This document shows positions 1 through 64,000 of a DNA stretch of 64,000 nucleotides, in pieces (the first letter of the stretch is position 1; each line of letters opens with the position of its first letter). The position numbers and the translations under genes are program-made. Source of the DNA: Saccharothrix sp. HUAS TT1 (GTDB lineage: Bacteria; Actinomycetota; Actinomycetes; Mycobacteriales; Pseudonocardiaceae); contig NZ_CP160454.1 in NCBI RefSeq assembly GCF_040744945.1, forward strand, positions 62,001-126,000. Direction: 5' to 3'. A model generated the notes under the pieces. The model saw nothing but the letters and a program-made list of their open reading frames with translations. It was not told the origin of the DNA and searched no databases.

Positions 1-1
1 C

Positions 2-262
2 GCGGAGGAGCCCGTCGAGGTCGCACAGGACGACGCCGAACGCAAGCTCGCCGAACACGGCCTGATCAGCGCCGCCGGCATAGCCGTCCACTTCGGCCTC
101 TCCGGCGACTCCAGCGCCCGCAGGCTCATGGCCGAACACGGCGTGACCCAGGTGCACGGCTACCCGAAGGACGAGGCGCTGGGCGTCCCGCGCCCCGGCC
201 GCCAACCCGGCCCCGGCCGCGGACACCGCGCACCGCGGCAGAAGCCCCCGGCCGACAGCTGA
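2..262 (+). CDS. C-terminal end of a helix-turn-helix protein (partial)
   Basis: The reading frame is open from the window edge and ends in TGA at 260-262, giving the last 86 residues of a longer protein. The visible part begins with an acidic stretch, then a compact helical segment (SAAGIAVHFGLSGDSSARRL, about residues 25-45) that looks like a helix-turn-helix or winged-helix recognition unit. A Pro/Arg/Gly-rich basic tail follows. The next gene runs toward it with a 13-base gap. Likely a DNA-binding protein, but the N-terminus is missing, so no function is assigned. Confidence 0.6.
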   Translation, partial: AEEPVEVAQDDAERKLAEHGLISAAGIAVHFGLSGDSSARRLMAEHGVTQVHGYPKDEALGVPRPGRQPGPGRGHRAPRQKPPADS

Positions 263-275
263 CCGGCGACCGACC

Positions 276-500
276 TCAGAACGGCACATCGACGTCGACC
301 AGCTCCACCCAGCCCGCCGGGACGTCCGCCTGCGCCGCCTCGGTCCGCACGTCGTGCACGCGCACCACGCCCGGCGCCGGACACACCGGATTCACCTGCA
401 CCGGCTCACCGGCCGGGACCGTCCAGGCGTCGCACCGGCCGCCGTCCGGCCACACCGCGACCAGCATCACCGGGCACGCCAGCACCGCCACGGGGAACAT
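276..500 (-). CDS. small hypothetical protein
   Basis: A 74-residue frame ending in ...VDVDVPF. The start is placed at the ATG giving MFPVAVLACPVMLVAVWPDG; the first 17 residues are hydrophobic and could be a weak signal or membrane segment. Two cysteines follow at about 23 and 40. No clear ribosome-binding site precedes this ATG, and an upstream start cannot be excluded. It is the last reverse gene after parB, separated from it by a strong hairpin, so it is probably transcribed on its own. Function unknown. Confidence 0.4.
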   Translation of the reverse strand: MFPVAVLACPVMLVAVWPDGGRCDAWTVPAGEPVQVNPVCPAPGVVRVHDVRTEAAQADVPAGWVELVDVDVPF

Positions 501-628
501 GCGCGCGAGTATCGCACCGTCGCACCGTCCACCGACATGCCGTTTCCGCCAGAGCCGCTTCCCCCGAGCGTGACAGGGCCTCCGCCATCGGCACGTGGGC
601 CGTCGGGAGGCAACAGCCACCCCTCGGC

Positions 629-647
629 GTGATAACCGGGTTATCAC
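629..647. promoter_or_regulatory. parS: parS-like palindrome, site 1
   Basis: Nine-base inverted repeat GTGATAACC-G-GGTTATCAC lying 62 bases beyond the parB stop codon. The 15-base core GATAACC-G-GGTTATC occurs three times around parAB (also at 1042 and 2845). Position and copy number fit a ParB-binding centromere; the sequence is not the chromosomal parS consensus. The role is inferred. Confidence 0.75.
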
Positions 648-650
648 CAC

Positions 651-685
651 GAAGCCCCGGCCGCGATCATCGCGGCCGGGGCTTC
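651..685. terminator. 16-bp GC hairpin after parB
   Basis: Perfect 16-bp stem (651-666 with 670-685) and a 3-base loop TCA, directly after parS-like site 1 and 23 bases beyond the parB stop. It has no long T-run, as is usual for actinomycete terminators. It should end parAB transcription before the small gene at 276-500. Confidence 0.7.
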
Positions 686-708
686 CCGTTCGGTGGCGGC
701 GCCGCCCG

Positions 709-1803
709 TCAGGACAGCTGTTGCATGGCCTGGACAAGCTCCGTGAACTCGACGTCGTCGAGGTGTGAGCGCAACGCCTCGGCCAACGCGACGGTGTCGC
801 GCTCCTCGATCCGGATGACGATCGCCGGCTTGGGCGCACGAGCACGCTCCGGCTTCGCGGGCTCCTGCTCGCGAGGCGGCTCGTCCTCCCCGACGCCGCT
901 CACCTCGTCGGTACGCTCCGCGTCACCCAGGTCGGTTGCGGCCCCGGACCCGGCAGGTGGCGCGAGCGGGTCGGCCGTCGCGCCGGCACCGGCGGGCACA
1001 TCGGGCCGGAGGGGTGCAGTCGCGGCGACCGGCGTCGCGCCGATAACCGGGTTATCAGCCTTCCACGCCCCTCCCGACCAGAAGTCGGAACGCTTCTCCT
1101 CCGGCAGCGCGGCGGCGCGCAGCCACACCTCCTCCTGCTCCTCACGAGGCAGGCGGGCGAGAAACCGGCCCTGCTTGGCCGAGAGGCGTTCGCCCTTGAT
1201 CTCGGCCTGGAGCTCCGGGATGAGCTGGAGCAACTTGAGCAGGTGATTGACCCACGGCTGGGACTTGCCGACCGCCTCGGCCACCTTCCGCTCGTTGCCC
1301 AGCTCCTTGACCTTCTCGGCCAGCCAGTAGGCCAGGCGCAGAGAATCGAGGTCCTTGCGGTGGACGTTCTCGTGGATGGGGATGTCTTCCAGCATCTCCG
1401 AGGTGATGCGGTCCCGGACGATGCACTCCATCTCCGGCGTCCCGTTGAGCTTGTTGGCGGCGCGGCGCCGGTTGCCCGCCATCACCACCCACAGCTTGCT
1501 GATCCTCTCGTCCGGCCACCGCTCCAGGAACACCTCGCGCGGAACGACCACGGCCGGCTGCTGCTGCGTGATGAGCGCGATGGACTTGGCCAGCTCGACC
1601 GTCCTGGGGTCGTCCTCGATGTCCTCGTCACGGGCGTTGCGCGGGTTGTAGGCGATGTCGCCGAGCGGGATCATCATCAACCGCGCACCGGGCACCGTGC
1701 TCGACACGGCCGCGTCCGGCGTCAGCCTTGCCGGGTCCACGCCGGCGTCGTTCGCCCGCCGCAGGTCCTTCTTCTCCTTGGCCTTGTCGAGTAGCCCAGC
1801 CAT
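709..1803 (-). CDS. parB: ParB-family partition protein
   Basis: A 364-residue centromere-binding protein. The N-terminal CTP-binding fold carries the ParB box signature GNRRRAA at about 110-116 and ENVHRKDL at 145-152. A helix-turn-helix follows at about 171-195 (VAEAVGKSQPWVNHLLKLL). Then comes a long Pro/Ala/Glu linker (about 250-320) and a short C-terminal segment that probably dimerises (EERDTVALAEALRSHLDDV). The ATG at 1803 overlaps the parA TGA by one base (TGATG), so the two are translationally coupled. One parS-like palindrome lies inside this gene at 1042-1056, in the linker. Role: loads on parS and forms the nucleoprotein complex moved by ParA. High confidence in family; that it serves a plasmid or phage-plasmid is inferred. 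Confidence 0.93.
   Translation of the reverse strand: MAGLLDKAKEKKDLRRANDAGVDPARLTPDAAVSSTVPGARLMMIPLGDIAYNPRNARDEDIEDDPRTVELAKSIALITQQQPAVVVPREVFLERWPDERISKLWVVMAGNRRRAANKLNGTPEMECIVRDRITSEMLEDIPIHENVHRKDLDSLRLAYWLAEKVKELGNERKVAEAVGKSQPWVNHLLKLLQLIPELQAEIKGERLSAKQGRFLARLPREEQEEVWLRAAALPEEKRSDFWSGGAWKADNPVIGATPVAATAPLRPDVPAGAGATADPLAPPAGSGAATDLGDAERTDEVSGVGEDEPPREQEPAKPERARAPKPAIVIRIEERDTVALAEALRSHLDDVEFTELVQAMQQLS
1042..1056. promoter_or_regulatory. parS: parS-like palindrome, site 2, inside parB
   Basis: Core GATAACC-G-GGTTATC within the parB coding region, where it encodes the linker residues DNPVI. It is identical to the core of site 1. A centromere site inside the partition gene's linker avoids disturbing folded domains. 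Confidence 0.7.
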
Positions 1804-2690
1804 CAGGCCGCCTTCCCCACGAAGTTCAGCACGCCGGTGTAGGCGTTGACGAGTTCCTGAGCGTCCTTCCCCTGGGCCGCGGTGATCGGCACCCGGGCCA
1901 GGCGAGCCTCCTCGCGGATCACCCGCTTCGGCACGACGACGGGCAGGACCCGATCCTTGAAGTCCTCGCGGAACTTGTCCTCGATGAGCTGGGCGACCCT
2001 GGTCTTCCGGTCGACGATGTTGCGCACCATGCCGACATCGATCAGCTTCCGCGGGTTCGCCTGGTCCATGAACCGGCGGGTCCGCAGCGCATCGGCGATG
2101 CCCACGTAGCCGTCCTCGGTCAGGGTGCCGGGGTAGAGCACGTGCGTCGCGGCCAGAAGACCGGATGCCACCAGCTTGCCGCCTGGCCGCGGTGGGAAGT
2201 CGATGACCACGAGGTCGAACTCCTCGGCCACACCCTCCAGGGAGACCCGCAGGCGGTGTTCCAGGTTCGGGGTGTTGTCGTGCTCGCGGTTGCCGAGCGC
2301 CCGGTCGGCGGCGAGGACCTTGACGTTCGGCCCCCACTCCTCACCGGCGTCGCGGAGCGCCTGCGCGGCCAGCCCGCTCAGCTCCGGCAGCTCGTCGGGG
2401 TCGGCCGCGGTGTCCACGTAGAGCAGGTCGTTGACGGAGAACTCGCCCTCCGTGGCGTCGAGCTGCTCGGTGAGCGAGGCCCGCGGGTCCAGGTCGACCG
2501 CCAGGACGCGCTTGCCGTTCGCGGCCATGACGGCGACGAGACCGGCTGACAGCGCACTCTTGCCCACCCCGCCCTTCTCGCTGTCGACCGCCAGGATCAC
2601 AGGCCCGGACGGGTTCCAGACGAGCTTCATCTCCCGGTGGAGCTGCTTGTCGAGGAGATCCCAGGCGCTCTCGTAGATCGTTGTCGTCAC
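1803..2690 (-). CDS. parA: ParA-family partition ATPase
   Basis: A 295-residue P-loop ATPase. It has the deviant Walker A box KGGVGKS (39-45) with both lysines, the A' motif VLAVDLDP (62-69), and a Walker B-like stretch LVVIDFPP near 160. An N-terminal extension of about 28 residues precedes the ATPase core and may act in DNA binding or autoregulation. The GTG start at 2690 is preceded by GAAGGG six bases upstream. It is the first gene of the parA-parB pair, and parS-like site 3 lies about 155 bases upstream, where ParB binding could also repress the operon. Role: the ATP-driven partner that positions ParB-parS complexes for segregation. Confidence 0.95.
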   Translation of the reverse strand: MTTTIYESAWDLLDKQLHREMKLVWNPSGPVILAVDSEKGGVGKSALSAGLVAVMAANGKRVLAVDLDPRASLTEQLDATEGEFSVNDLLYVDTAADPDELPELSGLAAQALRDAGEEWGPNVKVLAADRALGNREHDNTPNLEHRLRVSLEGVAEEFDLVVIDFPPRPGGKLVASGLLAATHVLYPGTLTEDGYVGIADALRTRRFMDQANPRKLIDVGMVRNIVDRKTRVAQLIEDKFREDFKDRVLPVVVPKRVIREEARLARVPITAAQGKDAQELVNAYTGVLNFVGKAA

Positions 2691-3078
2691 GGTGAACCCT
2701 TCGGGCCAGTGTGGAGGTGCGGGGTGGGCTGGATCAGGGATGCCAGCGCGCTCAGGCCGATGCCAGATGGGTGCGGCCGGGCAGGTGGCGCCCAGATTAG
2801 CGGCACGCGGGTCGGCGGCGGAGCCCCCGGCCGGTCATCAATCCGATAACCCGGTTATCAAGCCGCTCACCGCAGACACACAGCCGGTCTCGTGTCGATG
2901 CAGGTCGCAGTCACGTCGCCCGGCGGACCCCGCCCGCGCGCCCTCCCGGTCCCTTACCGTGATCGTCACTACCGGGCGCTACCGGCGCGCGTCCGGGCCC
3001 GGTGGTTTCCCGCCACGGCAGTGTGCACACCGGCCCGCCCGTCAGCGGCACGTGGCGCGGAACACGACCCTGGAATAC
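2691..3078. other. divergent intergenic region upstream of parA
   Basis: 388 bases without a gene. It holds parS-like site 3 (2845-2859) and must contain the parA promoter and that of the secreted-protein gene at 3079. I see no convincing -35/-10 pair; TACCGT near 2957 is a weak -10 candidate for the forward gene. Confidence 0.4.
2845..2859. promoter_or_regulatory. parS: parS-like palindrome, site 3
   Basis: GATAACC-C-GGTTATC, the reverse-complement orientation of the same 15-base core, 155 bases upstream of the parA start. Together with sites 1 and 2 it brackets the operon. Confidence 0.75.
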
Positions 3079-3546
3079 ATGAACCCACGAATTCGCCTCG
3101 CCGCGATCCTGACCGCCCTGCTCGCCGCCCTGGCCGTGCTCGCCACACCGGCGTCCGCGCGCCCGGCCGACACCTCCGCGGCGCCCGAGGCGCGCGATGG
3201 CTACACGTTCCCCGTCTACGTCACCAACACCGACACGATCACCCTGCGCAACGTCTACATCCAGTTCAAACACCGCGACCACACCTGCTCCGACAAGAAG
3301 GACCTGGACGCCGGTGAGCGCAAGTACTACTTCACCTGCAAAACCTGGAGCGACGTCTGGTACCACGACTACTGGTTCGGCTCGTTCGACGCCCTCGGCC
3401 GCCACTACCAGACCAAGACCAACTTCTACTGCGACCTCGGCAAGAACGACGCCGGCAAGCCCGTGGAGGTCACCATCAACCGGCAGAAGATGACCGTCAC
3501 TCCCGGCTCCACCGGCGCGTGCACCGTGAGCGTCGACCCGGTCTGA
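3079..3546 (+). CDS. small secreted protein with two predicted disulfides
   Basis: A 155-residue protein with a classical Sec signal peptide: basic start MNPRIR, a hydrophobic core rich in Leu and Ala, and an ASA cleavage site after residue 27. The mature part of about 128 residues is aromatic-rich (WYHDYWFGSF) and has four cysteines, enough for two disulfides. The ATG at 3079 has only a weak TGGA upstream; the signal peptide supports this start. The gene stands alone, with a terminator hairpin 30 bases after its stop. No family recognised. It is probably an exported beta-sheet protein; toxin, inhibitor or surface roles are all possible. Confidence 0.75.
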   Translation: MNPRIRLAAILTALLAALAVLATPASARPADTSAAPEARDGYTFPVYVTNTDTITLRNVYIQFKHRDHTCSDKKDLDAGERKYYFTCKTWSDVWYHDYWFGSFDALGRHYQTKTNFYCDLGKNDAGKPVEVTINRQKMTVTPGSTGACTVSVDPV

Positions 3547-3575
3547 TCCGGCTGCACACCCGGACCCGCAATGGA

Positions 3576-3617
3576 CGCGAGGCCCCCGCCACGGGTAGGT
3601 GTGGCGGGGGCCTCGCG
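3576..3617. terminator. 17-bp bidirectional terminator hairpin
   Basis: Perfect 17-bp stem (3576-3592 with 3601-3617) and an 8-base loop, between the convergent genes 3079-3546 and 3653-3859. It should serve both. Confidence 0.85.
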
Positions 3618-3652
3618 CGTACCGGCCCGTAAGCGGGGCCGGTGAGTGTGGG

Positions 3653-3859
3653 TCAGCCGGCGAAGAAGTCGCCGGTGACGACGATGTGCTTGGGGCCGCC
3701 GCTGCCGCGCCGGACCTTGTGCATGTCGGTGCGGGTGTCGAAGTCGCCGTCGATCACCAGCATGTCGTCGTCCGCCGTGGCCGGGCCGGTGCCGATCGGG
3801 GGCGCGGCGACGGGCGTCGTGTCGATGTCACCGGCGGGGGTGGGTTCGGTGTGGGACAT
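3653..3859 (-). CDS. 68-residue acidic small protein
   Basis: Starts MSHTEPTPAGDIDTTPVAAP and ends DFFAG, with a good GAGGA ribosome-binding site upstream of the ATG. The first half is Pro/Thr/Asp-rich and probably disordered. The second half (MLVIDGDFDTRTDMHKVRRG) is denser. No cysteine and no membrane segment. It follows the 275-residue gene at 3966-4793 on the same strand; two GC hairpins lie in the 106-base gap, so it may be a weaker distal cistron. The leader-like N-terminus and short core are the size of a precursor peptide, but no modifying enzyme is nearby, so I do not call it one. Confidence 0.6.
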   Translation of the reverse strand: MSHTEPTPAGDIDTTPVAAPPIGTGPATADDDMLVIDGDFDTRTDMHKVRRGSGGPKHIVVTGDFFAG

Positions 3860-3898
3860 CGTGTCCTCTGCTTCCTCGTGAACGGGTTGGGGAATCGG

Positions 3899-3956
3899 CG
3901 CCGCACCCGGTCGGTGCGGCGGGGTCGGTGGGGCCGGGCGACGTTGCGGCCCGGCC
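3899..3956 (-). terminator. two GC hairpins between reverse genes
   Basis: Stem 1 pairs 3899-3907 with 3913-3921 (9 bp, 5-base loop). Stem 2 pairs 3932-3939 with 3949-3956 (8 bp, 9-base loop). They lie between the stop of the 3966-4793 gene and the small gene at 3653-3859 and probably attenuate or end transcription. Confidence 0.5.
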
Positions 3957-3965
3957 GGGGGAGGG

Positions 3966-4793
3966 TCAGGCGTCGAGGCCGACCAGCGCCGCGGGCAGGG
4001 CGCCGGTGACGATCTCGGAGAGCTGGCGGAGCAGCGAGCTGAGCTCCAGGTGGCGCACGCGGTCCACCGGGTCGAGCGCGGCGGTGCCCGACCACTGGGA
4101 CCAGCCGGCGGGGTGCTCGCCGGGGCGGGCGGTGCGGTCCAGGTCGACCCGCACCCGGGTCAGACCGTCGGCCATGATCAGCCGCAGCTCGGCGGCCTCC
4201 ACGTACGCGGCCGTGCCCAGTTCGGCCACCGCGTCCGCCGTGTCGGTGGTGAGCGTGGCCAACTGCGCGTCGGTGCACTCGGCGGCGAGCTGCCGGTGGA
4301 TGTCGCGGCGCAGGCCGTCGGCGTGCTCGGCGATGCCGGCCAGCCACGCGACCCGGTCGAAGTCGGGCTCCGGGTGCGGGTCGAGGACCTTCGCCAGACC
4401 CTCCAGCACCTGGTGCGCCGTCCACGCCACCGAGGCCAGCGGCTCGGTCACCGGGCCGATCATGGTCGGCAGCAGCACCTGCGAGAGCCTGTCGGCCAGC
4501 ACCGCGACGTGCCGGTGCTCCAGCAGCTCGGGAGACGGGGTGTCCGAGGGCAGGCCGCGCGGGGTGACGTCGCGGCGCAGCAGGTCCTCGAACACCGTCT
4601 GCTGGTCGACGCCGGCTGCGCGGGCGAGTTCAACCAGGCGGTGCTCGCCCGCCTCCCACGCCAGCACCACCAGCGACGCCCGGTTGCTCGGGTCGCCGCC
4701 GGCCTGCACCGCCCAGGTGCGCAGCGCCAGCAGCGTGGACAGCCTGCGCGTCTCGGGATCATGTCGGAGAGGGTCGGTGTGCTCGTCGTCCAC
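3966..4793 (-). CDS. hypothetical helical protein divergent from a regulator
   Basis: 275 residues, soluble, rich in Leu/Ala/Glu/Arg and predicted mostly helical; no motif recognised. The segment VELARAAGVDQQTVFEDLLRR (about 55-75) resembles a helix-turn-helix. The GTG start at 4793 has AAGGCGG upstream. Its promoter is the mirror image of that of the divergent gene at 4884, both inside one large inverted repeat, so the two genes are probably repressed together. Unlike its partner, its transcript would begin about 38 bases before the start codon and carry a normal leader. Confidence 0.75.
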   Translation of the reverse strand: MDDEHTDPLRHDPETRRLSTLLALRTWAVQAGGDPSNRASLVVLAWEAGEHRLVELARAAGVDQQTVFEDLLRRDVTPRGLPSDTPSPELLEHRHVAVLADRLSQVLLPTMIGPVTEPLASVAWTAHQVLEGLAKVLDPHPEPDFDRVAWLAGIAEHADGLRRDIHRQLAAECTDAQLATLTTDTADAVAELGTAAYVEAAELRLIMADGLTRVRVDLDRTARPGEHPAGWSQWSGTAALDPVDRVRHLELSSLLRQLSEIVTGALPAALVGLDA

Positions 4794-4830
4794 GTGTTCC
4801 GCCTTGTCGTCGGGGGAGTCGCACCTTGCG

Positions 4831-4884
4831 TGGTGTCAACGTATCGGTTGACACAACTTTGTGTCAACCGATACGTTGACACCA
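4831..4884. promoter_or_regulatory. 54-bp nested inverted repeat with back-to-back promoters
   Basis: Two 26-base arms (4831-4856 and 4859-4884) are perfect reverse complements around a 2-base centre. Each arm contains its own palindrome GTGTCAAC-N6-GTTGACAC (4833-4854 and 4861-4882). Forward promoter: -35 TTGACA at 4848-4853, 18-base spacer, -10 TACGTT at 4872-4877, followed six bases later by the ATG at 4884, which predicts a leaderless mRNA. The reverse strand has the same elements by symmetry. A dimeric repressor bound to both palindromes would cover both promoters. Confidence 0.85.
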
Positions 4885-5750
4885 TGACCGAGCCCGACCG
4901 CATCCCGATCGCCGCCGACCACCTGCTGCCCGCCGAGCAGGAGGCCCGCCGCCGCAAGCTGATGCGCTTCGTCACCGTCGACCTGCCCGACACCGACGAC
5001 TTCCGCGAACTCGCCGCCGCCCACGAACGCGCCGCCGCCGTCGCCCACGACAGCCGCACGCTCATCGCCGCCGCCGCGCAGGCCGCCCGCGACGCCCACC
5101 GCGACGGCACCGGCGACCGGGCCGTCACCGCCGAGGAGGCCGTCGCCGCCCTGGAGCTGCTGCCCGCGGTCGAGGAGGAGCTGCGCCGCGACGAGGTCGC
5201 GCTGATCGAAGCGGCCCGGGACGCCGGGCACACCTGGTCCACCCTCGGCGACGCCCTCGGCGGACGCTCGCGGCAGGCCATGCAGCAGCACTACCGCCGC
5301 ATCGGCGGCGCCCGCCGCTGGCCCGAGCACCGCGAGGTCGACCCGCCGCCCGGCTCCCGCAGCGCCCACGACGACGACCGCGGCTGGCTGCCCGCCCCCG
5401 GCGCGTGGAAGCCCGACTACGCGATCGACGCCGCGCTTACCGAGGGCATCAGCACAGCGCTCAACGGCTACGCCGTAGCCCGCGACGACGGCGACTACCC
5501 GGCCCTGCGCTGGACGTTCGTCTACGGCCGCGACCCCGAGGACGCCCCCTCGGCGTTCTACCTCGAAGGGTGGCTCGCCGCCGACGACGCGCCGGAGCTG
5601 GACCCCGGCGAGCAGTTCGACGAGCTGGAGGACTGGATCCGCCTGCTCGGCCTGACCGAGCGACCCGCCCAGTTCGTGCACGGCGGCGGACGCGAGTGGT
5701 GGGGCTACGTGCACGCCACCCCGGCCGTGCTGCGCACCATCGACGGCTGA
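4884..5750 (+). CDS. helix-turn-helix protein, probable autorepressor
   Basis: 288 residues. The first third is helical and Ala/Arg-rich. A helix-turn-helix at about 117-140 (WSTLGDALGGRSRQAMQQHY) matches the pattern seen in many actinomycete DNA-binding proteins. The C-terminal 140 residues contain several Trp and Tyr and may be a ligand or partner domain. The ATG at 4884 is the outermost base triplet of the 54-bp operator, six bases after the -10 box, which implies leaderless translation and tight autoregulation. The frame is open far upstream, but only this ATG fits the promoter. It probably binds the GTGTCAAC palindromes itself; this is inference from position. Confidence 0.8.
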   Translation: MTEPDRIPIAADHLLPAEQEARRRKLMRFVTVDLPDTDDFRELAAAHERAAAVAHDSRTLIAAAAQAARDAHRDGTGDRAVTAEEAVAALELLPAVEEELRRDEVALIEAARDAGHTWSTLGDALGGRSRQAMQQHYRRIGGARRWPEHREVDPPPGSRSAHDDDRGWLPAPGAWKPDYAIDAALTEGISTALNGYAVARDDGDYPALRWTFVYGRDPEDAPSAFYLEGWLAADDAPELDPGEQFDELEDWIRLLGLTERPAQFVHGGGREWWGYVHATPAVLRTIDG

Positions 5751-6085
5751 CCGACGTCCCGGCCGGGCACGGCGAACCACCGCCCACCCGGCCAGGACAC
5801 GTCCGCACCTGCGGAAACGCCCACTGCGGTACCGTTCGTCCACCGGCCGGGCACGACCCGACCCGCACAGCGCCGGGCGCCCACGCGCACGGCGAGGATC
5901 ATCCCCGCGACCACGGGCCCGCCCCGCGGTCGCCAGCACCGCCTGGTCGCAGGCCGGTGAGGATCGCAACGCCTCCACGGGCACCGTCGGCACGCCCGCG
6001 CCCCTTCGCGCGGCGCCCGCCACCACGCCCACGCCACCGTCCCGTCCGTGACCGGCCGGGCACGAACCCGAGCAGGAGCGACCCG
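5751..6085. other. gene-free stretch
   Basis: 335 bases between two forward genes. Very GC-rich. I see no open frame with a start site, no clear hairpin terminator, and no -10 box. It probably holds the promoter of the gene at 6086, which I could not place. Confidence 0.3.
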
Positions 6086-7156
6086 ATGCCGCGACCCGCC
6101 ACCGACCACCCCACCGTCGAGACCGTCCCCGACCGACACGTCGAAGTCGGTGCACCCGTCCGCCTGGAGTGGCTGGCCGAACGCGCCGACCCCCCTTGGC
6201 TGGCCCACGACCACCCCGGCCTCACCACCGAGCACACCACCGGCTACCACGGCGAACCGCAGACCAGGCACACCTCCGTCGTCGTCCCCCTGCGCGTGCG
6301 GACCTCCCGGCCGGGCGGCTGGTCCGAGCCCGGCGCCGACGACGAGTTCGACTTGGACTGCACGGTCGCCGTGGTACGGCCCGCCACCCCACAGGAGGCC
6401 GCGCCGCTGCTGGCCGAGGAGGAACGCGACGCCACCACCCACCGCCTCCTCGACCGCCTCGACGCCCTCACCCGCGGGCTGGACCAGGCGGACGGCGAGG
6501 TGCCCGACCCGGACCTGTCGCACGTGGACATGTCCGACGAACACGAGATCCGTGCCGGGGTGCGCGCCGAGTACGCCGACGCCCGGGTGGCCGACGCGCG
6601 CCGGCACCGGCACCTGCGCACCCTCGACGGCCACCTCCTCGCCCGCCCCGGCAACAACGACCACGGCCGCGCCCTGCTCCACCCCGACCCCGACCCCGAC
6701 CGGGGCGTGGTGTGGCTGGACCGCGGCCACCACTGGGCGCTGCGCTGCTACCGACTGCACGGCGAACTCGCCGACATCGTGGACGAGCTGACGCCGCTGC
6801 TGCCGTTCGACGCGATCGGCGACCGCCGCAGCCTCACCCGCGACCAGGTCGCCGAGCTGTTCGGCGCCGACGGCCGCGACCTCGACGACGTCCTCGCCGC
6901 CTACCACCTCGACCCGCTCACCCCCGGACCCGGCCGACCCCGGTACGAGGGCCAGGACGACGGGCAGATCCGCTACCCGCGCGCCAGGACCCTCAACGCC
7001 CACCGGCACCTGGAGCACAACCCCGGCCATGTGCGGGAGCAGCTGCGACGCGAGCGGGAACGACACGAACAGCCACAACCGCGCACCCGGCGCGCACGAT
7101 GCGACGAACGCGACCTGCGCGACGAACTGCGCCACGTCGACGTCCGTGACTGGTGA
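6086..7156 (+). CDS. hypothetical protein, Arg/His/Asp-rich
   Basis: 356 residues starting MPRPATDHPTVETVPDRHVE, with AGGAG ten bases upstream of the ATG. Charged and soluble, unusually rich in His, Arg and Asp; a DPDPDPDRG run is visible near residue 210. There is a possible helix-turn-helix about 245-270 (LTRDQVAELFGADGRDLDDV), similar to excisionase-type or merlin-like winged helices. The C-terminus is strongly basic (RTRRARCDERDLRDEL). Alone between two long intergenic regions. Function unknown; a DNA-binding role is plausible. Confidence 0.7.
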   Translation: MPRPATDHPTVETVPDRHVEVGAPVRLEWLAERADPPWLAHDHPGLTTEHTTGYHGEPQTRHTSVVVPLRVRTSRPGGWSEPGADDEFDLDCTVAVVRPATPQEAAPLLAEEERDATTHRLLDRLDALTRGLDQADGEVPDPDLSHVDMSDEHEIRAGVRAEYADARVADARRHRHLRTLDGHLLARPGNNDHGRALLHPDPDPDRGVVWLDRGHHWALRCYRLHGELADIVDELTPLLPFDAIGDRRSLTRDQVAELFGADGRDLDDVLAAYHLDPLTPGPGRPRYEGQDDGQIRYPRARTLNAHRHLEHNPGHVREQLRRERERHEQPQPRTRRARCDERDLRDELRHVDVRDW

Positions 7157-7297
7157 CCAAGCCACCCGATCGGCCCCGATGAATTCGCACAGCAGACCGC
7201 ATCGATTCCCGACTGCGATAGTGGCCGCATTTCTGCGGCTCCGATTTCCGTGAATATCCGAAAACGACGGTGGACGGATCAATCCGTGGTTCCCGGC

Positions 7298-7303
7298 TAG
7301 GAT
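7298..7303 (+). promoter_or_regulatory. TAGGAT -10 box
   Basis: TAGGAT in an AT-richer 270-base gap, about 125 bases before the gene at 7427. The same hexamer heads five other transcription units in the window. No good -35 is visible. Confidence 0.5.
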
Positions 7304-7426
7304 CCACCCGTCCGACGACCGCTCATGGGCTCGGTGACCAGCAGTTCCCTGTCATCCGGGCCGGTGCGGCGCAAGAGCACATCCCGACCCTCAGCCCTCC
7401 GGGCAACGACCGAAGGAGAACGAGAC

Positions 7427-7795
7427 GTGAGCACTGCGGACACCGAACTCGAAATCCGTGACGACGAGCAGCCCGACGAGGTGACCGCCGACGCGCTGCG
7501 CCACTTCGCCCGGCGCACCAGGCGCGTCTGCCACGAACTCCGGATCAGCACCGACGCGGACTTCGACGCGAACCCCGAGCACTTCACCGACACGCTGCCC
7601 CGGGTGCTGGAGGCGGAGTCGCAGATCCTGGTGATCGACGGCGCGCAGGCGTACCTGGACTACCTGCACGGCGTGACCCCCGAGCACCCCGAGGGCCTGC
7701 CCAACAGCCTGTGCGGGTGCCGTACGGGCGCGGCGGAGCTTCCGACGCTGTTCCCCTCCACGCCGGCCGCGCCGCCCGCCGTCTACCCGATCTGA
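7427..7795 (+). CDS. small hypothetical protein with CGC motif
   Basis: 122 residues. The GTG at 7427 follows AAGGAG with ideal spacing, which decides it over the in-frame ATG 102 bases upstream. The protein is acidic at the start and helical in the middle (VTADALRHFARRTRRVCHEL), and ends in a proline-rich tail after a Cys-Gly-Cys motif. Its stop codon lies inside a TGACGAA-N5-TTCGTCA palindrome that recurs before the next gene. Function unknown. Confidence 0.7.
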   Translation: MSTADTELEIRDDEQPDEVTADALRHFARRTRRVCHELRISTDADFDANPEHFTDTLPRVLEAESQILVIDGAQAYLDYLHGVTPEHPEGLPNSLCGCRTGAAELPTLFPSTPAAPPAVYPI

Positions 7796-7811
7796 CGAAG
7801 TCGTTTCGTCA
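7793..7811. promoter_or_regulatory. operator, copy 1 (TGACGAA-N5-TTCGTCA)
   Basis: Seven-base inverted repeat with a 5-base spacer, overlapping the stop codon of the gene at 7427-7795. Copy 2 is at 7958, 15.7 helical turns away (centre to centre 169 bases). Two copies at this distance could support DNA looping by one repressor. Confidence 0.6.
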
Positions 7812-7957
7812 TGTCCTGACCTGCGGTGATCCGAGCGGGCGCGGTGACCTTCCCGGTCGCCACGCCCGCTCTCCCCGTTCCACGGGAAGGCGCGGGTCGC
7901 GACCCCGGCGGGTGACGCCTCACCGGACCCGCCTGTCGCCCGGTCGCCCCTCCTGCT

Positions 7958-7984
7958 ACCATGACGAAGTAAATTCGTCATGGT
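7958..7984. promoter_or_regulatory. operator, copy 2, over a promoter
   Basis: Eleven-base arms ACCATGACGAA and TTCGTCATGGT around a 5-base loop. The core is the same as copy 1. It overlaps a -10 box TACCAT (7957-7962), with TGTCGC at 7934-7939 as a weak -35 and a 17-base spacer. Binding here would block the gene at 8025. Confidence 0.7.
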
Positions 7985-8024
7985 TGGAGCTGCGGTTTCC
8001 TGCCGAATCGGACGGGAGAGCACG

Positions 8025-9266
8025 ATGGCGCCGAACAAGGGCACGGCCACACGCAGAGTCGCCGACGCCCTCTCCGCGCACTTCGGGCACCGCTTCACCG
8101 CCGACTACTCCAGCGGCCCGCGCAACACCACCGTGTGGCGCGTGGAGTGGACCAACGGCCCCACCGAGAACGAGGTGACCGCCGTACTGCCGACGGTCGC
8201 CTCCGGCATCTACGGCTACCGCGCCGACGAGCTGCGGCTGCGTCGCAACGCCGACGAACGCAACCTCGTCGCCGCCTGGGTGCTCCACCACGACCCGGCC
8301 GACCCCGAGACCCGGTACCAGGCCGCGAGCGGCGCCCGCTGGCAGGCCGAGCAGTACTTCGCCGTCACGTCCTTCCCCCGCGACCTGCCCGAGGGGCACG
8401 AGGCGTGGACCCTCGCCGACGAGGCGCTGGCCGCCGGCGGCTCGCAGTGGCACGACGCCGACAAGGCCGTCGCCTACCTCGCCGCCACCGGCGTGCAGGC
8501 CCTGCGCATCCGCCGCTGGCTGGCAGCCGTCGACCTGCTCGACCGCCTCCGTCCCGAGGACACCCCGCCGCCCCGGCCGCCGCTCGACGTCCACGTGGTG
8601 CCCGCGTCCGTCCTCGACGAGCTCGGCTCCGCGCTCGCCGCCGTCGCCCACCACCTCGGCGGCGGCGGGACTCTCGCCCACGACCCGCGCGTCCGCGTCC
8701 TCACCCTCGAAGCCGTGCGCGACATCGTCGCCGGCCTGCTCGACGAACGGCAGCTGCACCACGCCATGCAGGCCGTCGCCGACGGCACCGCCCTGGGCAG
8801 GCTGAGCCTCCTGCTCGGCCTCAGCCGCACCACCCTGGGCAAACGGTGGCCCGGAAGCCGCGCCGACGCCGTCCTGCGCCCCAACGCCTGGCTCGCCGCG
8901 AACCTCGACCCGTGGCGCACCGCGTGCGTCGATGCCGCCGCCGCGGTGCACCGCCTCGACGACGGGCCCCTGTTCGACCAGGACGTGCGGTCGCTGGCCT
9001 GGTCGCTGGGGCGCACCGCCGACCTCGCCGGCGGCTGGCGCGACCTGGCCGGCACCCCCGAGCAGGCGCGGTCCCTGATCGCCGCCCTCGCCCGCTACCG
9101 CGACAAGCTCGCCCGCAACCCGTGGGCCCTCGCCCCGCCGTCACCCCTGGACCCGGAGATCGCCGCCCCGCTGGAACGCCTCGCCGCGCTCCTCGCCGAC
9201 TACGACATCGCCGAACCCCCGCGACGGCGCGGCGGCAACAACCGCCCGCCCACCCCGACCGCCTGA
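8025..9266 (+). CDS. hypothetical protein with internal helix-turn-helix
   Basis: 413 residues. The ATG at 8025 has GGGAGAG upstream and is chosen over ATG 7980, which lies inside the operator. The N-terminal ~150 residues form an alpha/beta region rich in Trp and Tyr. Residues about 255-276 (ALGRLSLLLGLSRTTLGKRW) look like a helix-turn-helix. The C-terminal third is Ala/Leu-rich and helical. Operator copy 2 covers its promoter, so the protein may regulate itself. It heads a run of forward genes (9358, 10113). No family recognised. Confidence 0.75.
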   Translation: MAPNKGTATRRVADALSAHFGHRFTADYSSGPRNTTVWRVEWTNGPTENEVTAVLPTVASGIYGYRADELRLRRNADERNLVAAWVLHHDPADPETRYQAASGARWQAEQYFAVTSFPRDLPEGHEAWTLADEALAAGGSQWHDADKAVAYLAATGVQALRIRRWLAAVDLLDRLRPEDTPPPRPPLDVHVVPASVLDELGSALAAVAHHLGGGGTLAHDPRVRVLTLEAVRDIVAGLLDERQLHHAMQAVADGTALGRLSLLLGLSRTTLGKRWPGSRADAVLRPNAWLAANLDPWRTACVDAAAAVHRLDDGPLFDQDVRSLAWSLGRTADLAGGWRDLAGTPEQARSLIAALARYRDKLARNPWALAPPSPLDPEIAAPLERLAALLADYDIAEPPRRRGGNNRPPTPTA

Positions 9267-9357
9267 CCCGGCAGCACCCCGGCGGCCCGCCCGCCACCCC
9301 TCCCGTGCGAACGGGGGCGCAGCAGTCCCATCCACTTCGCGCACGAGGAGAAACAGC

Positions 9358-10047
9358 ATGGCCAAGCTCAAGCCCCAGGACCTCGTCGCCGGCCCCGGCG
9401 AGATGATCGTGACCCGCGGCTCCGGCAACGGCGGCACCCGCTACGTCGTCGGCGAGGTCACCCGCGTCTGGTGGTGGAAGTCCCAGCACCCCGACTTCAC
9501 CACGCCCCGCCAGTACACCCCGATCGACCAGAAGAAGCAGATGGGCTACGTCGTGCCGATCGAGGTCGCGCAGGAGTACTGGTCGGAGGACGGCCTGTCC
9601 TTCGGCGTCGGCGACGACCGCGGCACCGTCTACGCCGCCCGCGTCCGCCCCGCCACCGAGGAGGAGGTCACCGCCGTCCTCGGCCCGGTCGACCCCGAAG
9701 CCGACGCGGCGGCCGAAGCCCGGCGCGAGGAGAAGCGCCGCGAGCAGCAGCGGCGCATCCTCGACAACGAGATCCACCGGCTGATCGCCCAGGTGGAGAT
9801 GGGCCGGCCGGTGGACAGCGAACCGGCCGACGCCCCGCACCCCGACGCCGTCGAGGTCGAGTTCGGCGGTCCCGTGCACAAGGGCGGGCTCCGGCTCTGG
9901 GTGTACGAGCCGCAGGAGGGCGAGCAGGGCGCCCTGTGGTCGGTGAAGACGTTCCGGCCCGACGAGTTCTTCCGCCACCCGCTGACCCCGGCCCGGAAGA
10001 AGCTCGTCGACGAACTCACCGCCGCCTACGCCGACACGGGCCGCTGA
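9358..10047 (+). CDS. hypothetical protein with charged coiled coil
   Basis: 229 residues starting MAKLKPQDLVAGPGEMIVTR after a clear GAGGAG site. Residues 1-95 look like a beta-rich domain with a WWW run at about 38-40. Residues about 118-145 (AAAEARREEKRREQQRRILD) form a strongly charged helix or short coiled coil. The last 70 residues form another small domain ending in a helix. Cytoplasmic. Lies 91 bases after the previous gene and may share its transcript. No function recognised. Confidence 0.75.
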   Translation: MAKLKPQDLVAGPGEMIVTRGSGNGGTRYVVGEVTRVWWWKSQHPDFTTPRQYTPIDQKKQMGYVVPIEVAQEYWSEDGLSFGVGDDRGTVYAARVRPATEEEVTAVLGPVDPEADAAAEARREEKRREQQRRILDNEIHRLIAQVEMGRPVDSEPADAPHPDAVEVEFGGPVHKGGLRLWVYEPQEGEQGALWSVKTFRPDEFFRHPLTPARKKLVDELTAAYADTGR

Positions 10048-10112
10048 GCGACGTCTCCGCCATACTGGTGGCGTTCCGGCCGACCCCGCCGGGACGCCAC
10101 CGGGAGGACACC

Positions 10113-10292
10113 ATGCGCAGCCCCCTGCGGCGGATACGCGACGGCGAAGCGCTGCTCGCCGAACACGGCCTGCACCACGTCATCCCCGACTTCCGCCGCG
10201 CCGCCCGGGCCCGGCTGGTCATCCGCTGGCTCGCGGCCGTGTCCCTGCCCGTCACCATCGTGCTGCTCGTCATCGAGCACTTTCCCCGATAA
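10113..10292 (+). CDS. 59-residue membrane protein
   Basis: Starts MRSPLRRIRDGEALLAEHG with GGGAGG upstream. A cytoplasmic basic N-terminus is followed by one membrane segment at about 36-56 (IRWLAAVSLPVTIVLLVIEHF). It ends in TAA, a rare stop codon here. Small single-pass proteins of this kind occur several times in this window. Function unknown. Confidence 0.65.
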   Translation: MRSPLRRIRDGEALLAEHGLHHVIPDFRRAARARLVIRWLAAVSLPVTIVLLVIEHFPR

Positions 10293-10366
10293 CCGAGTGT
10301 TGCCGGTACCACACCCGATGGAACCGAAAAAGCACGCCAATAATGGAATTCGCGTGCGCGGTCTAT

Positions 10367-10372
10367 TAGGAT
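10367..10372 (+). promoter_or_regulatory. TAGGAT -10 box
   Basis: TAGGAT in an AT-rich stretch 45 bases before the gene at 10417. A half copy of the parS-like motif (GATAACC) lies upstream at 10288. A -35 TGGAAT at 10344-10349 with a 17-base spacer is possible. Confidence 0.6.
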
Positions 10373-10416
10373 AAATGGTACGGAAATAGCGGTGCGGTTA
10401 TCCAGGGAGGTCCGGA

Positions 10417-10731
10417 ATGGCTATCACGAACCAACCGGTCACGGACACCACGTGCAAGGACATGATCCCCACCGGCGTGTACGGCTTCGAGGGCTTCGAG
10501 GTCAAGGAATACGTCCGGTGGGCCGGATGGGGTCCGGGCGAGGAGGAGGCCGTGATCGTCCACCAGGTGTTCAAGACCCCCAATGTCGGGGCGCACCTGG
10601 CCGGGTGGGTGATGTGCCACCCGGACCGGATCGTCGTCTCCACCTGCGAATGCGAGCGCGGTTTCCCGCTCACCAAGACCGTGGACAGCGTCCGGGAGGG
10701 CCTGGAGGCTCTGCGGGCGGTCACCTTCTGA
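10417..10731 (+). CDS. hypothetical protein, 104 aa
   Basis: Starts MAITNQPVTDTTCKDMIPTG after GGGAGG. A compact beta-rich protein with four cysteines, including the CEC pair in VVSTCECERGFPLTKT near the end; no CxxC zinc knuckle. Its own TAGGAT promoter lies just upstream. Function unknown. Confidence 0.7.
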   Translation: MAITNQPVTDTTCKDMIPTGVYGFEGFEVKEYVRWAGWGPGEEEAVIVHQVFKTPNVGAHLAGWVMCHPDRIVVSTCECERGFPLTKTVDSVREGLEALRAVTF

Positions 10732-10799
10732 GCATCGGGCACCCCCGGTTCCGCGCACCCGCAGGCGGTGTGCGGGACCGGTCGTCGAACGGAGGAACC

Positions 10800-10982
10800 G
10801 TGCCCCTCACCGGCGCCCTCGCCACCGGCGTCCTGCTCGGCCTGCTCGTGCTCACCGCCACCGCGTTCATCGGCACCAGCCGCCGGTGGCACGACCGCCG
10901 CCACGCCACCACCCGCCGTGTCCTGTCCTGCGACCACTGCCAACGCGAACAGGACGCCGAACACGGCCGCACCGGTTCATGA
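10800..10982 (+). CDS. 60-residue single-pass membrane protein with CxxC
   Basis: The GTG start follows GGAGGAAC. One membrane helix at about 5-25 (GALATGVLLGLLVLTATAFI), then a basic His-rich stretch and a C-terminal CDHCQREQ, which could bind a metal. Ends at a terminator hairpin that overlaps its stop. Function unknown. Confidence 0.65.
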   Translation: MPLTGALATGVLLGLLVLTATAFIGTSRRWHDRRHATTRRVLSCDHCQREQDAEHGRTGS

Positions 10983-11008
10983 TTCACGATTCGCGAATCA
11001 CGAACCGG
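10972..11008. terminator. 14-bp terminator between convergent genes
   Basis: Arms 10972-10985 and 10995-11008 pair with one A-C mismatch around a 9-base loop. Lies between the convergent genes ending at 10982 and 11014. Confidence 0.75.
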
Positions 11009-11013
11009 CAGGT

Positions 11014-11745
11014 TCACGCGTCCGCCGACGCCACCGCGACCTCGATGTCCGGCCAGTCGTCGACCAGGATCATCAGCCGCGGCGGCACCCCCACCGGCAC
11101 GTCCCCGAGCACGCCGGCCGACACCTCCGCCGCCACCGGTTCCGGCGCGGCGGCCGGAAGCGGCCACTCGTGCGTGCCGTCGCAGCGCCGCTGGTACGGG
11201 TCGTGCCGCTTGTGGTGCCGCAGCCGCCCGTCCATGCGCAGCTGGTACTCGCGCTCGCACACCGGGCACACCCCGCGCGGCTTACGCGGTCGGTTCGGGT
11301 CGGCCTCCCGGCGCGGTGTCCGACGGATGTGCGGATGGCGCACCACCGGCATCGGTGCGGGTAGCGGTGGTACGGACGGTTGCGGCGTGCGGTGCTTCGC
11401 TTCCGACGGCACGGGCGCCGGGGTGGTGTCCGCCACCACGGCGCGGTCGGTGACGGGCGGCGCGCCGTGGTGGAAGTCCAGCAGCGCGTGCACCCGCAAC
11501 CGGACATCGTTCGGAAGCCGGCTCAACGCGGTGCGCGCGGAGTTGACCTCCATGCCGAAGATGCGGGCGATGTCCGCCACCCGGTACGTGTAGGCGGTCG
11601 CCAACAAGACGACCAGGGCGTTGCGCACCTCCGCGTCCGTCGTGACCCTCACCAGCAGATCCGGCGGACCGGATCGCGCTGTCCGCGCGCCCCGGACGAG
11701 ACTGGGGGCCAGCGCATCGAGCAGGGCGGCGGGGTCGCGGTTCAT
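11014..11745 (-). CDS. HTH and zinc-finger protein linked to methylases
   Basis: 243 residues. A helix-turn-helix at about 53-77 (YRVADIARIFGMEVNSARTA) is followed by a long Pro-rich linker. A C2H2-like finger CPVCEREYQLRMDGRLRHHK comes near 160-180, with a further Cys and His after it. An acidic C-terminal segment ends the protein. Its ATG overlaps the stop of the methylase upstream (TGATG), making it the fourth gene of the operon 14751-11014. Two DNA-binding modules beside two DNA methylases suggest a regulator or target-binding partner; this is inference. Confidence 0.75.
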   Translation of the reverse strand: MNRDPAALLDALAPSLVRGARTARSGPPDLLVRVTTDAEVRNALVVLLATAYTYRVADIARIFGMEVNSARTALSRLPNDVRLRVHALLDFHHGAPPVTDRAVVADTTPAPVPSEAKHRTPQPSVPPLPAPMPVVRHPHIRRTPRREADPNRPRKPRGVCPVCEREYQLRMDGRLRHHKRHDPYQRRCDGTHEWPLPAAAPEPVAAEVSAGVLGDVPVGVPPRLMILVDDWPDIEVAVASADA

Positions 11746-13067
11746 CACTGCCTCCCGGACGGTGTGGCGACAGAGTCTTCGGAACACATTCGGTGCCCAC
11801 GCGATCCCGGTCGGGTGATCATCTCCCGGTGGGTGGGGGCGCGTCGGGCGAAACGGTCGGCGCTCTCCGCGGCGTGCACCGCGTCGCGGATCGCCGTCCA
11901 CACCAGACCGCGCGCCGGAACAGCCGGCGTGGCCGGTTCGCCGCGCACACCCTGCACGACCCGGACCGTGTCGCCGACCGGCGGCCGGTTGCGGTGCACG
12001 AGGATCACCGTCGGCGTGCCGTGGCCGGGGATGTAGGCGCCGGAGCAGTCGATGATCCAGCGGGCGTCGAACCTGGGCAGCCAGTCCTGTACGTACTTGC
12101 GGCCGAACTCCCGCTTCATGAAGCTGTTCGCGGTGAGCTGGGCGCACCAGCCGCCGTCGACGAGCAGCCGCATCATCAACGAGTGGAACGGCAGCGCCAG
12201 GCTGTACTTCCCGGAGCACACCTCGGGGTAACGGGCTCGGATCGCCGCGTTCGCCGCCGGATCCTTCGGGGTGATGTAGGGCGGGTTCGCCAGCACCACC
12301 TCGTACCGGGCGGGCGCGAGCAGCGGATGCTCGTCGAGCAGGCTGTCCGCCGCGTGCACGTGCAGCGGAAGGTCTCGCAGCACACCGAGGTCGTGCCGGT
12401 GCCGCAGCCGGGCCCACGCCAACGCCACCATCCGGTAGCGGGCCACCAGCACCGCGTACGGGTCGAGGTCGACGCCGTGCACCCGGTCGGCGGCGGCGAA
12501 CAGGTTCTCCGCTCCACCCGGCCCACTGCCCACGATCCGGGTCCAGGACTCCAGCAGCAGGTGCCCGGTGCCGCACGACGGGTCGATGATCCTGGGCGCC
12601 GCCCAGTCCTCCACCGCCCGGTCGTAGGAGACGCGCAGCAGCAGGTCGGCGACCCACCACGGGGTTTGACACAAAGCCCGGTTCTTGCGGGACTCCACCG
12701 AAAGCGCCTGGTAGAGGTCGCCCAGCGGGTAGGACCACCACAGCACCGCCGTGTCGTCGGGCACCGCCCGGCGCCGCTCCCACAGGCCGCGCACCTCCGG
12801 CCGGCTCGTGTCGACGTCGGCCAGGCCGTCCAGGGCCGGGTGCAGGCGGGCGACGTCGGCCAGGGACGAACCCAGTCCGATCCGGCGGGCGTGCTGTTCC
12901 AGGGCGGCGGCGTGCACCGTGACCGCCGCCGCCTGCCGGCCGACGTCATCGGCGAGCCCGTCGCCGACCCGGCCCGCGTCGGCGAGCAGGTCGCGCGGCA
13001 GGAACGGCTGGCGGTCCGCGACCGGCGGCTCCGCCGGCTCGACCCGCACCGCCGCGTCCGCGTTCAC
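11745..13067 (-). CDS. N6-adenine DNA methyltransferase B
   Basis: 440 residues. SAM-binding motif I DPSCGTG at 162-168, preceded by QTPWWVADLLL, and catalytic motif IV NPPY at 261-264; the order is that of gamma-class adenine methylases such as Eco57I-type. After NPPY comes a typical target-region pattern (ALPFHSLMMRLLVDGG, NSFMKREFG). The GTG start shares four bases (GTGA) with the stop of the preceding methylase. At 440 residues it lacks a nuclease domain, so it is an orphan or a subunit. Together with methylase A it probably modifies the element's own DNA. Confidence 0.88.
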   Translation of the reverse strand: MNADAAVRVEPAEPPVADRQPFLPRDLLADAGRVGDGLADDVGRQAAAVTVHAAALEQHARRIGLGSSLADVARLHPALDGLADVDTSRPEVRGLWERRRAVPDDTAVLWWSYPLGDLYQALSVESRKNRALCQTPWWVADLLLRVSYDRAVEDWAAPRIIDPSCGTGHLLLESWTRIVGSGPGGAENLFAAADRVHGVDLDPYAVLVARYRMVALAWARLRHRHDLGVLRDLPLHVHAADSLLDEHPLLAPARYEVVLANPPYITPKDPAANAAIRARYPEVCSGKYSLALPFHSLMMRLLVDGGWCAQLTANSFMKREFGRKYVQDWLPRFDARWIIDCSGAYIPGHGTPTVILVHRNRPPVGDTVRVVQGVRGEPATPAVPARGLVWTAIRDAVHAAESADRFARRAPTHREMITRPGSRGHRMCSEDSVATPSGRQ

Positions 13068-14257
13068 ACCGACTTCCGTCCCGTCGTGGCGGTTTCCCCT
13101 CCGGCGGGCCGGACGCCGCCCGCGAGGACCAGTTCGGTGTTGACGACCGGAGCGCGGGAGATCCACACCAGTGAGCAGTGCACCGAAGCCCTGTCGGTGG
13201 GCCACTCCAGGTTCTTGATCGCGCGCCAGATCGTGCCGCCCTCCGCGACCACCTGGTCCAAGCCGACTTCGCGGGTCGCGCCCTGGGCGATCGTGTTGGT
13301 GAACACCATCCCGAGCTGCCCGCCCCGGTGCAGCAGGTCGTGGGCGCGCAGCAGGAAGTACGCGCTCAGGTCCGCGCTGCCCCGACGACCGCGGCCCACC
13401 TCGCGCACCAGCCGCTCCCGGTAGTCCCGGCCCAGCACGCCGGTGATGCGCCCGCCGCCCAGCCACGGAGGGTTGCCCACCACCGCGTCCAGTCCCGGCC
13501 ACGGCTCCAGGTGCGGCCACAGCAGCACCGGGTCGGTAAGCAGCGCGTCACCCGGCACGACCCGGGTGGCCACCTCGGCGTCGACCCGGGCGTGCGGCGC
13601 CAGCAGCGCCAGGCACAACCGGGTCGACGCCACCGCCAACGGGTCGAGATCCACCCCGTACAGGCAGGACCGCACCACCCGTTCGGCGACCGCCCGCCGC
13701 GACACCGCCTCGTCCAACCCCGCCTGCACCAGGGCCGCCGTCACCGTGTCCACCAGGTCACGGGCGGCGGCCACCAGCAGCGCCCCCGAACCGCACGCGA
13801 TGTCCGCGATCCGCAGTCCCAGCAGCTGCTCCAGCGGACGCAACCGCCACACCTCGGTGTCGGCGGTGTGCAGCGGCCCCACCGCGGCGACGGCGGCGCG
13901 CACGGTGTGGCGGGCGATCTCCGTCGCCAACCACGGCGGGGTGTACACCGCGCCCACCCGGTCCTGCGACGGCCACGCCAACATGCCGTCACCCGGGCAG
14001 TCGTCATGGCCGTCCGCGCACCAGTGCCGCCCCAGCCACGTCACCCCACCCCGACGACGGGCCAGGATCGACAGCCCGACCGCCAGGTCGAACAGGGCCG
14101 GCTCGTCGCCGTCGGGCGTGTGCAGCCGGTCCATCCGCGAGGACAGGCGCACGGCCGTCTCCTCCGCGACCTCCGCCAAGCCGTCCGGGTCGACCGCGCC
14201 GTCCCGGTCCGCCAGCGCCTGGTCCACCAACTCCGGCAGCACCACGGCCGGGTTCAC
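13064..14257 (-). CDS. N6-adenine DNA methyltransferase A
   Basis: 397 residues. AVYTPPWLATEIA at 103-115 precedes motif I DIACGSGAL at 152-160, and motif IV NPPW is at 262-265. The same layout as the next gene suggests duplication, although overall identity looks low. A Cys/His cluster CADGHDDCPGD at 80-90 is unusual for the family and may bind metal. The GTG start overlaps the upstream gene by four bases. NPPW in place of NPPY/F is a known variant. No restriction nuclease is present nearby, so a protective or regulatory role is more likely than classical restriction. Confidence 0.85.
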   Translation of the reverse strand: MNPAVVLPELVDQALADRDGAVDPDGLAEVAEETAVRLSSRMDRLHTPDGDEPALFDLAVGLSILARRRGGVTWLGRHWCADGHDDCPGDGMLAWPSQDRVGAVYTPPWLATEIARHTVRAAVAAVGPLHTADTEVWRLRPLEQLLGLRIADIACGSGALLVAAARDLVDTVTAALVQAGLDEAVSRRAVAERVVRSCLYGVDLDPLAVASTRLCLALLAPHARVDAEVATRVVPGDALLTDPVLLWPHLEPWPGLDAVVGNPPWLGGGRITGVLGRDYRERLVREVGRGRRGSADLSAYFLLRAHDLLHRGGQLGMVFTNTIAQGATREVGLDQVVAEGGTIWRAIKNLEWPTDRASVHCSLVWISRAPVVNTELVLAGGVRPAGGETATTGRKSV

Positions 14258-14751
14258 CGCCCACCACCCGGTGCGGCTCGGGGCGTCGACGCGGCCCCGC
14301 CGGCGGAGACCGTTGCCGGTCGCGCCGCGCGGGCGGCGATGCTGTGGCGGTGGGCCGTGCCGGGATCGGCGACCACCCCGCCCGGATGCAGGGCCGCGCA
14401 CCAGTGGATGCCGTACCGGATGACGCCGCCCGGTTCGTGCGCCAACAACGCCGTCCCGCGCGCCAGCGCGGTCGCCGCCGACGCCGTGCGCTGCCGGGCG
14501 CGTGCGTCGCGGCCGGGGAACTGGAGGGCGTCGCCGCAGGAGGCGATGGTGGCCGCGTCGCGGGCGGCGACCTCCCGACGCCGCGTGGCGTCCCACCCGC
14601 GCGTGTGGGCGATCATCAGCGGCACCGCGAACGACAGGAACTCCCGCAGGCCCTCGATCCACACCGCGGTCCGGTCCCGCCCGGCGTCGACCTCGGCAGG
14701 ACCGGCCACCACGGGGTCGACCACGGCGGTGCCGCCCGCGCCCGGCATCAT
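14254..14751 (-). CDS. first gene of methylase operon, unknown
   Basis: 165 residues, with a start at the first of two ATGs (14751) after GGGGAGG. Contains a hydrophobic segment FLSFAVPLMIAHTRGWDA near 40, then Arg/Ala-rich sequence; the last 40 residues look disordered. It shares four bases with methylase A, so it belongs to the same operon. The tRNA lies upstream on the same strand with tandem repeats between. Not recognised. Confidence 0.6.
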   Translation of the reverse strand: MMPGAGGTAVVDPVVAGPAEVDAGRDRTAVWIEGLREFLSFAVPLMIAHTRGWDATRRREVAARDAATIASCGDALQFPGRDARARQRTASAATALARGTALLAHEPGGVIRYGIHWCAALHPGGVVADPGTAHRHSIAARAARPATVSAGGAASTPRAAPGGGR

Positions 14752-14830
14752 CGCCGGCCTCCCCGGGTTCCGGTCGCCGTCGGGGTCGTCGAGCGCGTGC
14801 TCCGGTCGTGGCGCATGGTGTCCTCCGCGT

Positions 14831-14890
14831 CGGGATTCGTGGACTTTCTCCGGGATTCGTGGACTTCGGTCAGGATTCGCGCGGACTTCC
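14831..14890. repeat. three tandem 20-base repeats
   Basis: Units begin at 14831, 14851 and 14871. Units 1 and 2 share GGGATTCGTGGACTT and unit 3 is diverged (GGATTCGCGCGGACTT). They fill the gap between the tRNA 3' end and the methylase operon. They could be binding sites or a remnant of duplication at the tRNA. Confidence 0.7.
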
Positions 14891-14893
14891 GCG

Positions 14894-14970
14894 TGGTGCC
14901 GCCGGCGGGATTCGAACCCGCACATGGCCCGCTTTTAAGGCGGCTGCCTCTGCCATTGGGCTACGACGGC
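14894..14970 (-). tRNA. tRNA with UAA anticodon and short variable loop
   Basis: Read on the reverse strand. The 7-bp acceptor stem pairs 14970-14964 with 14904-14898 (one U-G). A 3-bp D stem GCC/GGC, an anticodon loop CTTAAAA closed by a 4-bp CCGC/GCGG stem (27-43 mismatched), a 5-bp T stem with loop TTCGAAT, A73, and an encoded CCA complete it. The anticodon is UAA, reading UUA (Leu). Bacterial leucine tRNAs have a long variable arm (class II); this one has only about six bases there, a class I shape. Charging with leucine is therefore uncertain. It lies alone, 189 bases from an MFS gene carrying a TTA codon. Confidence 0.88.
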
Positions 14971-15157
14971 CAGGTCGGACCAGGATGTGGCCGGCACGTC
15001 ACGGCCGGCGGCGGACGCCCCACCCGGAGGAAGCGGGAGATCGGGTGGGACGCCGCCGGCCACCGGACGCGGACGCGCGCGTGCTCCGCGTGCCGGTGCC
15101 TTCCGGAATGCCCCCGCGTGGCCAAAAACGCCGGGGCGTCGGGTCTGTGCGGGCCGG

Positions 15158-16468
15158 TCAGCCGGGTAACAGCGGCACCGGCCGACCGGCCGCCTTCGAC
15201 CGTGCCCGTTCCGGTCGCGGGGGACGCGGCCGGACCAGGGCGGCCACCACCAGCGCGGCGGCGGTCAGCACCGCGGCCACCGGCGGCACCAGCTCCACGC
15301 CCGCCAGGTCGGCGACCGCGCCGCCCACCGCGCCCGCGCCGGCGATGCCCAGGTAGATCGCCGACGCGTTCAGCGCCAGCCGCATCCCCGCCTGCGCCGG
15401 GTCGACCGCCACCAGCCCGGCGAACAACGGCGGGTTGAACGCCCAGAACAGGCCGCCCCACACCACCGCCACCGCCACCGCCGGGCCCGTGCCCGCCGCG
15501 ACGGCGGGCGCCAGGACCGCGAGCAGCGCCGCGCACCCGGCCAGCACCACCAGCAGCGGCGTCCGGCTGCCCCACCGGTCCGCCGCCCGGCCGCCCAGCA
15601 CGTTGCCGACCACGCCGCCCGCGCCGAACCCGAGCAGCACCACCGCCGCGTCGACCCGGCCGCCGCCCGCCACGAGCACGGCCAGGTAGCCGTAGGCGGC
15701 GAACGTGCCCAGACACGCCAGCAGCGACACCGCCAGCAGCCGGCGCGTCGACCGGTCCCGCAGCACGCCGAGCCGCCGCCGCAGGCCTGCGGCGGGACCG
15801 GCGGGCACGGCGGGCGCGGCCAACGCCACCAGCACGCCGGCCGCCCCGCACAGCCCGGCCGCGAGCAGGAACGCCGCCCGGTAGTCGCCCGCCAGGTCGG
15901 TCACCAGCCTGCCGGCGGGGACGCCCAGGACGGTGGCCGCGGTCAACCCCGCGGTGACCACGGCCATCGCCCTGCCCCGCGCGCCCGGCGGGTTCGTCTC
16001 GGCCGCCAGCGCCGTGGCGGCCGGGGTGGTCAGCGCCGCGCCCAGCGCCGTCACCACCCGGGCCGCCAGCAGCCAGCCGAAGCCGTCGGCCGCCGCCGCA
16101 CCGAGGTTCCCCGCCGCGGTCACGATCAGCGCTGCCACCAGCAGGGTGCGCCGCTCCCACCCGCCCGTCGCCACCGCCAGCAGCGGCGCGGACACCGCGT
16201 AGGCCAGGGCGAACGCGGTGATGGTCTGCCCGGCCTGCGGTACCGACACCTCCAGCCCGGCAGCGAGTTCGGGCAGCACGGCGGCCACCAGGTAGCCGCT
16301 GGTGCCGGCGGCGACCGTCGCCCCGGCCAGGGCGTAGGTGCGCGGACGCACCCGCGCCGCCCCGGCCGGTTCGGGTCCGGCCAGGGCGGGACCGGTCGGT
16401 CCGGTCCCGGTCGAGCCGGTCGGGGTCGGCTCGACCGGGACCGCACCGGCCGGGGACCGGCGACCCAT
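15158..16468 (-). CDS. MFS drug-efflux-type transporter
   Basis: 436 residues with about twelve hydrophobic segments. After a Pro/Thr-rich N-terminal tail of ~40 residues, the DHA1-type pattern is visible: GPxxD-like loop, GGWERRTLL between TM2 and TM3, RVVTALGAALTTPAATALAA, and a central loop RLRRRLGVLRDRSTRR splitting two six-helix halves. Likely exports a small hydrophobic compound by proton antiport. The ATG at 16468 overlaps the preceding stop (TGATG); a GTG one codon earlier is less likely. A TTA leucine codon occurs third from the end (15167-15169), the only in-frame TTA I found in the window. Confidence 0.9.
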   Translation of the reverse strand: MGRRSPAGAVPVEPTPTGSTGTGPTGPALAGPEPAGAARVRPRTYALAGATVAAGTSGYLVAAVLPELAAGLEVSVPQAGQTITAFALAYAVSAPLLAVATGGWERRTLLVAALIVTAAGNLGAAAADGFGWLLAARVVTALGAALTTPAATALAAETNPPGARGRAMAVVTAGLTAATVLGVPAGRLVTDLAGDYRAAFLLAAGLCGAAGVLVALAAPAVPAGPAAGLRRRLGVLRDRSTRRLLAVSLLACLGTFAAYGYLAVLVAGGGRVDAAVVLLGFGAGGVVGNVLGGRAADRWGSRTPLLVVLAGCAALLAVLAPAVAAGTGPAVAVAVVWGGLFWAFNPPLFAGLVAVDPAQAGMRLALNASAIYLGIAGAGAVGGAVADLAGVELVPPVAAVLTAAALVVAALVRPRPPRPERARSKAAGRPVPLLPG

Positions 16469-17124
16469 CACGCCACCCCGTCCAGCAGCGGCGCCAGCAG
16501 GTTGCGCACCACCGCCACGTTGGCGTGGTCGATCGCCGGCTTGTAGACGCGCTCGGCGGCGACGGCGAACGGCTTGCCCCTGCGCTCCAACGTCGCCAGC
16601 GACCGCAGCACCGGCACGTCGTCGTCCTCGTCGGGCAGCGCCGGCGGCATCGACAGGTCGTCGTACTCGGGTTCGCCCGGCACCACCGGGAACACGTACT
16701 GGGTGTGGCGGGCGCCCGCCGCCAACGCCCCCAGCGGGGTGTGGCCCGCCGTGAACGCCTCCAGCTCCGACCCGGCCAGACCCAGCCGGCCCGGATGCAC
16801 CAGCGAGTCCACCGCGGCCAGGTGCCGCCCGTACCGGTCACCGCGGGCGACCAGCCAGCCCCGCCGCAGCAGCACCTCTGTTCCGGCCGGCAGGCGCATC
16901 AGTCGCGCCTCGTGCTCGCTGAGCAGGTGCGTCGTGTCCGGCACGCGGGCCACGCGCGCCAGCCCGCCGCCCAGGCCCAGCCAGGAGGTGAACACGAACG
17001 TGAAGTGGAACCGCAGCCCGCACAGCAGGTCGCCCAGGTACTCCACCCGGCCGTCGTGGTTGTCGAGATCGGGACTCGGCACGGTGACCCGCTCCGGGTG
17101 CGCGTAGGCCGTGAAGCTCGTCAT
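16468..17124 (-). CDS. chorismate-lyase-fold-like protein
   Basis: 218 residues. The central stretch LPAGTEVLLRRGWLVARGDR ... DSLVHPGRLG ... FTAGHTPLGALAAGA follows the pattern of the UbiC/chorismate lyase and DUF98 fold (a hydrophobic pocket with 'R...L...G...A.S.....R.........PLG'). The match is by eye and the identity low; substrate unknown. It overlaps the zinc-type gene upstream by four bases (ATGA) and the MFS gene downstream, so all are cotranscribed. It may bind or make the small molecule exported by the pump, which is inference. Confidence 0.55.
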   Translation of the reverse strand: MTSFTAYAHPERVTVPSPDLDNHDGRVEYLGDLLCGLRFHFTFVFTSWLGLGGGLARVARVPDTTHLLSEHEARLMRLPAGTEVLLRRGWLVARGDRYGRHLAAVDSLVHPGRLGLAGSELEAFTAGHTPLGALAAGARHTQYVFPVVPGEPEYDDLSMPPALPDEDDDVPVLRSLATLERRGKPFAVAAERVYKPAIDHANVAVVRNLLAPLLDGVA

Positions 17125-17441
17125 CGCCGGGTCGCCTGGAGGTGCAGGCCACGACCGCGAACACCGGTCCGGCGGGTGGTGGACCGACGGAGCCCGGTTC
17201 GGCGAGGAGGTTCGGCAGGCTGCTCGACGAGGAAGGCGAGGACGACGAACTCCGGGTCGCGCATCGGCGAGCAGGCCGGGCACAGGTCGCGGTCGTGGCC
17301 GTCGACGCGGCGCAGCGTCCAGCCGAAGACGGCGGCGTTGCGCCGCGCGTTCTTCAGCCCGGAGGTGGTCTCGGCGCGCGGTTCCCACTCGCCGCAGCCC
17401 AGGCGGTCGCACTGCACGGTGGTCGTGGTCAGGGTGCTCAC
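17121..17441 (-). CDS. small zinc-binding-type protein
   Basis: 106 residues from a GTG with GGAAAGG ten bases upstream. Two cysteine pairs, CDRLGC near 11-16 and CPAC near 54-57, could form one zinc site. The pattern of a charged middle and Arg-rich tail resembles small zinc-ribbon proteins of actinomycetes. First gene of the 17441-15158 set by overlap, and 76 bases after the next reverse gene. Function unknown. Confidence 0.65.
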   Translation of the reverse strand: MSTLTTTTVQCDRLGCGEWEPRAETTSGLKNARRNAAVFGWTLRRVDGHDRDLCPACSPMRDPEFVVLAFLVEQPAEPPRRTGLRRSTTRRTGVRGRGLHLQATRR

Positions 17442-17517
17442 GGGAATGGCCTTTCCGGGGCCCGGCGGGGCCCGTTGTCGAAACAGGGAATTCGAAGCGG
17501 GAGAAGCGGAACGGGCG

Positions 17518-18189
17518 TCAGCCGGCCTGCGCGGCGGGCGGCAGGCAGCACGGCGGCTCCGCGTCGGGCAGGTACGCGCCGGCGAAGGTCACCGTGCGGC
17601 CCGCCGACGGCGCGAACCACGAGATCGTCACGTTCCGCACCCGCAGGTCGGGGTGCATCAGGTCCGCCAGGCTCTGCAAATCCATGCACAGCCCCAGCAC
17701 CGACGCCCCCAGCTCGACCCGGGTGGACTCGTCGGCCGGCAGTGCCGTCACCTCCGCCCACGGCCGGATGCGCCGCTCCACGCGGGCCTGGACCAGGCGC
17801 ACCGTGTCGGCGAACTCGCGCGCCTCGTCGCCGTCCGGCAGCGGCCGGTGCAGCACCTCGTCGCAGGCCGTCCACAGCTCGCGCAGCGCACACAGCGCCC
17901 GGTAGGGCAGCTGCACGGCGTTGACGGCCAACAGGTCCTCCAGGCAGGCGCGCAGTTCGCGCCGGCCGCGCTCGACCGGGTCGCGCACGAACGCCGCCGT
18001 GCAGCCGCCCGAACGACGCGGCGGCGGCGCAGCGCGTCGTTCGGGGCCGTCGTAGCGGGGCAGCGGCGCGGGCGGCGCGGCGAGCCGCGCGACGGCTCCG
18101 GCCCCGGTCGGGGACGGGACCGGAGCCGGCCGGGTCGGGGTCGATCGGATCAGGGTGGAACGGGTGGTGGTGGAACCGGTCGAGGCCAT
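17518..18189 (-). CDS. hypothetical protein with Pro/Thr-rich head
   Basis: 223 residues from the ATG at 18189 (GGAGG eleven bases upstream). The first ~70 residues are Thr/Pro/Ala/Arg-rich and low-complexity. The remainder is a helical then beta domain with WTACDEVLHRPLPDGDEAREF and a C-terminal YLPDAEPPCCLPPA containing a Cys-Cys pair. No homolog recognised. Heads the reverse operon that continues to the MFS pump. Confidence 0.65.
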   Translation of the reverse strand: MASTGSTTTRSTLIRSTPTRPAPVPSPTGAGAVARLAAPPAPLPRYDGPERRAAPPPRRSGGCTAAFVRDPVERGRRELRACLEDLLAVNAVQLPYRALCALRELWTACDEVLHRPLPDGDEAREFADTVRLVQARVERRIRPWAEVTALPADESTRVELGASVLGLCMDLQSLADLMHPDLRVRNVTISWFAPSAGRTVTFAGAYLPDAEPPCCLPPAAQAG

Positions 18190-18793
18190 GTGGGTAGACG
18201 CCTCCAAGGTCGGGTCGAGGGCGAAGGGGGGCCGGCCGGACACCGCCTCGGGGGGCGTGAGCGATGCCCGGCCGGTTCCTGCCCCCTTCCGCCCCGGCCG
18301 CGGGGAACCTCCGGCGACTCGAGTACGGGTGGACACCACGCCGTCGGGTTGGGGAGCCGGCGTCGTCCCTGCGCGACGCACCTCCGCCGGGTGCGTCCCG
18401 TTCTCGTGGCCGCCGGAGGTTCATCCGCGGCCCGCCGCCCCGATTCCGGGTCAGGGCGACACGAACGACGCTACGACCCGATGGTGTCGTACAAAACTGT
18501 GGGTGACCGCTGAATTACGGTCCGGCTACCCGTGTGGTCCGGTAGAAGCACCACCCGCGCACCGTGGAGCCACCCACCCTGCGTGGAGCCGGCACCGGGG
18601 ACGTCGCCCGCCGGTACGTGGTCGACCCCGCCCGTCTACGTGGTCGCCGGCCCGGCAGTACGTGGTAGCAGTCGTCGCGCTACGTGGTCGCCGCCCGCGA
18701 ATTCCCCGGTCGTCGCAGGTGGGCGCACTCGTCGCCGTCCCCGATCCTGATAGGCGACACCCCCACCCGCCCCCAGGCAGGAAGGCAGCGCCG
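18190..18793. other. 604-base divergent control region
   Basis: Gene-free between the reverse operon and the P450 gene. It holds the TACGTGG array (18616-18688). No convincing -10 was found; GATAGG near 18750 is a candidate for the P450. Confidence 0.5.
18616..18688 (+). repeat. four TACGTGG direct repeats at 22-bp spacing
   Basis: TACGTGG starts at 18616, 18638, 18660 and 18682, exactly 22 bases apart (two helical turns), in three cases followed by TCG. Regular helical spacing of short direct repeats is how SARP-type activators bind, and is also seen in iterons. It lies 106 bases upstream of the P450 start. Confidence 0.8.
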
Positions 18794-20050
18794 GTGACCC
18801 CCTCCGACGTCGAGCTGTTCACAGGCACCTACCGCAACCACGCGCAGGCCGCGCACGCCGCGATGCTGGCCGACGGGGCACGCCCCCGCCGGGCCTACCT
18901 GCCCGGCCTCGCCCCCGCGTGGCTGGTCGTCGGCGACACCGACGCCCGCGCCGCCCTGCTCGACCCGCGCCTGTCCAAGGAATCCGTCCTGGTGCGGGAC
19001 ACGATCGCCGACCTGGCCCGCGCCGCCGGCCTGCCCGTCCCGGCCGACCTCAGTCGCATGTTCGGCGACTCCGCCCTGTTCCGCGACGGCGAACGCCACG
19101 CCGCACAGCGCAGGCTGCTCACCGGCGCGTTCACCGCCAAACGTATCCGTGACCTGCGACCGCGCATGGAGCGGATCGCCCTCGGCCTGCTCGACGAGCT
19201 GCCCGGCCGCGCCGACGGCGGCGTGGTCGACGTCGTCGAGCACCTGGCCGCGCCGCTGCCGCTCATCGTGATCTGCGAACTGCTCGGCATCCCCGAGGTC
19301 GACCGCGACCGGTTCCGCCGGCTCACCGTGCTGCTCATGAACGACGACCCGGCCGTCAACGTGCCCGCCTCCGACGAGATGGCCTCGTTCTTCGCCGACC
19401 TCATCGCCGCCAAGCGCGCCGCCGCCCGCCACGGCCGCGACGGCGGGGACCTCACCACCGCCCTGCTCGACGCCGACGACACCCAGCTGATCGACATCCT
19501 GTTCCTGGTGTTCGTCGCCGGCCACGAGACCACCGTCAACCTGCTCGGCAACGCCATGCTCGCCCTGCTCACCCACCCGCCGCTGTGGACCAGCGTCGCC
19601 GAGCACCCCGAGCTCGCGGCCCGCGCCGTGGAGGAGACGCTGCGCTGGGACTGCCCGGTGCGCACCGCCACCCACCGCGTCACCCTCGAACCCGTCGTCT
19701 ACGGCGGCGTCACGATCCCGGCGGGGGAGCTGGTCATGGTGTCCCTGGACTCCGCCAACCGCGACCCGCGCCGCTGGGACCAGCCCGACCGGTTCGACCT
19801 CGGCCGCGACACCCGCGGCCACCTCGCCTTCGGCCACGGCCCGCACACCTGCCTCGGCGCTCCGCTGGGCCGCGCCGAAGGCGAGATCGTGCTGCGGCTG
19901 GTCACCAGACGCTTCCCGCACGCCGAACCCGGCGTGCCCGTCCGGCCCGGCACGGCCGCCGCCCGCTGGGTCAACCGCACCGAATCCACCATCATGAACG
20001 GCCTGGAGGCGCTACCCGTGCGTCTCGCCGCCGGCCCGCTCGCCGCCTGA
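18794..20050 (+). CDS. cytochrome P450
   Basis: 418 residues, normal length for a soluble bacterial P450 (class I). I-helix oxygen-activation motif AGHETT at 242-247, ExxR at 281-284 (EETLR), and the heme loop FGHGPHTCLG at 346-355 with the axial Cys at 353. The GTG start follows AGGAAGG. Overall layout is like actinomycete CYP105/107-type hydroxylases of secondary metabolism, but the substrate cannot be read from sequence, and no ferredoxin gene is adjacent. Its 3' end overlaps the convergent regulator gene by 39 bases. The 22-bp repeat array upstream is probably its control region. Confidence 0.95.
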   Translation: MTPSDVELFTGTYRNHAQAAHAAMLADGARPRRAYLPGLAPAWLVVGDTDARAALLDPRLSKESVLVRDTIADLARAAGLPVPADLSRMFGDSALFRDGERHAAQRRLLTGAFTAKRIRDLRPRMERIALGLLDELPGRADGGVVDVVEHLAAPLPLIVICELLGIPEVDRDRFRRLTVLLMNDDPAVNVPASDEMASFFADLIAAKRAAARHGRDGGDLTTALLDADDTQLIDILFLVFVAGHETTVNLLGNAMLALLTHPPLWTSVAEHPELAARAVEETLRWDCPVRTATHRVTLEPVVYGGVTIPAGELVMVSLDSANRDPRRWDQPDRFDLGRDTRGHLAFGHGPHTCLGAPLGRAEGEIVLRLVTRRFPHAEPGVPVRPGTAAARWVNRTESTIMNGLEALPVRLAAGPLAA

Positions 20051-22477
20051 ACCCGCACCCGGGCCCGCACCATCCCGACCGACCGTGCCCGCCGACGGGT
20101 TCGACGCCTGCGCCGGCACCGGCGACGCGGCCTGCTCCTGCGCCGCCAACCAGGCGCCGAACTCGCGGCGGCCCACACCCGTCTTGCGGCGGGCCCGCGT
20201 CACCAGGTCCTCCACCGACCGCAGCTCGATGCCCATGAGCGCGGTCAGATCCCGGTTGGTCAGGTCCGGGTTGTCCCCGAGCAGCCGCACCAGCTCGTAC
20301 TCCCGCTCGGTCAACCCGCCCGGCAGCACGTCCGGGGTGCCCGGCCGCGACGACGGCGACGGCAACCCCAGCGCCAGCGCCACCACCTCCTCATACGACA
20401 TGCCCATCCGCCCCTGCGCCGACTCCACCTCGTAGCGGCGCCTGCCCAGCGCGGTCACGCACGCCGCCACCGCCGCGGTCTGCACCCGCAGCCACGGCTG
20501 GAGCCCGTCGACCGACACGTCGGTGCGCTTCTGCCGCTCCCACGCCCCGCCGAACAACCTCGCCGCCGTCGCGTGGTTCCCGGCGTCGGCCGCCACCACC
20601 GCCATCGACCACAACGTCCACGCCGGACCCCACGTGTCGCCCATGCGCACCTGCATCGACAAGGCGCGCTGCAGAAGCCCCCACGCCTGCTCCGGGTCGC
20701 CGTGGCGGTGCTCCACCATCGACAGCGTCCACAGCGCCCACGAGATCACCCACTGCGCGCCGTGCGCCTCGGCGTCGGCCAGGTGGGCGCGGGCGATCTC
20801 GTAGGCCAGGTGGCTGTTGGCGTGGAACGCGGCGTCGATCCCGGCGAACAGCCACACCATCGGGTCGTTCGTGCGCACCGCCAGCTGGTGTAGCACCGTC
20901 ACCGACATGCGCGCCCGCGCCAGGTCGGGTTCGGAGATGAAGGAGTACGCGCCCTGGGCGTACTCCACCAGCATCGGAGTCTCCACGTCGCCCAGCCGCG
21001 CCAGGTGCTCCTCCGCCCGCTCCAGCAGATCCGCCGCGATGGCCTGCTTGCCCTGGATCAGCGCCGTCCACGCCCCCAACGCCAGCGCGCACGCCGACGC
21101 CACGCTCACCCGGTCGCCCTGCGCCGCCAGGCACGTCTCCAGCAGGCGACGCGCCTCGTTCAACACCCCGGCGAACGTGAAATACCTGGTCGAGCACAAC
21201 GCGAGCGCCAGCTCCAGCGCCTGCTGCTCCTGGCCGTGCTCCAGCCGCCACGCCACCGCCGCGCGCACGCTCGGCATGTAGGTGTCGAGCAGGTACATCC
21301 AGGGGACCTCGCCCGGCCCGTACCACTCGCGGGCGGCACGCGCGGCCACCGCGGCGAAGTGGTCGGCGTGCGCGGCACGGGCCCGCTCGACCAGCTCCGG
21401 GTCCACCACCGCCCCGAACTGGCGGATCGGCGCGAGCATGTCGTACCAGCTGCGGCCCCGCTCCTCCCGCTGCCGCAGCACCGAGCCGTGCACCAGGTCC
21501 GCCAGCGCCAGGCGCATCGTGCGCACCGGCACGCCGCTGCCCTCCGCGACCGCCGCCGCCGCCTCCACGTCGAAGGTGTCGGGGAAGCAGCTCAACACCA
21601 CCCACAGCCGCCGGTGCTGCTCGTCGAGCAGCCCGTAGGTCGTGGCCATCGCCGTGTACAGGCTGCGGTGCGCGGCCTGCTCGGCGTGCTCGCTGACCAG
21701 CACCTCCATCGGGTGGTCCAGCTCCTCCACGATCTCGGCCAGCGTCATGCCGTCGGCCAGGCCAGCCGCCAGCTCGATGCCCAACGCCACCCCGGCGACC
21801 TTGTCGCACAGCCGCGCCGCCAACCGGAAGTCCTCCTCGGTCTCCAGCGACTTCTTGTGCAGCGCCAGGCGGTCGCGCAGCAGCTGCACCGCCTCGGGCA
21901 GCGAACCGTCCCGGCGGGCCGTCCACGACAGCGGTGGCACCTCCAGCACGAACTCCGCGCCGCCCAGCCCCAACCGGAACTGGCTGGTGACCAGCACGTG
22001 CAGGCGGGGCGCGGCGCCCAGCAGCGTGCCGACCAGACCCGGCAGCGGCGCGGCGACGCCCGGTTCGGCCGGCACCACCAGGTGCTCGGCGTTGTCCAGC
22101 ACCAGCAGCAGCTCCCGCTCGCGCAGCAGCTCCATCAGCAGCACGGTGCCGTTCGCCGACGGGTTGTTGTTCAGCAGGCCGAAGCGGCGCAACAGCGCCC
22201 CCTCCAGGTCCGCCTCGTTCGCGGCGACCGTGGCCAGCGGCAAGGTGACCACCCCGTCGGCGTAGCGGTCCTCGACGCGGACCGCGACCTGCTGCGCCAA
22301 GTGCGTCTTGCCCACCCCGCCCGGACCCTTCAACGTCACCAGTCGGTGCCGGTCCAGCTCGGCCACCGCCAACGCCATCTCCCGCGCCCGGCCCACCGAC
22401 GACTTGATCGCCACGCGCGGCGCGTCGCGCGGGATCACCAGCCTGGGCAGCGTGTCGTCGCTCGTCGCGTGGCCCAC
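20012..22477 (-). CDS. STAND ATPase regulator with C-terminal LuxR-type HTH
   Basis: 821 residues. P-loop GPGGVGKT at 51-58 and Walker B LLLVLDNAEHL at about 123-133 mark the NB-ARC-type ATPase. A winged-helix and TPR-like helical region follows (about 250-700, many paired helices such as AADLLERAEEHLARLGD). The C-terminal ~60 residues (LTEREYELVRLLGDNPDLTN ... SVEDLVTRARRKTGVGRREF) are a diverged LuxR-type helix-turn-helix. The GTG start has GGAGG. Such proteins switch between ADP and ATP states on sensing a ligand and activate pathway genes. The P450 beside it is the likely target. Confidence 0.88.
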   Translation of the reverse strand: MGHATSDDTLPRLVIPRDAPRVAIKSSVGRAREMALAVAELDRHRLVTLKGPGGVGKTHLAQQVAVRVEDRYADGVVTLPLATVAANEADLEGALLRRFGLLNNNPSANGTVLLMELLRERELLLVLDNAEHLVVPAEPGVAAPLPGLVGTLLGAAPRLHVLVTSQFRLGLGGAEFVLEVPPLSWTARRDGSLPEAVQLLRDRLALHKKSLETEEDFRLAARLCDKVAGVALGIELAAGLADGMTLAEIVEELDHPMEVLVSEHAEQAAHRSLYTAMATTYGLLDEQHRRLWVVLSCFPDTFDVEAAAAVAEGSGVPVRTMRLALADLVHGSVLRQREERGRSWYDMLAPIRQFGAVVDPELVERARAAHADHFAAVAARAAREWYGPGEVPWMYLLDTYMPSVRAAVAWRLEHGQEQQALELALALCSTRYFTFAGVLNEARRLLETCLAAQGDRVSVASACALALGAWTALIQGKQAIAADLLERAEEHLARLGDVETPMLVEYAQGAYSFISEPDLARARMSVTVLHQLAVRTNDPMVWLFAGIDAAFHANSHLAYEIARAHLADAEAHGAQWVISWALWTLSMVEHRHGDPEQAWGLLQRALSMQVRMGDTWGPAWTLWSMAVVAADAGNHATAARLFGGAWERQKRTDVSVDGLQPWLRVQTAAVAACVTALGRRRYEVESAQGRMGMSYEEVVALALGLPSPSSRPGTPDVLPGGLTEREYELVRLLGDNPDLTNRDLTALMGIELRSVEDLVTRARRKTGVGRREFGAWLAAQEQAASPVPAQASNPSAGTVGRDGAGPGAGSGGERAGGETHG

Positions 22478-22843
22478 CCGAATCCTCCGTCCCCGTCCCC
22501 CGCCGGCCGGTCAAGGGGCCGCGAGCGGAAGGGGTACGGCGGATTCGGGCCCCCTCCGGACGGAGCCTGCGGGCGAACGGACGTCCCGACATCGGACCTT
22601 ACGGCGGTCGCCTCCCCGGAAACCGTCCGTCACCTGCGTAAACAAGCCTGCGAGTCTCCGGAGTATAGGCACCGCGACAGTGTTATCTCCGCATTCGTGC
22701 GGTCCGACCGGTTCGGTGCCCACGCCCGGAATTGATTCGGACCCGAATGGGCTAAACCCTCCGGGCCGCGTCACCGGGAGTATCGACACCGGCCGACCCG
22801 CAACCACCCCAAACATGCGCGACGCGCAAAGTTTCTAGGGCGT

Positions 22844-22874
22844 TTGACAAGCTGGTTCTAATGCGTTTGACTAT
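22844..22874 (+). promoter_or_regulatory. TTGACA promoter, probably leaderless
   Basis: -35 TTGACA at 22844-22849, 19-base spacer, -10 GACTAT at 22869-22874, then the ATG at 22879. GCGTTTGAC occurs twice (22840 and 22863), 23 bases apart, and may be a regulator site. The remaining part of the 401-base gap, 22478-22839, shows no gene. Confidence 0.55.
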
Positions 22875-22878
22875 GTTC

Positions 22879-23580
22879 ATGACCTCGACACCCGCTCTGA
22901 AAGCCCCGACGTTCCGCACCCTCTTCCACGACCCCACCACGCCGATCCCGTACCTCGTCGGCGGGGAGATCACCGACGGCTACACCGCCGACATCCCCGA
23001 GCAGCACGTGCAGCGCCTGCTCACCTGGGCCGCCATCAGCGGCGTGTCCCCACTGACCACCGTCGTCGTGGTCAGCCACCTCGGCGGCTACGACGGCTTC
23101 GACCCCTACGTGCTGCGCGGCCTCGACCTCGTCCTGCCCCAGGTCGAGCACCGCAGCGTCTCCGACGGCTCCCTCGTCCTCGCCTCCGGCTGGCGGCTGA
23201 GGCTCACCGAGAACGGAGCCACCCGCGACGCCACCCTCACCGACACCGGCGTCGTGCGCACCGGCCTGCCGTACCACCAGGAGGAGGTCCTGGACCGCGA
23301 CCGCAAGCACCGGGAACGCCTCGCCCGCATCACCAGCGAGGCCGGCACGGTCCGCGCCGTCGCCGCCGCCGCCTTCCACCGCCAGCAGACCGCCGGCGCG
23401 AACAGCGACGCCGACGCGCTGTGGCGGCAGGCGATCACCGCGGCCGTCGACAACGGCGAGAAGGTGCCCGACGTCGCCAGGGCCGCCCAGGTCACCGACA
23501 AGCGCGTCTACCAGATCCACGGCGAGGTGAAGGCCGCCCGCGTCGAGCCGGACGCCCCGGCACCGACCACCACGTCCTGA
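22879..23580 (+). CDS. hypothetical protein with C-terminal HTH
   Basis: 233 residues from ATG 22879, chosen because it lies five bases after the -10 box and no ribosome site is present; in-frame ATGs at 22861 and 22873 are alternatives. The N-terminal 130 residues are an alpha/beta domain with Val/Leu-rich strands (LTTVVVVSHLGGYDG). Residues about 193-215 (KVPDVARAAQVTDKRVYQIH) form a helix-turn-helix. Followed at 36 bases by the next gene, which may be cotranscribed. Probably a regulator. Confidence 0.7.
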   Translation: MTSTPALKAPTFRTLFHDPTTPIPYLVGGEITDGYTADIPEQHVQRLLTWAAISGVSPLTTVVVVSHLGGYDGFDPYVLRGLDLVLPQVEHRSVSDGSLVLASGWRLRLTENGATRDATLTDTGVVRTGLPYHQEEVLDRDRKHRERLARITSEAGTVRAVAAAAFHRQQTAGANSDADALWRQAITAAVDNGEKVPDVARAAQVTDKRVYQIHGEVKAARVEPDAPAPTTTS

Positions 23581-23616
23581 ACCGCCACCGCCCGACCCTC
23601 GCGAAGCGGAGACACC

Positions 23617-24447
23617 ATGCCCCCCACGCCCTCCCCGGACAGCCGGCACGCGCCCGCCCCGGCCCGGGGCGCCGCCGTCGTCGGAGACGTCCTGGCCGTC
23701 CCCGACGAGCCTCCCGTCGGCTCCGTGCTGCGCGGCCACCGACGGGAGTTCACCCGCGTCGACGGCGGCTGGACCGGCCGCCGCCTCGACGCCGACGGCG
23801 CACCCGACTGGATGCCCGACCCCGCGTGGCCCGCGCTGCTCGAACGGCTCCAGGACGCCGTGCTGGTCACCGCCGACGGCGACAGCCCGATCGGCCTCCC
23901 GGACGAGCCGCCCGTCGGCTGCCGCGTCACCACCCCGGCCGGGGACGAGTTCGAGCACCGGGTGCTCCTCGGCGCGACCGGCGGCGCGGCCGGCTGGGTC
24001 GACGGCGAGGGCATCTTCCACCGCTTCACCCACCTGCTGCGCGAGCACGGCAGCCTCACCGTCACCCGCGACGAGGCCGACGTGCTCGCCGCGCAGGCCC
24101 TCGCCGGCCGCGTCGACGGCCTGCGCCACACCGGGGAGTACGCCGCCGCCGACGGCACGCCCCTGGTGTTCCACTGGAGGAGTCGCGTCCAGTGGCCGGT
24201 CCGCGGCTACGGCCGCGACCAGTGGCACACCGCCACCGGCAACGTCGTCGAAGCCCCCTACGCGGCGCAGCGGTTCAACGAGCACGTGAAGCCGCCGCAC
24301 GACGACTCGCCCGGCCGCGTCTGGTGGGCGCTCGGCTCCTACCCGGAGCTGGAGCCGTTCCGCATCGGCCTGGTCACCGACGACGAGCTGCCCGCCGCGA
24401 TCCGGCTGCTCCTGGCCGCCGCCCGCAAGCGTCCCGACCGGCAGTGA
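23617..24447 (+). CDS. hypothetical protein, 276 aa
   Basis: Starts MPPTPSPDSRHAPAPARGAA with GCGGAGA upstream. It contains a repeated short unit: PDEPPVGSVLRGHRREFTRV (about 30) and PDEPPVGCRVTTPAGDEFEH (about 95), both beginning with the same seven residues, so the N-terminal half is an internal duplication. The C-terminal half is Trp-rich. Ends before a strong terminator. Function unknown. Confidence 0.7.
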   Translation: MPPTPSPDSRHAPAPARGAAVVGDVLAVPDEPPVGSVLRGHRREFTRVDGGWTGRRLDADGAPDWMPDPAWPALLERLQDAVLVTADGDSPIGLPDEPPVGCRVTTPAGDEFEHRVLLGATGGAAGWVDGEGIFHRFTHLLREHGSLTVTRDEADVLAAQALAGRVDGLRHTGEYAAADGTPLVFHWRSRVQWPVRGYGRDQWHTATGNVVEAPYAAQRFNEHVKPPHDDSPGRVWWALGSYPELEPFRIGLVTDDELPAAIRLLLAAARKRPDRQ

Positions 24448-24634
24448 CCCGCGGCCGGCCGCCTCGTTGAGCCCGCGATGCGATTAATCGGCCCCCGCGC
24501 GGCGTCCCGTCCCCGAAGCCTCGGGCGGCGGGGCGCCAGGGGTGTGACATCCGGCGCGACAATATGCCGCGCTTCGTCAAGGATCGCCGCGTCCGCCCTG
24601 GTCACGGGCCTGTGCGCGGGTGGTTCCGGATGCA

Positions 24635-24674
24635 CGAACGCCGCCGTCCGAGGGGGAGGGGACGGCGGCGTTCG
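24635..24674. terminator. 15-bp terminator between convergent genes
   Basis: Arms 24635-24649 and 24660-24674 pair perfectly around a G-rich 10-base loop. It lies in a 357-base gene-free gap (24448-24804) between convergent genes; nothing else is seen there. Confidence 0.85.
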
Positions 24675-24804
24675 CTGTGTGATCGGTCCGCGCGGTCCGG
24701 GGGGAGGAACCGCGGCGCAACCGGGACCGAGAGTGGCACGCCCCGCCGCCGGGCCTGCGGTGAACGCGCCGCCGATCACCCGGACGAGTGATCGTCGGCA
24801 GACG

Positions 24805-25749
24805 TCACCGACCCGCGTCGGGGGAGGGCTTGCGCCGGAACCGCACCGGCCGGTTCGGGCGCTTCTCCGGCGGGTTGAGGTGTCCGAGGTCGGCGAAGTC
24901 CTTGCGCAGCCGGTCCGCGCGGCGCAGCACGTCGAACACCGGCAACGTCGGGCGCGGCACGTCCAGCTCCAGCACCTTCGGCGCGGTGCGCAGCTCGGTG
25001 ACGGCCAGGCCCAGCCGGGCCACCGACCCGGGCGTCACGTCCTCGTTCCGGACGTCGGCCGCGAGCTGGTCGATGTGGTACCGCTCGCCGTCGTCCTCGT
25101 CCTCGACCACATCACCGGTCACCTCGTCGAACACCGCGTCCCGGGCAGGGAGCAGCCCGTAGCGGTCGGCCTCCTCGGTGAAGGCCTTCGACAACGCCAC
25201 CAGCTCGTCGTGGTGGGCCTCCACCCATCGCCGCTCGACCGCCGTGGCCCGCTCGATGCGCCGGCGCTCGGCCAGGGCGTCGACGTCGATGGGCGGTCGG
25301 GACCGCTGCCACGGCTTCGGCTCCGCCGGGAGCCGGTAGACCAGCACGCCGTCCAGGTAGGGGCGCGCGAACTGCAACAACGCCTCCAGGCGGTCCATGC
25401 GCTGCCGGGCGCCCTCCCGGCTGCGCATCCCGGTGGCGTGGGCGATCTCGGACAGGAACATGCCGCGCCGCTGGCCGGTGCGCATCCAGTCCAGCGTCTC
25501 GATCTGGTCCTCCCACCACAGGCGGTTGATCAACGGGTGGGCGTAGGCGGCCTCGGCGCGCAGCACCCAGTCCGGGATGCGCGGCGAGGCGTGCATCCGC
25601 ATGTACCGCAGCACCCCGCGAGGGTCCGGATAGGACGGATTATCGGGGAGTCCGTGCAGGTCAGGGTCGCCAACCTTGGCGCGGTTGGCGACGATGCGGC
25701 GGATGGTCCACACGACTTCGTCGCGGGGCACCAGTGGGCGGGTGTCCAT
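24805..25749 (-). CDS. winged-helix-type protein divergent from domain A operon
   Basis: 314 residues. The central segment MFLSEIAHATGMRSREGARQ (about 97-117) is a helix-turn-helix, followed by a wing-like strand region. The C-terminal half is acidic then basic and ends in a RPNRPVRFRRKP tail. Its ATG lies six bases after a -10 AATGCT, so the mRNA should be leaderless. It is divergent from the operon at 25845 and shares its control region, so it is the best candidate for the protein that binds the 25801 palindrome. Confidence 0.75.
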   Translation of the reverse strand: MDTRPLVPRDEVVWTIRRIVANRAKVGDPDLHGLPDNPSYPDPRGVLRYMRMHASPRIPDWVLRAEAAYAHPLINRLWWEDQIETLDWMRTGQRRGMFLSEIAHATGMRSREGARQRMDRLEALLQFARPYLDGVLVYRLPAEPKPWQRSRPPIDVDALAERRRIERATAVERRWVEAHHDELVALSKAFTEEADRYGLLPARDAVFDEVTGDVVEDEDDGERYHIDQLAADVRNEDVTPGSVARLGLAVTELRTAPKVLELDVPRPTLPVFDVLRRADRLRKDFADLGHLNPPEKRPNRPVRFRRKPSPDAGR

Positions 25750-25755
25750 GCTGTC

Positions 25756-25784
25756 AGCATTTCATTCACGCAAAACAAGGTCAA
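25756..25784 (-). promoter_or_regulatory. promoter of the reverse regulator, leaderless
   Basis: On the reverse strand -35 TTGACC (25784-25779), 17-base spacer, -10 AATGCT (25761-25756), six bases, then the ATG at 25749. Confidence 0.65.
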
Positions 25785-25789
25785 CGTGC

Positions 25790-25826
25790 TAGGATCAGAA
25801 CATCGGATAACTTCTCTTATCCGATG
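25790..25826 (+). promoter_or_regulatory. TAGGAT promoter and operator CATCGGATAA-N6-TTATCCGATG
   Basis: TAGGAT at 25790-25795 is followed, near the expected transcription start, by a perfect 10-bp inverted repeat (25801-25810 with 25817-25826). Bound protein would block the domain A operon. The repeat would also form a hairpin in the 5' leader, 18 bases before the start codon. Confidence 0.75.
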
Positions 25827-25844
25827 AACCGAGGGGAGTCCAAG

Positions 25845-27140
25845 ATGTCCGAATCGCCCGGTTCGGTCGACTGGGTGCGGCCACCCGTGCCGATCGACCG
25901 GCTCGTCTACCTCGTCAGCTACCGCACCGTCGGCACCGGCGACGGCCCGCGCCCAATGGTCAGCGGCCAGGAGATGACCGTCGCCGCCCTGCTGCACAGC
26001 TACGGCCACTACGTCGTCGCCGGCCACCGCAGGCTCGCGCCGCCCACCCTCGACCGCGACTACAGCCGCGGCGCCGCGAAGAAGTACCTCGACAACGACT
26101 CGTGGGAGATCCCGCTGCACCACCAGGGCAAGCACGTGGCCTCGCTGATCACCGTCGAGAACAGCTTCCCCGGCCTCGACGTCGACAAGCCGCTGCGCGA
26201 AGCCGTGCTGCCCGTCCTCGTCGACGTCCTGCCCCACACGCCCGTCTCGACGGTGCCGGTCAGCGAACTCGACGCCCGCCGCGTGCTCGGCGGCGAACCG
26301 CCCGAGCTGCCCCGCACCTGGTGGTGCCGCGACTGCTGCCGCCTCATCCCGGACACCGAGCTGGCCGACGTCGTCCACACCACCGACGGGCGCAGCCGCT
26401 TCGACCGCATCGGCACCCACACCGAGTGCGGCGAACGCTCCGCCGAGCACGTGTCCGCCGGCGCGCTGTTCACCGCGCTGGCGCTCGTGGCCATCCCCCA
26501 CGAGCTGATCTCCAGCCCGGCCGTCGGCGCGGGCGACGCCCGCCGCGTCAAGCTGGCCGCCGCGCTGTGGCCCGCCGTGCAGGTCGTGTTCGCCGCGACC
26601 GGTGCCGGACCGGCCGAACCCGCCGGCCCGGTCGCCGCCCAGTCGTCGCCGGCCCGCGACGGCGACGACACCTGGTCCAGGTGGCGCAACGCCCTGCTCG
26701 ACGTGGTCGACAGCGCCGAGGTCGACGTCGACCGGTACGTGCCGCACGCCCGCGACACCGTCGCCGACGTCCTCGCCACCCGCCTGCGGCCCGAGCAGGT
26801 CACCCATCGGGAGATGACCGCGCTGCTCGCCCTGGCCGGCACCCTCTCCCGCCGCGTCCCGCTGTGCTCCTCCCCCGCGCACGCCGCCCTCCAGGCCGAG
26901 CTCGCCGCGCACACCGCGTTTCTCGACGCCAACCGCAACCCGATCCCCGCGGCCGTGCCCGGGTGCGCCGGCGGGTCGTGCAAGCGGGCGGCCGTGGTCG
27001 GCGTGTGGACCCGCGGCGCGGAGAAGCCGCTGTGCCAGGACGACGCCCTGCCCGAGCTGGACCGCCAGGGCGTGATCGTCACCGTTTACGGCACCGACCC
27101 GCAGGTGGCGCTGCTGCTGGAACGGCAGGCCGACCGGTGA
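25845..27140 (+). CDS. domain A protein with cysteine-rich regions
   Basis: 431 residues, start after GAGGGGAG. Residues about 18-125 are the first copy of a domain seen four times in this operon ('domain A'): a strand RLVYLVSYR, helix ALLHSYGHYVVAG, a conserved AAKKYL, strands EIPLHHQGKHVASLITV, and LDVDKPLREAV. A WWCRDCCRLI cluster near 158 and GCAGGSCKRA near 375 may be metal-binding. The middle is helical. First gene of a coupled operon. Function unknown; not recognised in any family. Confidence 0.75.
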   Translation: MSESPGSVDWVRPPVPIDRLVYLVSYRTVGTGDGPRPMVSGQEMTVAALLHSYGHYVVAGHRRLAPPTLDRDYSRGAAKKYLDNDSWEIPLHHQGKHVASLITVENSFPGLDVDKPLREAVLPVLVDVLPHTPVSTVPVSELDARRVLGGEPPELPRTWWCRDCCRLIPDTELADVVHTTDGRSRFDRIGTHTECGERSAEHVSAGALFTALALVAIPHELISSPAVGAGDARRVKLAAALWPAVQVVFAATGAGPAEPAGPVAAQSSPARDGDDTWSRWRNALLDVVDSAEVDVDRYVPHARDTVADVLATRLRPEQVTHREMTALLALAGTLSRRVPLCSSPAHAALQAELAAHTAFLDANRNPIPAAVPGCAGGSCKRAAVVGVWTRGAEKPLCQDDALPELDRQGVIVTVYGTDPQVALLLERQADR

Positions 27141-27442
27141 CCGCCGACCCGCTGCCCGGCCACGTCGCCGCCGGGAACCTCCGGCCCGGCACCACCGTCG
27201 TGAACTGCAACTACAGCGCCGACGACCCGCGCGCCACGCTCGACGTCGCCTCGGTCACCGCGCCCGACGCCGACCTGATGGTCCTGGTGCACGTCGTCGA
27301 CGGTCCGCCCGTGCCGCTCGCCTCCGACTGGCCGCTGGAGATCGTCACCCCGCAGATGGCCGACCTGTTCACCACCGTGGTGCACGCCGAGGCCGAACGC
27401 CTCGCCGACCTCGACCGGAACGGGGGCGCGTCGTGCCCGTAG
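27137..27442 (+). CDS. small hypothetical protein, 101 aa
   Basis: The GTG overlaps the previous stop by four bases, giving translational coupling. It begins TADPLPGHVAAGNLRPGTTV, is beta-rich in the first 70 residues (ADLMVLVHVVDG) and ends in a helix. Ends with a TAG stop. Overlaps the next gene by ten bases. Not recognised. Confidence 0.7.
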   Translation: MTADPLPGHVAAGNLRPGTTVVNCNYSADDPRATLDVASVTAPDADLMVLVHVVDGPPVPLASDWPLEIVTPQMADLFTTVVHAEAERLADLDRNGGASCP

Positions 27443-27702
27443 CGCTCACCCCCAGCGGCAGGATCATCGTCTGCGACGGCTGCAACGCGGCGCTGGAACA
27501 GGTCACCGACGACATGCGCCACCCGCTGCCGCCCGAGCAGGCCCGCCGCCTCTACGGCAAGACCGAGATCGAATTCGTGGTGTGCGCGCCCCTGCCGGAC
27601 GGCACGCAGCCGTGCCTGGAGCTGGCGCGCGTGCACGAGGACCTGGCCGACCAGGACCGCTGCCTGCGCGCCGGCTGCCCCACCCTCGGCCACTGCCCCT
27701 GA
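27433..27702 (+). CDS. small cysteine-rich protein
   Basis: 89 residues from a GTG (10-base overlap with the previous gene). Contains CDGC at about 14-17, and Cys at about 52, 61, 77, 82 and 88, probably a zinc- or iron-binding domain. The composition is like the Cys clusters of the 25845 protein. Function unknown. Confidence 0.7.
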   Translation: MPVALTPSGRIIVCDGCNAALEQVTDDMRHPLPPEQARRLYGKTEIEFVVCAPLPDGTQPCLELARVHEDLADQDRCLRAGCPTLGHCP

Positions 27703-27736
27703 CCAGCCCGACCCCCGACCCGGAGAAGAGAGACCC

Positions 27737-28873
27737 GTGAGCCCGCTATCCGTCCACGCCAACCGACTCGTGTTCGTCGCCGCCGCCGACCCCGCGCCCG
27801 ACTTCTCCCGAGGCGAGGAGATCGCCCTCGGCACCCTGCTCCAGCGCTACGCCGACGCCACCACCGCCTCCTACACGCCCGTGGGCGAGGCCCGGCCGGA
27901 CTGGACGATGCTGCCCGACGCCGCGGTGAAGTACCTCGGCCCCGGCGTCATCGCCTACGCCCTGAACCTGTGGCGCGACGGCCGGCACGTCGCCACCGCC
28001 GTCACCACCGACCACGACCTGCTCGACGTGCCCGCCGACAAGCCGCTGTCCGAGGTGTTCGAGTTCGACGCGCCCGCGCCCGGCCGCCGGGTCGTGCCGC
28101 AGGCCCCGAAGGTGACGGTGTTCCTGGCCGACGAGCACACCGAGACCACCCTGGGCGCCGCCCTGGACGACTACGCCGACTGCGTCGTGCGCATGTACCG
28201 GCCCGCACCCGACACCGCCGGCGGCGACGCGTCCGCGACGGGGCGGCCCGCGCTGGACGAGGTGTCCGCCGAAGCGGCCGGCGACGCCTACCGCACCCCC
28301 CTCGCGCTGGCCGAGAAGTACAACGGCCGGCACGCCCTGCACCTGGACCTGCTGCGCGACGGCAGGCGGGTGGAGACTCTGGTCGTGCTCGACCGGCACG
28401 CGGGCGGGTTCCGGGCCGGGCAGGGCGTGCAGCTGGCCGATTGGTTCGCGCTGGACGACGAGCCCGCCGAGGTGCCCGAGGGCCGCATCCGGGTCGTCAC
28501 CGTGCAGCCCCAGCAGCACGACGGCCCGCACGACCCCCGGCTCAAGGTGCCCTACCCGTACCACGTGCGCCCCGACGGGCGCGTGCACACCCCGAAGCCG
28601 ATCCCCGGTTGGCCGGTGGCGGTCGCCGGGTTCGCCGACAGTGTGCAGGACCGCTCCGTGGGCGTGCTGTTCACCGAGCTGTTCCGCAACCCCGGCGCCG
28701 CGCTGGGCCGCTACGCCGTGATCGAGCAGTCCGACGGCAACCTCGCCACCGTCGACCAGCCGATCGAGCGCGTGCGGCAGGGCAGCATCCCCACCCCGGC
28801 CGACTACGACGACAACGACGAGGACGAGCAGACCGACGACGGCCCGACCGCCGGCGTCGACGACTGGCGCTGA
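27737..28873 (+). CDS. tandem domain A protein
   Basis: 378 residues from a GTG with AAGAGAG upstream. Contains two copies of domain A: residues about 10-112 (RLVFVAAADP, LLQRYADATTASYTPV, AVKYL, ALNLWRDGRHVATAV) and about 125-242 (KVTVFLADEH, ALDDYADCVVRMYRPA, AEKYN, HLDLLRDGRRVETLV). The repeats align end to end without gaps in the motif core. A third region (about 250-345) and an acidic tail (YDDNDEDEQTDDG) follow. Cytoplasmic. Likely arose by duplication of the 25845-type domain; biochemical role unknown. Confidence 0.75.
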   Translation: MSPLSVHANRLVFVAAADPAPDFSRGEEIALGTLLQRYADATTASYTPVGEARPDWTMLPDAAVKYLGPGVIAYALNLWRDGRHVATAVTTDHDLLDVPADKPLSEVFEFDAPAPGRRVVPQAPKVTVFLADEHTETTLGAALDDYADCVVRMYRPAPDTAGGDASATGRPALDEVSAEAAGDAYRTPLALAEKYNGRHALHLDLLRDGRRVETLVVLDRHAGGFRAGQGVQLADWFALDDEPAEVPEGRIRVVTVQPQQHDGPHDPRLKVPYPYHVRPDGRVHTPKPIPGWPVAVAGFADSVQDRSVGVLFTELFRNPGAALGRYAVIEQSDGNLATVDQPIERVRQGSIPTPADYDDNDEDEQTDDGPTAGVDDWR

Positions 28874-28897
28874 GCGCCGGAAGGACACCCGACCCTC

Positions 28898-29626
28898 ATG
28901 ATCCCCAACCCGAACACCGGCCTACCCAGCCACCCCGACCAGACCGCACCCAACCCGCAGGCACCGGACCGGCCCGCGCCGGCGCTACCCGGCATCGCCG
29001 GTCTGCCCGTGCCGCACCCGCTGCCGCCGCTGCTGTTCTGCGACGTGCAGCATCCCGACCGGCACGGCTACGGCGACGCCGTCGAGATCCTGCTCGCGCA
29101 GGCCGTGCTCTGGTACGGCGACTGCGCCGCGGGCATCACCCGCCTGCCCGCCGCCCGCACCTTCGACCGCGACACCGATGCCGGTCCCCGCACCGACCCG
29201 GTCGCGAAGTACGCCAACCCGGCGACCACCCGCACCCGCTTCGACCTGTTCCGCGGCTCGCACTACGTGACCAGCCTGATCGTGCTCGGCGACGAGACCT
29301 TCGGCCTCGACCAGGCATCCACGCTCGCCGCCGCCTTCCCTACCCTGCGGTTCGACCCGGCGGGCGCCCGCCGGCGCGGCGGCCCGCAGCAGCACGACTG
29401 GCCGGTGCTGCTCGACCGGCTCGCCGACGCCTACGAGGTCGACCGGTTGCCCGACGACTTCGACCAGGCCCACTGGGTGTCGCCCACCGCGCTGCGCGCC
29501 GTCGCCGACATGATCCGCACCGGCACGCCCGTGTGGCCCGGCGACCACCGGCGCGGCAACCTCGACCCCGCCACCCCGCCCGCAGGCATCGCCGTCCCCG
29601 TCACCGAGGGCGGTGAGCAGGCGTGA
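28898..29626 (+). CDS. single domain A protein
   Basis: 242 residues. After a proline-rich N-terminal 40 residues, domain A spans about 43-152 (LLFCDVQHPD, AVLWYGDCAAGITRL, VAKYANP, RFDLFRGSHYVTSLIVLGD). The C-terminus is helical (VLLDRLADAYEVDRLPDDFD). GGAAGGA lies 12 bases upstream of the ATG. The next gene overlaps by four bases. Confidence 0.7.
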   Translation: MIPNPNTGLPSHPDQTAPNPQAPDRPAPALPGIAGLPVPHPLPPLLFCDVQHPDRHGYGDAVEILLAQAVLWYGDCAAGITRLPAARTFDRDTDAGPRTDPVAKYANPATTRTRFDLFRGSHYVTSLIVLGDETFGLDQASTLAAAFPTLRFDPAGARRRGGPQQHDWPVLLDRLADAYEVDRLPDDFDQAHWVSPTALRAVADMIRTGTPVWPGDHRRGNLDPATPPAGIAVPVTEGGEQA

Positions 29627-30006
29627 GCGTCGCCTTCCAGGAGCGGTTCGCCGCCATCACCCGCGCCCTGGCCGCCAGCTGCGGCGTGTGGGTGCCCGAC
29701 CCGGACCGGGCCGACCCCGACCGGTCCGGCGCGTTCCTGCTGCGCCGCTGGACCGCCGCCGACGACGACCTCACCTCCGACGCCGGCGCGCCGCCCGCCG
29801 ACCCGGTGTTCACCCGCGTCCGCACCGTGCTCGACCTGTTCGAGGGCGACGTGGTGATCGACCCGCAGGGCCGGGCGCACCGCCTGGAGTCCAAGTACCA
29901 GGTCGACGGCATCAGCGTGACCATGTCCTTCGACAGCGGCGTGCGCCTGTACAAGACGTGGGGCGAACGCGCCCACGAGTACGACGTGCAGGTGGTGGCG
30001 CCGTGA
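29623..30006 (+). CDS. hypothetical protein, possible domain A remnant
   Basis: 127 residues from a GTG in a 4-base overlap. The last 40 residues, ESKYQVDGISVTMSFDSGVR then LYKTWGE, resemble the 'AxKYxxxxxxxxLxxxRDGR' core of domain A, so it may be a shortened copy. The first 60 residues are helical with an acidic stretch. Function unknown. Confidence 0.65.
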   Translation: MSVAFQERFAAITRALAASCGVWVPDPDRADPDRSGAFLLRRWTAADDDLTSDAGAPPADPVFTRVRTVLDLFEGDVVIDPQGRAHRLESKYQVDGISVTMSFDSGVRLYKTWGERAHEYDVQVVAP

Positions 30007-30314
30007 ACACCCCGACCCGCGCGGCGTGGACGGCGGCCCGGCACGACGCCCGCGTGACGATGGCGAACAACGTCGCCGTCCTCGCCGAGGCGATGGGCGT
30101 CATCGCCGGCAACCGCGCCCTGGGCGTGTGGGGCCAGACGGCCGTCGCGCTCGTGCTCGCCGTGTTCGTGCCCTTCGTGCTCGCCCTCCAACTGCTGTAC
30201 GCGCTCGCGATCGGCGCGGCGACCCTGCTGCGCCACCCCGGCGAGAGCAGCCCCGACGAGGCCACCGGCGGACCGCCGACCCGCGACGACGACCACCAGG
30301 ACGTGACCCGATGA
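30003..30314 (+). CDS. small membrane protein
   Basis: 103 residues from a GTG in a 4-base overlap. One or two membrane segments at about 40-76 (GQTAVALVLAVFVPFVLALQ then LLYALAIGAATLL) follow an amphipathic helical N-terminus. The C-terminus is acidic and polar. Likely brings the operon's products to the membrane. Function unknown. Confidence 0.7.
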   Translation: MNTPTRAAWTAARHDARVTMANNVAVLAEAMGVIAGNRALGVWGQTAVALVLAVFVPFVLALQLLYALAIGAATLLRHPGESSPDEATGGPPTRDDDHQDVTR

Positions 30315-30676
30315 CCACGAACGAGCAGGTCGACACCCGCCTGCCCGCCGACGCCGAGGTGGTCGACACCGCAGTGGAGGCCGCGGTGATCGAGGCCTAC
30401 GCGCAGAACCTGCGCGACCAGCGCGACACCCGGCTCACCGACTGGCGGGACCTGCTCGACCATGCCGCCGCCCGCCGGCGCAGGAACCCGCCCGACGACG
30501 ACAGCGGCGTCCGGGACCAGGCCGCCACCCAGCTGCACACCGCCATCGGCCTCGGCGAGGCGCTGCACCAGCTGTACGAGGCCACCGGCGGCCGGTTCGG
30601 CGACCACAACAGCACCCAACGCCCCCTGTTCCACCCCACCTACCGGCCCGGCCGGGACGAGGACCGCGCGGGCTGA
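30311..30676 (+). CDS. hypothetical helical protein, 121 aa
   Basis: ATG in a 4-base ATGA overlap with the previous gene. Highly charged and helical (DLLDHAAARRRRNPPDDDSG); no motif. Last gene of this coupled run, followed by a terminator-like hairpin. Confidence 0.65.
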   Translation: MTTNEQVDTRLPADAEVVDTAVEAAVIEAYAQNLRDQRDTRLTDWRDLLDHAAARRRRNPPDDDSGVRDQAATQLHTAIGLGEALHQLYEATGGRFGDHNSTQRPLFHPTYRPGRDEDRAG

Positions 30677-30681
30677 CCGGC

Positions 30682-30710
30682 CGGGGCCCGCGACCCCGCG
30701 TCGCGGGCCC
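30682..30710 (+). terminator. 12-bp GC hairpin after the domain A operon
   Basis: Arms 30682-30693 and 30699-30710 pair perfectly around a 5-base loop, six bases after the stop at 30676. Probably a full or partial terminator. Confidence 0.7.
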
Positions 30711-30757
30711 CGCCACCTGCCCGACTTCCTCATCCACCAGTCACGAGGAGAACCCGG

Positions 30758-31258
30758 ATGGACCAGCGACCCGACGCCGAGCCGGGCACCGGCCGGCACG
30801 ACCGGCCCGGCGACGAGTTCACCCCGTCGCCGCAGGGTGCGCGCGGCCTCACCGCCGACGACATCCGCTTCCTGCGCATCCACGGGAAGCGGATGGCCGG
30901 CCTCCTGCCGCACCTGCGCCCGCGCGGCGCCTCCTGGGCGTACGACACCCCGCAGGAAGCCGAGGCCGCCACCGCGGCGCTGCGGGCCCGCGTCCTCGGC
31001 GACCGCCCCGCGCCCACGGGCGTTCGCGGCCTGCCCCGTCGCCTCGCCGACCACCTGCTCGACCTGCCGCCGGTTCCGCTGCGCCGCTGGCTCGCCACCT
31101 GCGCCGCCATCGGCGCGCTGAACATGCTGCTGCTGTACCTGCTGCTGACCGGCGGCCGGTACGTCACCGCCGTGGCGGTGTTCGCCTTCGGCACGACCGC
31201 CCTGGTGGTCTACGCCGCCGTGTCGCCGATCCGGTTCCGCCGCCGCCCGCGCCGCTGA
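30758..31258 (+). CDS. two-pass membrane protein, 166 aa
   Basis: Starts MDQRPDAEPGTGRHDRPGDE after GAGGAG. The N-terminal 100 residues are cytoplasmic, with a helical LTADDIRFLRIHGKRMAGLL. Two membrane segments at about 110-155 (LATCAAIGALNMLLLYLLLT and VTAVAVFAFGTTALVVYAAV) follow and the C-terminus is basic. Function unknown. Confidence 0.75.
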   Translation: MDQRPDAEPGTGRHDRPGDEFTPSPQGARGLTADDIRFLRIHGKRMAGLLPHLRPRGASWAYDTPQEAEAATAALRARVLGDRPAPTGVRGLPRRLADHLLDLPPVPLRRWLATCAAIGALNMLLLYLLLTGGRYVTAVAVFAFGTTALVVYAAVSPIRFRRRPRR

Positions 31259-31307
31259 CGCCGGCCGCCCCGCGCGACGCGCCCCCGACCCTCACCTGGA
31301 GTACCCG

Positions 31308-32501
31308 ATGACCGACCCCGACGGCCCCGCTCCCCCGCCGAAGACCCGCGCCGACGGCTACGGCGCCAACCAGCTCTACAAGCACATGGGCATCACCTAC
31401 GAGCAGTTCCAGCGCGCCCGCGAACAGGGCCTGATCCCCGCCCCGCAGCACCCCGGCCGCACCCGCACCCGCTGGACGCAGCAGCAGGCCGACGACCTGG
31501 CGGCCCGCGCCCGGGAGATCGTGCAGATGCTCAAGCCCTACCCGATCGGCGCGGGCAAGGTCGCCGCCCTGCTCGCCGAGCGCACCGGCCTGGACGTGCA
31601 GTGGACCGACGTGCAGCGCCTGTCCGAGATGAGCCTGCTGCCGGTGGTCGACTGGTTCACCAAGGGCCGCCGCAGCTACGCCCTCTACGACCCCGACCAG
31701 CTCGTGCTCATCACCGACGACGTGATCGACGACGTGGTGGCCGACCGCGAACTGTGGATCGCGGGCAGCGTCCCCGAGGACGAGCTGCTGGCTCGGCTCG
31801 GCTGGACGGCCGAGGAGCTGGCCGCGGTCGCCGCCGAACGCCGCATCCGCGCCGGCCGGCTGAACCGGTGGGCCGTGGAGGACGTCGACGCGCTCACCTC
31901 CGACCCCGAGCTCGACGAGCGGGTGCGCGGCGAACGGCAGGTCACCTCCGACCGGGGCGCGACCATCCTGGAGATCCGGCTCACCGACTTCCGGCACATG
32001 GTCGACGCCGGGTGGATCCCGCGCGTCGACTACGTCCCCAAAGAGATCGGCCGGGGCGAAACCGTCGAGGTGCCGCTCTACCGGGTCGCCGACATCGAAG
32101 CGATGCGCGAGCAGCGGTTCGTCGACTGGGACGCCCTGCACGACGCCGAGCCCGGCCAGAAGTCCCCGCTGCTGGTCGACGCCTGGGCGCGCAAGCAGAT
32201 CATCAAGGGCCGGGAGGTGCAGCGCCTGGCCGACGAGCTGGGCACTCTGCACGGCATCGACGTCGAGGCCCGCCTGGACACCACCCGCCACCACTTCTGG
32301 CGGCTGCGCTGGCCCACGCACGCCGGACGGCGGCGCACCCCGACGCCGACCGCGTGGGAAGTCGGAATGATCATCGCCACCGATCCGCGGCTGGAGCCCT
32401 GGGCCGACGACATCGTGCTGGAGCCCTACGACCCCGCCGCCCCCACCCCGACCACCCCCGCCGGGACCACCGGCACCGGACCCACCGAGGAGAACGCGTG
32501 A
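31308..32501 (+). CDS. protein of repeated winged-helix (MerR/excisionase-like) modules
   Basis: 397 residues, start after TGGAG. At least four MerR/excisionase-like units are visible: YGANQLYKHMGITYEQFQRA (about 18-37), a unit around KVAALLAERTGLDVQWTDVQ (about 85-105), ELLARLGWTAEELAAVAAER (about 160-180), and ILEIRLTDFRHMVDAGWIPR (about 223-243). Several are followed by a short loop and Arg/Lys. Tandem winged helices suit binding of repeated DNA sites, as in replication initiators or partition regulators. Its 3' end overlaps the next gene by four bases. A replication or transcription role is possible but unproven. Confidence 0.65.
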   Translation: MTDPDGPAPPPKTRADGYGANQLYKHMGITYEQFQRAREQGLIPAPQHPGRTRTRWTQQQADDLAARAREIVQMLKPYPIGAGKVAALLAERTGLDVQWTDVQRLSEMSLLPVVDWFTKGRRSYALYDPDQLVLITDDVIDDVVADRELWIAGSVPEDELLARLGWTAEELAAVAAERRIRAGRLNRWAVEDVDALTSDPELDERVRGERQVTSDRGATILEIRLTDFRHMVDAGWIPRVDYVPKEIGRGETVEVPLYRVADIEAMREQRFVDWDALHDAEPGQKSPLLVDAWARKQIIKGREVQRLADELGTLHGIDVEARLDTTRHHFWRLRWPTHAGRRRTPTPTAWEVGMIIATDPRLEPWADDIVLEPYDPAAPTPTTPAGTTGTGPTEENA

Positions 32502-33043
32502 ACACCCCCAGCGTCGCCACCGCGGCCGCAACGATCGAGCTGCCCCCGCATCTGGACCCGGACGTCATCATGCCCACCCTGCTCGCGTTGATGCGGTGGG
32601 GCTTCCACGTCGAGCAGCCCGACGCCGCGATCGTCCCGCACTCCGGCGCGTCCCTGACCGCCCCGGCCACCGCGAACCGCCGGTACAGCCTCATCCCCGA
32701 AGTGGGTGGTTGGCCGGTGCTGGTCGTCGACGTCGTCGACAGCCAGTGGGACAGCGCGAAGTACGCGCACGGCGTGGTGCTGCACCCCGACGAGCTGGAC
32801 TGCCTGCACCTGGCCCTGGACTCGATGGGCTTCCAGGTCGTCGAACGCTGGAACGGTCACCCCACCACCACCGGCAGCCTGCGTCTCGCGGGACGGCAGG
32901 CACACCCCTCGTTGCTGGCTGCCGTGAAGCGCTACCACGCCGGCTGCCCCGACCATCCCGCCAAGGGCTTGTTCTGCGACTGCGGCTGGTACCAGGCCGG
33001 CCACCGCGACTCCGTGCAGCCCGTCGCCCCGGAGCAGTCGTGA
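32498..33043 (+). CDS. hypothetical protein with C-terminal zinc cluster
   Basis: 181 residues from a GTG in a 4-base overlap. The first 130 residues are a mixed domain with several hydrophobic strands (GGWPVLVVDVVDSQWDSAKY). The C-terminal stretch GCPDHPAKGLFCDCGWYQAG has Cys, His, Cys, Cys spaced as in a zinc knuckle. Function unknown. Confidence 0.7.
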   Translation: MNTPSVATAAATIELPPHLDPDVIMPTLLALMRWGFHVEQPDAAIVPHSGASLTAPATANRRYSLIPEVGGWPVLVVDVVDSQWDSAKYAHGVVLHPDELDCLHLALDSMGFQVVERWNGHPTTTGSLRLAGRQAHPSLLAAVKRYHAGCPDHPAKGLFCDCGWYQAGHRDSVQPVAPEQS

Positions 33044-33261
33044 CCACGCCGACGCCGCACATCACCGGCGGCACGCCGACGACGCCCCGCGGTCCCTCCC
33101 TGGAGCAGGTCCGCGCGGTGCACGCCACCGTCCTCGCCACGTCGCACCCGCGCCGTGTCCAGGCGCTGGTCGCGGCCCTGATCGGCACAGGCCGCCGCGT
33201 CGACGACCTCGCCGCCCTCGTCCGCCGCCGCTTCCTGCCCGTCCCGCCGGGTCGGCCATGA
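33040..33261 (+). CDS. small hypothetical protein upstream of integrase
   Basis: 73 residues from a GTG in a 4-base overlap. A helical protein (LEQVRAVHATVLATSHPRRV) with an Arg-rich end. Coupled to the recombinase gene by another 4-base overlap; it might be an accessory factor, such as a recombination directionality protein, but shows no such motif. Confidence 0.6.
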   Translation: MTTPTPHITGGTPTTPRGPSLEQVRAVHATVLATSHPRRVQALVAALIGTGRRVDDLAALVRRRFLPVPPGRP

Positions 33262-34490
33262 CCGGTCCGGCACCGGAGAGCCCCGCCGTCACCGGGAAGG
33301 AGGCGTCCGCCGACGACGCCCTCTCCCCGGTGACGTGGGAACCCGCCTGGAGCGACGAGGACGCCGCGCGGGTCGCCGCCGAGAGCGCCTACAGGCTGAT
33401 CGTGGACTGGCTGCACGGCCTGACCAACCCCAAGACCCGCAACGCCTACGCCGTGGACATCGGGCTGCGCAACACCGAACGCGCCGGGCTGCCGGGCGGG
33501 GTGCGCGTCCCCAAGCCGCTGCCGCCGGACGCGTGGGTGCCGTTCGCGATCATGCGCGGCATCGACCCCACCGGGGAACTCACCGTCAAGCAGGCCGAGG
33601 CGTACGCCCACTTCCTCGACCACTGCCACCCCAAGGCCAAGAAGACCCGGCAGCGCAGGTGGGCGGCGGTGTGCTCGTTCTACGCGTTCCTCCAGCGCGA
33701 GAAGCGGGTCTACCTCACGCCCAAGGACCTGCTCGACCGGCAGGCCCGCCGCAACGTCGGCCTGATCGGTCAGGCGCCGAAGAAGTCCCGCGCCCTGACC
33801 CCGGAGCAGATTTTCGCGGTGCGCGTCGCCGCCCGGCTCGACCACACCCCGTACCGGCTGCGCAACGAGGCCATGATCGCCGTGCTGGCCTCCACCGGCT
33901 GTCGCGTCGAGGAGCTGGTCAACCTCGACGTCGCCGACTTCCAACGCCAGTACCCGGGCGGCCCGGCGCTGGTGCTGCTCGACGGCAAGGGCGACAAGGA
34001 ACGCTGGCAGGTCATCCCGGCCGCCGACGCCGACCTCGTCGAGGCGTACCTGGCGGTGCGGGTCGCCCCCGACGGCGGCACGGAACTCTCGCTCGCCGGA
34101 CAGGTCGGCAACCGCAGCGTCGAACAGCCGCTGTTCACCGCGCGCGGCGGGAAGCGGCTGCACGAGGACGCCCTCGCGCAGCTGCTGCGCCGACTCGTCC
34201 GCATCCCCCGGCTCGACGACGAACGCGCCATCGTGCGCGGCGCGGCGCTCGAACTCAAGCCGATCCTGGACACCATCCGGCCCCACCAGTTCCGCCACGC
34301 CTACATCGAGACCGCGGTGAAGAAGGGCGTGGACATCAACCGCGTCCGCCAGGACGTCGGGCACGTCTCGCTGGTGACCACCCAGGACTACCTCGAAGTC
34401 GGCGACGTGCTGGAGCGCAGCGCCGCCCAGGTCGTCTCCGCCGTCTACCACGCCCGTGACGCCGAGCTGGCCACCCTGCTCGCCGCCTGA
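33258..34490 (+). CDS. tyrosine recombinase (phage-integrase family)
   Basis: 410 residues. The N-terminal SAM-like core-binding domain spans about 45-160 (NAYAVDIGLRNTERAGL, TVKQAEAYAHFLDHC). The catalytic domain carries R216 (CRVEEL), K247 (GDKERW), H343-x-x-R346 (HQFRH), H369 (VGHVSLVTTQDY) and the nucleophile Y378. All key residues are present, so it should be active. The ATG overlaps the previous gene (ATGA). It may resolve multimers or integrate the element at an att site; no att site was recognised. Confidence 0.95.
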   Translation: MTGPAPESPAVTGKEASADDALSPVTWEPAWSDEDAARVAAESAYRLIVDWLHGLTNPKTRNAYAVDIGLRNTERAGLPGGVRVPKPLPPDAWVPFAIMRGIDPTGELTVKQAEAYAHFLDHCHPKAKKTRQRRWAAVCSFYAFLQREKRVYLTPKDLLDRQARRNVGLIGQAPKKSRALTPEQIFAVRVAARLDHTPYRLRNEAMIAVLASTGCRVEELVNLDVADFQRQYPGGPALVLLDGKGDKERWQVIPAADADLVEAYLAVRVAPDGGTELSLAGQVGNRSVEQPLFTARGGKRLHEDALAQLLRRLVRIPRLDDERAIVRGAALELKPILDTIRPHQFRHAYIETAVKKGVDINRVRQDVGHVSLVTTQDYLEVGDVLERSAAQVVSAVYHARDAELATLLAA

Positions 34491-34540
34491 CCACCACCAC
34501 CCGCACCGACCCACCCGCACCGACCGCCAGGAGAACCGCA

Positions 34541-35050
34541 GTGCCCGCCACCACCCCGCCCGTCCACACCCCGGCCGCGCCCGGCGACGACGCCCGGTCC
34601 TGGTTCGACGCCGTGCTCCGCGACACCGCCACCGGCGCGCTGACCACCGTGCCCGGCTTCGACAGCGCTGACCAGGCCGACGCCTTCGCCGACCGGCTCG
34701 CCCGCTTCGACCGCGCCTCGCGCCTCGAGTACGTGGGCGCGGCCCACCGCCTGCCCAAGGCGCAGGCCCTGGCCCGCTTCGGCGCCCCCGCCGACGACGT
34801 CGACGCGCCGTCCGGTGCCCACGTCGGGCGGGTGACCCGCTGGAACCGCGGGGAGACCTTCGGGTTCGTCAGCGCCGACCCCGACGCGGCCGGCGCCGCC
34901 TCGTGGTTCGTGTCGCAGGACGACCTGGTCGACCAGGATCCGCCGCTGCCGCTGGGCGTGACCGTGTCGTTCACCGGCCGGCCGAAGCCGCACCCCGGCA
35001 AGAGCCATCCGAGGGCGTACAGCGTGCGAGTGCTCGACGCGCCCGAATAG
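34541..35050 (+). CDS. protein with C-terminal cold-shock-like domain
   Basis: 169 residues from a GTG after CCAGGAGAA. The first 85 residues are a helical domain (WFDAVLRDTATGALTTVPGF). Residues about 92-165 follow the cold-shock fold: HVGRVTRWNRGETFGFVSAD then WFVSQDDL, LGVTVSFTG and AYSVRVL, matching the GxVKWFNxxKGFGF and nucleic-acid-binding strands. Probably binds RNA or single-stranded DNA. Stop is TAG. The next operon's operator-promoter begins 35 bases after. Confidence 0.7.
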   Translation: MPATTPPVHTPAAPGDDARSWFDAVLRDTATGALTTVPGFDSADQADAFADRLARFDRASRLEYVGAAHRLPKAQALARFGAPADDVDAPSGAHVGRVTRWNRGETFGFVSADPDAAGAASWFVSQDDLVDQDPPLPLGVTVSFTGRPKPHPGKSHPRAYSVRVLDAPE

Positions 35051-35084
35051 GGCGCGTGAGCAGGGCCGGATACCACCCGACGGG

Positions 35085-35123
35085 CTGCATCTCATGTACA
35101 TGTGATGCAGCTCGTTATAGGAT
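35085..35123 (+). promoter_or_regulatory. shared operator-promoter, copy 1
   Basis: A 26-bp palindrome with one mismatched pair: CTGCATC-T-CATGTACATG-T-GATGCAG at 35085-35110. It covers the -35 TGTACA (35095-35100), which is 17 bases from -10 TAGGAT (35118-35123). The arrangement and 17 of 18 bases of the right half recur at 58755-58793, with identical spacing. Confidence 0.85.
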
Positions 35124-35165
35124 GGGGAAGATCACTTCACCGGCCGCGACACCCCCGGAGAACCC

Positions 35166-35630
35166 GTGCGCGTCACCACCCTCCGCTTCGACGAGCAACA
35201 GCGACCCGGGCAGCTGGACCTGCTGTTCACCCTCGACGAAGCCGCCTCCATCGCCGAACAGGCGGCGCGGACCCCCGCCGACGCCCCGCACCACCAGCCC
35301 ATGAGCCGCTTCGCGCAGGCCCTCGCCGAGGGCCTGCGCGCGATCCGCGAATGCCCCCACAACCAGCCCGCGGCCGACGAGTCCGACGACGACCGCGACG
35401 ACGAGCACCACCACGACGGCGTCGACCACGACCACGTCCCGATCATCCTCGGCCTCCACGTCGCCGCCCTCGTCTGCGACCACGCCGCCACCACCCGGCC
35501 CGGCGACCCCGACCACGAGGTGCTGGCCCCACTGCGCCTGTGCCTGGACCAGGCCGTGTTCGGCCCCTACTACGGCACTCACACCCGCTACCTGCGCGAT
35601 CGCTCCGCCCGCTCCGGCGACCCGTCGTGA
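35166..35630 (+). CDS. domain B protein with acidic His-rich insert
   Basis: 154 residues from a GTG after CGGAGAA. The first copy of 'domain B': RVTTLRFDEQ at the start, then ... LHVAALVCDHAATTRPGDPD and PLRLCLDQAVFGPYYGTHTR near the C-terminus. Between them is a negatively charged stretch (DDDRDDEHHHDGVDHDH) that could bind metal. First gene after the shared operator-promoter. Function unknown. Confidence 0.7.
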   Translation: MRVTTLRFDEQQRPGQLDLLFTLDEAASIAEQAARTPADAPHHQPMSRFAQALAEGLRAIRECPHNQPAADESDDDRDDEHHHDGVDHDHVPIILGLHVAALVCDHAATTRPGDPDHEVLAPLRLCLDQAVFGPYYGTHTRYLRDRSARSGDPS

Positions 35631-35863
35631 CCGGCGCCGCCACCGCGAGCGAAGATCGCGTGCACGTCGCCGCCCTGCGCTTCGTCGACGGCGCACCCCA
35701 CGAGATCGTCCTCACCGGCAGTCGCATCGCCGCATCGACCGGGCTGCTGCCGCCGACCCGGCTGCTCTCCACCGTCGCGTTCGAGCCGTTCCACCCCACG
35801 GCCACCTCGACGTGCTCCACGCCCACGACCGGCGAACCTGACCGAACGGACGACACCGCGTGA
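35627..35863 (+). pseudogene. degenerate domain B copy
   Basis: 78 residues from a GTG (4-base overlap). It matches domain B at both ends (VHVAALRFVDGAPHEIVLTG at the front, LLSTVAFEPFH at the back), but the ~65 residues between are missing. After EPFH the sequence matches the intact copy in another frame: restoring one C gives HGHLDVLHAHDRRT and a new stop. It therefore looks like an internally deleted, frameshifted copy, though still translated through to the next gene's overlap. Confidence 0.65.
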
Positions 35864-36705
35864 ACCACGACCAGGACCTCCGCCCCACCGGGAGCGGCGG
35901 GAGGGAGGCTCCGCCCGACCTGCGGATCGCCACCCTGACGTTCGACGACGACGGCGAACCACACAGGATCACCCTCACCGGCCGGGTCGACACGGCGCAG
36001 CGCCTGGCCCGGCATCTCGACGTCACCATGCCGCTCTGCGATCCCGACTCCGCAGCCGCCGACCGCCTGCGACGTGCGCTGCTCGCCCAGCCGCCCGGTG
36101 ACCAAGCGACCGCCGCCCTGCTCGTGGCGGACGCCGCGCGGCTGTGCGCGTTCACCCGCCCTGGCGACCTCGGACGCGACGTCCTCGACCCGCTGTACTG
36201 GCTACTGATGACCACCGTGTTCATGCCGTTCTACGACAACGGCCCGCGCGACGTCGTCAGGGGCACCGTGACCCCGGTGCCGCAACCCGACGTCGACCTG
36301 CGCGTCACCGCCCTGCACTTCGACGGTCGCACCCCGCGCGCCGTCGAACTCCGCCTTGCGCGCGACGTCGCCGGCCCCCTCGCCGTGCACCTGGCCCGCG
36401 TGCAGCCCGGCGAGGGCCACCGCACGCCCGCCGACCGGCTTCGCCGGGCACTCACCGACGCCGAACCGGCCTCCGACGGCCGCATCACCGTCATCGTGGA
36501 CACGATGGACGCCGCCCGGCTGTGCCAGGCGTTCGGCCGGCTGCCCGACTACGACCACCGCCACCCGGTGATGCGACCGCTGACCGACCTGCTCGACCAC
36601 GTCGCGTTCCAGCCGTTCCACCGCAACGGTCACCTCGACGTGCTGTTCCCCCGCGTGTGGCCCATCACCCGCTTCGTGCCCGACGTCGACGGCGAAACCC
36701 GGTGA
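35860..36705 (+). CDS. tandem domain B protein
   Basis: 281 residues from a GTG (4-base overlap). Two copies of domain B: about 20-132 (LRIATLTFDD, ADAARLCAFTRPGDLGRDVL, TTVFMPFYDNGP) and about 145-263 (LRVTALHFDG, MDAARLCQAFGRLPDYDHRH, DHVAFQPFHRNGHLDVLF). Both copies share a central helix with 'DAARLC'. No catalytic motif. Cytoplasmic. Role unknown; the same domain occurs in the two genes before it. Confidence 0.75.
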   Translation: MNHDQDLRPTGSGGREAPPDLRIATLTFDDDGEPHRITLTGRVDTAQRLARHLDVTMPLCDPDSAAADRLRRALLAQPPGDQATAALLVADAARLCAFTRPGDLGRDVLDPLYWLLMTTVFMPFYDNGPRDVVRGTVTPVPQPDVDLRVTALHFDGRTPRAVELRLARDVAGPLAVHLARVQPGEGHRTPADRLRRALTDAEPASDGRITVIVDTMDAARLCQAFGRLPDYDHRHPVMRPLTDLLDHVAFQPFHRNGHLDVLFPRVWPITRFVPDVDGETR

Positions 36706-37544
36706 GGTACCGGCCACGCGAACCCGTGCTGGCCGTGCACTACCCGGTGGAGCCCGACCCGGCCCGCGAAGTGGAGATCCGCGGGCTGGGCCGCACCCTG
36801 GACCTCGAACCGCGCGTGCCGTTCGAGTACTCCCGGTACTCCGACCGGGGCCGTACGCTCCCGAACAGCGCCATCCTGCTCGGCGACGGCGACGACACGG
36901 TGCGCGTCCCGCGCGGGCACTGGCTGGTCGTCCACCCCAGGCCGGGACGACCTCTGCTGGAAGTGCTGCCCGACGACGACTTCCGGGCCGTGTTCGGCGA
37001 ACCGGACCGCAGCGCCGCGACCCGACGTGCTCTCTTCGACGCCGTCGCCGCCGAAGCCCGCTTCCATCTCGGCCACTACGTCGAGCTGCGGTATCTCGAC
37101 GCCAACGACCACACCACCGGCATGTGGGCGCACCCCGGGATGCGGGCCGTCGTCGACGGCATCCGGACGCAGCTGCGCGAGCACGACGCCGAACTGTGGG
37201 AACCGGTCGACCCCGACAAGCTGGACCGGTGGCGCCGTGACCGCGCCCTGCTGCCCGTCCCGGTACGGGTCCGACCGCACTTCACCCGCCCCGGCGGCCA
37301 CTACGGCACCGCCCGGCACGTCGTCCCCGACGCCGACGTCCGCTCGGGTGCCCGCAACCGGCTGCACCCGGCCGGGCGGACGCTGTGCGAAAGCACGACC
37401 CGCCCCGCGCCGCTGCTCCTCGGCCCGGTCACCCTCGCCCCGCCCGACTGCACGCGCTGCCTCACCCACCTGGCCCGAATCGCCGAACGCCGCGGGCACC
37501 GACTCGCCGACCCGCCGCGCCGACGACGTCCTCCGACCAAGTGA
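36702..37544 (+). CDS. hypothetical protein, 280 aa
   Basis: GTG in a 4-base overlap with the previous gene. Alpha/beta protein starting RYRPREPVLAVHYPVEPDPA. It contains LVVHPRPGRPLLEVLPDDDF and a Cys pair CTRCLTHLARIAERRGH near the C-terminus that could be a zinc site, then a basic tail (PPRRRRPPTK). No family recognised. Part of the operon started at 35166. Confidence 0.7.
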   Translation: MRYRPREPVLAVHYPVEPDPAREVEIRGLGRTLDLEPRVPFEYSRYSDRGRTLPNSAILLGDGDDTVRVPRGHWLVVHPRPGRPLLEVLPDDDFRAVFGEPDRSAATRRALFDAVAAEARFHLGHYVELRYLDANDHTTGMWAHPGMRAVVDGIRTQLREHDAELWEPVDPDKLDRWRRDRALLPVPVRVRPHFTRPGGHYGTARHVVPDADVRSGARNRLHPAGRTLCESTTRPAPLLLGPVTLAPPDCTRCLTHLARIAERRGHRLADPPRRRRPPTK

Positions 37545-37577
37545 CTCGGCCCTGACCGGCCGGAACGGAGAATCCCG

Positions 37578-37892
37578 ATGGATCACGAGCCCCCGCACAC
37601 CGGCCCGACAGCGCCCGAGCCCGCAGGGCCCGAGCCGACGCCGGTCGGCGACGCCACGGCGCGGATCAAGAAACTGCTCGCGCAGCCGACGGCCGCGGAC
37701 TTCCTGCCGCCCTCGCTCGCCCGCGCCGAAGCCGCCCCGTGCGAGCCCGTCGACCTGATCGAACTGCCCAAGCTGCCGACGCGGAGGCCGTTTACACCGA
37801 AACTGATCTTCCCCCCGTTCGACGCCGTCACGGACGTACCCGCCACCGCCGCCGCCGACGCACCCCCCGACCGTCCCGCCCGGCAGGAGTGA
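37578..37892 (+). CDS. low-complexity small protein
   Basis: 104 residues after CGGAGAATCCC. Rich in Pro, Ala and Thr and probably disordered, with one short helical stretch ATARIKKLLAQPTAADFL. Function unknown. Confidence 0.55.
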   Translation: MDHEPPHTGPTAPEPAGPEPTPVGDATARIKKLLAQPTAADFLPPSLARAEAAPCEPVDLIELPKLPTRRPFTPKLIFPPFDAVTDVPATAAADAPPDRPARQE

Positions 37893-37895
37893 CCG

Positions 37896-38249
37896 GTGCG
37901 CCCGCCCGATCCCGCACAGCCGCCCGAGATCGTCCGGGACACCTTCTTCCTGTGCGCTGGCCGCTCCTCCGAGCGGGTCGAGTCGCTGCGCTGCACCGTG
38001 TGCGGCTGGCACGGCCGCCCCGACCCGGAAGCCGAGGCGGGCGACGACGCGCCGCTCACCCTGTTCCCCGAGCCGGGAACCGAACCGCACACCGTCGAGG
38101 AGTGCGCCCGCCGTCAGCGTGACCCGTGGTTCCGCTACGAGCAGGACTCGGCGCGGCTGGCCGCCGCGGGCCTGCCCGGCATCCTCACCCCGCCCCGCAC
38201 ACCCCGCCCCACCTCCGACCCCGCCGGCATCGACCCCAACGGACCGTGA
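37896..38249 (+). CDS. hypothetical protein with CxxC
   Basis: 117 residues from a GTG three bases after the previous stop. CTVCGWHGRP near 33-42 and Cys near 20 and 70 suggest a zinc ribbon. The C-terminal half is helical, then Pro-rich. Function unknown. Confidence 0.65.
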   Translation: MRPPDPAQPPEIVRDTFFLCAGRSSERVESLRCTVCGWHGRPDPEAEAGDDAPLTLFPEPGTEPHTVEECARRQRDPWFRYEQDSARLAAAGLPGILTPPRTPRPTSDPAGIDPNGP

Positions 38250-38285
38250 CTGTCGGTGCGCGCGTGCACACTGAACGACACCCGG

Positions 38286-38837
38286 ATGAACTGGAGCCAC
38301 GCCTTGACCACCCCGACCGTCCTCACGCCCACCACGGCCCCGGCAGCGGGCGGCCCGCTGCCGCCCGACGACGAGATCACCCTTCTGCGCACCGCCGCCC
38401 ACCTGATCACCGCGGCCGACCCGCGCGTCGCCCGCGACCTGGAGCACATGGCCGACGCCGCCGAACCGCTCCAGCCCGGCGACGAGTTCCCGCCCGGCTA
38501 CGTGCTCGCCATGCTCACCGCCGGTCACATCGCCTCCGGCACCTGGCCGTCGACCACCGACGGCGCGCCCGGCCTCGACTACAACGGCTGGCCGAAGTCC
38601 CTGGTCCTGCTGGCCCAGGCCGTGCTCGACGAACACGACGGCACCCCGGTCACCTCCTCGCGGCTCGCCAAGCTGCTGCGGATGCGCGCCGAGGTGGCCG
38701 ACGCCGCCGCCGACGAACAACCCGAGCACGCCAGCCGCTACCACCTGCACGCCGCGATGCTCCGAGCCCGCGCCGACCGCATCGCCGACATCTCCGACAG
38801 CCCCGCGTCGGCCGCCGACACCCGGAGGAACCCGTGA
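38286..38837 (+). CDS. hypothetical helical protein
   Basis: 183 residues from ATG 38286; the start is uncertain, since in-frame starts exist at 38256 and a TTG at 38304 with a CTGGAG site. Mostly helical (LLRTAAHLITAADPRVARDL, RLAKLLRMRAEVADAAADEQ). It overlaps the LysM protein gene by four bases. Function unknown. Confidence 0.6.
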   Translation: MNWSHALTTPTVLTPTTAPAAGGPLPPDDEITLLRTAAHLITAADPRVARDLEHMADAAEPLQPGDEFPPGYVLAMLTAGHIASGTWPSTTDGAPGLDYNGWPKSLVLLAQAVLDEHDGTPVTSSRLAKLLRMRAEVADAAADEQPEHASRYHLHAAMLRARADRIADISDSPASAADTRRNP

Positions 38838-39697
38838 TCAGCCTGGACCGCATCGAAGACGGACGCCCCGGCTGGGAACAGCCCGACCACCTGGCCGGCA
38901 CCGGTATGGAGACGCTGCTGCTCCAGATCGTCGTGTCCGCCGGCGGCCCCGAGGCGGTCACCCGCCGCCCCGTCGGCCCCGGCGCGAGCGCGGTGTGGAC
39001 GACCCCGACCGACTTCGCCGACGGCGTCCTGGTCGCCCGAACCCTGCGCCGGCACGCCAACCAGCTCATGGACACCTTCGTGCGCGGCGCCCGCGGCGAG
39101 GGCGTCGACTGGGCCGACCTCGCCCCCGCACTCGGCGTCACCGAGGACGACCAGCACTCGGCCGCCGAACGGGCCTTCCACGCCTACCAGGACCTGCACG
39201 GCGAGCACGTCGGCCGCCGCGTGATCTGGACCTGCGCCTCCTGCCGCAGGAGCGTCACCGACAACGGCCCGTACAGCCACCACCCCGACGACCGCGAGGA
39301 AGGCCACGCCGACACCTGCACCCGGCACCTGGCCGCGGTCCGCGCCTGGCAGGACGAGCAGGACGCCGAAGACGCCCGGCACGACGACGACCCGGAAGAC
39401 GACCCGACCCAGGCCGTCATGGTGCCGGGCAGCGGCTCCGGCGACGGCGGCGGCTCGCTCCCGCACCGCGTCAACCCCGGCGAGACCCTGTCCGAGCTGG
39501 CCACCCGCTTCGGCACCACCGTCGACGCCCTGGTGGCGCTCAACGGCATCACCGACCGCAACCCCATCCGCGCCGGCGACTGGATCAGCATCCCGGACGG
39601 GGACGCCGATACCGACGACACGGGGTCCGAGCACGCCGCAGCGGAGCCGCCCACTCCGCCCGCGCCCCCCGTGATCCACCTCGACGACCGCCGCTGA
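38834..39697 (+). CDS. HTH/zinc protein with C-terminal LysM domain
   Basis: 287 residues from a GTG after GGAGGAA. A helical HTH-like unit VDWADLAPALGVTEDDQHSA (about 91-110) is followed by a CASC...C...H cluster (about 134-165) and an acidic stretch. A LysM domain lies at 211-254 (HRVNPGETLSELATRFGTTV, then ALNGITDRNPIRAGDWISIP). There is no signal peptide or membrane segment, so a peptidoglycan-type LysM domain sits in a cytoplasmic protein with DNA-binding-like features. Inference: it may bind another GlcNAc- or LysM-recognised ligand. Confidence 0.75.
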   Translation: MISLDRIEDGRPGWEQPDHLAGTGMETLLLQIVVSAGGPEAVTRRPVGPGASAVWTTPTDFADGVLVARTLRRHANQLMDTFVRGARGEGVDWADLAPALGVTEDDQHSAAERAFHAYQDLHGEHVGRRVIWTCASCRRSVTDNGPYSHHPDDREEGHADTCTRHLAAVRAWQDEQDAEDARHDDDPEDDPTQAVMVPGSGSGDGGGSLPHRVNPGETLSELATRFGTTVDALVALNGITDRNPIRAGDWISIPDGDADTDDTGSEHAAAEPPTPPAPPVIHLDDRR

Positions 39698-39721
39698 CCC
39701 CGACCCGACCCGAGGACCACC

Positions 39722-40219
39722 ATGTACGAGGACCCGTTCAAAGACCTCCACCTGCTGCGCCACGACCCGCGCACGGCCCTCCCGCTGGCCGTGCTGGTGC
39801 ACGCCGCCGTCGACGGCCTGATCGAGCACGACGGCCGCCCCGAGCACGCCCACGAGCTGTTCGAGAAGCTGAACGAGCGTGTCGACGACCCGTGGCGCGA
39901 AACCGGCCTGCTGCTCACCCGGTTCGTGCTCTCCCGCAACGTCCGCTACGGCGAAGGCCCGGCCGCCGCCGCCGCGTACGAGGCACGCCTCGTGTGGGTG
40001 CCCGAGTACCCGTCGCTCAACCTCGTGCACAAGCTGATCTCCGCGTTCATCGCCGGCGGCGAGATCCAGGCCCGCGCCCTGCTGCGCACCGTCCCCGACG
40101 AGGTCGTGCACGGCGCCGTCCGCTACCTGCTGTGCCTGGCCGTCGGCAACGGTGGCCTCGCCAACGAGCGCACCCAGGAGCTGTTCGAGACGCTGTGCGT
40201 CGACGCGGAGGTGCGGTGA
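39722..40219 (+). CDS. hypothetical helical protein, 165 aa
   Basis: Starts MYEDPFKDLHLLRHDPRTAL after GAGGA. Repeated paired helices (LAVLVHAAVDGLIEHDGRPE, LISAFIAGGEIQARALLRTV) give a TPR-like look. No motif. Its stop overlaps the start of the next gene by one base (TGATG). Confidence 0.7.
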   Translation: MYEDPFKDLHLLRHDPRTALPLAVLVHAAVDGLIEHDGRPEHAHELFEKLNERVDDPWRETGLLLTRFVLSRNVRYGEGPAAAAAYEARLVWVPEYPSLNLVHKLISAFIAGGEIQARALLRTVPDEVVHGAVRYLLCLAVGNGGLANERTQELFETLCVDAEVR

Positions 40220-40758
40220 TGACCACCCTGGAGCTGCTGCCGCCGCCCACCGACCCGCTGATGGGCGGCGTGCCCGTCGAACGCGACGCCGTGCTGTCGG
40301 AGTGCGGCAGCTACCGGTTCGAGCTCACCCGCGTGTGGAGCCCGGCCCTGGCGCTGCTGCACTGGCTGATGCTCAACCCCTCGACCGCGGACAAGCGCCG
40401 CGACGACGCCACCGTGCGCCGCTGCGTGAAGTACGCGATGCGGTGGGGCTTCGGCGGCATCGTCATCCGCAACCTGTTCGCGCTGCGCGCCACCAGTCCC
40501 GCCGTGCTGCGCACCCACCACGACCCGGTCGGCGCGGGCAACGACGGCTGGATCGTCACCGACCCGCAGCGGGTCATGACCATCGCCGCGTGGGGCGTCA
40601 ACGGCACCTACCTCGGCCGCGACCGGGTCGTGCGCCGCCAGCTCGCCGACGCGGGCATCCGGCTGTGGCACCTCGGCCTCAACGCGGGCGGCCAGCCCGC
40701 CCACCCGCTCCAGCGGCGCACCACCCCGGCCGAGCCGATCGAATGGGCGGCGGTATGA
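40219..40758 (+). CDS. DUF1643-family protein
   Basis: 179 residues. The family signature is clear: MLNPSTADKRRDDATVRRCV (51-70) then KYAMRWGFGGIVIRNLFALR (71-90) and ATSPAVL, where DUF1643 proteins have 'MLNPS.AD...DD.T...C..F...WG.....NLFA.RAT'. The family occurs in plasmids and phages; its biochemical role is not known. Coupled to neighbours on both sides. Confidence 0.85.
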   Translation: MTTLELLPPPTDPLMGGVPVERDAVLSECGSYRFELTRVWSPALALLHWLMLNPSTADKRRDDATVRRCVKYAMRWGFGGIVIRNLFALRATSPAVLRTHHDPVGAGNDGWIVTDPQRVMTIAAWGVNGTYLGRDRVVRRQLADAGIRLWHLGLNAGGQPAHPLQRRTTPAEPIEWAAV

Positions 40759-41327
40759 GCGGCGAGTACCAGCTGTGCGGCGCCGGGATCGGCGCGGGCG
40801 CGATCGAACTGCCCGACACCGGACAGACCTGCTGCTGGGGTGTGGTCAACGACGGCCCCGCCGGCTGCACCTGCTGGGACCCCGTCCACGACCTCGACCA
40901 GCAGCCGCCCGACCCGCAGGCCGTCGCGCTGCTCGCCGCCGGCCTGCCCCCCGCGACCCGCGACGGCATGTGCGGCGACTGCGCCTACCGGCCCGACTCG
41001 CCCGAGAAGAACAGCGACCCCACCTACCGGGGCGACCCCGAGTTCCTGGAACGCATCGCCCACGACGGGGACCGCTTCTGGTGCCACGACGGCATGAGGC
41101 GCACCGTGCGGCTGCGCCACCCCTCCGGCATGGAGATCGACGCCCACCCCGGCGCCTACGACCCGCCGATCGTCGACGGCGTGCCCTACCGGGCCGATGG
41201 ACAACCCGCCCGCCTGTGCGCCGGCTGGGCAGCCCGCCGCCGCGCCGTCCTCACCCGGATCGCCCGCGAAACCGCCGACGACCCCGGTCTGACCGCCGAG
41301 CAGAAGAAGGAGGTGGTGGCGTCGTGA
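40755..41327 (+). CDS. cysteine-rich hypothetical protein
   Basis: 190 residues, ATG in a 4-base overlap. About ten cysteines, including GQTCCWGVVN (about 24-33), GCTCWDP (about 37-43), MCGDCAY (about 72-78), and FWCHDGMRRT (about 108-117), which could hold zinc or iron-sulfur clusters. Followed by helical sequence and a KKEVVAS end. Function unknown; it looks like a conserved actinophage or plasmid accessory protein. Confidence 0.7.
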   Translation: MSGEYQLCGAGIGAGAIELPDTGQTCCWGVVNDGPAGCTCWDPVHDLDQQPPDPQAVALLAAGLPPATRDGMCGDCAYRPDSPEKNSDPTYRGDPEFLERIAHDGDRFWCHDGMRRTVRLRHPSGMEIDAHPGAYDPPIVDGVPYRADGQPARLCAGWAARRRAVLTRIARETADDPGLTAEQKKEVVAS

Positions 41328-41830
41328 GCACGCCGCTGCAGAAACTCGCGCTGCCGATCGAGCAGCAGCTCGACGAGGTGTACCGGGAACGCGCCCGCCT
41401 CGCCGCCGTCCTCGCCGCCCTGTTCCCCGCGGTGCTGTGCGACCACGACCCCACCTTCCCCGATCGCGTCATGCTCTACATCGACACCCCGGCCGGGCAA
41501 ATCTCGTACCACATCGACCGGCGCGAACTCGACCTGTTCGACCACGTCCCGCAGGTCGACCCGGACAGCCCCGACGCGCCCGTGTGGGACCGGCACACCA
41601 CCGAGGAGAAGGACCGGCGGCTCAAGGTGCTCGCCCGCCAGCTCGCCCCCAGCGGCGCGCTGCCCGCCACTGGCACCCGCGCCACCCTCGTCGGCCCCGA
41701 CCAGCAGGTCGTCACCCAGCTCGCCGTGCTCGGCCAGGCGCTGCGGGTGAGGTTCCCCGCCGTCACCATCGCCTCCTCGCCCAACCCAGGCGGGACGATC
41801 GTCGCCGTCGTCGACGTCGACCACGACTGA
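41324..41830 (+). CDS. phage-type protein with HTTEEK motif
   Basis: 168 residues from a GTG (4-base overlap; AAGGAGG upstream). Contains the segment PVWDRHTTEEKDRRLKVLAR (about 85-105), which I recall from conserved hypothetical proteins of actinobacteriophages (usually WDGHTTEEKYRRL). Alpha/beta, no catalytic motif. Last gene of the forward operon before a terminator. Confidence 0.7.
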   Translation: MSTPLQKLALPIEQQLDEVYRERARLAAVLAALFPAVLCDHDPTFPDRVMLYIDTPAGQISYHIDRRELDLFDHVPQVDPDSPDAPVWDRHTTEEKDRRLKVLARQLAPSGALPATGTRATLVGPDQQVVTQLAVLGQALRVRFPAVTIASSPNPGGTIVAVVDVDHD

Positions 41831-41852
41831 CCGGCCCCCGCGGGCCGCGTAC

Positions 41853-41895
41853 TCGAGGCCGGACCTCCCCGACTGGGGGTGAGGTCCGGCCTCGA
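41853..41895. terminator. 15-bp bidirectional terminator
   Basis: Arms 41853-41867 and 41881-41895 pair perfectly around a 13-base loop. Separates the forward operon from the reverse tail genes. Confidence 0.88.
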
Positions 41896-41925
41896 CCCGT
41901 GTCCGGCCCCGCTCACCGCGCCCGA

Positions 41926-42879
41926 TCAGCGGCCGTCGGCGGGCAGCACGCGGGTGTCCCCGGCCGCGATCCGCTCGGCGGTCGGGAACCGCCACCGTGC
42001 CGGGCCCGGCTCCTCGACCGCGTCCACCAGGCCCACGTCCACGGCGGCCGAGCGTCCCGCCGGGCCGGGGTCCGGGTTCTGCGGCCAGTCCAGCGGCGTG
42101 AACGGCGGCACCGGCTCGTCGACGTCGTCCCACCGCTTCGACCAGGTGGCGTGGTCGGCGCGGTCGGCGACGAGGTAGGACACCTTCCGCGAGTACGCGG
42201 GCACGCCCTGGGTGACCAGCCACAACGCGGGCCGGTAGGCGATGTTCACCCCGTAGACGTAGCCGTAGCCGCCCAGCAGCCGGCCCTGCGCGTCGTCCTC
42301 GAAGTGGTAGGGCACGGTGTAGGCGTTCCGGTCGTCGTAGGCGTCGGTCCACTCCATGCTCGTGGGGGTGAACCGGCCGGTGCCCAACGACCCGAGCGTC
42401 AGCAGGCGGGTGCCGTCCTCCTCGATGTCGCCGCGCCCGGCCGCCCACAGCTGCCGCAGCAGCAGCATCGGCACCACCGGGTCCAGGTCGCCCCGGTACG
42501 CCTTGTTCAGGAACAGCTCGTCGTAGACGACTTCCTTGCGTTCGCCCGGCGGCCACCGCCACAACCGGAAGTGGATCATCGTGTCGTAGGGGTCGACGGT
42601 GTGCATCAGCAGCGCCGGCCCGCTCACCCGGCCCGTCAACCGCCACCGCGACCGGTACAGCGGCTCGTCGGGCCCGTCGCGGCCGACGAGGTGGAACCCG
42701 ACCACGTCGTCGGTCAGGCCCATCATCGCCCGGGTGGCGTTGCCCGCCGCCTCCGACGCGGCCGTGAACGTGTCGTAGTCCTCCAGGACGGGCAGCGTCA
42801 CCGGCGTGAACCGGCCGTGCATGATCGCCTGGTAGACGGTGCTGCGCTCCGGTGGCGCGCTGAACCTCGGACCGGTCAC
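41926..42879 (-). CDS. tail-associated protein, unknown
   Basis: 317 residues from a GTG after GAGAGGAGC. Beta-rich with many Trp, Tyr and Asp (HTVDPYDTMIHFRLWRWPPG, TDAYDDRNAYTVPYHFEDD). It lies directly downstream of the fibre-like gene, with 49 bases between, and is the last gene of the reverse tail set, so it is probably a tail-tip or receptor-binding component. No family recognised. Confidence 0.65.
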   Translation of the reverse strand: MTGPRFSAPPERSTVYQAIMHGRFTPVTLPVLEDYDTFTAASEAAGNATRAMMGLTDDVVGFHLVGRDGPDEPLYRSRWRLTGRVSGPALLMHTVDPYDTMIHFRLWRWPPGERKEVVYDELFLNKAYRGDLDPVVPMLLLRQLWAAGRGDIEEDGTRLLTLGSLGTGRFTPTSMEWTDAYDDRNAYTVPYHFEDDAQGRLLGGYGYVYGVNIAYRPALWLVTQGVPAYSRKVSYLVADRADHATWSKRWDDVDEPVPPFTPLDWPQNPDPGPAGRSAAVDVGLVDAVEEPGPARWRFPTAERIAAGDTRVLPADGR

Positions 42880-42928
42880 GTCCGGCTCCTCTCTCGATCG
42901 GCGACCCGACGGCGGCCGTGCCGGCCGG

Positions 42929-44866
42929 TCACGCCGTGGGCGTCACGGGGAACGCCACCGGCCACACCCACCGCACCCGGTGCGCGTCGGGAATGTTGAA
43001 GAAGTGTTTGCCCGCGTAGCAGTAGGGGCCGCGCCACATCGTGGCGTCCGCGCCGGTGAAGGTGCGCATCGCGCCGCCGTCCGGCCGCGCCACCGTGAAC
43101 CGGTCCGGGAACACCTGCACCCGCATCCGGTACTCGATCCCCGGCTGCGGCCGGTAGCCCGAATCCCACGTCGGCGGGCTCGGCGCCCACTGGTAGGGCG
43201 GGCTCGCCCCGGGGATGCCGTCATAGCGGGTGACCACGAAGTTGCCCTCCTGGCTGAGCTGCACCTGGTAGCCGCGGGTGTACTGGTTGGCGCGTTCCCA
43301 CTCGAACAGCTGCCGGTCTTCCGGGGCGCCCCACCACAGGCCCATCCACCGGCCGCGATCCACGCTGATGCCGTCCCACATGAAGCCGATGTGGATCTCG
43401 TAGTTGTTGACCGTGTTGGTGACCCGGTCGTAGTTCGGCAGCGCCACCGGGCACATCTCGCCCTGGAGGATGTAGTAGCCCGACCGGAAGATCGACGATG
43501 TTTCGCCGGGCGCGACCACGTCGGCGTCGCTGGTCAGCTGCCCGGCCCGGCCGCCCTGCACGTAGCCGCGGAAGCGGTCGCGCATCCACTCGATCGAGCC
43601 GTTGTAGGCGTGCACCCCGTAGTTCGGGGTGCCCCACTGGAGCGTCAACCCCTGCTCGTAGTAGCGGTAGCCGTTGACGTCGCCCGCGCAATACACCGGA
43701 TCGGGGCACAGGATGCCCTTCAGGCCGCCCGCGCCGAACAGGGTGGCGTTCTGGGTGAGTCGGAAGTGCCAGTGCTTGTGCCCGCCGTAGAGCATCGTGT
43801 ACAGCCCGGCGGTCTTGTACGCCAGCACCTGCTGCGGGTAGGTGTCGGCCAGGCCCACCTGGATGAACACCCATGTGAACCCGGCCGCCACCAGGTCCTC
43901 CGGAGGCAGGGCGTCCAGCATCGCCTTGCTGGTGATGTGCGCGGCTGTCGCGACGCCCGCCTCCCGCACCAGCGCCAGGCCGTCGTAAATCTGCTGGATC
44001 TCCGCCGCCGTGGAGTCGGCGGGGAACTCGGAGCCGACGATCACGGACTTGGTCTGCCCGAACTGGAGGATCAGGTCGCGCAGCGGCCCGTAGGTCTGCA
44101 ACGGGGCGGGCGTGCCGTTCTGCGTGCCCACTCCGACGTCCTTGACCTCCAGGTACAGCACGGTGCGGCGCTGCGACAGCTCGAACACCTCCGACAGGCG
44201 CGGCACCTTCCAGCCCATCTTCGCGGCGAACCCGAAATAGCCCTGCTGCGGCAGGTAGCCCGGCTCGTACCAGGGGTCCTGCGGCGGCCCGGCGGGCAGG
44301 TAGGTCATCCGCTCGGCCATCGTGAGGTCCATGTGATCGGTCTTCGCGCCCAGGAAACCCGGGTTGTAGCTGCCCAGGTCACGCCAGTGCTGCGCGAACA
44401 GGAACCCTTCGGTGGAGCGGCGCACCGGCACGTGCATCAGCCGCAACCCCATCGCCATCCCGGCCTGGTAGCAGCGCAGGTCGCCCTCCGGGTGCATGGC
44501 GAACCCCCCGCCGTAGGAGCCGCCCACGATGGTGGTCGTGGACGACTCCAGGCCCTGCACGGTGGAGTAGCCGCCGTCACCGCCCCCGCCGCCGCCCGAG
44601 CTGTACAGGCCGCCGTCGGTGCCGAACACGATCGAGTTGCCGCCGTCGCTGGAGATCCGGGTCTCGATCAACCCGCTGATCGGCTGGTAGGACAGGCCGC
44701 GCCCGAGGTGGGAGGCGATGCAGCGGACCACCGTGTTGCACGCCTCCACCCCCAGCGGGTCCTCCAGGCTGATCACGTACGGGTTCTCCACCGAGCCGTA
44801 GCCGACGACGTCGATGCCCTGGCCGGCGACGATCCGCACTCCGCCGGTGCAACCACAGCGGGCCAT
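42929..44866 (-). CDS. tail fibre/tip protein with GDPD-like barrel
   Basis: 645 residues; the ATG overlaps the previous stop (TGATG). A head region is followed by a glycine linker (SSGGGGGGDGG, about 89-99). A region of about 115-345 follows the GDPD/PI-PLC TIM-barrel order: TDHMDLTMAERMTYL, VPRLSEVFELSQRRTVLYLE (then VK), and a VIVGSEFPADS strand. The catalytic His/Glu pattern is not clearly present. The rest looks like beta-rich binding domains (GFMWDGISVDRGRWMGLWWG). GDPD-like domains occur in actinophage tail proteins, where they may cleave teichoic or phospho-glycan surface polymers. Confidence 0.75.
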   Translation of the reverse strand: MARCGCTGGVRIVAGQGIDVVGYGSVENPYVISLEDPLGVEACNTVVRCIASHLGRGLSYQPISGLIETRISSDGGNSIVFGTDGGLYSSGGGGGGDGGYSTVQGLESSTTTIVGGSYGGGFAMHPEGDLRCYQAGMAMGLRLMHVPVRRSTEGFLFAQHWRDLGSYNPGFLGAKTDHMDLTMAERMTYLPAGPPQDPWYEPGYLPQQGYFGFAAKMGWKVPRLSEVFELSQRRTVLYLEVKDVGVGTQNGTPAPLQTYGPLRDLILQFGQTKSVIVGSEFPADSTAAEIQQIYDGLALVREAGVATAAHITSKAMLDALPPEDLVAAGFTWVFIQVGLADTYPQQVLAYKTAGLYTMLYGGHKHWHFRLTQNATLFGAGGLKGILCPDPVYCAGDVNGYRYYEQGLTLQWGTPNYGVHAYNGSIEWMRDRFRGYVQGGRAGQLTSDADVVAPGETSSIFRSGYYILQGEMCPVALPNYDRVTNTVNNYEIHIGFMWDGISVDRGRWMGLWWGAPEDRQLFEWERANQYTRGYQVQLSQEGNFVVTRYDGIPGASPPYQWAPSPPTWDSGYRPQPGIEYRMRVQVFPDRFTVARPDGGAMRTFTGADATMWRGPYCYAGKHFFNIPDAHRVRWVWPVAFPVTPTA

Positions 44867-45234
44867 CACCGACCACCCGCCCTCGACGAGCCGCCCCGCG
44901 GGGCGAACAGGATGCGGCTGCCGCCCGTGGGCAGGTGCTCGGCCACCAGGCGGCCCCGGCCGTCGACGGTGAGCCGGAACGGGCCCAGTAGCAGCGGCAC
45001 CACCACCTCCCCCTGCTCCACGGGCTCCGCCGCCCCGAGCCCGTCCACCCCGGCCACGCCCACCACGGCCTGGGCCGGCCCGGCGTCCCGCTTCCCGGCC
45101 GCCGGCGGAAGCGGTGGTGGTGGTGGTGGTGGTGGGACGCGGTGGCCGCCCGGGGCGCCCGAGCGGGCGTGCGCGCGCAACCGGTCGCGCACCGCGAACT
45201 GCGGCAGCGACCCGTCGGAACTGGTCTTGATCAC
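44866..45234 (-). CDS. small proline-rich tail protein
   Basis: 122 residues from a GTG (4-base overlap). A run of about eight prolines near residue 38 is encoded by a GGT microsatellite on the forward strand. The rest is a beta-rich tail (GEVVVPLLLGPFRLTVDGRG). Lies between a tail-tip and fibre gene and may be a linker subunit. Confidence 0.65.
   Translation of the reverse strand: MIKTSSDGSLPQFAVRDRLRAHARSGAPGGHRVPPPPPPPPLPPAAGKRDAGPAQAVVGVAGVDGLGAAEPVEQGEVVVPLLLGPFRLTVDGRGRLVAEHLPTGGSRILFAPRGGSSRAGGR
45113..45135 (+). repeat. GGT trinucleotide microsatellite
   Basis: About seven to eight GGT units, coding poly-proline on the reverse strand in the small tail protein. Slippage here would change the length of the proline run, as in phase-variable genes. 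Confidence 0.85.
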
Positions 45235-46364
45235 CGGTGTTCCCCTTTCGCTCCGACCGGGACCGGTTCGGGCCCGGCCGCGACCGTGTAGGTGTCCTGC
45301 GGGATGACCGCGACCGCGATCTGCTCGGCCGCGCCCGGCGACCACTTGCCCGACACCTGGTTGAGCTTCATGACCGTGTGCACGCGGGTGGCGTAGCCGG
45401 CGATGGTGGTGGCCAGGTAGCGGCCCGGGATCAGGTCGTGCACCGACACCGCGGCGTTCGGGGACAGCTGCGACCCCGACGGCAGCGACACCACGATCGG
45501 CGCGGGATGGCCGTAGCCGACGACCCGGCGCGCCATGCCGGACAGGGCGTTGTAGTCGGTGGTGCCCTGCGCGGTGGAGATGTCGTCGACCACGCCGTAG
45601 CCGGGCTGCGGGCCACCCCACTCGCCCACCGCGGCCAGCCCGTCCGGGTGGTCGGCGCCCACGACCGTGGCGCGGGTCGCGGTCTCCGAACCGACCTTGC
45701 GGACCCGGAAGTCGCCGAGGAAGTCGCTCTCGCGCAGCCGGTACGGGGCGGTGCCCGCCGCCATCCGGTCCAGCATGACGAACACGTGCCGGCCGATCGC
45801 GAAGAAGTCCAGACCGGCCTTGGCCGCCTCCGTCACCTCCGTGAACACCGACGCGGTGCGGCCCTGCGTCCAGCGCTGGAACTGCGGCTGGTCGGGGCTG
45901 ATGCGGTCGACGCGCAGGAACGGCAGCAGGTTCGGGTCGTGCTCGGCGAACGACGCCCGGACCAGCTCCTCCACCCAGCGCGTCGCCGCCATCGGCGTGC
46001 CGTCGGTGTCGAACGGGATGCGGCGCCGCGAGAACCAGGCGAGCATGTCGCGGGCGGTGAGGGTGATGGTGGTGCGTTCCTCCTGCACGTCGAACACCGG
46101 CCCCGACCACAGGCGTTCGCCGTCGCGGTACAGCTCCACCTCGTGCGCCCACGGCTCGACCTGCCCGATCTTGCGGAAGCAGTCGCGGGAGGTGCCGGAC
46201 TTGGACAGCTCCACGTGGGCTTCGCCGAAGTCGTTGAGGTTGCGTTCCCAGTCCAGGCCGGTCACGCCGGTCAGGGTCATCAGGCGCTGCGTGCCGCCCT
46301 GGTGGTTGACCACCGCGCTGTAGCCGTTCGCGCAGCCCAGCCTGCGCACCACCCGGCGGGCCAT
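45231..46364 (-). CDS. ReqiPepy6 Gp37-like tail protein
   Basis: 377 residues; ATG overlaps the previous stop (TGATG). The N-terminal pattern MTLTGVTGLDWERNLNDFGE, then VELYRDGERLWSGPVFDVQE and TITLTARDMLAWFSRRRI matches the siphophage 'Gp37-like' family (a baseplate hub/distal-tail-like fold). The C-terminal part carries further beta-rich sequence. Next to the minor tail protein gene, as usual in actinophage tail modules. Confidence 0.8.
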   Translation of the reverse strand: MARRVVRRLGCANGYSAVVNHQGGTQRLMTLTGVTGLDWERNLNDFGEAHVELSKSGTSRDCFRKIGQVEPWAHEVELYRDGERLWSGPVFDVQEERTTITLTARDMLAWFSRRRIPFDTDGTPMAATRWVEELVRASFAEHDPNLLPFLRVDRISPDQPQFQRWTQGRTASVFTEVTEAAKAGLDFFAIGRHVFVMLDRMAAGTAPYRLRESDFLGDFRVRKVGSETATRATVVGADHPDGLAAVGEWGGPQPGYGVVDDISTAQGTTDYNALSGMARRVVGYGHPAPIVVSLPSGSQLSPNAAVSVHDLIPGRYLATTIAGYATRVHTVMKLNQVSGKWSPGAAEQIAVAVIPQDTYTVAAGPEPVPVGAKGEHR

Positions 46365-47629
46365 CAGGCGACACCCTGACGGGCGACCATCCACAGGTCC
46401 AGCCGCATGTTCGGGGCGACCGTGGACTGCTGGGCGACGATCTCCACGCACAGGCTGGTGTCGCACTCGAACACCGGCCACTCGAAGAAGTCGCCCTCCG
46501 GGCCGTAGACCTCGACCTCGGCGACCACCAAGCCGGGCCCGCCGGGGCAGTCGACGGTGACGCGTTCGGTGCGGCCGTCCAGACGCAGCACCACCCCGCG
46601 CGGCAGGTACGGGATGTTGATCTCGGCGCAGGCCGAGCAGGGGTCGACGTACTCGGTGCACGCGTACTGGGCGGGGTTGGCGTAGAAGCGCACCGTCACT
46701 CGCCGCAGGTTCAGGTCGCCGGTGCGCAGCTCCAGCAACGGCACCTTCGACAGCTGCTCGGGCAGCACGTTCGCCGGCACCGTGGCGATGCGCCGGTAGG
46801 TGTCGTTCGCGGGCGGCGGCCCCGGGAAGCACGGGTTGGGCGGGGCGGGCGGGCGGATCGGCGGCGGGGGCTGCGGGCAGTCCGGGTCGACCGCGCAGTC
46901 CTGATCCTCGACGCAGTCGACCGGCGGCCCGATCGGCGGGGCGGGTTGCAGCCCCGGATGCCCGGTGCCGGTGATGTAGCGGGGCAGCCGCCACATGTGC
47001 GGGCGGCCCGCGACGAGGGAGAACTGGACGTCGGCGAGCCATCCGTCGCCGAGGCGGCCCTTGCGGGTCATGTCGGGGCCGTCGAGCAGGCCGACGTCGA
47101 ACAGGGTGCGCACCGCGTCGTCGCCGCACGTGTCGCCCGGCATCGGTGGTTGCGGACACACCGGGCAGTAGGCGAAGAAGCACAGCTCGTCGCCGGTGCA
47201 CGAGCCCTGGCACACCGCGCCGCCCAGCGCCGACTCCAACCAGGCGTTGCCGTAGGACAGGGCGGCCTCCGTCTTGGCGTACATGCGGGCCTTGACCAGC
47301 AGCTCCCGCGAGCGGCGTCGCAGCCCGCCCACCGCGGCCCCGTCGCCGACGAGCTCCACCCGGTTGCGTCCGCCGGTGCCGCGCTCCAGCCCCTCCACCG
47401 AGATCCCCATGAGGCCGGCGAACAGCGCCGACTCCGGTACCGCCGGGTCGAACCACGGGGCTCGGTCGGTGCCCGGGTCGGTGTAGGGCTCGTCGCGCAG
47501 GCCGCGCACGAAGTCCTCGCACACCCCGCACGACAGGGAGGTGATGCACAGCGCGTCCACGTACCGCTCGACGCGGGCGGTGTTGACCAGCTCCGTGCCG
47601 CCCAGGGTCAGCCAGTGCTCCAGCGCCAT
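46364..47629 (-). CDS. minor tail protein, cysteine- and proline-rich
   Basis: 421 residues starting MALEHWLTLGGTELVNTARV, a recognisable actinophage minor-tail start. A central proline-rich hinge (PPPPIRPPAPPNPCFPGPPP, near 275) joins a helical N-terminal part to a beta-rich C-terminal part. At least fifteen cysteines, many in pairs such as CFFAYCPVCPQ, suggest metal or disulfide cross-links. One base separates it from the tape measure stop. Probable distal tail component. Confidence 0.75.
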   Translation of the reverse strand: MALEHWLTLGGTELVNTARVERYVDALCITSLSCGVCEDFVRGLRDEPYTDPGTDRAPWFDPAVPESALFAGLMGISVEGLERGTGGRNRVELVGDGAAVGGLRRRSRELLVKARMYAKTEAALSYGNAWLESALGGAVCQGSCTGDELCFFAYCPVCPQPPMPGDTCGDDAVRTLFDVGLLDGPDMTRKGRLGDGWLADVQFSLVAGRPHMWRLPRYITGTGHPGLQPAPPIGPPVDCVEDQDCAVDPDCPQPPPPIRPPAPPNPCFPGPPPANDTYRRIATVPANVLPEQLSKVPLLELRTGDLNLRRVTVRFYANPAQYACTEYVDPCSACAEINIPYLPRGVVLRLDGRTERVTVDCPGGPGLVVAEVEVYGPEGDFFEWPVFECDTSLCVEIVAQQSTVAPNMRLDLWMVARQGVA

Positions 47630-47630
47630 G

Positions 47631-50525
47631 TCAGATCGCCGCCGCTCGCATCAGTCGGTCCACCGTGGACAGCGCCACCAGCTCGGGATCGGAGTAGGGC
47701 GCCTGGACCGTGATCGGCGCGTTGATCTCCGTGTGGTTGTTGACCACCTGCGTCTGCCCGGGGCGCGGCACCAGCGACGGCGTCAGCGCGATCCCGTTGC
47801 GGGTCGCGGTGGGCTGGGCGGCCGGGGCGCGGCTGGTCTTGACCGTGACCGCCATGCGCGGCAGGTCCGCGGTCAGCTCGCGCAGCGTGGCCCGCACCGT
47901 GCCGAACTCGGACCGGATGCCGCGATCGAGGCCGGTCATGATCGCCTTGCCGTGCGGGGTCAGCAGCACCCGGTCGCGGGGCAGCGGGCCCTTGAGCGAC
48001 GCGATCCGGTCGCCGATGCCCGAGACGAAGTTGAACACGTCCTGAGCTGCGGCCTTGATGCCGTTGAGCAGGCCGTTGATGATCTCGCGGCCCGCGTTGA
48101 ACAGCATCGAGCCGAGGTTGCCGATCGCCGACACGATCCGGCCCGGCAGCGACTGCGCGTACGAGACGATGCTGTTCACCCCGGCGACGAACGCGCCCGT
48201 CGCCGACGACCAGGCGGACGACGCCCAGCCGGAGAGCATCCCGCCCAGCGCCGCCACCGCCGCGACGACCCGGCCGGGCAGCGACAGCGCGAACGAGACG
48301 ACCGCGTTCACACCGGCGGTGAACGCGCCGCTCGCCGCCGCCCAGGCCGCCGTCGCCCAGCCCGCCAGCATCGCGCCCAGCGCGACCACCCCAGCGACCA
48401 CTCGGCCGGGCAGTGACACGGCGAACGACACCACCGCCTCGACTCCGGTGATCGTGGCGTTCACGCCCCACTGCCAGGCCGCGACCAGCGCGTTGTAGAT
48501 CAACTGGCCCAGTCCGACCAGCGCGTTGTAGAGCAGCACCGGCAGGCCGATGACCAGCGCGATGATCAACCCGATGCCGTAGCCGACCGCCTCCGCGGCC
48601 AGGACCAGTCCGTCGAGCAACAGCCCCGGCAGCGCCGCCAGCCCCTGCACCACCAGGCCCGGCAGCGAGACGAAGAAGCCCAGCACGGTCGTGCCCAGGT
48701 CGGCCAGGAACGCCCCGGCCTGCGCCGGGAGGCGCGCGAACCAGCCGAGCACGCCGGCGACGAACGACCCGATCGAGGCGACCACCGAGCCCAGGTCGAT
48801 CGACGACGCCGCGTTCCACAGGCCGACGAAGAAGCGGGCCACGGCCTGTGCCGCCGAGCCGATCCCGGAGAGGATGCCGGGGATCGCGGTGAACTCCAGC
48901 CAGCGGCCCATCGCGAACGCGAAGCCGTAGGCGGCGTCGATCACCGACAGCACCGGCGGCAGCAGGAACGCCAGGGCGACTGCGACCAGACGCACCAGCG
49001 GCGCGACGAGCATCAAGGCCCTGGCCAGCACATTTGCGATCAGGACGACCAGCTGACCCAGCGGTGGGAGCAGCGGCACCAGGGCGACCAGGGTCTCCGA
49101 GAGGGCGTTGCCCAGGTTGAGCAGGCCCTCGGCCATCGCCGGGTCCGCGAACGCCGCCGCCAGGCCCTCGGCGAGCTGCCGCAGCCCCGGACCCACCGCG
49201 GCCAGCGCCGGACCGAGCGCCGACACCGCCCCGACCAGCGCCGGACCGAGCGCCACCGCGATCCCGGCCAGCTGCGGCGCGATCAACGCCACCGCCGAGC
49301 CCAGCGCGATCAGCACCGGCAGCAGCGCGCCGCCGACCTGCGACAAGGACGCGAAGATCGTGACCAGGACCTGCTGGCCCTGCGCCGAGGACAGGAAGTC
49401 GTTGACGCCGGTCAACAGGCGTTCGAGGTTGCCCAGCAGGCCGCCCGAGGCGGCCTCGGCCGCCCGGAACACCGAGCCGAGGATGCCGCCGATCTGGAGC
49501 AGCACGTTGCCCAGCTGCCCCAGGGTCGCCATCGCGTTCTGGATCCACGCCCACGCCTGCCCCGACGCCGAGACCCGCGACAGCCACTCGCCGAACTGCA
49601 CGCCCAGCCCGCCGACGCTGCCGGACAGCTGCTCCATCAGCGGCAGCCCGACCCCGGCCAGGTCCCGCAGACCGCGCACCACCGCCAGCACCGCGGGGTT
49701 GACCGCGTCGACGCTGGTCGCGGTCGTGTCGAACACGGCGGCGAGCAGGCGCGCGGTCTCGGCTTCCTGCGCGATCTGGGCGATGCCCAGCGCCACCGCG
49801 GCCGACGACCCGGCCACCAGGGTCATGCCCTGCCCGACCGGGCCGAGCAGCACCGCCGCCACCGCCGTCAGCTGACCCTGGAGGCGTTCCCAGAACGCGA
49901 TCTGCACCGCCTCGCGGACGGCGTCGAGCTGCGGGACGAGATCACGGAACTCGCGGGCCACCGCGGCAGCCGGCGGAGCCATGTCCTCGGTGGCCTCGGC
50001 GAACTTCCTCGCGTCGCCGACCAACGCCGCCGACAGGGCGTCCTGCATCCCGGAGAACGCGACCGCCAGCACCCCGACCGCCGCCGCGCCCACCAGCAGC
50101 GCCGCCGGCAGCGCCAAGGCCGCGCCGCCCGCGTTGGCCAGCTCGGCGGCGAACACCACCAGGCCCGCCGCCGCCGCGACGCTGCCCGAGGACACCACCG
50201 AGAACGCCAACGTCCCCGCGAGCGCCGTGAACGGCAGCATCAACTGCCGGATCTGGGTGCGGGTCAGGCGGGCGGCGATGCCGATGCGGAACGCGTCGCC
50301 CCAGCTGATGCCCGCCTGGCGGGCGCCGCCCGACGCGTCGCGGGCCACCCGGTCGCCGACCGCGCGGCCCGTGCCGGCGACCTGCCGCTGCAACGCCCGG
50401 TCGAACGCCCGGCCCCCGGCCGCGCCCGCGTCACCCAGCTTGCGGCGCACATCCGGCTCGAACCGGCCGGTGTCCGCGACGACCTCGACCGCGGTGTCCG
50501 CGATCGTGCCGCCTTCCAACGCCAT
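47631..50525 (-). CDS. phage tail tape measure protein
   Basis: 964 residues, start ATG after GGGTGGC (the upstream frame is open but without a start signal). Very Ala/Leu/Val/Gly-rich, with many long hydrophobic segments, typical of tape measures whose length sets tail length. Near the C-terminal three quarters are three ~39-residue repeats of the form GVNxVVSFAxSLPGRVVAxV, then the tail end VNNHTEINAPITVQAPYSDP. The length predicts a tail of about 140 nm by the usual ~1.5 Angstrom per residue rule (inference). The signature gene of the module. Confidence 0.9.
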   Translation of the reverse strand: MALEGGTIADTAVEVVADTGRFEPDVRRKLGDAGAAGGRAFDRALQRQVAGTGRAVGDRVARDASGGARQAGISWGDAFRIGIAARLTRTQIRQLMLPFTALAGTLAFSVVSSGSVAAAAGLVVFAAELANAGGAALALPAALLVGAAAVGVLAVAFSGMQDALSAALVGDARKFAEATEDMAPPAAAVAREFRDLVPQLDAVREAVQIAFWERLQGQLTAVAAVLLGPVGQGMTLVAGSSAAVALGIAQIAQEAETARLLAAVFDTTATSVDAVNPAVLAVVRGLRDLAGVGLPLMEQLSGSVGGLGVQFGEWLSRVSASGQAWAWIQNAMATLGQLGNVLLQIGGILGSVFRAAEAASGGLLGNLERLLTGVNDFLSSAQGQQVLVTIFASLSQVGGALLPVLIALGSAVALIAPQLAGIAVALGPALVGAVSALGPALAAVGPGLRQLAEGLAAAFADPAMAEGLLNLGNALSETLVALVPLLPPLGQLVVLIANVLARALMLVAPLVRLVAVALAFLLPPVLSVIDAAYGFAFAMGRWLEFTAIPGILSGIGSAAQAVARFFVGLWNAASSIDLGSVVASIGSFVAGVLGWFARLPAQAGAFLADLGTTVLGFFVSLPGLVVQGLAALPGLLLDGLVLAAEAVGYGIGLIIALVIGLPVLLYNALVGLGQLIYNALVAAWQWGVNATITGVEAVVSFAVSLPGRVVAGVVALGAMLAGWATAAWAAASGAFTAGVNAVVSFALSLPGRVVAAVAALGGMLSGWASSAWSSATGAFVAGVNSIVSYAQSLPGRIVSAIGNLGSMLFNAGREIINGLLNGIKAAAQDVFNFVSGIGDRIASLKGPLPRDRVLLTPHGKAIMTGLDRGIRSEFGTVRATLRELTADLPRMAVTVKTSRAPAAQPTATRNGIALTPSLVPRPGQTQVVNNHTEINAPITVQAPYSDPELVALSTVDRLMRAAAI

Positions 50526-50812
50526 GCCGGGCCACCCGTGGGAATCGGGTACCCGGCCACGAGGCGCCAGTCGGCACGGCGGCGACCTGCCACCGCGAGT
50601 GATCGTAACCGCGTCACCCCAGGTCGCGCCCGCCCCGGACGGTCGACGACGGCACACCACGCCCCACCCGACGCGCCTCGCGCGGGATCGCGACGACCGC
50701 CCGACCGGGCGGTGCCCCGCCACTACGATCGGGAGTCCACCGACCCTGGGGAGACGCCGCGCGCACCCGCGCGGTCGACCTCGGTCCGCGCTCCCACCGG
50801 AGGTCGCCGCCC

Positions 50813-51616
50813 GTGCAGTACGTCCACCGCCCCGTGCACGCCGAAGCCGCCCGGCACACCACCGGCGCCGGCGGAGACCTGTGGCACGCGTTCCTGCGCC
50901 GGCACAAGCTCGTGCCGGTGTGGCCCGGCCGCCGCCGCCACGGTCGCCGCCGGCCGACGACCCCGGCCGGGTGGAGCGAGGTGCCGATGAGCGACTGGCG
51001 ACCGTGGCTCGTCGTCGACACCGACCACCAGGGGAGGCAGCGGGTCGTCACCCTGTCCGACGACGAGTTCCATGCCGCCTGGGCGCCCCGCGAAGGCGAC
51101 GCCGAGCAGGCGCGGGCCGGGCTCGCCGTCGCCGCCGCACGCTCCACCCTGGCCTCGGCTGACCTGCGGTGGATCGACGCGGAGACGCAGCGCCGCGACC
51201 GGGGTGCCTCGGAGAGCGGCTGGTCGCACCCGGCGCAGCGGGACGAGTGGCTGCGCATCCGTGCCCTCGTCGCCGACTCCGGCCTGCCCTACCGGTACAC
51301 CGCCGACCCGCAGCGGCCCGAGCACCGGCCCGAGAAGCCGCCCCGCGTGACCGTGACCGCCGACGTCGCCACCGTGCTCCGGACGCTCCTCGACGCCGAG
51401 GACGACGCGCCGGTCAGCGCCGTGGACATCCTGATGCGCACCGGCCTGAGCCGGCGGGCGATCCTGTCCGCGACCGGCGTGCTCACCCGCGGCTGCTGGC
51501 TGGACGTCCACCCGCCCGAGCCCGGCCACCCCGCCCGCTACCTGCTCACCGAGCGGGGACGCGGCGCGGCGACCGCGCGCCTGGCCGAACGCGCCCGCCG
51601 CGCCACCGCCGGCTGA
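50813..51616 (+). CDS. winged-helix protein inserted in the tail module
   Basis: 267 residues from a GTG after GGAGGTC. A Trp-rich N-terminus (WLVVDTDHQGRQRVVTLSDD), then a helical middle and a C-terminal winged helix (about 185-255, VDILMRTGLSRRAILSATGV then LTRGCWLDV). The opposite direction from the tail genes and own start site mark it as a moron-type insertion. Convergent with the next gene. The 287 bases upstream have only TACGAT at 50724 as a -10 candidate. Confidence 0.75.
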   Translation: MQYVHRPVHAEAARHTTGAGGDLWHAFLRRHKLVPVWPGRRRHGRRRPTTPAGWSEVPMSDWRPWLVVDTDHQGRQRVVTLSDDEFHAAWAPREGDAEQARAGLAVAAARSTLASADLRWIDAETQRRDRGASESGWSHPAQRDEWLRIRALVADSGLPYRYTADPQRPEHRPEKPPRVTVTADVATVLRTLLDAEDDAPVSAVDILMRTGLSRRAILSATGVLTRGCWLDVHPPEPGHPARYLLTERGRGAATARLAERARRATAG

Positions 51617-51632
51617 CCCGGGCCGCCGGCGC

Positions 51633-51959
51633 TCACCGGCGCCCGGGTCGCCCGTCGGCCGCGACGCGTTCCACGGCGGCCACCGGCACCAGCTGCGTCA
51701 AGCCCAACTCGCGGCCGTCCACCACGACGGTCAGCGTCACGACCGCCAGCCAGTCCCCGACGGACGTCATCGCCCAGGCGGTGACCGTGCCCGGAACCGG
51801 TCGGTCCAGGCGCAAACCCCGCGACCTCGCCCACATGGCCGTGTCCCTCCCCCAGGTCAGGCGGGTGGGCGGGAACAGCAGGTCCAGGCGCACCAGCACC
51901 GGCACCGGCGGCTCCACCGGCCGCCACGCCGCGTACGAGGCCGCGCCGGATTCGAACAC
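51633..51959 (-). CDS. hypothetical protein, 108 aa
   Basis: From a GTG at 51959, nine bases after the previous reverse stop. Starts FESGAASYAAWRPVEPPVPV; beta-rich with a C-terminal basic tail. No motif. Start position uncertain. Confidence 0.6.
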   Translation of the reverse strand: MFESGAASYAAWRPVEPPVPVLVRLDLLFPPTRLTWGRDTAMWARSRGLRLDRPVPGTVTAWAMTSVGDWLAVVTLTVVVDGRELGLTQLVPVAAVERVAADGRPGRR

Positions 51960-51968
51960 GTGTTCACC

Positions 51969-52751
51969 CTACGGGCCTCCCAGCACGAGGGCGACGCCCT
52001 CGGCGAGCAGCGCGCGGCCCTCGTCGGTGACCCGCCACTTCCACGGCCGCCGCGTGGTGTCGGCCGCCACCACCTCTCCGCGCGACACGGACTTGAACAC
52101 CTGCTCGACGTCGAACGGGGACGACCAGCCGTGCCGGTCGAAGGCGTGCCGGAGCAGCGAGACACGTTCGGGCCGGTCGCCGGGATCGAGGGTGCGCCAC
52201 CCGGACATCAGCTTGCTGACCTGCTTGGCTGTCGCGTCCTCCCGATCGCCCAGGACGAACACCAGCAACCACCCGAACGAGGTGGTCGAGGCCGCCGACT
52301 TGTAGCGCCGCACGTCCGGGCCGTACCGGGCGTGCATCCTGGCCGTCGCCAGCCGGTTCAGGGCCTGCGCGAGCTTCCCTCCGGCGAGCGCGGTTCCGGG
52401 CTCGACGTGCTCGGGGTAGACCGGGCAGTCACCGGACCGCGCGTGCCGCAGGAGCTGCATGAAGTCGATGTCCTGGCTCGGGTCGCCGGTCGCGGTGTAC
52501 GTCCACAGGCAGTCGGAGCTGTCCCGGCAGGTGACGGTTTCCCCCACCGCCATCCGCTCCCGGTCGTCGCCACCGCCCACGGCCCTTTCCCCCTTCGTGA
52601 CGTCGGCCTCCGCCCGCCGGCGGGCCACCGTCCACCCCCGACCGGTCAAGTAGTAGAGCACGCCCAGGGCGTCGACCCGGCCGGCGCACCGGTGTCGCCG
52701 GACGCGGACCCGCGGCAGGCTTCCGACGTGGCCCCGCCGTTCCCCGCGCAC
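51969..52751 (-). CDS. hypothetical protein with winged-helix-like end
   Basis: 260 residues from a GTG four bases after the stop of the 52756 gene; the true start may be later (LGVLYYLTGRGWTVARRRAE looks like a good N-terminus). Five cysteines are scattered. The C-terminal part RRPWKWRVTDEGRALLAEGV has the wing and helix typical of winged-helix repressors. Lies between the chaperone and tape measure genes, where siphophages usually have nothing; probably an inserted gene. Confidence 0.65.
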   Translation of the reverse strand: MRGERRGHVGSLPRVRVRRHRCAGRVDALGVLYYLTGRGWTVARRRAEADVTKGERAVGGGDDRERMAVGETVTCRDSSDCLWTYTATGDPSQDIDFMQLLRHARSGDCPVYPEHVEPGTALAGGKLAQALNRLATARMHARYGPDVRRYKSAASTTSFGWLLVFVLGDREDATAKQVSKLMSGWRTLDPGDRPERVSLLRHAFDRHGWSSPFDVEQVFKSVSRGEVVAADTTRRPWKWRVTDEGRALLAEGVALVLGGP

Positions 52752-52755
52752 CCGG

Positions 52756-53370
52756 TCAACGACCGGCGAACGCCTGCATGAACGCCGCCTCCTCGCGCTG
52801 CGCCGACCAGCCCAGAGGGGCGGCGTCGCGGGAACGGCCGCTCATGCGCACACCCGGCGCGGGAGCGAACACCTCGGCGTCGAGCACCGCGACCTCGCTG
52901 TCCTTCTGGCACAGCGACAGCCGCCACCGGTAGACGCCGGTGAGCAGCCGGCCGATCGGCTCCCGCAGCGGGTCGACGCCGCGGGCGAAGCACCAGCCGT
53001 CGAACGCCATCCAGTTCGCCCACGCCGTGCCCGCCAGCCGGGTCGCCACCCAGAAGTCCATGCCCAGCGCCGCGCCGAGCACGGCCAGCGCCGCGTCCTC
53101 CAGGTCGTCGAGGTCGTAGGCGTCGCGCCAGAGGGAGTCGTCGCCGTCGGCCGTCTCCAGGTCGACCAGGCGGCCGGTCAGCCAGTCCGCGTCGTCGGGG
53201 TCCAGCGCGCCGGGCAGCAGCCGCCACCAGCAGCCGGGCGCCTCCAGCACCAGCGCCTCCAGCCAGGTGCGGGTGGCCAGGTCGGGCAGCAGCAGCTCGC
53301 GGTCGTCGACGCGGAACGGCAGAGGGGTCGCCGCCGGCGGGCCGTGGACGGCGCGCAGCGCGTCAACCAC
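52756..53370 (-). CDS. tail assembly chaperone, downstream frame (T part)
   Basis: 204 residues if started at the GTG (53370), but the GTG is the last base of a GGGGGCG slippery string in the upstream gene, and a shift of -2 there enters this frame exactly. Sequence: helical, Trp-rich (CWWRLLPGALDPDDADWLTG, GVYRWRLSLCQKDSEVAVLD). Position between chaperone G and the tape measure matches the GT part of siphophage and Mu-like chaperones. Expressed as a fusion with the upstream protein, separately, or both. Confidence 0.75.
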   Translation of the reverse strand: MVDALRAVHGPPAATPLPFRVDDRELLLPDLATRTWLEALVLEAPGCWWRLLPGALDPDDADWLTGRLVDLETADGDDSLWRDAYDLDDLEDAALAVLGAALGMDFWVATRLAGTAWANWMAFDGWCFARGVDPLREPIGRLLTGVYRWRLSLCQKDSEVAVLDAEVFAPAPGVRMSGRSRDAAPLGWSAQREEAAFMQAFAGR

Positions 53371-54166
53371 GCCCCCGGCCCCGGGCCGCCGCCGTCGTGG
53401 TCTTCTTCGCCGCCCCGACCCGGCCGCCCGCGGTCACCGCCCGGGTGCCGCCGCGCGCACCCGCGACGGCCTTGGCGCTGCCCCGGCCCTTGGCGCGGGC
53501 CGCGTCGCGGCGGGCCGCCCGGTTCGCCTTCGGGCTCCACCGCTCGATCAGGTGCTGCACGATCTCCGCGATGTGCTCCAGGTCCAGGTCGTCGTCGTGG
53601 TCGCGCATCCGCCGCGCCACCACGTCCCGGTCGGCGCGCTCCAGCGCGGCGTCGAGGAAGATGCCCACCGACCACGCCTGCTGGCCCTCGTTCGCGCCCG
53701 TCGCCAGCGCGGCGGCCACGAACATCAGCACCAGGTCCTTCGGCGGGTGCGCGACCAGGTCCAGCTCCAGGTCCTCGTTGACGATGTGCACCGGCTCCCC
53801 GGTCACCGGCGCCGGATCCGCCTCGACCACCAGCGGCTCGACCCTGCCGCGCGCGGGCCAGGCGTTCCACCGCTCCAGCAGGCCGCCCACCAGCTGCACC
53901 GTCGCGCCCAGGTCGACCGGGTCGGCGGGGTCGATCGCCCGGTCGATGAACCGCTTGCGGTCCACCAGGCCCAGCGTGCCCGACAGGAACTGGATGACCG
54001 CCATCGCCCGGTCCGGTTCGGGCACGTCCGCGCCGATCGCCGTGGCCGCGAAGTACAGGACGGCGTCCTTGGGGCGCTGCACCACCAGCTCCTCCCCGCA
54101 CAGGGTGACCGGGATCGGCTGTTCCTCGCGGGCGCGTTTCGGGGTGCGGAACTCCAGGGTCTCCAT
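53363..54166 (-). CDS. tail assembly chaperone, upstream frame (G part)
   Basis: 267 residues. Two copies of the same domain: about 17-100 (PIPVTLCGEELVVQRPKDAV, then ATVQLVGGLLERW) and about 132-210 (DLELDLVAHPPKDLVLMFVA, then LEHIAEIVQHLIERW), joined by a linker. Ends with a Lys/Arg/Gly/Ala-rich tail (AAKKTTTAAARGRGRG). Ends 7 bases inside the next gene, in the frameshift region. Chaperones the tape measure before tail polymerisation. The frame ends before the slip site normally. Confidence 0.78.
   Translation of the reverse strand: METLEFRTPKRAREEQPIPVTLCGEELVVQRPKDAVLYFAATAIGADVPEPDRAMAVIQFLSGTLGLVDRKRFIDRAIDPADPVDLGATVQLVGGLLERWNAWPARGRVEPLVVEADPAPVTGEPVHIVNEDLELDLVAHPPKDLVLMFVAAALATGANEGQQAWSVGIFLDAALERADRDVVARRMRDHDDDLDLEHIAEIVQHLIERWSPKANRAARRDAARAKGRGSAKAVAGARGGTRAVTAGGRVGAAKKTTTAAARGRGRG
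53370..53376 (-). other. -2 frameshift slippery site GGGGGCG
   Basis: On the reverse strand the codons read CGG GGG CGT GGT TGA. Slipping back two bases on the G run gives GGC GTG GTT GAC, the frame of the downstream gene. This is the slippery sequence and frame change I recall for the phage Mu chaperone genes. A -2 shift there would give a fusion of about 470 residues. Confidence 0.7.
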
Positions 54167-54350
54167 GTCGTGGCTCCAAGTTCATCCGGGGTGCGCGGCA
54201 AGACGCACGCCCCCTCCGGCGGCCACGACGACGCCAGACCCGGCGGGGGCGTGCCGGCACAGCGTATCGAGACACCCCCGAACGTGCCCAAGTCTGATGT
54301 GGACAGAGTGTTTCCGCAGGTCAAACCATGTTTGTGAAAGAGCTTCATGA

Positions 54351-54418
54351 TATGATGAACGGGCATTGAAAAAGGCCCCCGGTCCGCATCACTTCGCAGG
54401 CGAACGGACTCGGGGGCC
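54351..54418 (+). promoter_or_regulatory. TATGAT promoter and hairpin leader
   Basis: TATGAT at 54351-54356 in an AT-rich stretch is followed by a hairpin (54374-54386 with 54405-54418, one bulge, loop 18). The hairpin ends 34 bases before the start of the ATPase gene and may attenuate transcription. The 286-base divergent region 54167-54452 also holds the promoter of the reverse tail genes, not placed. Confidence 0.55.
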
Positions 54419-54452
54419 CCCGGATGAACCACCTGACCAGCAGGAGATTCGC

Positions 54453-55853
54453 GTGTCAGCATACGACACCGCCACCGCGCCACCGCAGCACGAACTGCGC
54501 CGGCGGCAACCAACCGGGGCCGTCGGATGGCCCCTGATCGTGCTCGAAGGACCCGACACCGCCGACAAGACCCTCGAAGCCGCCCGCTTCACCGCCGACG
54601 CCCGGTTGGGCGAAGCGTTCTGGATCGAGTACGGCGGCGGCGACGAGGGCGTGGCCGACGAGTACATCGGCGTCGATCACGCCCGGTACACGATCCTGGA
54701 GCACGACGGCACCTACCCGTCGGTGTACGGGCAGATCGTCGCCGCCAAGAACGAGGCCCGCAGGGTCCACGAGGCGGGAGAGCCGCCGTGCTGCCTGATC
54801 GTGGACTCGTGGAGCGCGATGTGGGACGACATCCGCACCTGGACCTACCTGCGCGCCAAGGCCGGGCTGGTCAACTCCACCGCCCCCGACGTCGAGATCG
54901 ACCCGAACGCCGAACTCAACCCCGGCCGCAACCTGTGGACCGACGCCCGCGAACGCTACCGGGCGATCATGACCCAGTTGTTGACCTTCCCCGGCGTGGT
55001 GGTGCTCACCGTGCGCGGCGAGTGGGTCAGCGTCAAGGGAGAGGACGGGCAGCCCGCCCGGTGGGGCGAGTACGTGCTGGAAGCCCACCGCACCCTCAAG
55101 CACGACGCCCGGCTCCGCGTCCGCCTGGAGCCCGGCAAGAACCCGCTGATCGTCAAGGCGCGCTCGGCGAAGGCCGGCTACGACACCCACCTCAAGCCCT
55201 ACGAGCTGCGCGAGGGCCTGGACCTCGGCGAAATCGTGTTCGAGCGCATGGGCGTCGACCCGGGGCGGGCCCCGCTGCCCGTCAGCCGCGCCGGCCGGTA
55301 CGCGCCGCTGCCCGAACGCATCGCCGCCGGCCGCTTGCAGCAGTCGCGGCGCGGCCGGACCGACGAGACGGTCATCGGACGCGGCACCGGACCCGTCGGC
55401 CGGCAGGAGCCGGAACCGGCCGCGTCGGACATGCCGCTGCGCACGCTGATCAGCGACCAGGACTGGCTCGACCTGCTGGAGAGGAAGCGCGGCGACCACG
55501 CGGCGCTGGTGAACCTCTACCGGGCCGCGCAGACGTCGAAGGTCAACAGCGCGCTGCTGCACCGCATCGCCGTCGCCGGTCAGGAAGCACGCGACGCGGC
55601 CGAGGCCAGGGCCGCCCGGGAAGCCGAACGCGCGAAGCAGGACGGCGCGGTCGACGAGGGCGGCCAGGACGCCGACCCCGCGCCGACCGACTCCGACGGG
55701 GTGGACGCCGAGCCGGCCGACGCCGAACAGGTCGACGAGCCGGAGAGCGCGCCGACGCCGACCGGGTTCGAGGCCGAGGCCGACGCCGACAGCGACGTTC
55801 CCGGCAGCGGCGACCCGGGCAGCGGCGACACCGCCGACGGAGGTGAGCGCTGA
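54453..55853 (+). CDS. Sak4-like RecA-type ATPase with degenerate Walker A
   Basis: 466 residues from a GTG after CAGGAGATTC. N-terminal ATPase domain: PLIVLEGPDTADKTLEAARF (about 27-46), where the Walker A box reads GPDTADKT instead of GxxGxGKT, then CCLIVDSWSAMWDDIRTW (113-130), a Walker B with Asp, and GVVVLTVRGEWVSVKGEDG. This layout fits phage Sak4-like single-strand-annealing ATPases. The C-terminal 170 residues are Pro/Glu/Asp-rich, mostly disordered. The altered P-loop may slow hydrolysis. First gene of the operon. Confidence 0.72.
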   Translation: MSAYDTATAPPQHELRRRQPTGAVGWPLIVLEGPDTADKTLEAARFTADARLGEAFWIEYGGGDEGVADEYIGVDHARYTILEHDGTYPSVYGQIVAAKNEARRVHEAGEPPCCLIVDSWSAMWDDIRTWTYLRAKAGLVNSTAPDVEIDPNAELNPGRNLWTDARERYRAIMTQLLTFPGVVVLTVRGEWVSVKGEDGQPARWGEYVLEAHRTLKHDARLRVRLEPGKNPLIVKARSAKAGYDTHLKPYELREGLDLGEIVFERMGVDPGRAPLPVSRAGRYAPLPERIAAGRLQQSRRGRTDETVIGRGTGPVGRQEPEPAASDMPLRTLISDQDWLDLLERKRGDHAALVNLYRAAQTSKVNSALLHRIAVAGQEARDAAEARAAREAERAKQDGAVDEGGQDADPAPTDSDGVDAEPADAEQVDEPESAPTPTGFEAEADADSDVPGSGDPGSGDTADGGER

Positions 55854-56479
55854 TGGCCGGCACGCGCAAGAAGCCCGCGAAGCGCACGACCAAGCGCAAG
55901 AGCAAGTGGACGCCCGAGCAGATCGCCCAGTTCCGGGCCGCCGACGAGGCTCGCGCCGCCGCCGCCGACGCCGTGCTGGAGGACCCGGCCGCGATGCAGC
56001 GCATGGAGGTCGCGCTGCGCGGCGCGTCCGCCAGGGTGCGCGGCTACTCGCCCCGCAACCGGGCGCTGTTGTGGACGCAGGCCGCCGAACAGGGGTTCCG
56101 GCTCACCGACGTGGACACCCCGCTCGGCTGGGCGAGGCGGGGCCGCGCCATCCACCCCGACCACAAGTTCAAGGGCCTGCGGATCACCGCGCCGCGCGGC
56201 GACGACGAGGACAAGGCGCAGAAGGACGGCGCGTCCCCGGAGAAGCCGCCCACCGGGCAGGACGCCGCCGGTGACGAGAAGAAGCAACCCCGGTTCCGCA
56301 TGACCAGCGTGTTCGACGTCGCCCAGACCGTGGACGCCCTCGCCGACGAACGCGACGACGACGGAACCACCGGTCCGCGCACCGCCGACGAGGTGGCCGC
56401 GGAGGACGCCGAGCTGCTGCGCCAGGCCGAGGACGCCGACGCGTTCGCCGCCGCGCTGGCCGGGCAGGACGCGTCGTGA
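55853..56479 (+). CDS. ArdC-like N-terminal domain protein
   Basis: 208 residues; ATG overlaps the previous stop. A basic N-terminus (KKPAKRTTKRKSKW), then the ArdC-like segment GYSPRNRALLWTQAAEQGFR, DTPLGWARRGRAIHPDHKFK, GLRITAP and, later, PRFRMTSVFDVAQT. Matches the DUF1738/ArdC single-strand-DNA-binding domain ('S..N..LL..Q', 'GW...GR.I......G.RI.AP', 'F....VFD..QT'). No metallopeptidase half is present. Related plasmid proteins protect incoming DNA from restriction, so this may do so here. Confidence 0.75.
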   Translation: MAGTRKKPAKRTTKRKSKWTPEQIAQFRAADEARAAAADAVLEDPAAMQRMEVALRGASARVRGYSPRNRALLWTQAAEQGFRLTDVDTPLGWARRGRAIHPDHKFKGLRITAPRGDDEDKAQKDGASPEKPPTGQDAAGDEKKQPRFRMTSVFDVAQTVDALADERDDDGTTGPRTADEVAAEDAELLRQAEDADAFAAALAGQDAS

Positions 56480-56898
56480 GCCGCTACCGGCACGGGGACG
56501 CGGTGGTCGGCGACTACGCGTGGGGCGGTGCGACGCAGGTCGCCCGCCCCGTGATCCGCGCCAACCCGAAGGGCGTGGTGCTGGGCATGGAGCGCGGCCG
56601 GGGCGGCTGGCTCAACACCCTGGCGCTGACGTGGGAGCAGGTGCGCGGGGTGCTGCCCGCCGTCGACGGCGAACCGGTGTCGACCGAGGCCGCGCTGGAG
56701 GTCGCCGACCGGCTGCGCGCCGGAACCCTCGCCGAAGGGCAGCGCGGGGCGGTCGCGTCGCTGCTGCTCGTGCTCGCCGTCACCGCCGGCCTGCCCAGGC
56801 CGGTCGTGGCGGCGCTCGCCGAGGCGGTCGCCCCGGCCGACATCGGCGGCGCGAGGCCCGCGCCGCCGGTCGGTCGACGTCCGGGACGGCTGCGGTGA
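56476..56898 (+). CDS. hypothetical protein, 140 aa
   Basis: GTG in a 4-base overlap. Starts SRYRHGDAVVGDYAWGGATQ; a small beta domain then helical sequence (EVADRLRAGTLAEGQRGAVA) and a Pro/Arg tail. No motif. Confidence 0.65.
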   Translation: MSRYRHGDAVVGDYAWGGATQVARPVIRANPKGVVLGMERGRGGWLNTLALTWEQVRGVLPAVDGEPVSTEAALEVADRLRAGTLAEGQRGAVASLLLVLAVTAGLPRPVVAALAEAVAPADIGGARPAPPVGRRPGRLR

Positions 56899-58079
56899 CC
56901 GCGGTGAAGGTCCGCCCCGGCGGGCCGCCGCGCCAGCACGTGCTGCGGCTGTCCGAGCGGGTCGTCGAAACCTGGTTCGGGCACCACGGCGGCAACAACC
57001 TGGAGATCCCCATGTCGGTGGTGGCGGTCATGTCGCTGCTGTCGCCGCCGCACGAGGAGCGCCAGGCCGCGATCGACGAGACCGCGGGCATGAGCCCCGA
57101 GGCGTTCGGCGGGGTCATGGGGGTGCTGTGGCAGCGGTTCGTGCGGGCCCGGCCCGACCTGGTCAACCCGGTGTGGCCGTTCGTGCGGATCTGGGTCGGC
57201 TCGTCGGACAGCTACCGCATGAGCGACCAGGCCCTGGCCGCCGCCAAGGCGGTCGGCGACACCCTGCTGCGGCACGACCTGTTCTCGCTGGCCGACAACC
57301 GGTACGACGTCGACCTGCTGGGCCAGGTGCTCACCGAGCTGCGCCCGAAGTCGTCGTTGCAGGCACGCGGCCAGTTCTACACCCCGCCCGACGTGTGCCA
57401 GCTGATGGCCGCGATGACCGTGCTCGGCGAGGGCGAGTCGGTGTCCGACCCGGCGCTGGGCTCCGGCGGCATGTTCCGGGGCGCGGCGCAGGCCATGCGC
57501 GAACAGGGCCTCGACCCCACGACGGTCACCTGGATCGGCAACGACATCGACGACCTCGCCATCGCCGCCGCCGCGGTGAACGCCGTGCTGTGGAATCTCG
57601 GGCCGAACGTGGTGCTCGGGGTCGCCAACGCGCTCACCGAACCGGACTGGGTCGGGCGGGCGGTGCGGATGCGCAACGAGATGGTGTCGCTGGCCCGCAA
57701 CGCGATGACCCTCGACCTGCTGCGCGGTGTGGAACAGCTCATCCAGGGCGCCGCCGCCGAGGGCGACGAGGACCGCGACGGCGGGGACGAGCAGCGGGAC
57801 GAGGTCGAAGACGACCGGGTCGACGAGCCGGTGGTGGGCGACGAGCCGGAACCGGAACCCGCCGGGCAGACCGTGCCGGAGCCGCCCGTCGCGGAACCGG
57901 CCGCCGGCCCGTCCGCGCCGGAGCAGGTGGTTCGCGAGCAGGTGCGACAGCGGGTGAAGCCCGAGCGGGTGGAGCCCGCACCGTCCCCCGACGGGGACGC
58001 GGAACGTGTGTGGCACGAGTGGTGCGACGACGCCGGCGTGGTGCTGGTGGTCGACGCCGTCGGACTGGAGGGGTCGTGA
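56895..58079 (+). CDS. HsdM-like protein lacking the NPPF catalytic motif
   Basis: 394 residues from a GTG in a 4-base overlap. SARGQFYTPPDVCQLM (about 155-170), motif I DPALGSGGMFRG (185-196) and motif II IGNDIDDLAIAAAAVNAVLW (214-233) follow the type I methylase (HsdM) order. After it, where NPPF/Y should be, only LGVANALTEPDW is seen. The C-terminal ~110 residues are acidic and disordered. So it probably binds SAM but cannot methylate adenine; a sensor, DNA-recognition or scaffold role is inferred. Confidence 0.75.
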   Translation: MTAVKVRPGGPPRQHVLRLSERVVETWFGHHGGNNLEIPMSVVAVMSLLSPPHEERQAAIDETAGMSPEAFGGVMGVLWQRFVRARPDLVNPVWPFVRIWVGSSDSYRMSDQALAAAKAVGDTLLRHDLFSLADNRYDVDLLGQVLTELRPKSSLQARGQFYTPPDVCQLMAAMTVLGEGESVSDPALGSGGMFRGAAQAMREQGLDPTTVTWIGNDIDDLAIAAAAVNAVLWNLGPNVVLGVANALTEPDWVGRAVRMRNEMVSLARNAMTLDLLRGVEQLIQGAAAEGDEDRDGGDEQRDEVEDDRVDEPVVGDEPEPEPAGQTVPEPPVAEPAAGPSAPEQVVREQVRQRVKPERVEPAPSPDGDAERVWHEWCDDAGVVLVVDAVGLEGS

Positions 58080-58348
58080 ACGTGGACGTGGACGTGGAGC
58101 AGCTGCCGCCGTGGTGCCGGACGTGCGGGGCGAGGCTGGAGCTGCGCGACCCGCCGGGCGGGCACACGCCCGAGCAGCAGTGGTGCGGCATCTGGTACGA
58201 CCACCCGCCGCTGCCCGGCCTGCCCGCCGGGCAGCTCGTCGGGCACACCGGCACGGCACTGGTCATGTCGGCCGAGCTGCAGGTGCACCTGGAGGAGCTG
58301 GAGCTCCGCGCCGCGCAGCGCCCGGTCGACGCCGGGAGGGCGGGATGA
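58076..58348 (+). CDS. small CxxC protein, 90 aa
   Basis: GTG in a 4-base overlap. PPWCRTCGARLELRDPPGGH (about 11-30) has a CxxC and a further Cys near 37, a likely zinc knuckle. The rest is helical. Function unknown. Confidence 0.65.
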   Translation: MNVDVDVEQLPPWCRTCGARLELRDPPGGHTPEQQWCGIWYDHPPLPGLPAGQLVGHTGTALVMSAELQVHLEELELRAAQRPVDAGRAG

Positions 58349-58629
58349 GCCCACACGACCCGGTGCGCGACCCGACCCGGTACGACGGCCTGTACCAGCC
58401 GCGGGCGCAGCGGCTGCCCCGGCCGGACATGCGCGTGCACCGCCACACCTGCCCCAACGGGACCGAGGTCGTGGTGACCTCCCAGCGGATCAAGGTCACC
58501 GGTGTGACGCTGGACCGGTGGAGCATCGCCGGGATCGACGTGGGCACCTCGGCGCGCGCGACCCCGAACGAGCAGCCACCCGACTTCGCCTGGTGCGACC
58601 GGGCGGCGGGCGAACCCGTCCCGTTCTGA
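58345..58629 (+). CDS. hypothetical protein, 94 aa
   Basis: ATG in a 4-base overlap. Beta-rich core HTCPNGTEVVVTSQRIKVTG; two Cys. Last gene of the operon, followed by a hairpin. Function unknown. Confidence 0.65.
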   Translation: MSPHDPVRDPTRYDGLYQPRAQRLPRPDMRVHRHTCPNGTEVVVTSQRIKVTGVTLDRWSIAGIDVGTSARATPNEQPPDFAWCDRAAGEPVPF

Positions 58630-58652
58630 CGCGCGACACTCGACACTCGACG

Positions 58653-58679
58653 CGGCCCCGCCGGACACCGGCGGGGCCG
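58653..58679 (+). terminator. 12-bp terminator hairpin
   Basis: Arms 58653-58664 and 58668-58679 pair perfectly around ACA. Lies 24 bases after the last stop of the operon. Confidence 0.85.
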
Positions 58680-58754
58680 TCGTCGTCCCCCGCTCACGAG
58701 CGGCGCGCAACGCTGTGACCTGCGTGAATAGACGGGTATCACACCCCGCGCGAC

Positions 58755-58793
58755 CTACACATCATGTACATATGATGCAGTGCGATATAGGAT
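58755..58793 (+). promoter_or_regulatory. shared operator-promoter, copy 2
   Basis: CATGTACATATGATGCAG over the -35 TGTACA (58765-58770), 17-base spacer, -10 TAGGAT (58788-58793). The right half (58763-58780) matches that of copy 1 (35093-35110) at 17 of 18 bases; the left half is less conserved. It should respond to the same regulator and drive the operon starting at 58845. Confidence 0.82.
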
Positions 58794-58844
58794 TAAAGGG
58801 CAAGATCAAGAAACAGAAACCACAGGTCGGAGAGGGTGCGGGTC

Positions 58845-59048
58845 ATGAGCGCAGTGCAGAGGATCATCGGCCACCGGGCGTTCGTGCCCGCGCTCGCGCT
58901 CGGCCTCTCCGTGATCGCCGCACTGGTGATCGTCCCCGAGACCGCCGACACCCCGGCCGTGATCTGGGACCACTACCGCACCGCCGTCGTCGCGGTCGTC
59001 GACTTCGTGGCGCACACGCCCGGCCGCCTGCTCGACCTCGTCCGCTGA
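58845..59048 (+). CDS. 67-residue membrane protein
   Basis: ATG 58845 follows GGAGAGGG. One membrane helix (FVPALALGLSVIAALVIVPE, about 12-31) and a short polar tail. First gene after the shared operator. Function unknown. Confidence 0.65.
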   Translation: MSAVQRIIGHRAFVPALALGLSVIAALVIVPETADTPAVIWDHYRTAVVAVVDFVAHTPGRLLDLVR

Positions 59049-59080
59049 ACACCCACCACCACCCGGAAGGAACCACCGCC

Positions 59081-59917
59081 ATGAACGAGCTGCGGACCGC
59101 CCAGCAGGTCACCCAGGCCGTCCTCGACGCCGCCGTGCGCGCCGAACTGGAGCGCCGGCCCGACCTCGACTTCCACGACGTCGCCGCCGAGCTGACCGCC
59201 GAGACCATCGAGGTGCTGCCGCCCTACGCCCGCGAGTACCGCGCGCTGCTCGGCGCGGTCGCCGCCCGCCACCACGTGCAGGCGGTCAGCACGCCGCGAC
59301 TCGGACCGCACCAGTACCGGCGCGGCGCCGACGTGCTGCTGCTGGGCCTGCCGGGCGGCATCGCGGGCGTGCGCCGCGAGTGGGCCACCGTCGGCAGCCT
59401 CGCCCGCACCCTGTTCGACGCGGTCGCGGCGGGCGACGGCGAGGACGTCGCCACCCACCGCGCGAGCCTGCTGCTCGGCTACCGGCTGGGCCTGTCCCGC
59501 GACGGCCTGGACCGCGAGCAGGTCGAGGCGATCGTCGGAGGCAAGGTCCCGGGCGACGGCGTCACCTGGAAGTCCACCGGGTCCGGCGCGTGGGACGGTT
59601 ACCTGGCCGCCCGCGCCGACGCCGACACCATCGCCGCCGAGCACGCCGCCGCACAGGCCGAGGCCGACCGGATCGCCGCCGAGCAGGCCGCCGCGGCGAA
59701 GCCGAAGCGGGCGCCGCGCGCCGCGAAGGGCGAGGGCAAGGCGAAGACGCCCCGCGCGCCGCGCAAGCCGCGCACGCCCAAGGCCGCCGCCGGTGACGAG
59801 GCAACGCCGAAGCGGACGCGCCGTCCGCGCGCCGCGAAGCCCGCCGCCGCCACGCTGTTCGACAGCCCGACCGCCGAGCAGCCGGCCGCGTCCGTCGCGG
59901 AGCCGGCGGGCGTCTGA
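59081..59917 (+). CDS. nucleoid-type protein with histone H1-like tail
   Basis: 278 residues from an ATG after GGAAGGA. A helical N-terminal domain (~190 residues) is followed by a coiled, Ala-rich linker and a basic tail from about 205 to 250 (KPKRAPRAAKGEGKAKTPRA, then PRKPRTPKAAAG), with many K/R-P-rich steps like H1- or HupS-type tails. Likely a DNA-binding architectural protein. No H-NS or Lsr2 signature seen in the first part. Confidence 0.72.
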   Translation: MNELRTAQQVTQAVLDAAVRAELERRPDLDFHDVAAELTAETIEVLPPYAREYRALLGAVAARHHVQAVSTPRLGPHQYRRGADVLLLGLPGGIAGVRREWATVGSLARTLFDAVAAGDGEDVATHRASLLLGYRLGLSRDGLDREQVEAIVGGKVPGDGVTWKSTGSGAWDGYLAARADADTIAAEHAAAQAEADRIAAEQAAAAKPKRAPRAAKGEGKAKTPRAPRKPRTPKAAAGDEATPKRTRRPRAAKPAAATLFDSPTAEQPAASVAEPAGV

Positions 59918-60009
59918 CCCGCCCGCGCGGGCGGTGACTCGACCACCGCCCGCGCCGCCCCACCCCACCCGATCACCTCCCCGACCCTCACCCGTGAAGG
60001 AGCACCACC

Positions 60010-60675
60010 ATGTCCGCCTTCCCTCGCACCGGCTCCGCCTCCGTGCGGCGCGTCGATGCCGACGCGCTGGAGACCGTGCTCGTCGAGCAGATCGGCCGCC
60101 ACGCCACCGAGGACGTGTTCGCCGCCCTCGACAACCTCCCGCGCCCCGAGTTCACGCCGCAAGAGCGGGTGCACCTGCGGGCCGCCGTGCTGCTGCGCCG
60201 CACCCTGGCCGAGCTGAACCTGATGGACCCGCAGAACCTGGAGGGCCTGGACGGCTTCTACGGCGGCGACAACAGCGGCCTGGTGCCCGTGCCCGAGCTG
60301 TCCGCCTACGCGCACGTCCAGTACGCGCTGCTCATGCCGCTGAGCCGGCTGGCCGGCAGCCGCGAACGCGGCCGGGAGCTGTACACCGAGGTCGTCGGGA
60401 ACGACGACCCGGTTGCCGACCTGCTGCTCACCCTGCGCGCTAAGTGGGAGGAGGAGGACCGGGTGCGCGCCGAGCAGGAGAAGGAACTGGCGCTGGCCAT
60501 CGAGGCGCTGCTGGCCTCCGCCAACAGCGACGAGGACTACGTGGTGGTCGCGCGGTTGATGATGAAGGCCGGGCTGCTGTGGGAGTGCCCGGACTGCGGG
60601 TTGCAGGTCGCCGCCACCCGCACGGCCTGCGAAGGCTGCGACACCGTGCGCCCGGACACCGTCACGACCCGCTGA
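60010..60675 (+). CDS. family C protein 1 with zinc ribbon
   Basis: 221 residues after AAGGAGCACC. The core of 'family C': GGDNSGLVPVPELSAYAHVQ then ALLMPLSRLAGSRERGREL (about 85-123), and a C-terminal zinc ribbon with C193, C196, C207 and C210 (ECPDCGLQ ... ACEGCDT). Paralogs are at 61866 and 62605. Predicted helical. Function unknown. Confidence 0.75.
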   Translation: MSAFPRTGSASVRRVDADALETVLVEQIGRHATEDVFAALDNLPRPEFTPQERVHLRAAVLLRRTLAELNLMDPQNLEGLDGFYGGDNSGLVPVPELSAYAHVQYALLMPLSRLAGSRERGRELYTEVVGNDDPVADLLLTLRAKWEEEDRVRAEQEKELALAIEALLASANSDEDYVVVARLMMKAGLLWECPDCGLQVAATRTACEGCDTVRPDTVTTR

Positions 60676-60709
60676 CCCGGACACGACCCGCCACCAGGAG
60701 AAGACGCCG

Positions 60710-61312
60710 ATGACCGCGCCCACGTCCCACGGCACCCTCCCGCACACCGCGTCCGACACCGAGCCCGACGCGACACCCGTGGTGCTGTGGGACGTCGACG
60801 GCGTCCTCAACCCGGACCGACCCACCCCCGCCCACCGCGCCCACGTCTACGACGGCCCCGGCCCCGACGGGCGACACGTCACCGGGCCCGTCCACCTCGA
60901 CCCCCGGCACGGCGAGTGGATGGCCGAGCTGACCGCCGCGGGCGCCGCCCACGCCTGGGCCACCAGTTGGGGACGGCTGGCCGCCGGGTGGATCGCGCCG
61001 CGCCTGCACCCGCCCGCCGAGCACTGGCCCGTCGTCGACGTCGGCGTGGTCGGCGGCATCGCGTTCGGACGCACCCGCAAGGCCGGTCCGGTCGCCCGGT
61101 TCCTGGGCCCGGACCGCCCCGCGTTCTGGCTCGACGACCTGTTCGGCGGCAAGGACCCGCACTGGGCGGCCCACCGCACCGCGCGGGGCGTGCCGACCGT
61201 GCTGCGGCCGGTCACCTCCCCGGCCGGGCTCACCCGGGCCGACGTCGACGCCGCGCTGGCGTGGCTCGCCGGCGGTCGCGCCGTGCCGGACCTCAGCAGT
61301 CCGGGAGGTTGA
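60710..61312 (+). CDS. HAD-family protein (SAK HAD type)
   Basis: 200 residues after AGGAGAAG. Motif I LWDVDGVLNP (about 26-35) with both Asp, motif II WATSWG (83-88), and motif IV FWLDDLFG (139-146). The short cap and motif WxxSWG fit the HAD domain of Swiss-army-knife RNA repair proteins. Likely a phosphatase acting on a nucleic-acid end or small phosphoester. The 3' end overlaps the convergent gene by 20 bases. Confidence 0.8.
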   Translation: MTAPTSHGTLPHTASDTEPDATPVVLWDVDGVLNPDRPTPAHRAHVYDGPGPDGRHVTGPVHLDPRHGEWMAELTAAGAAHAWATSWGRLAAGWIAPRLHPPAEHWPVVDVGVVGGIAFGRTRKAGPVARFLGPDRPAFWLDDLFGGKDPHWAAHRTARGVPTVLRPVTSPAGLTRADVDAALAWLAGGRAVPDLSSPGG

Positions 61313-61634
61313 ACTCCCACCCGAGGTCGACGTAGCGGTGCCACGAGTAGCCCGACACGCCGGTGGTGTTGTCGGTCAACCCGAACCAGCGGAAGTCGCC
61401 CTCGATCGTCTGGCCGAGGGCCTTGCATCGGACGTAGACCTGGTGGCCGCGGTAGCCCAGGCCGTGCGAAGGCCTGTCCAGCCACGGGCCGGAGCGGATG
61501 TTGACCTCGTCGACCAGGAACGTCCTGTTGATGCCCGGCACGGGTACGGCGTGGGCGGCCGGGCCGGGCACGACACCGAGAGCGGCGACTGCGGCGGCAG
61601 CGACGGCGAGCAGGCCGATCAGTTTCCTTCGCAT
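61293..61634 (-). CDS. small secreted SH3-like protein
   Basis: 113 residues. Signal peptide MRRKLIGLLAVAAAAVAALG, cleavage after AHA (27-29). The mature part is a ~80-residue beta domain with a Trp-rich core (YRGHQVYVRCKALGQTIEGD, FRWFGLTDNTTG) like bacterial SH3 folds, and two cysteines (70 and 113) for one disulfide. The only reverse gene in this region; overlaps the HAD gene tail-to-tail by 20 bases. Probably binds a surface polymer or partner. Confidence 0.72.
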   Translation of the reverse strand: MRRKLIGLLAVAAAAVAALGVVPGPAAHAVPVPGINRTFLVDEVNIRSGPWLDRPSHGLGYRGHQVYVRCKALGQTIEGDFRWFGLTDNTTGVSGYSWHRYVDLGWEFNLPDC

Positions 61635-61793
61635 GAATCCCGACGCTAGCGGCCCGATTGGCGCGCGCAATCGGCCGAGCGAGGGACCACGAATGGGTGA
61701 CCAGCGGAAACGACACCGCGCGACTATAACGGGTACCACATCACCAATTGCGTCCGTGAGCGCTTTTCAATGGCTTTCCGCGTGTTTTTGCAA

Positions 61794-61799
61794 TAGGAT
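61794..61799 (+). promoter_or_regulatory. TAGGAT promoter with purine-rich start
   Basis: TAGGAT followed by TAAAGGTGCAAG and a purine run with two AGAAAGAAAGC repeats. The sequence after TAGGAT is close to that of the 58788 promoter, but no CATGTACAT operator precedes it. It drives the family C gene at 61866. Confidence 0.7.
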
Positions 61800-61865
61800 T
61801 AAAGGTGCAAGAAAGAAAGCAGAAAGAAAGCAATTCCCAACCCTCGTTGATTTCGGGAGTTCGCC

Positions 61866-62531
61866 ATGTCCGCAGCCGTGTCCGCCACCGCCGCCGAAGC
61901 CCGCCGGCTCGTCCCGTTCGCCGAGGTGCGGCGGGTGCTGACCGAGGAGGTGGGCGAGGAGGTCGCCGCGCACGTGTCCGACGTGCTCGCCGAGGTGCCC
62001 ACCCTCGACCCCGAGGCCGACGACCCGGCGGAGCTGGAGCTGGCCGACACGCTCAACCGGACGCTGTACGAGCTGAACCGGATGAACCACCCGCAGCACT
62101 CCGGCGACAACTCGTGGGAGGTGCGCACCGGCCGCGCCGTCGAGCTGAACGTGTACGCGCACGTGCAGGCCGCGCTCATGCAGGTGCTGGAGCGCCTGGC
62201 CGGCACGAAGGACCGCGCCGACGAGCTGCGCGGACACCTGATCGACTGCGTCGACGAGGGCGCCGCGTACGTGCTGGCGCAGGTGCGGCCGGAGTGGGCG
62301 CACGAAGACGCCGAGAAGGCGCTGGAGCAGCACCCGACGGCCGTGCTGGTGCGGCGGCTGCTCGACGAGCAGCCCGATTCGCGGGCGTACGAGGCGATGG
62401 TGGCGCAGTTGGTGGCCGCCGGCGCGATGTGGTGGTGCGGCGAGTGCGACTGGCACACCGTCTCCGTCGCCGACACCTGCGGCAACTGCGCCTCGCCCCG
62501 CCCCGAGCAGGCCGACCGGCCCGCCGCCTGA
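61866..62531 (+). CDS. family C protein 2 with zinc ribbon
   Basis: 221 residues after CGGGAG. Same layout as family C protein 1: NSWEVRTGRAVELNVYAHVQ then AALMQVLERLAGTKDRADEL, and a zinc ribbon at C191, C194, C205 and C208 (WCGECDW ... DTCGNCASP). The N-terminal helix repeat is longer. Function unknown; own promoter suggests separate control from copy 1. Confidence 0.75.
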   Translation: MSAAVSATAAEARRLVPFAEVRRVLTEEVGEEVAAHVSDVLAEVPTLDPEADDPAELELADTLNRTLYELNRMNHPQHSGDNSWEVRTGRAVELNVYAHVQAALMQVLERLAGTKDRADELRGHLIDCVDEGAAYVLAQVRPEWAHEDAEKALEQHPTAVLVRRLLDEQPDSRAYEAMVAQLVAAGAMWWCGECDWHTVSVADTCGNCASPRPEQADRPAA

Positions 62532-62604
62532 CCGACCCGGAACCGATGTGGGGGGTCGCCCATCCGGGCGGCCCCCATCCGACCATGCGCGAAGGAGAAC
62601 GACC

Positions 62605-63144
62605 GTGCGAACCGTGATCCGACGGGGACCCGACCGCGAGACGGTGAGGGAGGTGATCACCGCCCACGTGGGCGAGGGCACCGCCGCGGAAGTCCTCGCG
62701 GACCTCGACGGCGAGTGGCAGGACGTCGACCCCGGCGACGCCGACGCCCTCGGCGCCGCCGACCTGCGTCACGTCGAGGCGGCGCAGGTGCTGCTGACCG
62801 CGCTGAACGGCCTCGACGCCCTGCCGCCGTCGATCGTCGCCGGCGACGTCGACTACGGCACGAACAACACCTACCGCCGCTACCTGGGCGAGGACGACGC
62901 GCTGAGCCCGCTCGCGCACGTGCGCAACGCGCTGCTGGTGCCGCTGATCGCCCTGACCGGCGACGCCGACCGCGCCGAGGAGTTGCTGTACGACGCGCGG
63001 GAGAACGACTGGGACGTGGCGACCGCGCTCCGCGTCAAGCGCCGCGACTGGGCCACCGAGCAGGCCGGGCACGAGCGGCGCACCGCCTGCGCCGCCTGCG
63101 GTCGGCCGCGCCCCGACGAGCACGAAGGACCGGTGACACGGTGA
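62605..63144 (+). CDS. family C protein 3, partial ribbon
   Basis: 179 residues from a GTG after GAAGGAGAAC. The family core is recognisable (TNNTYRRYLGEDDALSPLAH, then VRNALLVPLIALTGDADRAEEL), but only one cysteine pair CAACG (162-166) remains at the C-terminus. So the zinc ribbon is half lost or completed by another subunit. Confidence 0.72.
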   Translation: MRTVIRRGPDRETVREVITAHVGEGTAAEVLADLDGEWQDVDPGDADALGAADLRHVEAAQVLLTALNGLDALPPSIVAGDVDYGTNNTYRRYLGEDDALSPLAHVRNALLVPLIALTGDADRAEELLYDARENDWDVATALRVKRRDWATEQAGHERRTACAACGRPRPDEHEGPVTR

Positions 63145-63497
63145 GCGACGCCACCCGTCCCAAGATCGTGATCGAGTTCGTCGAGGTGCTGGCCGCGCTG
63201 GAGTGGTTCGACGGGCTGCGCGCCGCCGGGCACGTGCCCGCCGACTGCGAGCTGTACCAGGCCGACGGGCTGGACATGGCGCGCGGCGGCGACATGCGCA
63301 CCTTCCTCGTCCGCAGCGCCGGCGACCGCCCCGACGGGATGGCCGTGCGCAACCGGCTGCCCGCGCTGATGACCCGCGCCGAACGCGACCGCACCGACCC
63401 CCTCGTCCTGCGCGGGGCCGCCGCCGCAGGCTCCGCCCGCACCGCCACCACCCCGACCACCCCGACCACCACCGACACCAGCCCGGAGACGCCGTGA
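63141..63497 (+). CDS. hypothetical protein, 118 aa
   Basis: GTG in a 4-base overlap. A small alpha/beta domain (KIVIEFVEVLAALEWFDGLR), then a Thr/Pro-rich end. Function unknown. Confidence 0.65.
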   Translation: MSDATRPKIVIEFVEVLAALEWFDGLRAAGHVPADCELYQADGLDMARGGDMRTFLVRSAGDRPDGMAVRNRLPALMTRAERDRTDPLVLRGAAAAGSARTATTPTTPTTTDTSPETP

Positions 63498-64000
63498 ACA
63501 GCACGTCCACCACCACGACCGGATTCGCCACCATCCCGCCCGACGGGCCGCTGGACGTCGAGGTGGTCGCCGAGGAGCGGCACCCCGAGCCCGTCCACGA
63601 CGGCCCCGTGCTCGTGGCCGAGCTGGTCGACGACGACACCCCCGGCCACGACGGGCAGGACGAGCCGGGCGACGTCGACGACCACCCGCGGCTGGGCTGG
63701 CACGCCGGACGCCGCTCCGGCGCGATCCGCACCAGCGAGGGCCTGGTCACCATCACCCTCGACGGCCGCTCCCTGCTGGGCATCGACCTGCCCGCCGGCG
63801 TGATCGGCATGTGGCCGGACGACGACGACGAGGAGTGGGTGCGGGTCGGGAAGTTCGACACCACGCCGTTGCCGCCCAGCCCGAACCGCCGCCCGGCCGC
63901 CGCCGGGTACGAGTTGCTGGTCGGCGTCGCCGAGGAGTTGGGGGCCGCGCTGGACACCTGGCAGCGCATCCACGAGGGCGACAGCGTCGACGACGACGAC
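63494..64000 (+). CDS. partial protein running off the window
   Basis: GTG in a 4-base overlap; the first 169 residues are seen with no stop. A Thr-rich start, an acidic Asp/Glu-rich stretch (VAELVDDDTPGHDGQDEPGD), a beta-rich middle (GLVTITLDGRSLLGIDLPAG) and a GYELLVGVAEELGAALDTWQ helix. Not recognised. Confidence 0.6.
   Translation, partial: MNSTSTTTTGFATIPPDGPLDVEVVAEERHPEPVHDGPVLVAELVDDDTPGHDGQDEPGDVDDHPRLGWHAGRRSGAIRTSEGLVTITLDGRSLLGIDLPAGVIGMWPDDDDEEWVRVGKFDTTPLPPSPNRRPAAAGYELLVGVAEELGAALDTWQRIHEGDSVDDDD

What the first reader, a model, noticed from the sequence alone, without database searches (positions are those of the whole stretch)
14894..14970. A class I-shaped tRNA with a leucine-type UAA anticodon
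Seen: full cloverleaf, loop CTTAAAA giving anticodon UAA, encoded CCA, but only about six bases in the variable region. Known: bacterial tRNA-Leu(UUA), including actinomycete bldA, is class II with a long variable arm recognised by LeuRS. A short-arm UAA tRNA would either be charged by another synthetase or be a poor leucine tRNA. That could recode or slow UUA codons.
Basis: partly seen in the sequence, partly recalled or inferred. Interest (0 to 1): 0.85.

Follow-up and report, generated by a model that had tools for sequence, protein, structure and literature searches.

The report
Short-armed leucine tRNA on a plasmid
The gene looks like a working leucine tRNA that lacks the long side arm textbooks ascribe to bacterial leucine tRNAs, and this short shape turned out to be the commoner one for reading the UUA codon in the related genomes sampled.

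Summary
Window 14970-14894 (minus strand) is a complete class I tRNA: anticodon UAA, six-base variable region, encoded CCA. It is not unique. This genome has eight leucine tRNA genes; six are class I, and the only UAA, CAA and UAG genes found are class I. Of 197 genomes of the class, 121 match a class I UAA pattern, 29 a class II (bldA-type) pattern, none both, 47 neither. The class I genes here keep the leucine determinants known from E. coli and a leucine-type D arm. In eight genomes (GC 43-50%) where only class I UAA was found, UUA codons fall on conserved leucine columns in 219 of 224 cases, 158 of them counted in two genomes of one genus. So UUA is very unlikely to be recoded: this is a leucine tRNA that does without the arm. 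The window copy is an extra one on a 200-kb plasmid-like contig. A 2023 review says tRNA-Leu has a long arm everywhere except animal mitochondria (PMC9976931, passages); in print I met only scattered notices to the contrary. Charging was not tested.

The parts
14894..14970 (-). Class I tRNA-Leu(UAA) gene, 77 nt including CCA
   Evidence: ARAGORN, RF00005 54.3 bits
14964..14970 (-). 5' half of acceptor stem (GCCGUCG), pairs with 14898-14904, 7 of 7 standard pairs (one U-G)
14945..14963 (-). Positions 8-26: leucine-type D arm UAGCCCAAUGGCAGAGGCA, 3-bp stem, A14, A15, G18G19, A20a
14935..14937 (-). Anticodon UAA in loop CUUAAAA
14922..14927 (-). Variable region CCAUGU, six bases, no arm; last base U48 can pair with A15
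14905..14921 (-). T arm GCGGG-UUCGAAU-CCCGC
14898..14904 (-). 3' half of acceptor stem (CGGCGGC)
14894..14897 (-). Discriminator A73 and encoded CCA

Best explanation
The gene is an intact leucine tRNA of a short-armed (class I) family that reads UUA. It is charged with leucine by the cell's single LeuRS, which recognises A73 and the D-loop/T-loop core rather than the variable arm. In this genome the class I form is the only form found for UAA, CAA and UAG; the window copy is an additional UAA copy on a plasmid-like contig. Shown: structure, family, distribution, kept leucine determinants, UUA = leucine in other genomes with class I UAA only, one LeuRS gene over the cut-off. Inferred: charging by LeuRS, expression of this copy, that contig C2 is a plasmid (a separate 200,347-bp contig with a ParA-like gene).
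For: Structure. RF00005 gives 62 matches in the genome, 60 over the cut-off; ARAGORN reads a tRNA at each of these 60 and at neither of the two below it. Eight are leucine: six class I, all six with A14, A15-U48, GG, A20a and A73, and two class II (CAG, GAG). Leucine-type D arm (GGNAGA with a 3-bp stem): 6 of 6 class I Leu, 2 of 2 class II Leu, 0 of 51 other distinct tRNAs of the genome. A D-arm pattern with anticodons YAR gave 8 hits: 7 of these leucine tRNAs and one place where ARAGORN finds no tRNA. One LeuRS over the curated cut-off; its best PDB matches are bacterial leucine--tRNA ligases (that 1h3n is from T. thermophilus and 3zgz from E. coli is recalled). 121 of 197 genomes of the class match the class I UAA pattern (30 of 30 fetched loci confirmed by ARAGORN; backwards-pattern control 1 hit), 29 the class II pattern (20 of 20 fetched confirmed; control 4 hits), no genome both. 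Stem pairs of 145 unique class I UAA sequences are standard in 2875 of 2900 cells, with several pair types at most positions. UUA codons of genomes with class I UAA only: 219 of 224 conserved columns are Leu, 5 Val; controls in the same class I set: CUG 609 of 641, AUC 16 of 1103. In one of them, G303, all six tRNA matches of 79 nt or more were read: Leu(UAG), Leu(GAG), Tyr and three Ser, so no class II UAA. E. coli LeuRS needs A73, A15-U48, G18G19 and A20a but not the long arm, and tRNA-Leu variants lacking that arm remain active (PMC9976931, passages).
Against: No charging or expression data. No sigma-70-like promoter found within 14750-15250 (a consensus scan, weak in high-GC genomes). G27-G43 mismatch. 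The codon test was done in other genomes, not on this copy or this genome, where UUA is too rare (3 UUA in 59,580 codons of crude C2 gene calls). Two genomes of one genus (G205, G303) supply 158 of the 224 columns, and the absence of class II UAA was checked tRNA by tRNA only in G303; in the other seven it rests on the pattern. The determinant set alone is not exclusive to leucine: 3 of 51 other tRNAs of the genome (one Ala, two Lys) have it. Outside the variable region the window tRNA is 0.81 identical to tRNA-Lys(CUU), as close as to four of its own class I leucine relatives (0.84, 0.82, 0.81, 0.78; the fifth is not among the 12 best) and closer than to the genome's class II leucine tRNAs (best 0.69).
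Confidence: 0.88

Rival explanations
1. The tRNA is charged by another synthetase and recodes UUA.
For: It lacks the arm usually named as typical of leucine tRNAs; outside the variable region it is 0.81 identical to tRNA-Lys(CUU) of the same genome and only 0.69 to its best class II leucine tRNA there.
Against: UUA columns are leucine in 219 of 224 cases in genomes with class I UAA only; leucine-type D arm in none of 51 non-leucine tRNAs of the genome; determinants known for E. coli LeuRS kept.
Confidence: 0.03
2. It is a leucine tRNA of low efficiency or regulated supply, which limits translation of rare UUA codons, as bldA does in Streptomyces.
For: UUA is very rare here: 3 in 59,580 codons of C2 and 5 in 33,015 codons of chromosome samples, by crude gene calls.
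Against: The same family is the only UUA reader found in genomes of GC 43-50% that use UUA in rpoB, rpoC and neighbours, so the shape is not in itself a handicap. A UUA near the 3' end of the genes just upstream of two of the three UAA tRNAs is not clearly more than chance (12 of 95 upstream genes against 65 of 859 other genes in 123 high-GC loci).
Confidence: 0.2
3. It is kept by plasmids, phages and tRNA arrays because a tRNA without a variable arm escapes nucleases that cut variable arms.
For: Class I leucine tRNAs in phages, viral contigs and a plasmid array; [quoted passage not shown] methylase genes with best PADLOC matches PglX and DrmMI lie next to the window gene.
Against: No nuclease that cuts the arm of tRNA-Leu was looked for in the hosts. 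In a viral scan not selected by class, UAA leucine tRNAs were more often class II (69 class II and 8 class I in 98 new stretches; 22 further stretches had already come up in the class I scan, of whose 120 stretches ARAGORN confirms 117). It does not explain the chromosomal copies.
Confidence: 0.12
4. The gene is a dead remnant or an attachment site of an integrated element.
For: Solitary extra copy beside defence-type genes; G27-G43 mismatch; no promoter-like site.
Against: Score 54.3 bits, within the range of the other five class I leucine tRNAs of the genome (54.2-56.8 bits); otherwise complete stems, A73 and CCA; the only full-identity match in the genome is the gene itself, so no second copy of the 3' end was seen at E 0.001 (short repeats would be missed).
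Confidence: 0.08

Closest known systems
bldA-type class II tRNA-Leu(UAA) (29 genomes; the name bldA and its link to Streptomyces come from the literature)
   Same: Anticodon UAA, A73, A14, A15-U48 (19 of 19 distinct sequences), reads UUA
   Different: Long variable arm; GAC instead of GAG in the D arm of the pattern; none of the 29 genomes matched the class I pattern
Mycobacterium tuberculosis leuX (Leu_TAA) and leuV (Leu_CAA)
   Same: Listed as 74-bp genes in a table (PMC9336784, passages), the length of class I; the MenT3 paper names Leu-2, 3 and 5 as having a long variable loop (PMC11541572, passages)
   Different: Chromosomal; sequences not fetched here; the short arm is not remarked on in the passages I saw
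Cluster-encoded tRNA-Leu(TAG) of the Mycobacterium mucogenicum clade
   Same: Short variable loop, against a normal larger loop in the copy elsewhere in the genome (PMC6582537, passages)
   Different: Anticodon TAG, in a tRNA cluster
Animal mitochondrial tRNA-Leu
   Same: No long arm; charged by a LeuRS mainly through A73 and A14 in the human case (PMC9976931, passages)
   Different: Organelle; its own LeuRS; floppy anticodon arm
Class I tRNA-Leu of phages, e.g. Streptomyces phages Karimac and Yaboi (taa), Mycobacterium phage Kykar (taa), SparkleGoddess (tag, caa), Corynebacterium phage StAB (caa)
   Same: Same core and short arm
   Different: Phage-borne; the SparkleGoddess pair has an extra base in the D loop

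Membership tests
Bacterial class II tRNA-Leu | Long variable arm (10 nt or more) | tested here: not met
   6-nt variable region
Class I tRNA | Cloverleaf with a short variable region (4-5 nt as usually given, PMC7609411, passages; 6 here) | tested here: met
   RF00005 54.3 bits, variable region 6 nt
Leucine tRNA | A73, A14, A15-U48, G18G19, A20a (determinants reported for E. coli and other LeuRS) | tested here: met
   determinants from PMC9976931 (passages)
Leucine tRNA | Leucine-type D arm: GGNAGA and 3-bp stem (my own criterion, from the leucine tRNAs fetched) | tested here: met
   6 of 6 class I Leu, 2 of 2 class II Leu, 0 of 51 others in the genome; elsewhere 1 of 203 and 0 of 26 non-leucine tRNAs
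Leucine tRNA | The codon it reads is translated as leucine | tested here: met
   In eight other genomes with class I UAA only, 219 of 224 conserved UUA columns are Leu; not testable on this copy itself
Leucine tRNA | Charged with leucine by LeuRS | not testable with these tools
   one LeuRS gene over the cut-off in the genome
bldA | Developmentally supplied class II UUA tRNA | tested here: not met
   The class II part is not met, and no class II UAA was found in this genome; regulation was not examined

The most novel reading that the evidence does not exclude
In most lineages of this bacterial class the class II UUA tRNA has been displaced by a short-armed leucine tRNA whose relatives also circulate in phages, plasmids and tRNA arrays; in some genomes, as here, the CAA and UAG leucine tRNAs were displaced too. 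The mutually exclusive distribution, the mobile relatives and the forms with 7-9 nt in the variable region fit either arm erosion or replacement by a mobile gene, possibly driven by nucleases that attack variable arms.
Probability: 0.35. Interest if true: 0.75.

Novelty: new variant of a known kind. Interest (0 to 1): 0.6.

Why it matters
Leucine tRNAs are taught as class II throughout bacteria, and a 2023 review says so for all organisms and organelles except animal mitochondria (PMC9976931, passages). If more than half of the genomes of this class use a class I tRNA for UUA, as the sample suggests, then LeuRS recognition without the arm, known from E. coli variants, is used in nature on a large scale. 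[quoted passage not shown] here it would mislead. bldA-type control of UUA would belong to a minority of these lineages. Short-armed UAA tRNAs in phages of Streptomyces offer a direct test of whether a class I tRNA can stand in for bldA.

Tried and rejected
Recoding of UUA: made very unlikely by the codon-position test. Pseudogene: score, stems and CCA speak against it. Second LeuRS dedicated to class I tRNAs: only one LeuRS passes the cut-off. Attachment-site duplication: the only full-identity match in the genome is the gene itself. Upstream genes ending in a UUA codon as a regulatory device: seen at two of the three UAA loci of the genome, not clearly enriched over 123 high-GC loci. Similarity between the two ends of contig C2: none found, so circular or linear form stays open. 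A shared neighbourhood: a relative of the NADH dehydrogenase gene of L013 lies in 33 of the 119 named class I UAA loci, which speaks for an old chromosomal site in part of the lineage; it was not sought near the window copy. Literature: ten searches; none listed a paper whose title or abstract start describes class I leucine tRNAs as standard in actinobacteria. Only openly licensed PMC papers are held, so this is weak evidence of absence.

Limits of the counts: 47 of 197 genomes matched neither strict pattern. Nine of these were fetched after a looser search whose listing was cut: six are class II, three have 7, 8 and 9 nt in the variable region; 38 remain unresolved. The other matches beyond the 30 and 20 fetched loci are pattern matches only; one extra hit in G167 is no tRNA by its look. 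In the named scan 108 of 112 unique class I UAA tRNAs carry the whole determinant set and one has G15-C48. One search mixed four phage stretches into the viral scan; recounted without them, 117 of 120 stretches hold a class I UAA tRNA. In one search one of 120 class I UAA tRNAs has U73 in my parse. For one search, 17 of the 20 genomes located were fetched (G294, G225 and G120 were left out); the class II genomes give too few UUA columns to compare (4 of 5 Leu).

Full report
What is there. The stems are complete apart from a G27-G43 mismatch; the variable region is CCAUGU; A73 and CCA are encoded. The window lies in a 200,347-bp contig of a two-contig, 8.7-Mb genome. The contig carries a ParA-like gene at window 1803-2690 and a second tRNA, Gly(CCC); I take it for a plasmid, which is an inference.

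The genome. RF00005 gives 62 matches, 60 over the cut-off; ARAGORN reads a tRNA at all 60. Eight are for leucine: six class I (UAA three times, UAG twice, CAA once) and two class II (CAG, GAG). The class I UAA genes are the window copy, one in a region of many small genes that looks phage-like to me (L012), and one beside, among others, a gene with a Pfam pyridine-nucleotide oxidoreductase match that I read as an NADH dehydrogenase (L013). One UAG gene is in a six-tRNA array next to predicted proteins that I recognise as phage terminase and portal; no family search was run on them. A pattern for the leucine D arm with anticodons YAR gave eight hits, seven of these tRNAs and one site with no tRNA. 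So no class II tRNA for UAA, CAA or UAG was found, and the class I genes must serve UUA, UUG and CUA unless something was missed.

The lineage. Two patterns were run over the same 197 genomes of the class. The class I UAA pattern matched 121, the class II pattern 29, and no genome both (I compared the two tables by eye). The backwards-pattern control gave 1 and 4 hits. All 30 fetched class I loci and all 20 fetched class II loci were confirmed by ARAGORN. Nineteen of the 29 belong to one genus whose sequences look like bldA. Of the 47 left over, nine were read later: six class II, three with a variable region of 7 to 9 nt. A named scan, stopped at 119 stretches, shows class I UAA in Mycobacterium, Nocardia, Rhodococcus, Gordonia, Corynebacterium, Nocardioides, Microbacterium, Arthrobacter, Streptosporangium, Pseudonocardia and others; 103 of the 119 loci hold no other tRNA, and 11 hold ten or more, among them arrays in cyanobacteria, Chloroflexi and Planctomycetes. 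In the single-contig genome G071, of the same order, UAA and CAA are class I and CAG, GAG and UAG class II (10 of its 45 tRNA matches were read, all eight of 83 nt or more among them). In a phylum-wide sample whose listing was cut, genomes of another family (f27) have class I CAA or UAG next to class II UAA or CAG. In M. tuberculosis, leuX (TAA) and leuV (CAA) are listed at 74 bp (PMC9336784, passages).

What it inserts. In 17 genomes I took the rpoB region and aligned eight protein families. Only columns with at least eight other sequences, 80 percent of them agreeing, were counted, leaving out residues encoded by UUA in the others. UUA codons of genomes with a class I UAA match fall on leucine in 219 of 224 columns, the rest valine; CUG gives 609 of 641, AUC 16 of 1103. 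The UUA columns come from eight genomes of GC 43 to 50 percent, seven of one family; G205 and G303, of one genus, give 158 of them. In G303 all long tRNAs were read and none is a class II UAA. UUA is thus leucine where the class I tRNA is its only reader found.

How it works. E. coli LeuRS depends on A73, the A15-U48 pair, G18G19 and A20a, not on the long arm, and tRNA-Leu variants without the arm remain active (PMC9976931, passages). All six class I genes of the genome carry this set with A14, as do 28 of 30 in the class survey and 108 of 112 unique ones in the named scan. The set alone is also found in 3 of 51 other tRNAs of the genome, but the leucine-type D arm is found in none. One LeuRS gene passes the cut-off. 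The simplest account is charging by LeuRS. That step is inferred. Against it stands only the general similarity of the window copy to tRNA-Lys(CUU), 0.81 outside the variable region, with 0.69 to the best class II leucine tRNA of the genome.

Mobile relatives. The window tRNA matches 83 phage records (20 listed: 15 annotated tRNA-Leu, 2 tRNA-Lys, 3 without annotation at the place) and 18 records of the plasmid collection, one of them of chromosome size. These are similarity counts, not all leucine tRNAs. Read in full as class I leucine tRNAs were those of phages SparkleGoddess, StAB, Yaboi, Karimac and Kykar and of the Mycolicibacterium alvei plasmid array. In the viral scan for the class I pattern 117 of 120 stretches hold a class I UAA tRNA, median GC 0.40. 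In a viral scan not selected by class, 98 new stretches held 69 class II and 8 class I UAA tRNAs, and 22 stretches had come up in the class I scan. Class I is thus a sizeable minority there. [quoted passage not shown] nothing here tests that.

Known or new. Short-armed leucine tRNAs are in print as isolated facts: a TAG copy in a mycobacterial cluster (PMC6582537, passages) and gene lengths in M. tuberculosis. [quoted passage not shown] I found no paper that states the pattern described here, within the ten searches named under Tried and rejected. The locus itself is one more copy in a family that annotation programs already call tRNA-Leu; the surprise lies in the family's extent.

Noticed in passing
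L417 (1498-1571) and L418 (1492-1566): Streptomyces phages Yaboi and Karimac encode class I tRNA-Leu(taa) of 74-75 nt, while bldA of their hosts is class II (recalled); such phages might translate UUA without bldA.
   Followed up: partly
L187, L191, L204, L245, L259: tRNA arrays of 15-34 genes in which four leucine isoacceptors (five in L191) are class I.
   Followed up: partly
L519, L520, L521: UAA leucine tRNAs with 7, 8 and 9 nt in the variable region, between class I and class II.
   Followed up: partly
window 11745-13520 and 13064-14662: Two overlapping ORFs with DNA methylase matches on the minus strand, best PADLOC matches PglX and DrmMI, just downstream of the tRNA; no partner genes were sought.
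   Followed up: no
window 15158-16471; L013 9897-10967: The genes just upstream of two class I UAA tRNAs both end UUA-CCC-one codon-UGA, although UUA is very rare; not clearly enriched in 123 high-GC loci.
   Followed up: yes
L013 9897-12213: A 47-aa ORF, an ORF that looks ATP-grasp-like to me (no Pfam hit) and a nitroreductase-family gene sit beside the chromosomal UAA tRNA, like a small peptide-modifying cluster.
   Followed up: no
L072 (C1:2197908-2198053): Two tandem low-scoring tRNA genes, Val(CAC) and Ser(GCU), with nearly the same unusual D arm and class I shape.
   Followed up: no
C1:255022-255095 and C1:1458041-1458123: Class I Leu(UAG) and class II Leu(CAG) share the whole anticodon stem-loop but for base 34; outside the variable region this UAG gene is as close to the class II CAG gene (0.75) as to its class I relatives (0.74), which suggests exchange or common origin.
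   Followed up: partly
L242: A class I tRNA-Leu(UAA) as the only tRNA in 8 kb of the cyanobacterium Synechococcus lacustris.
   Followed up: no
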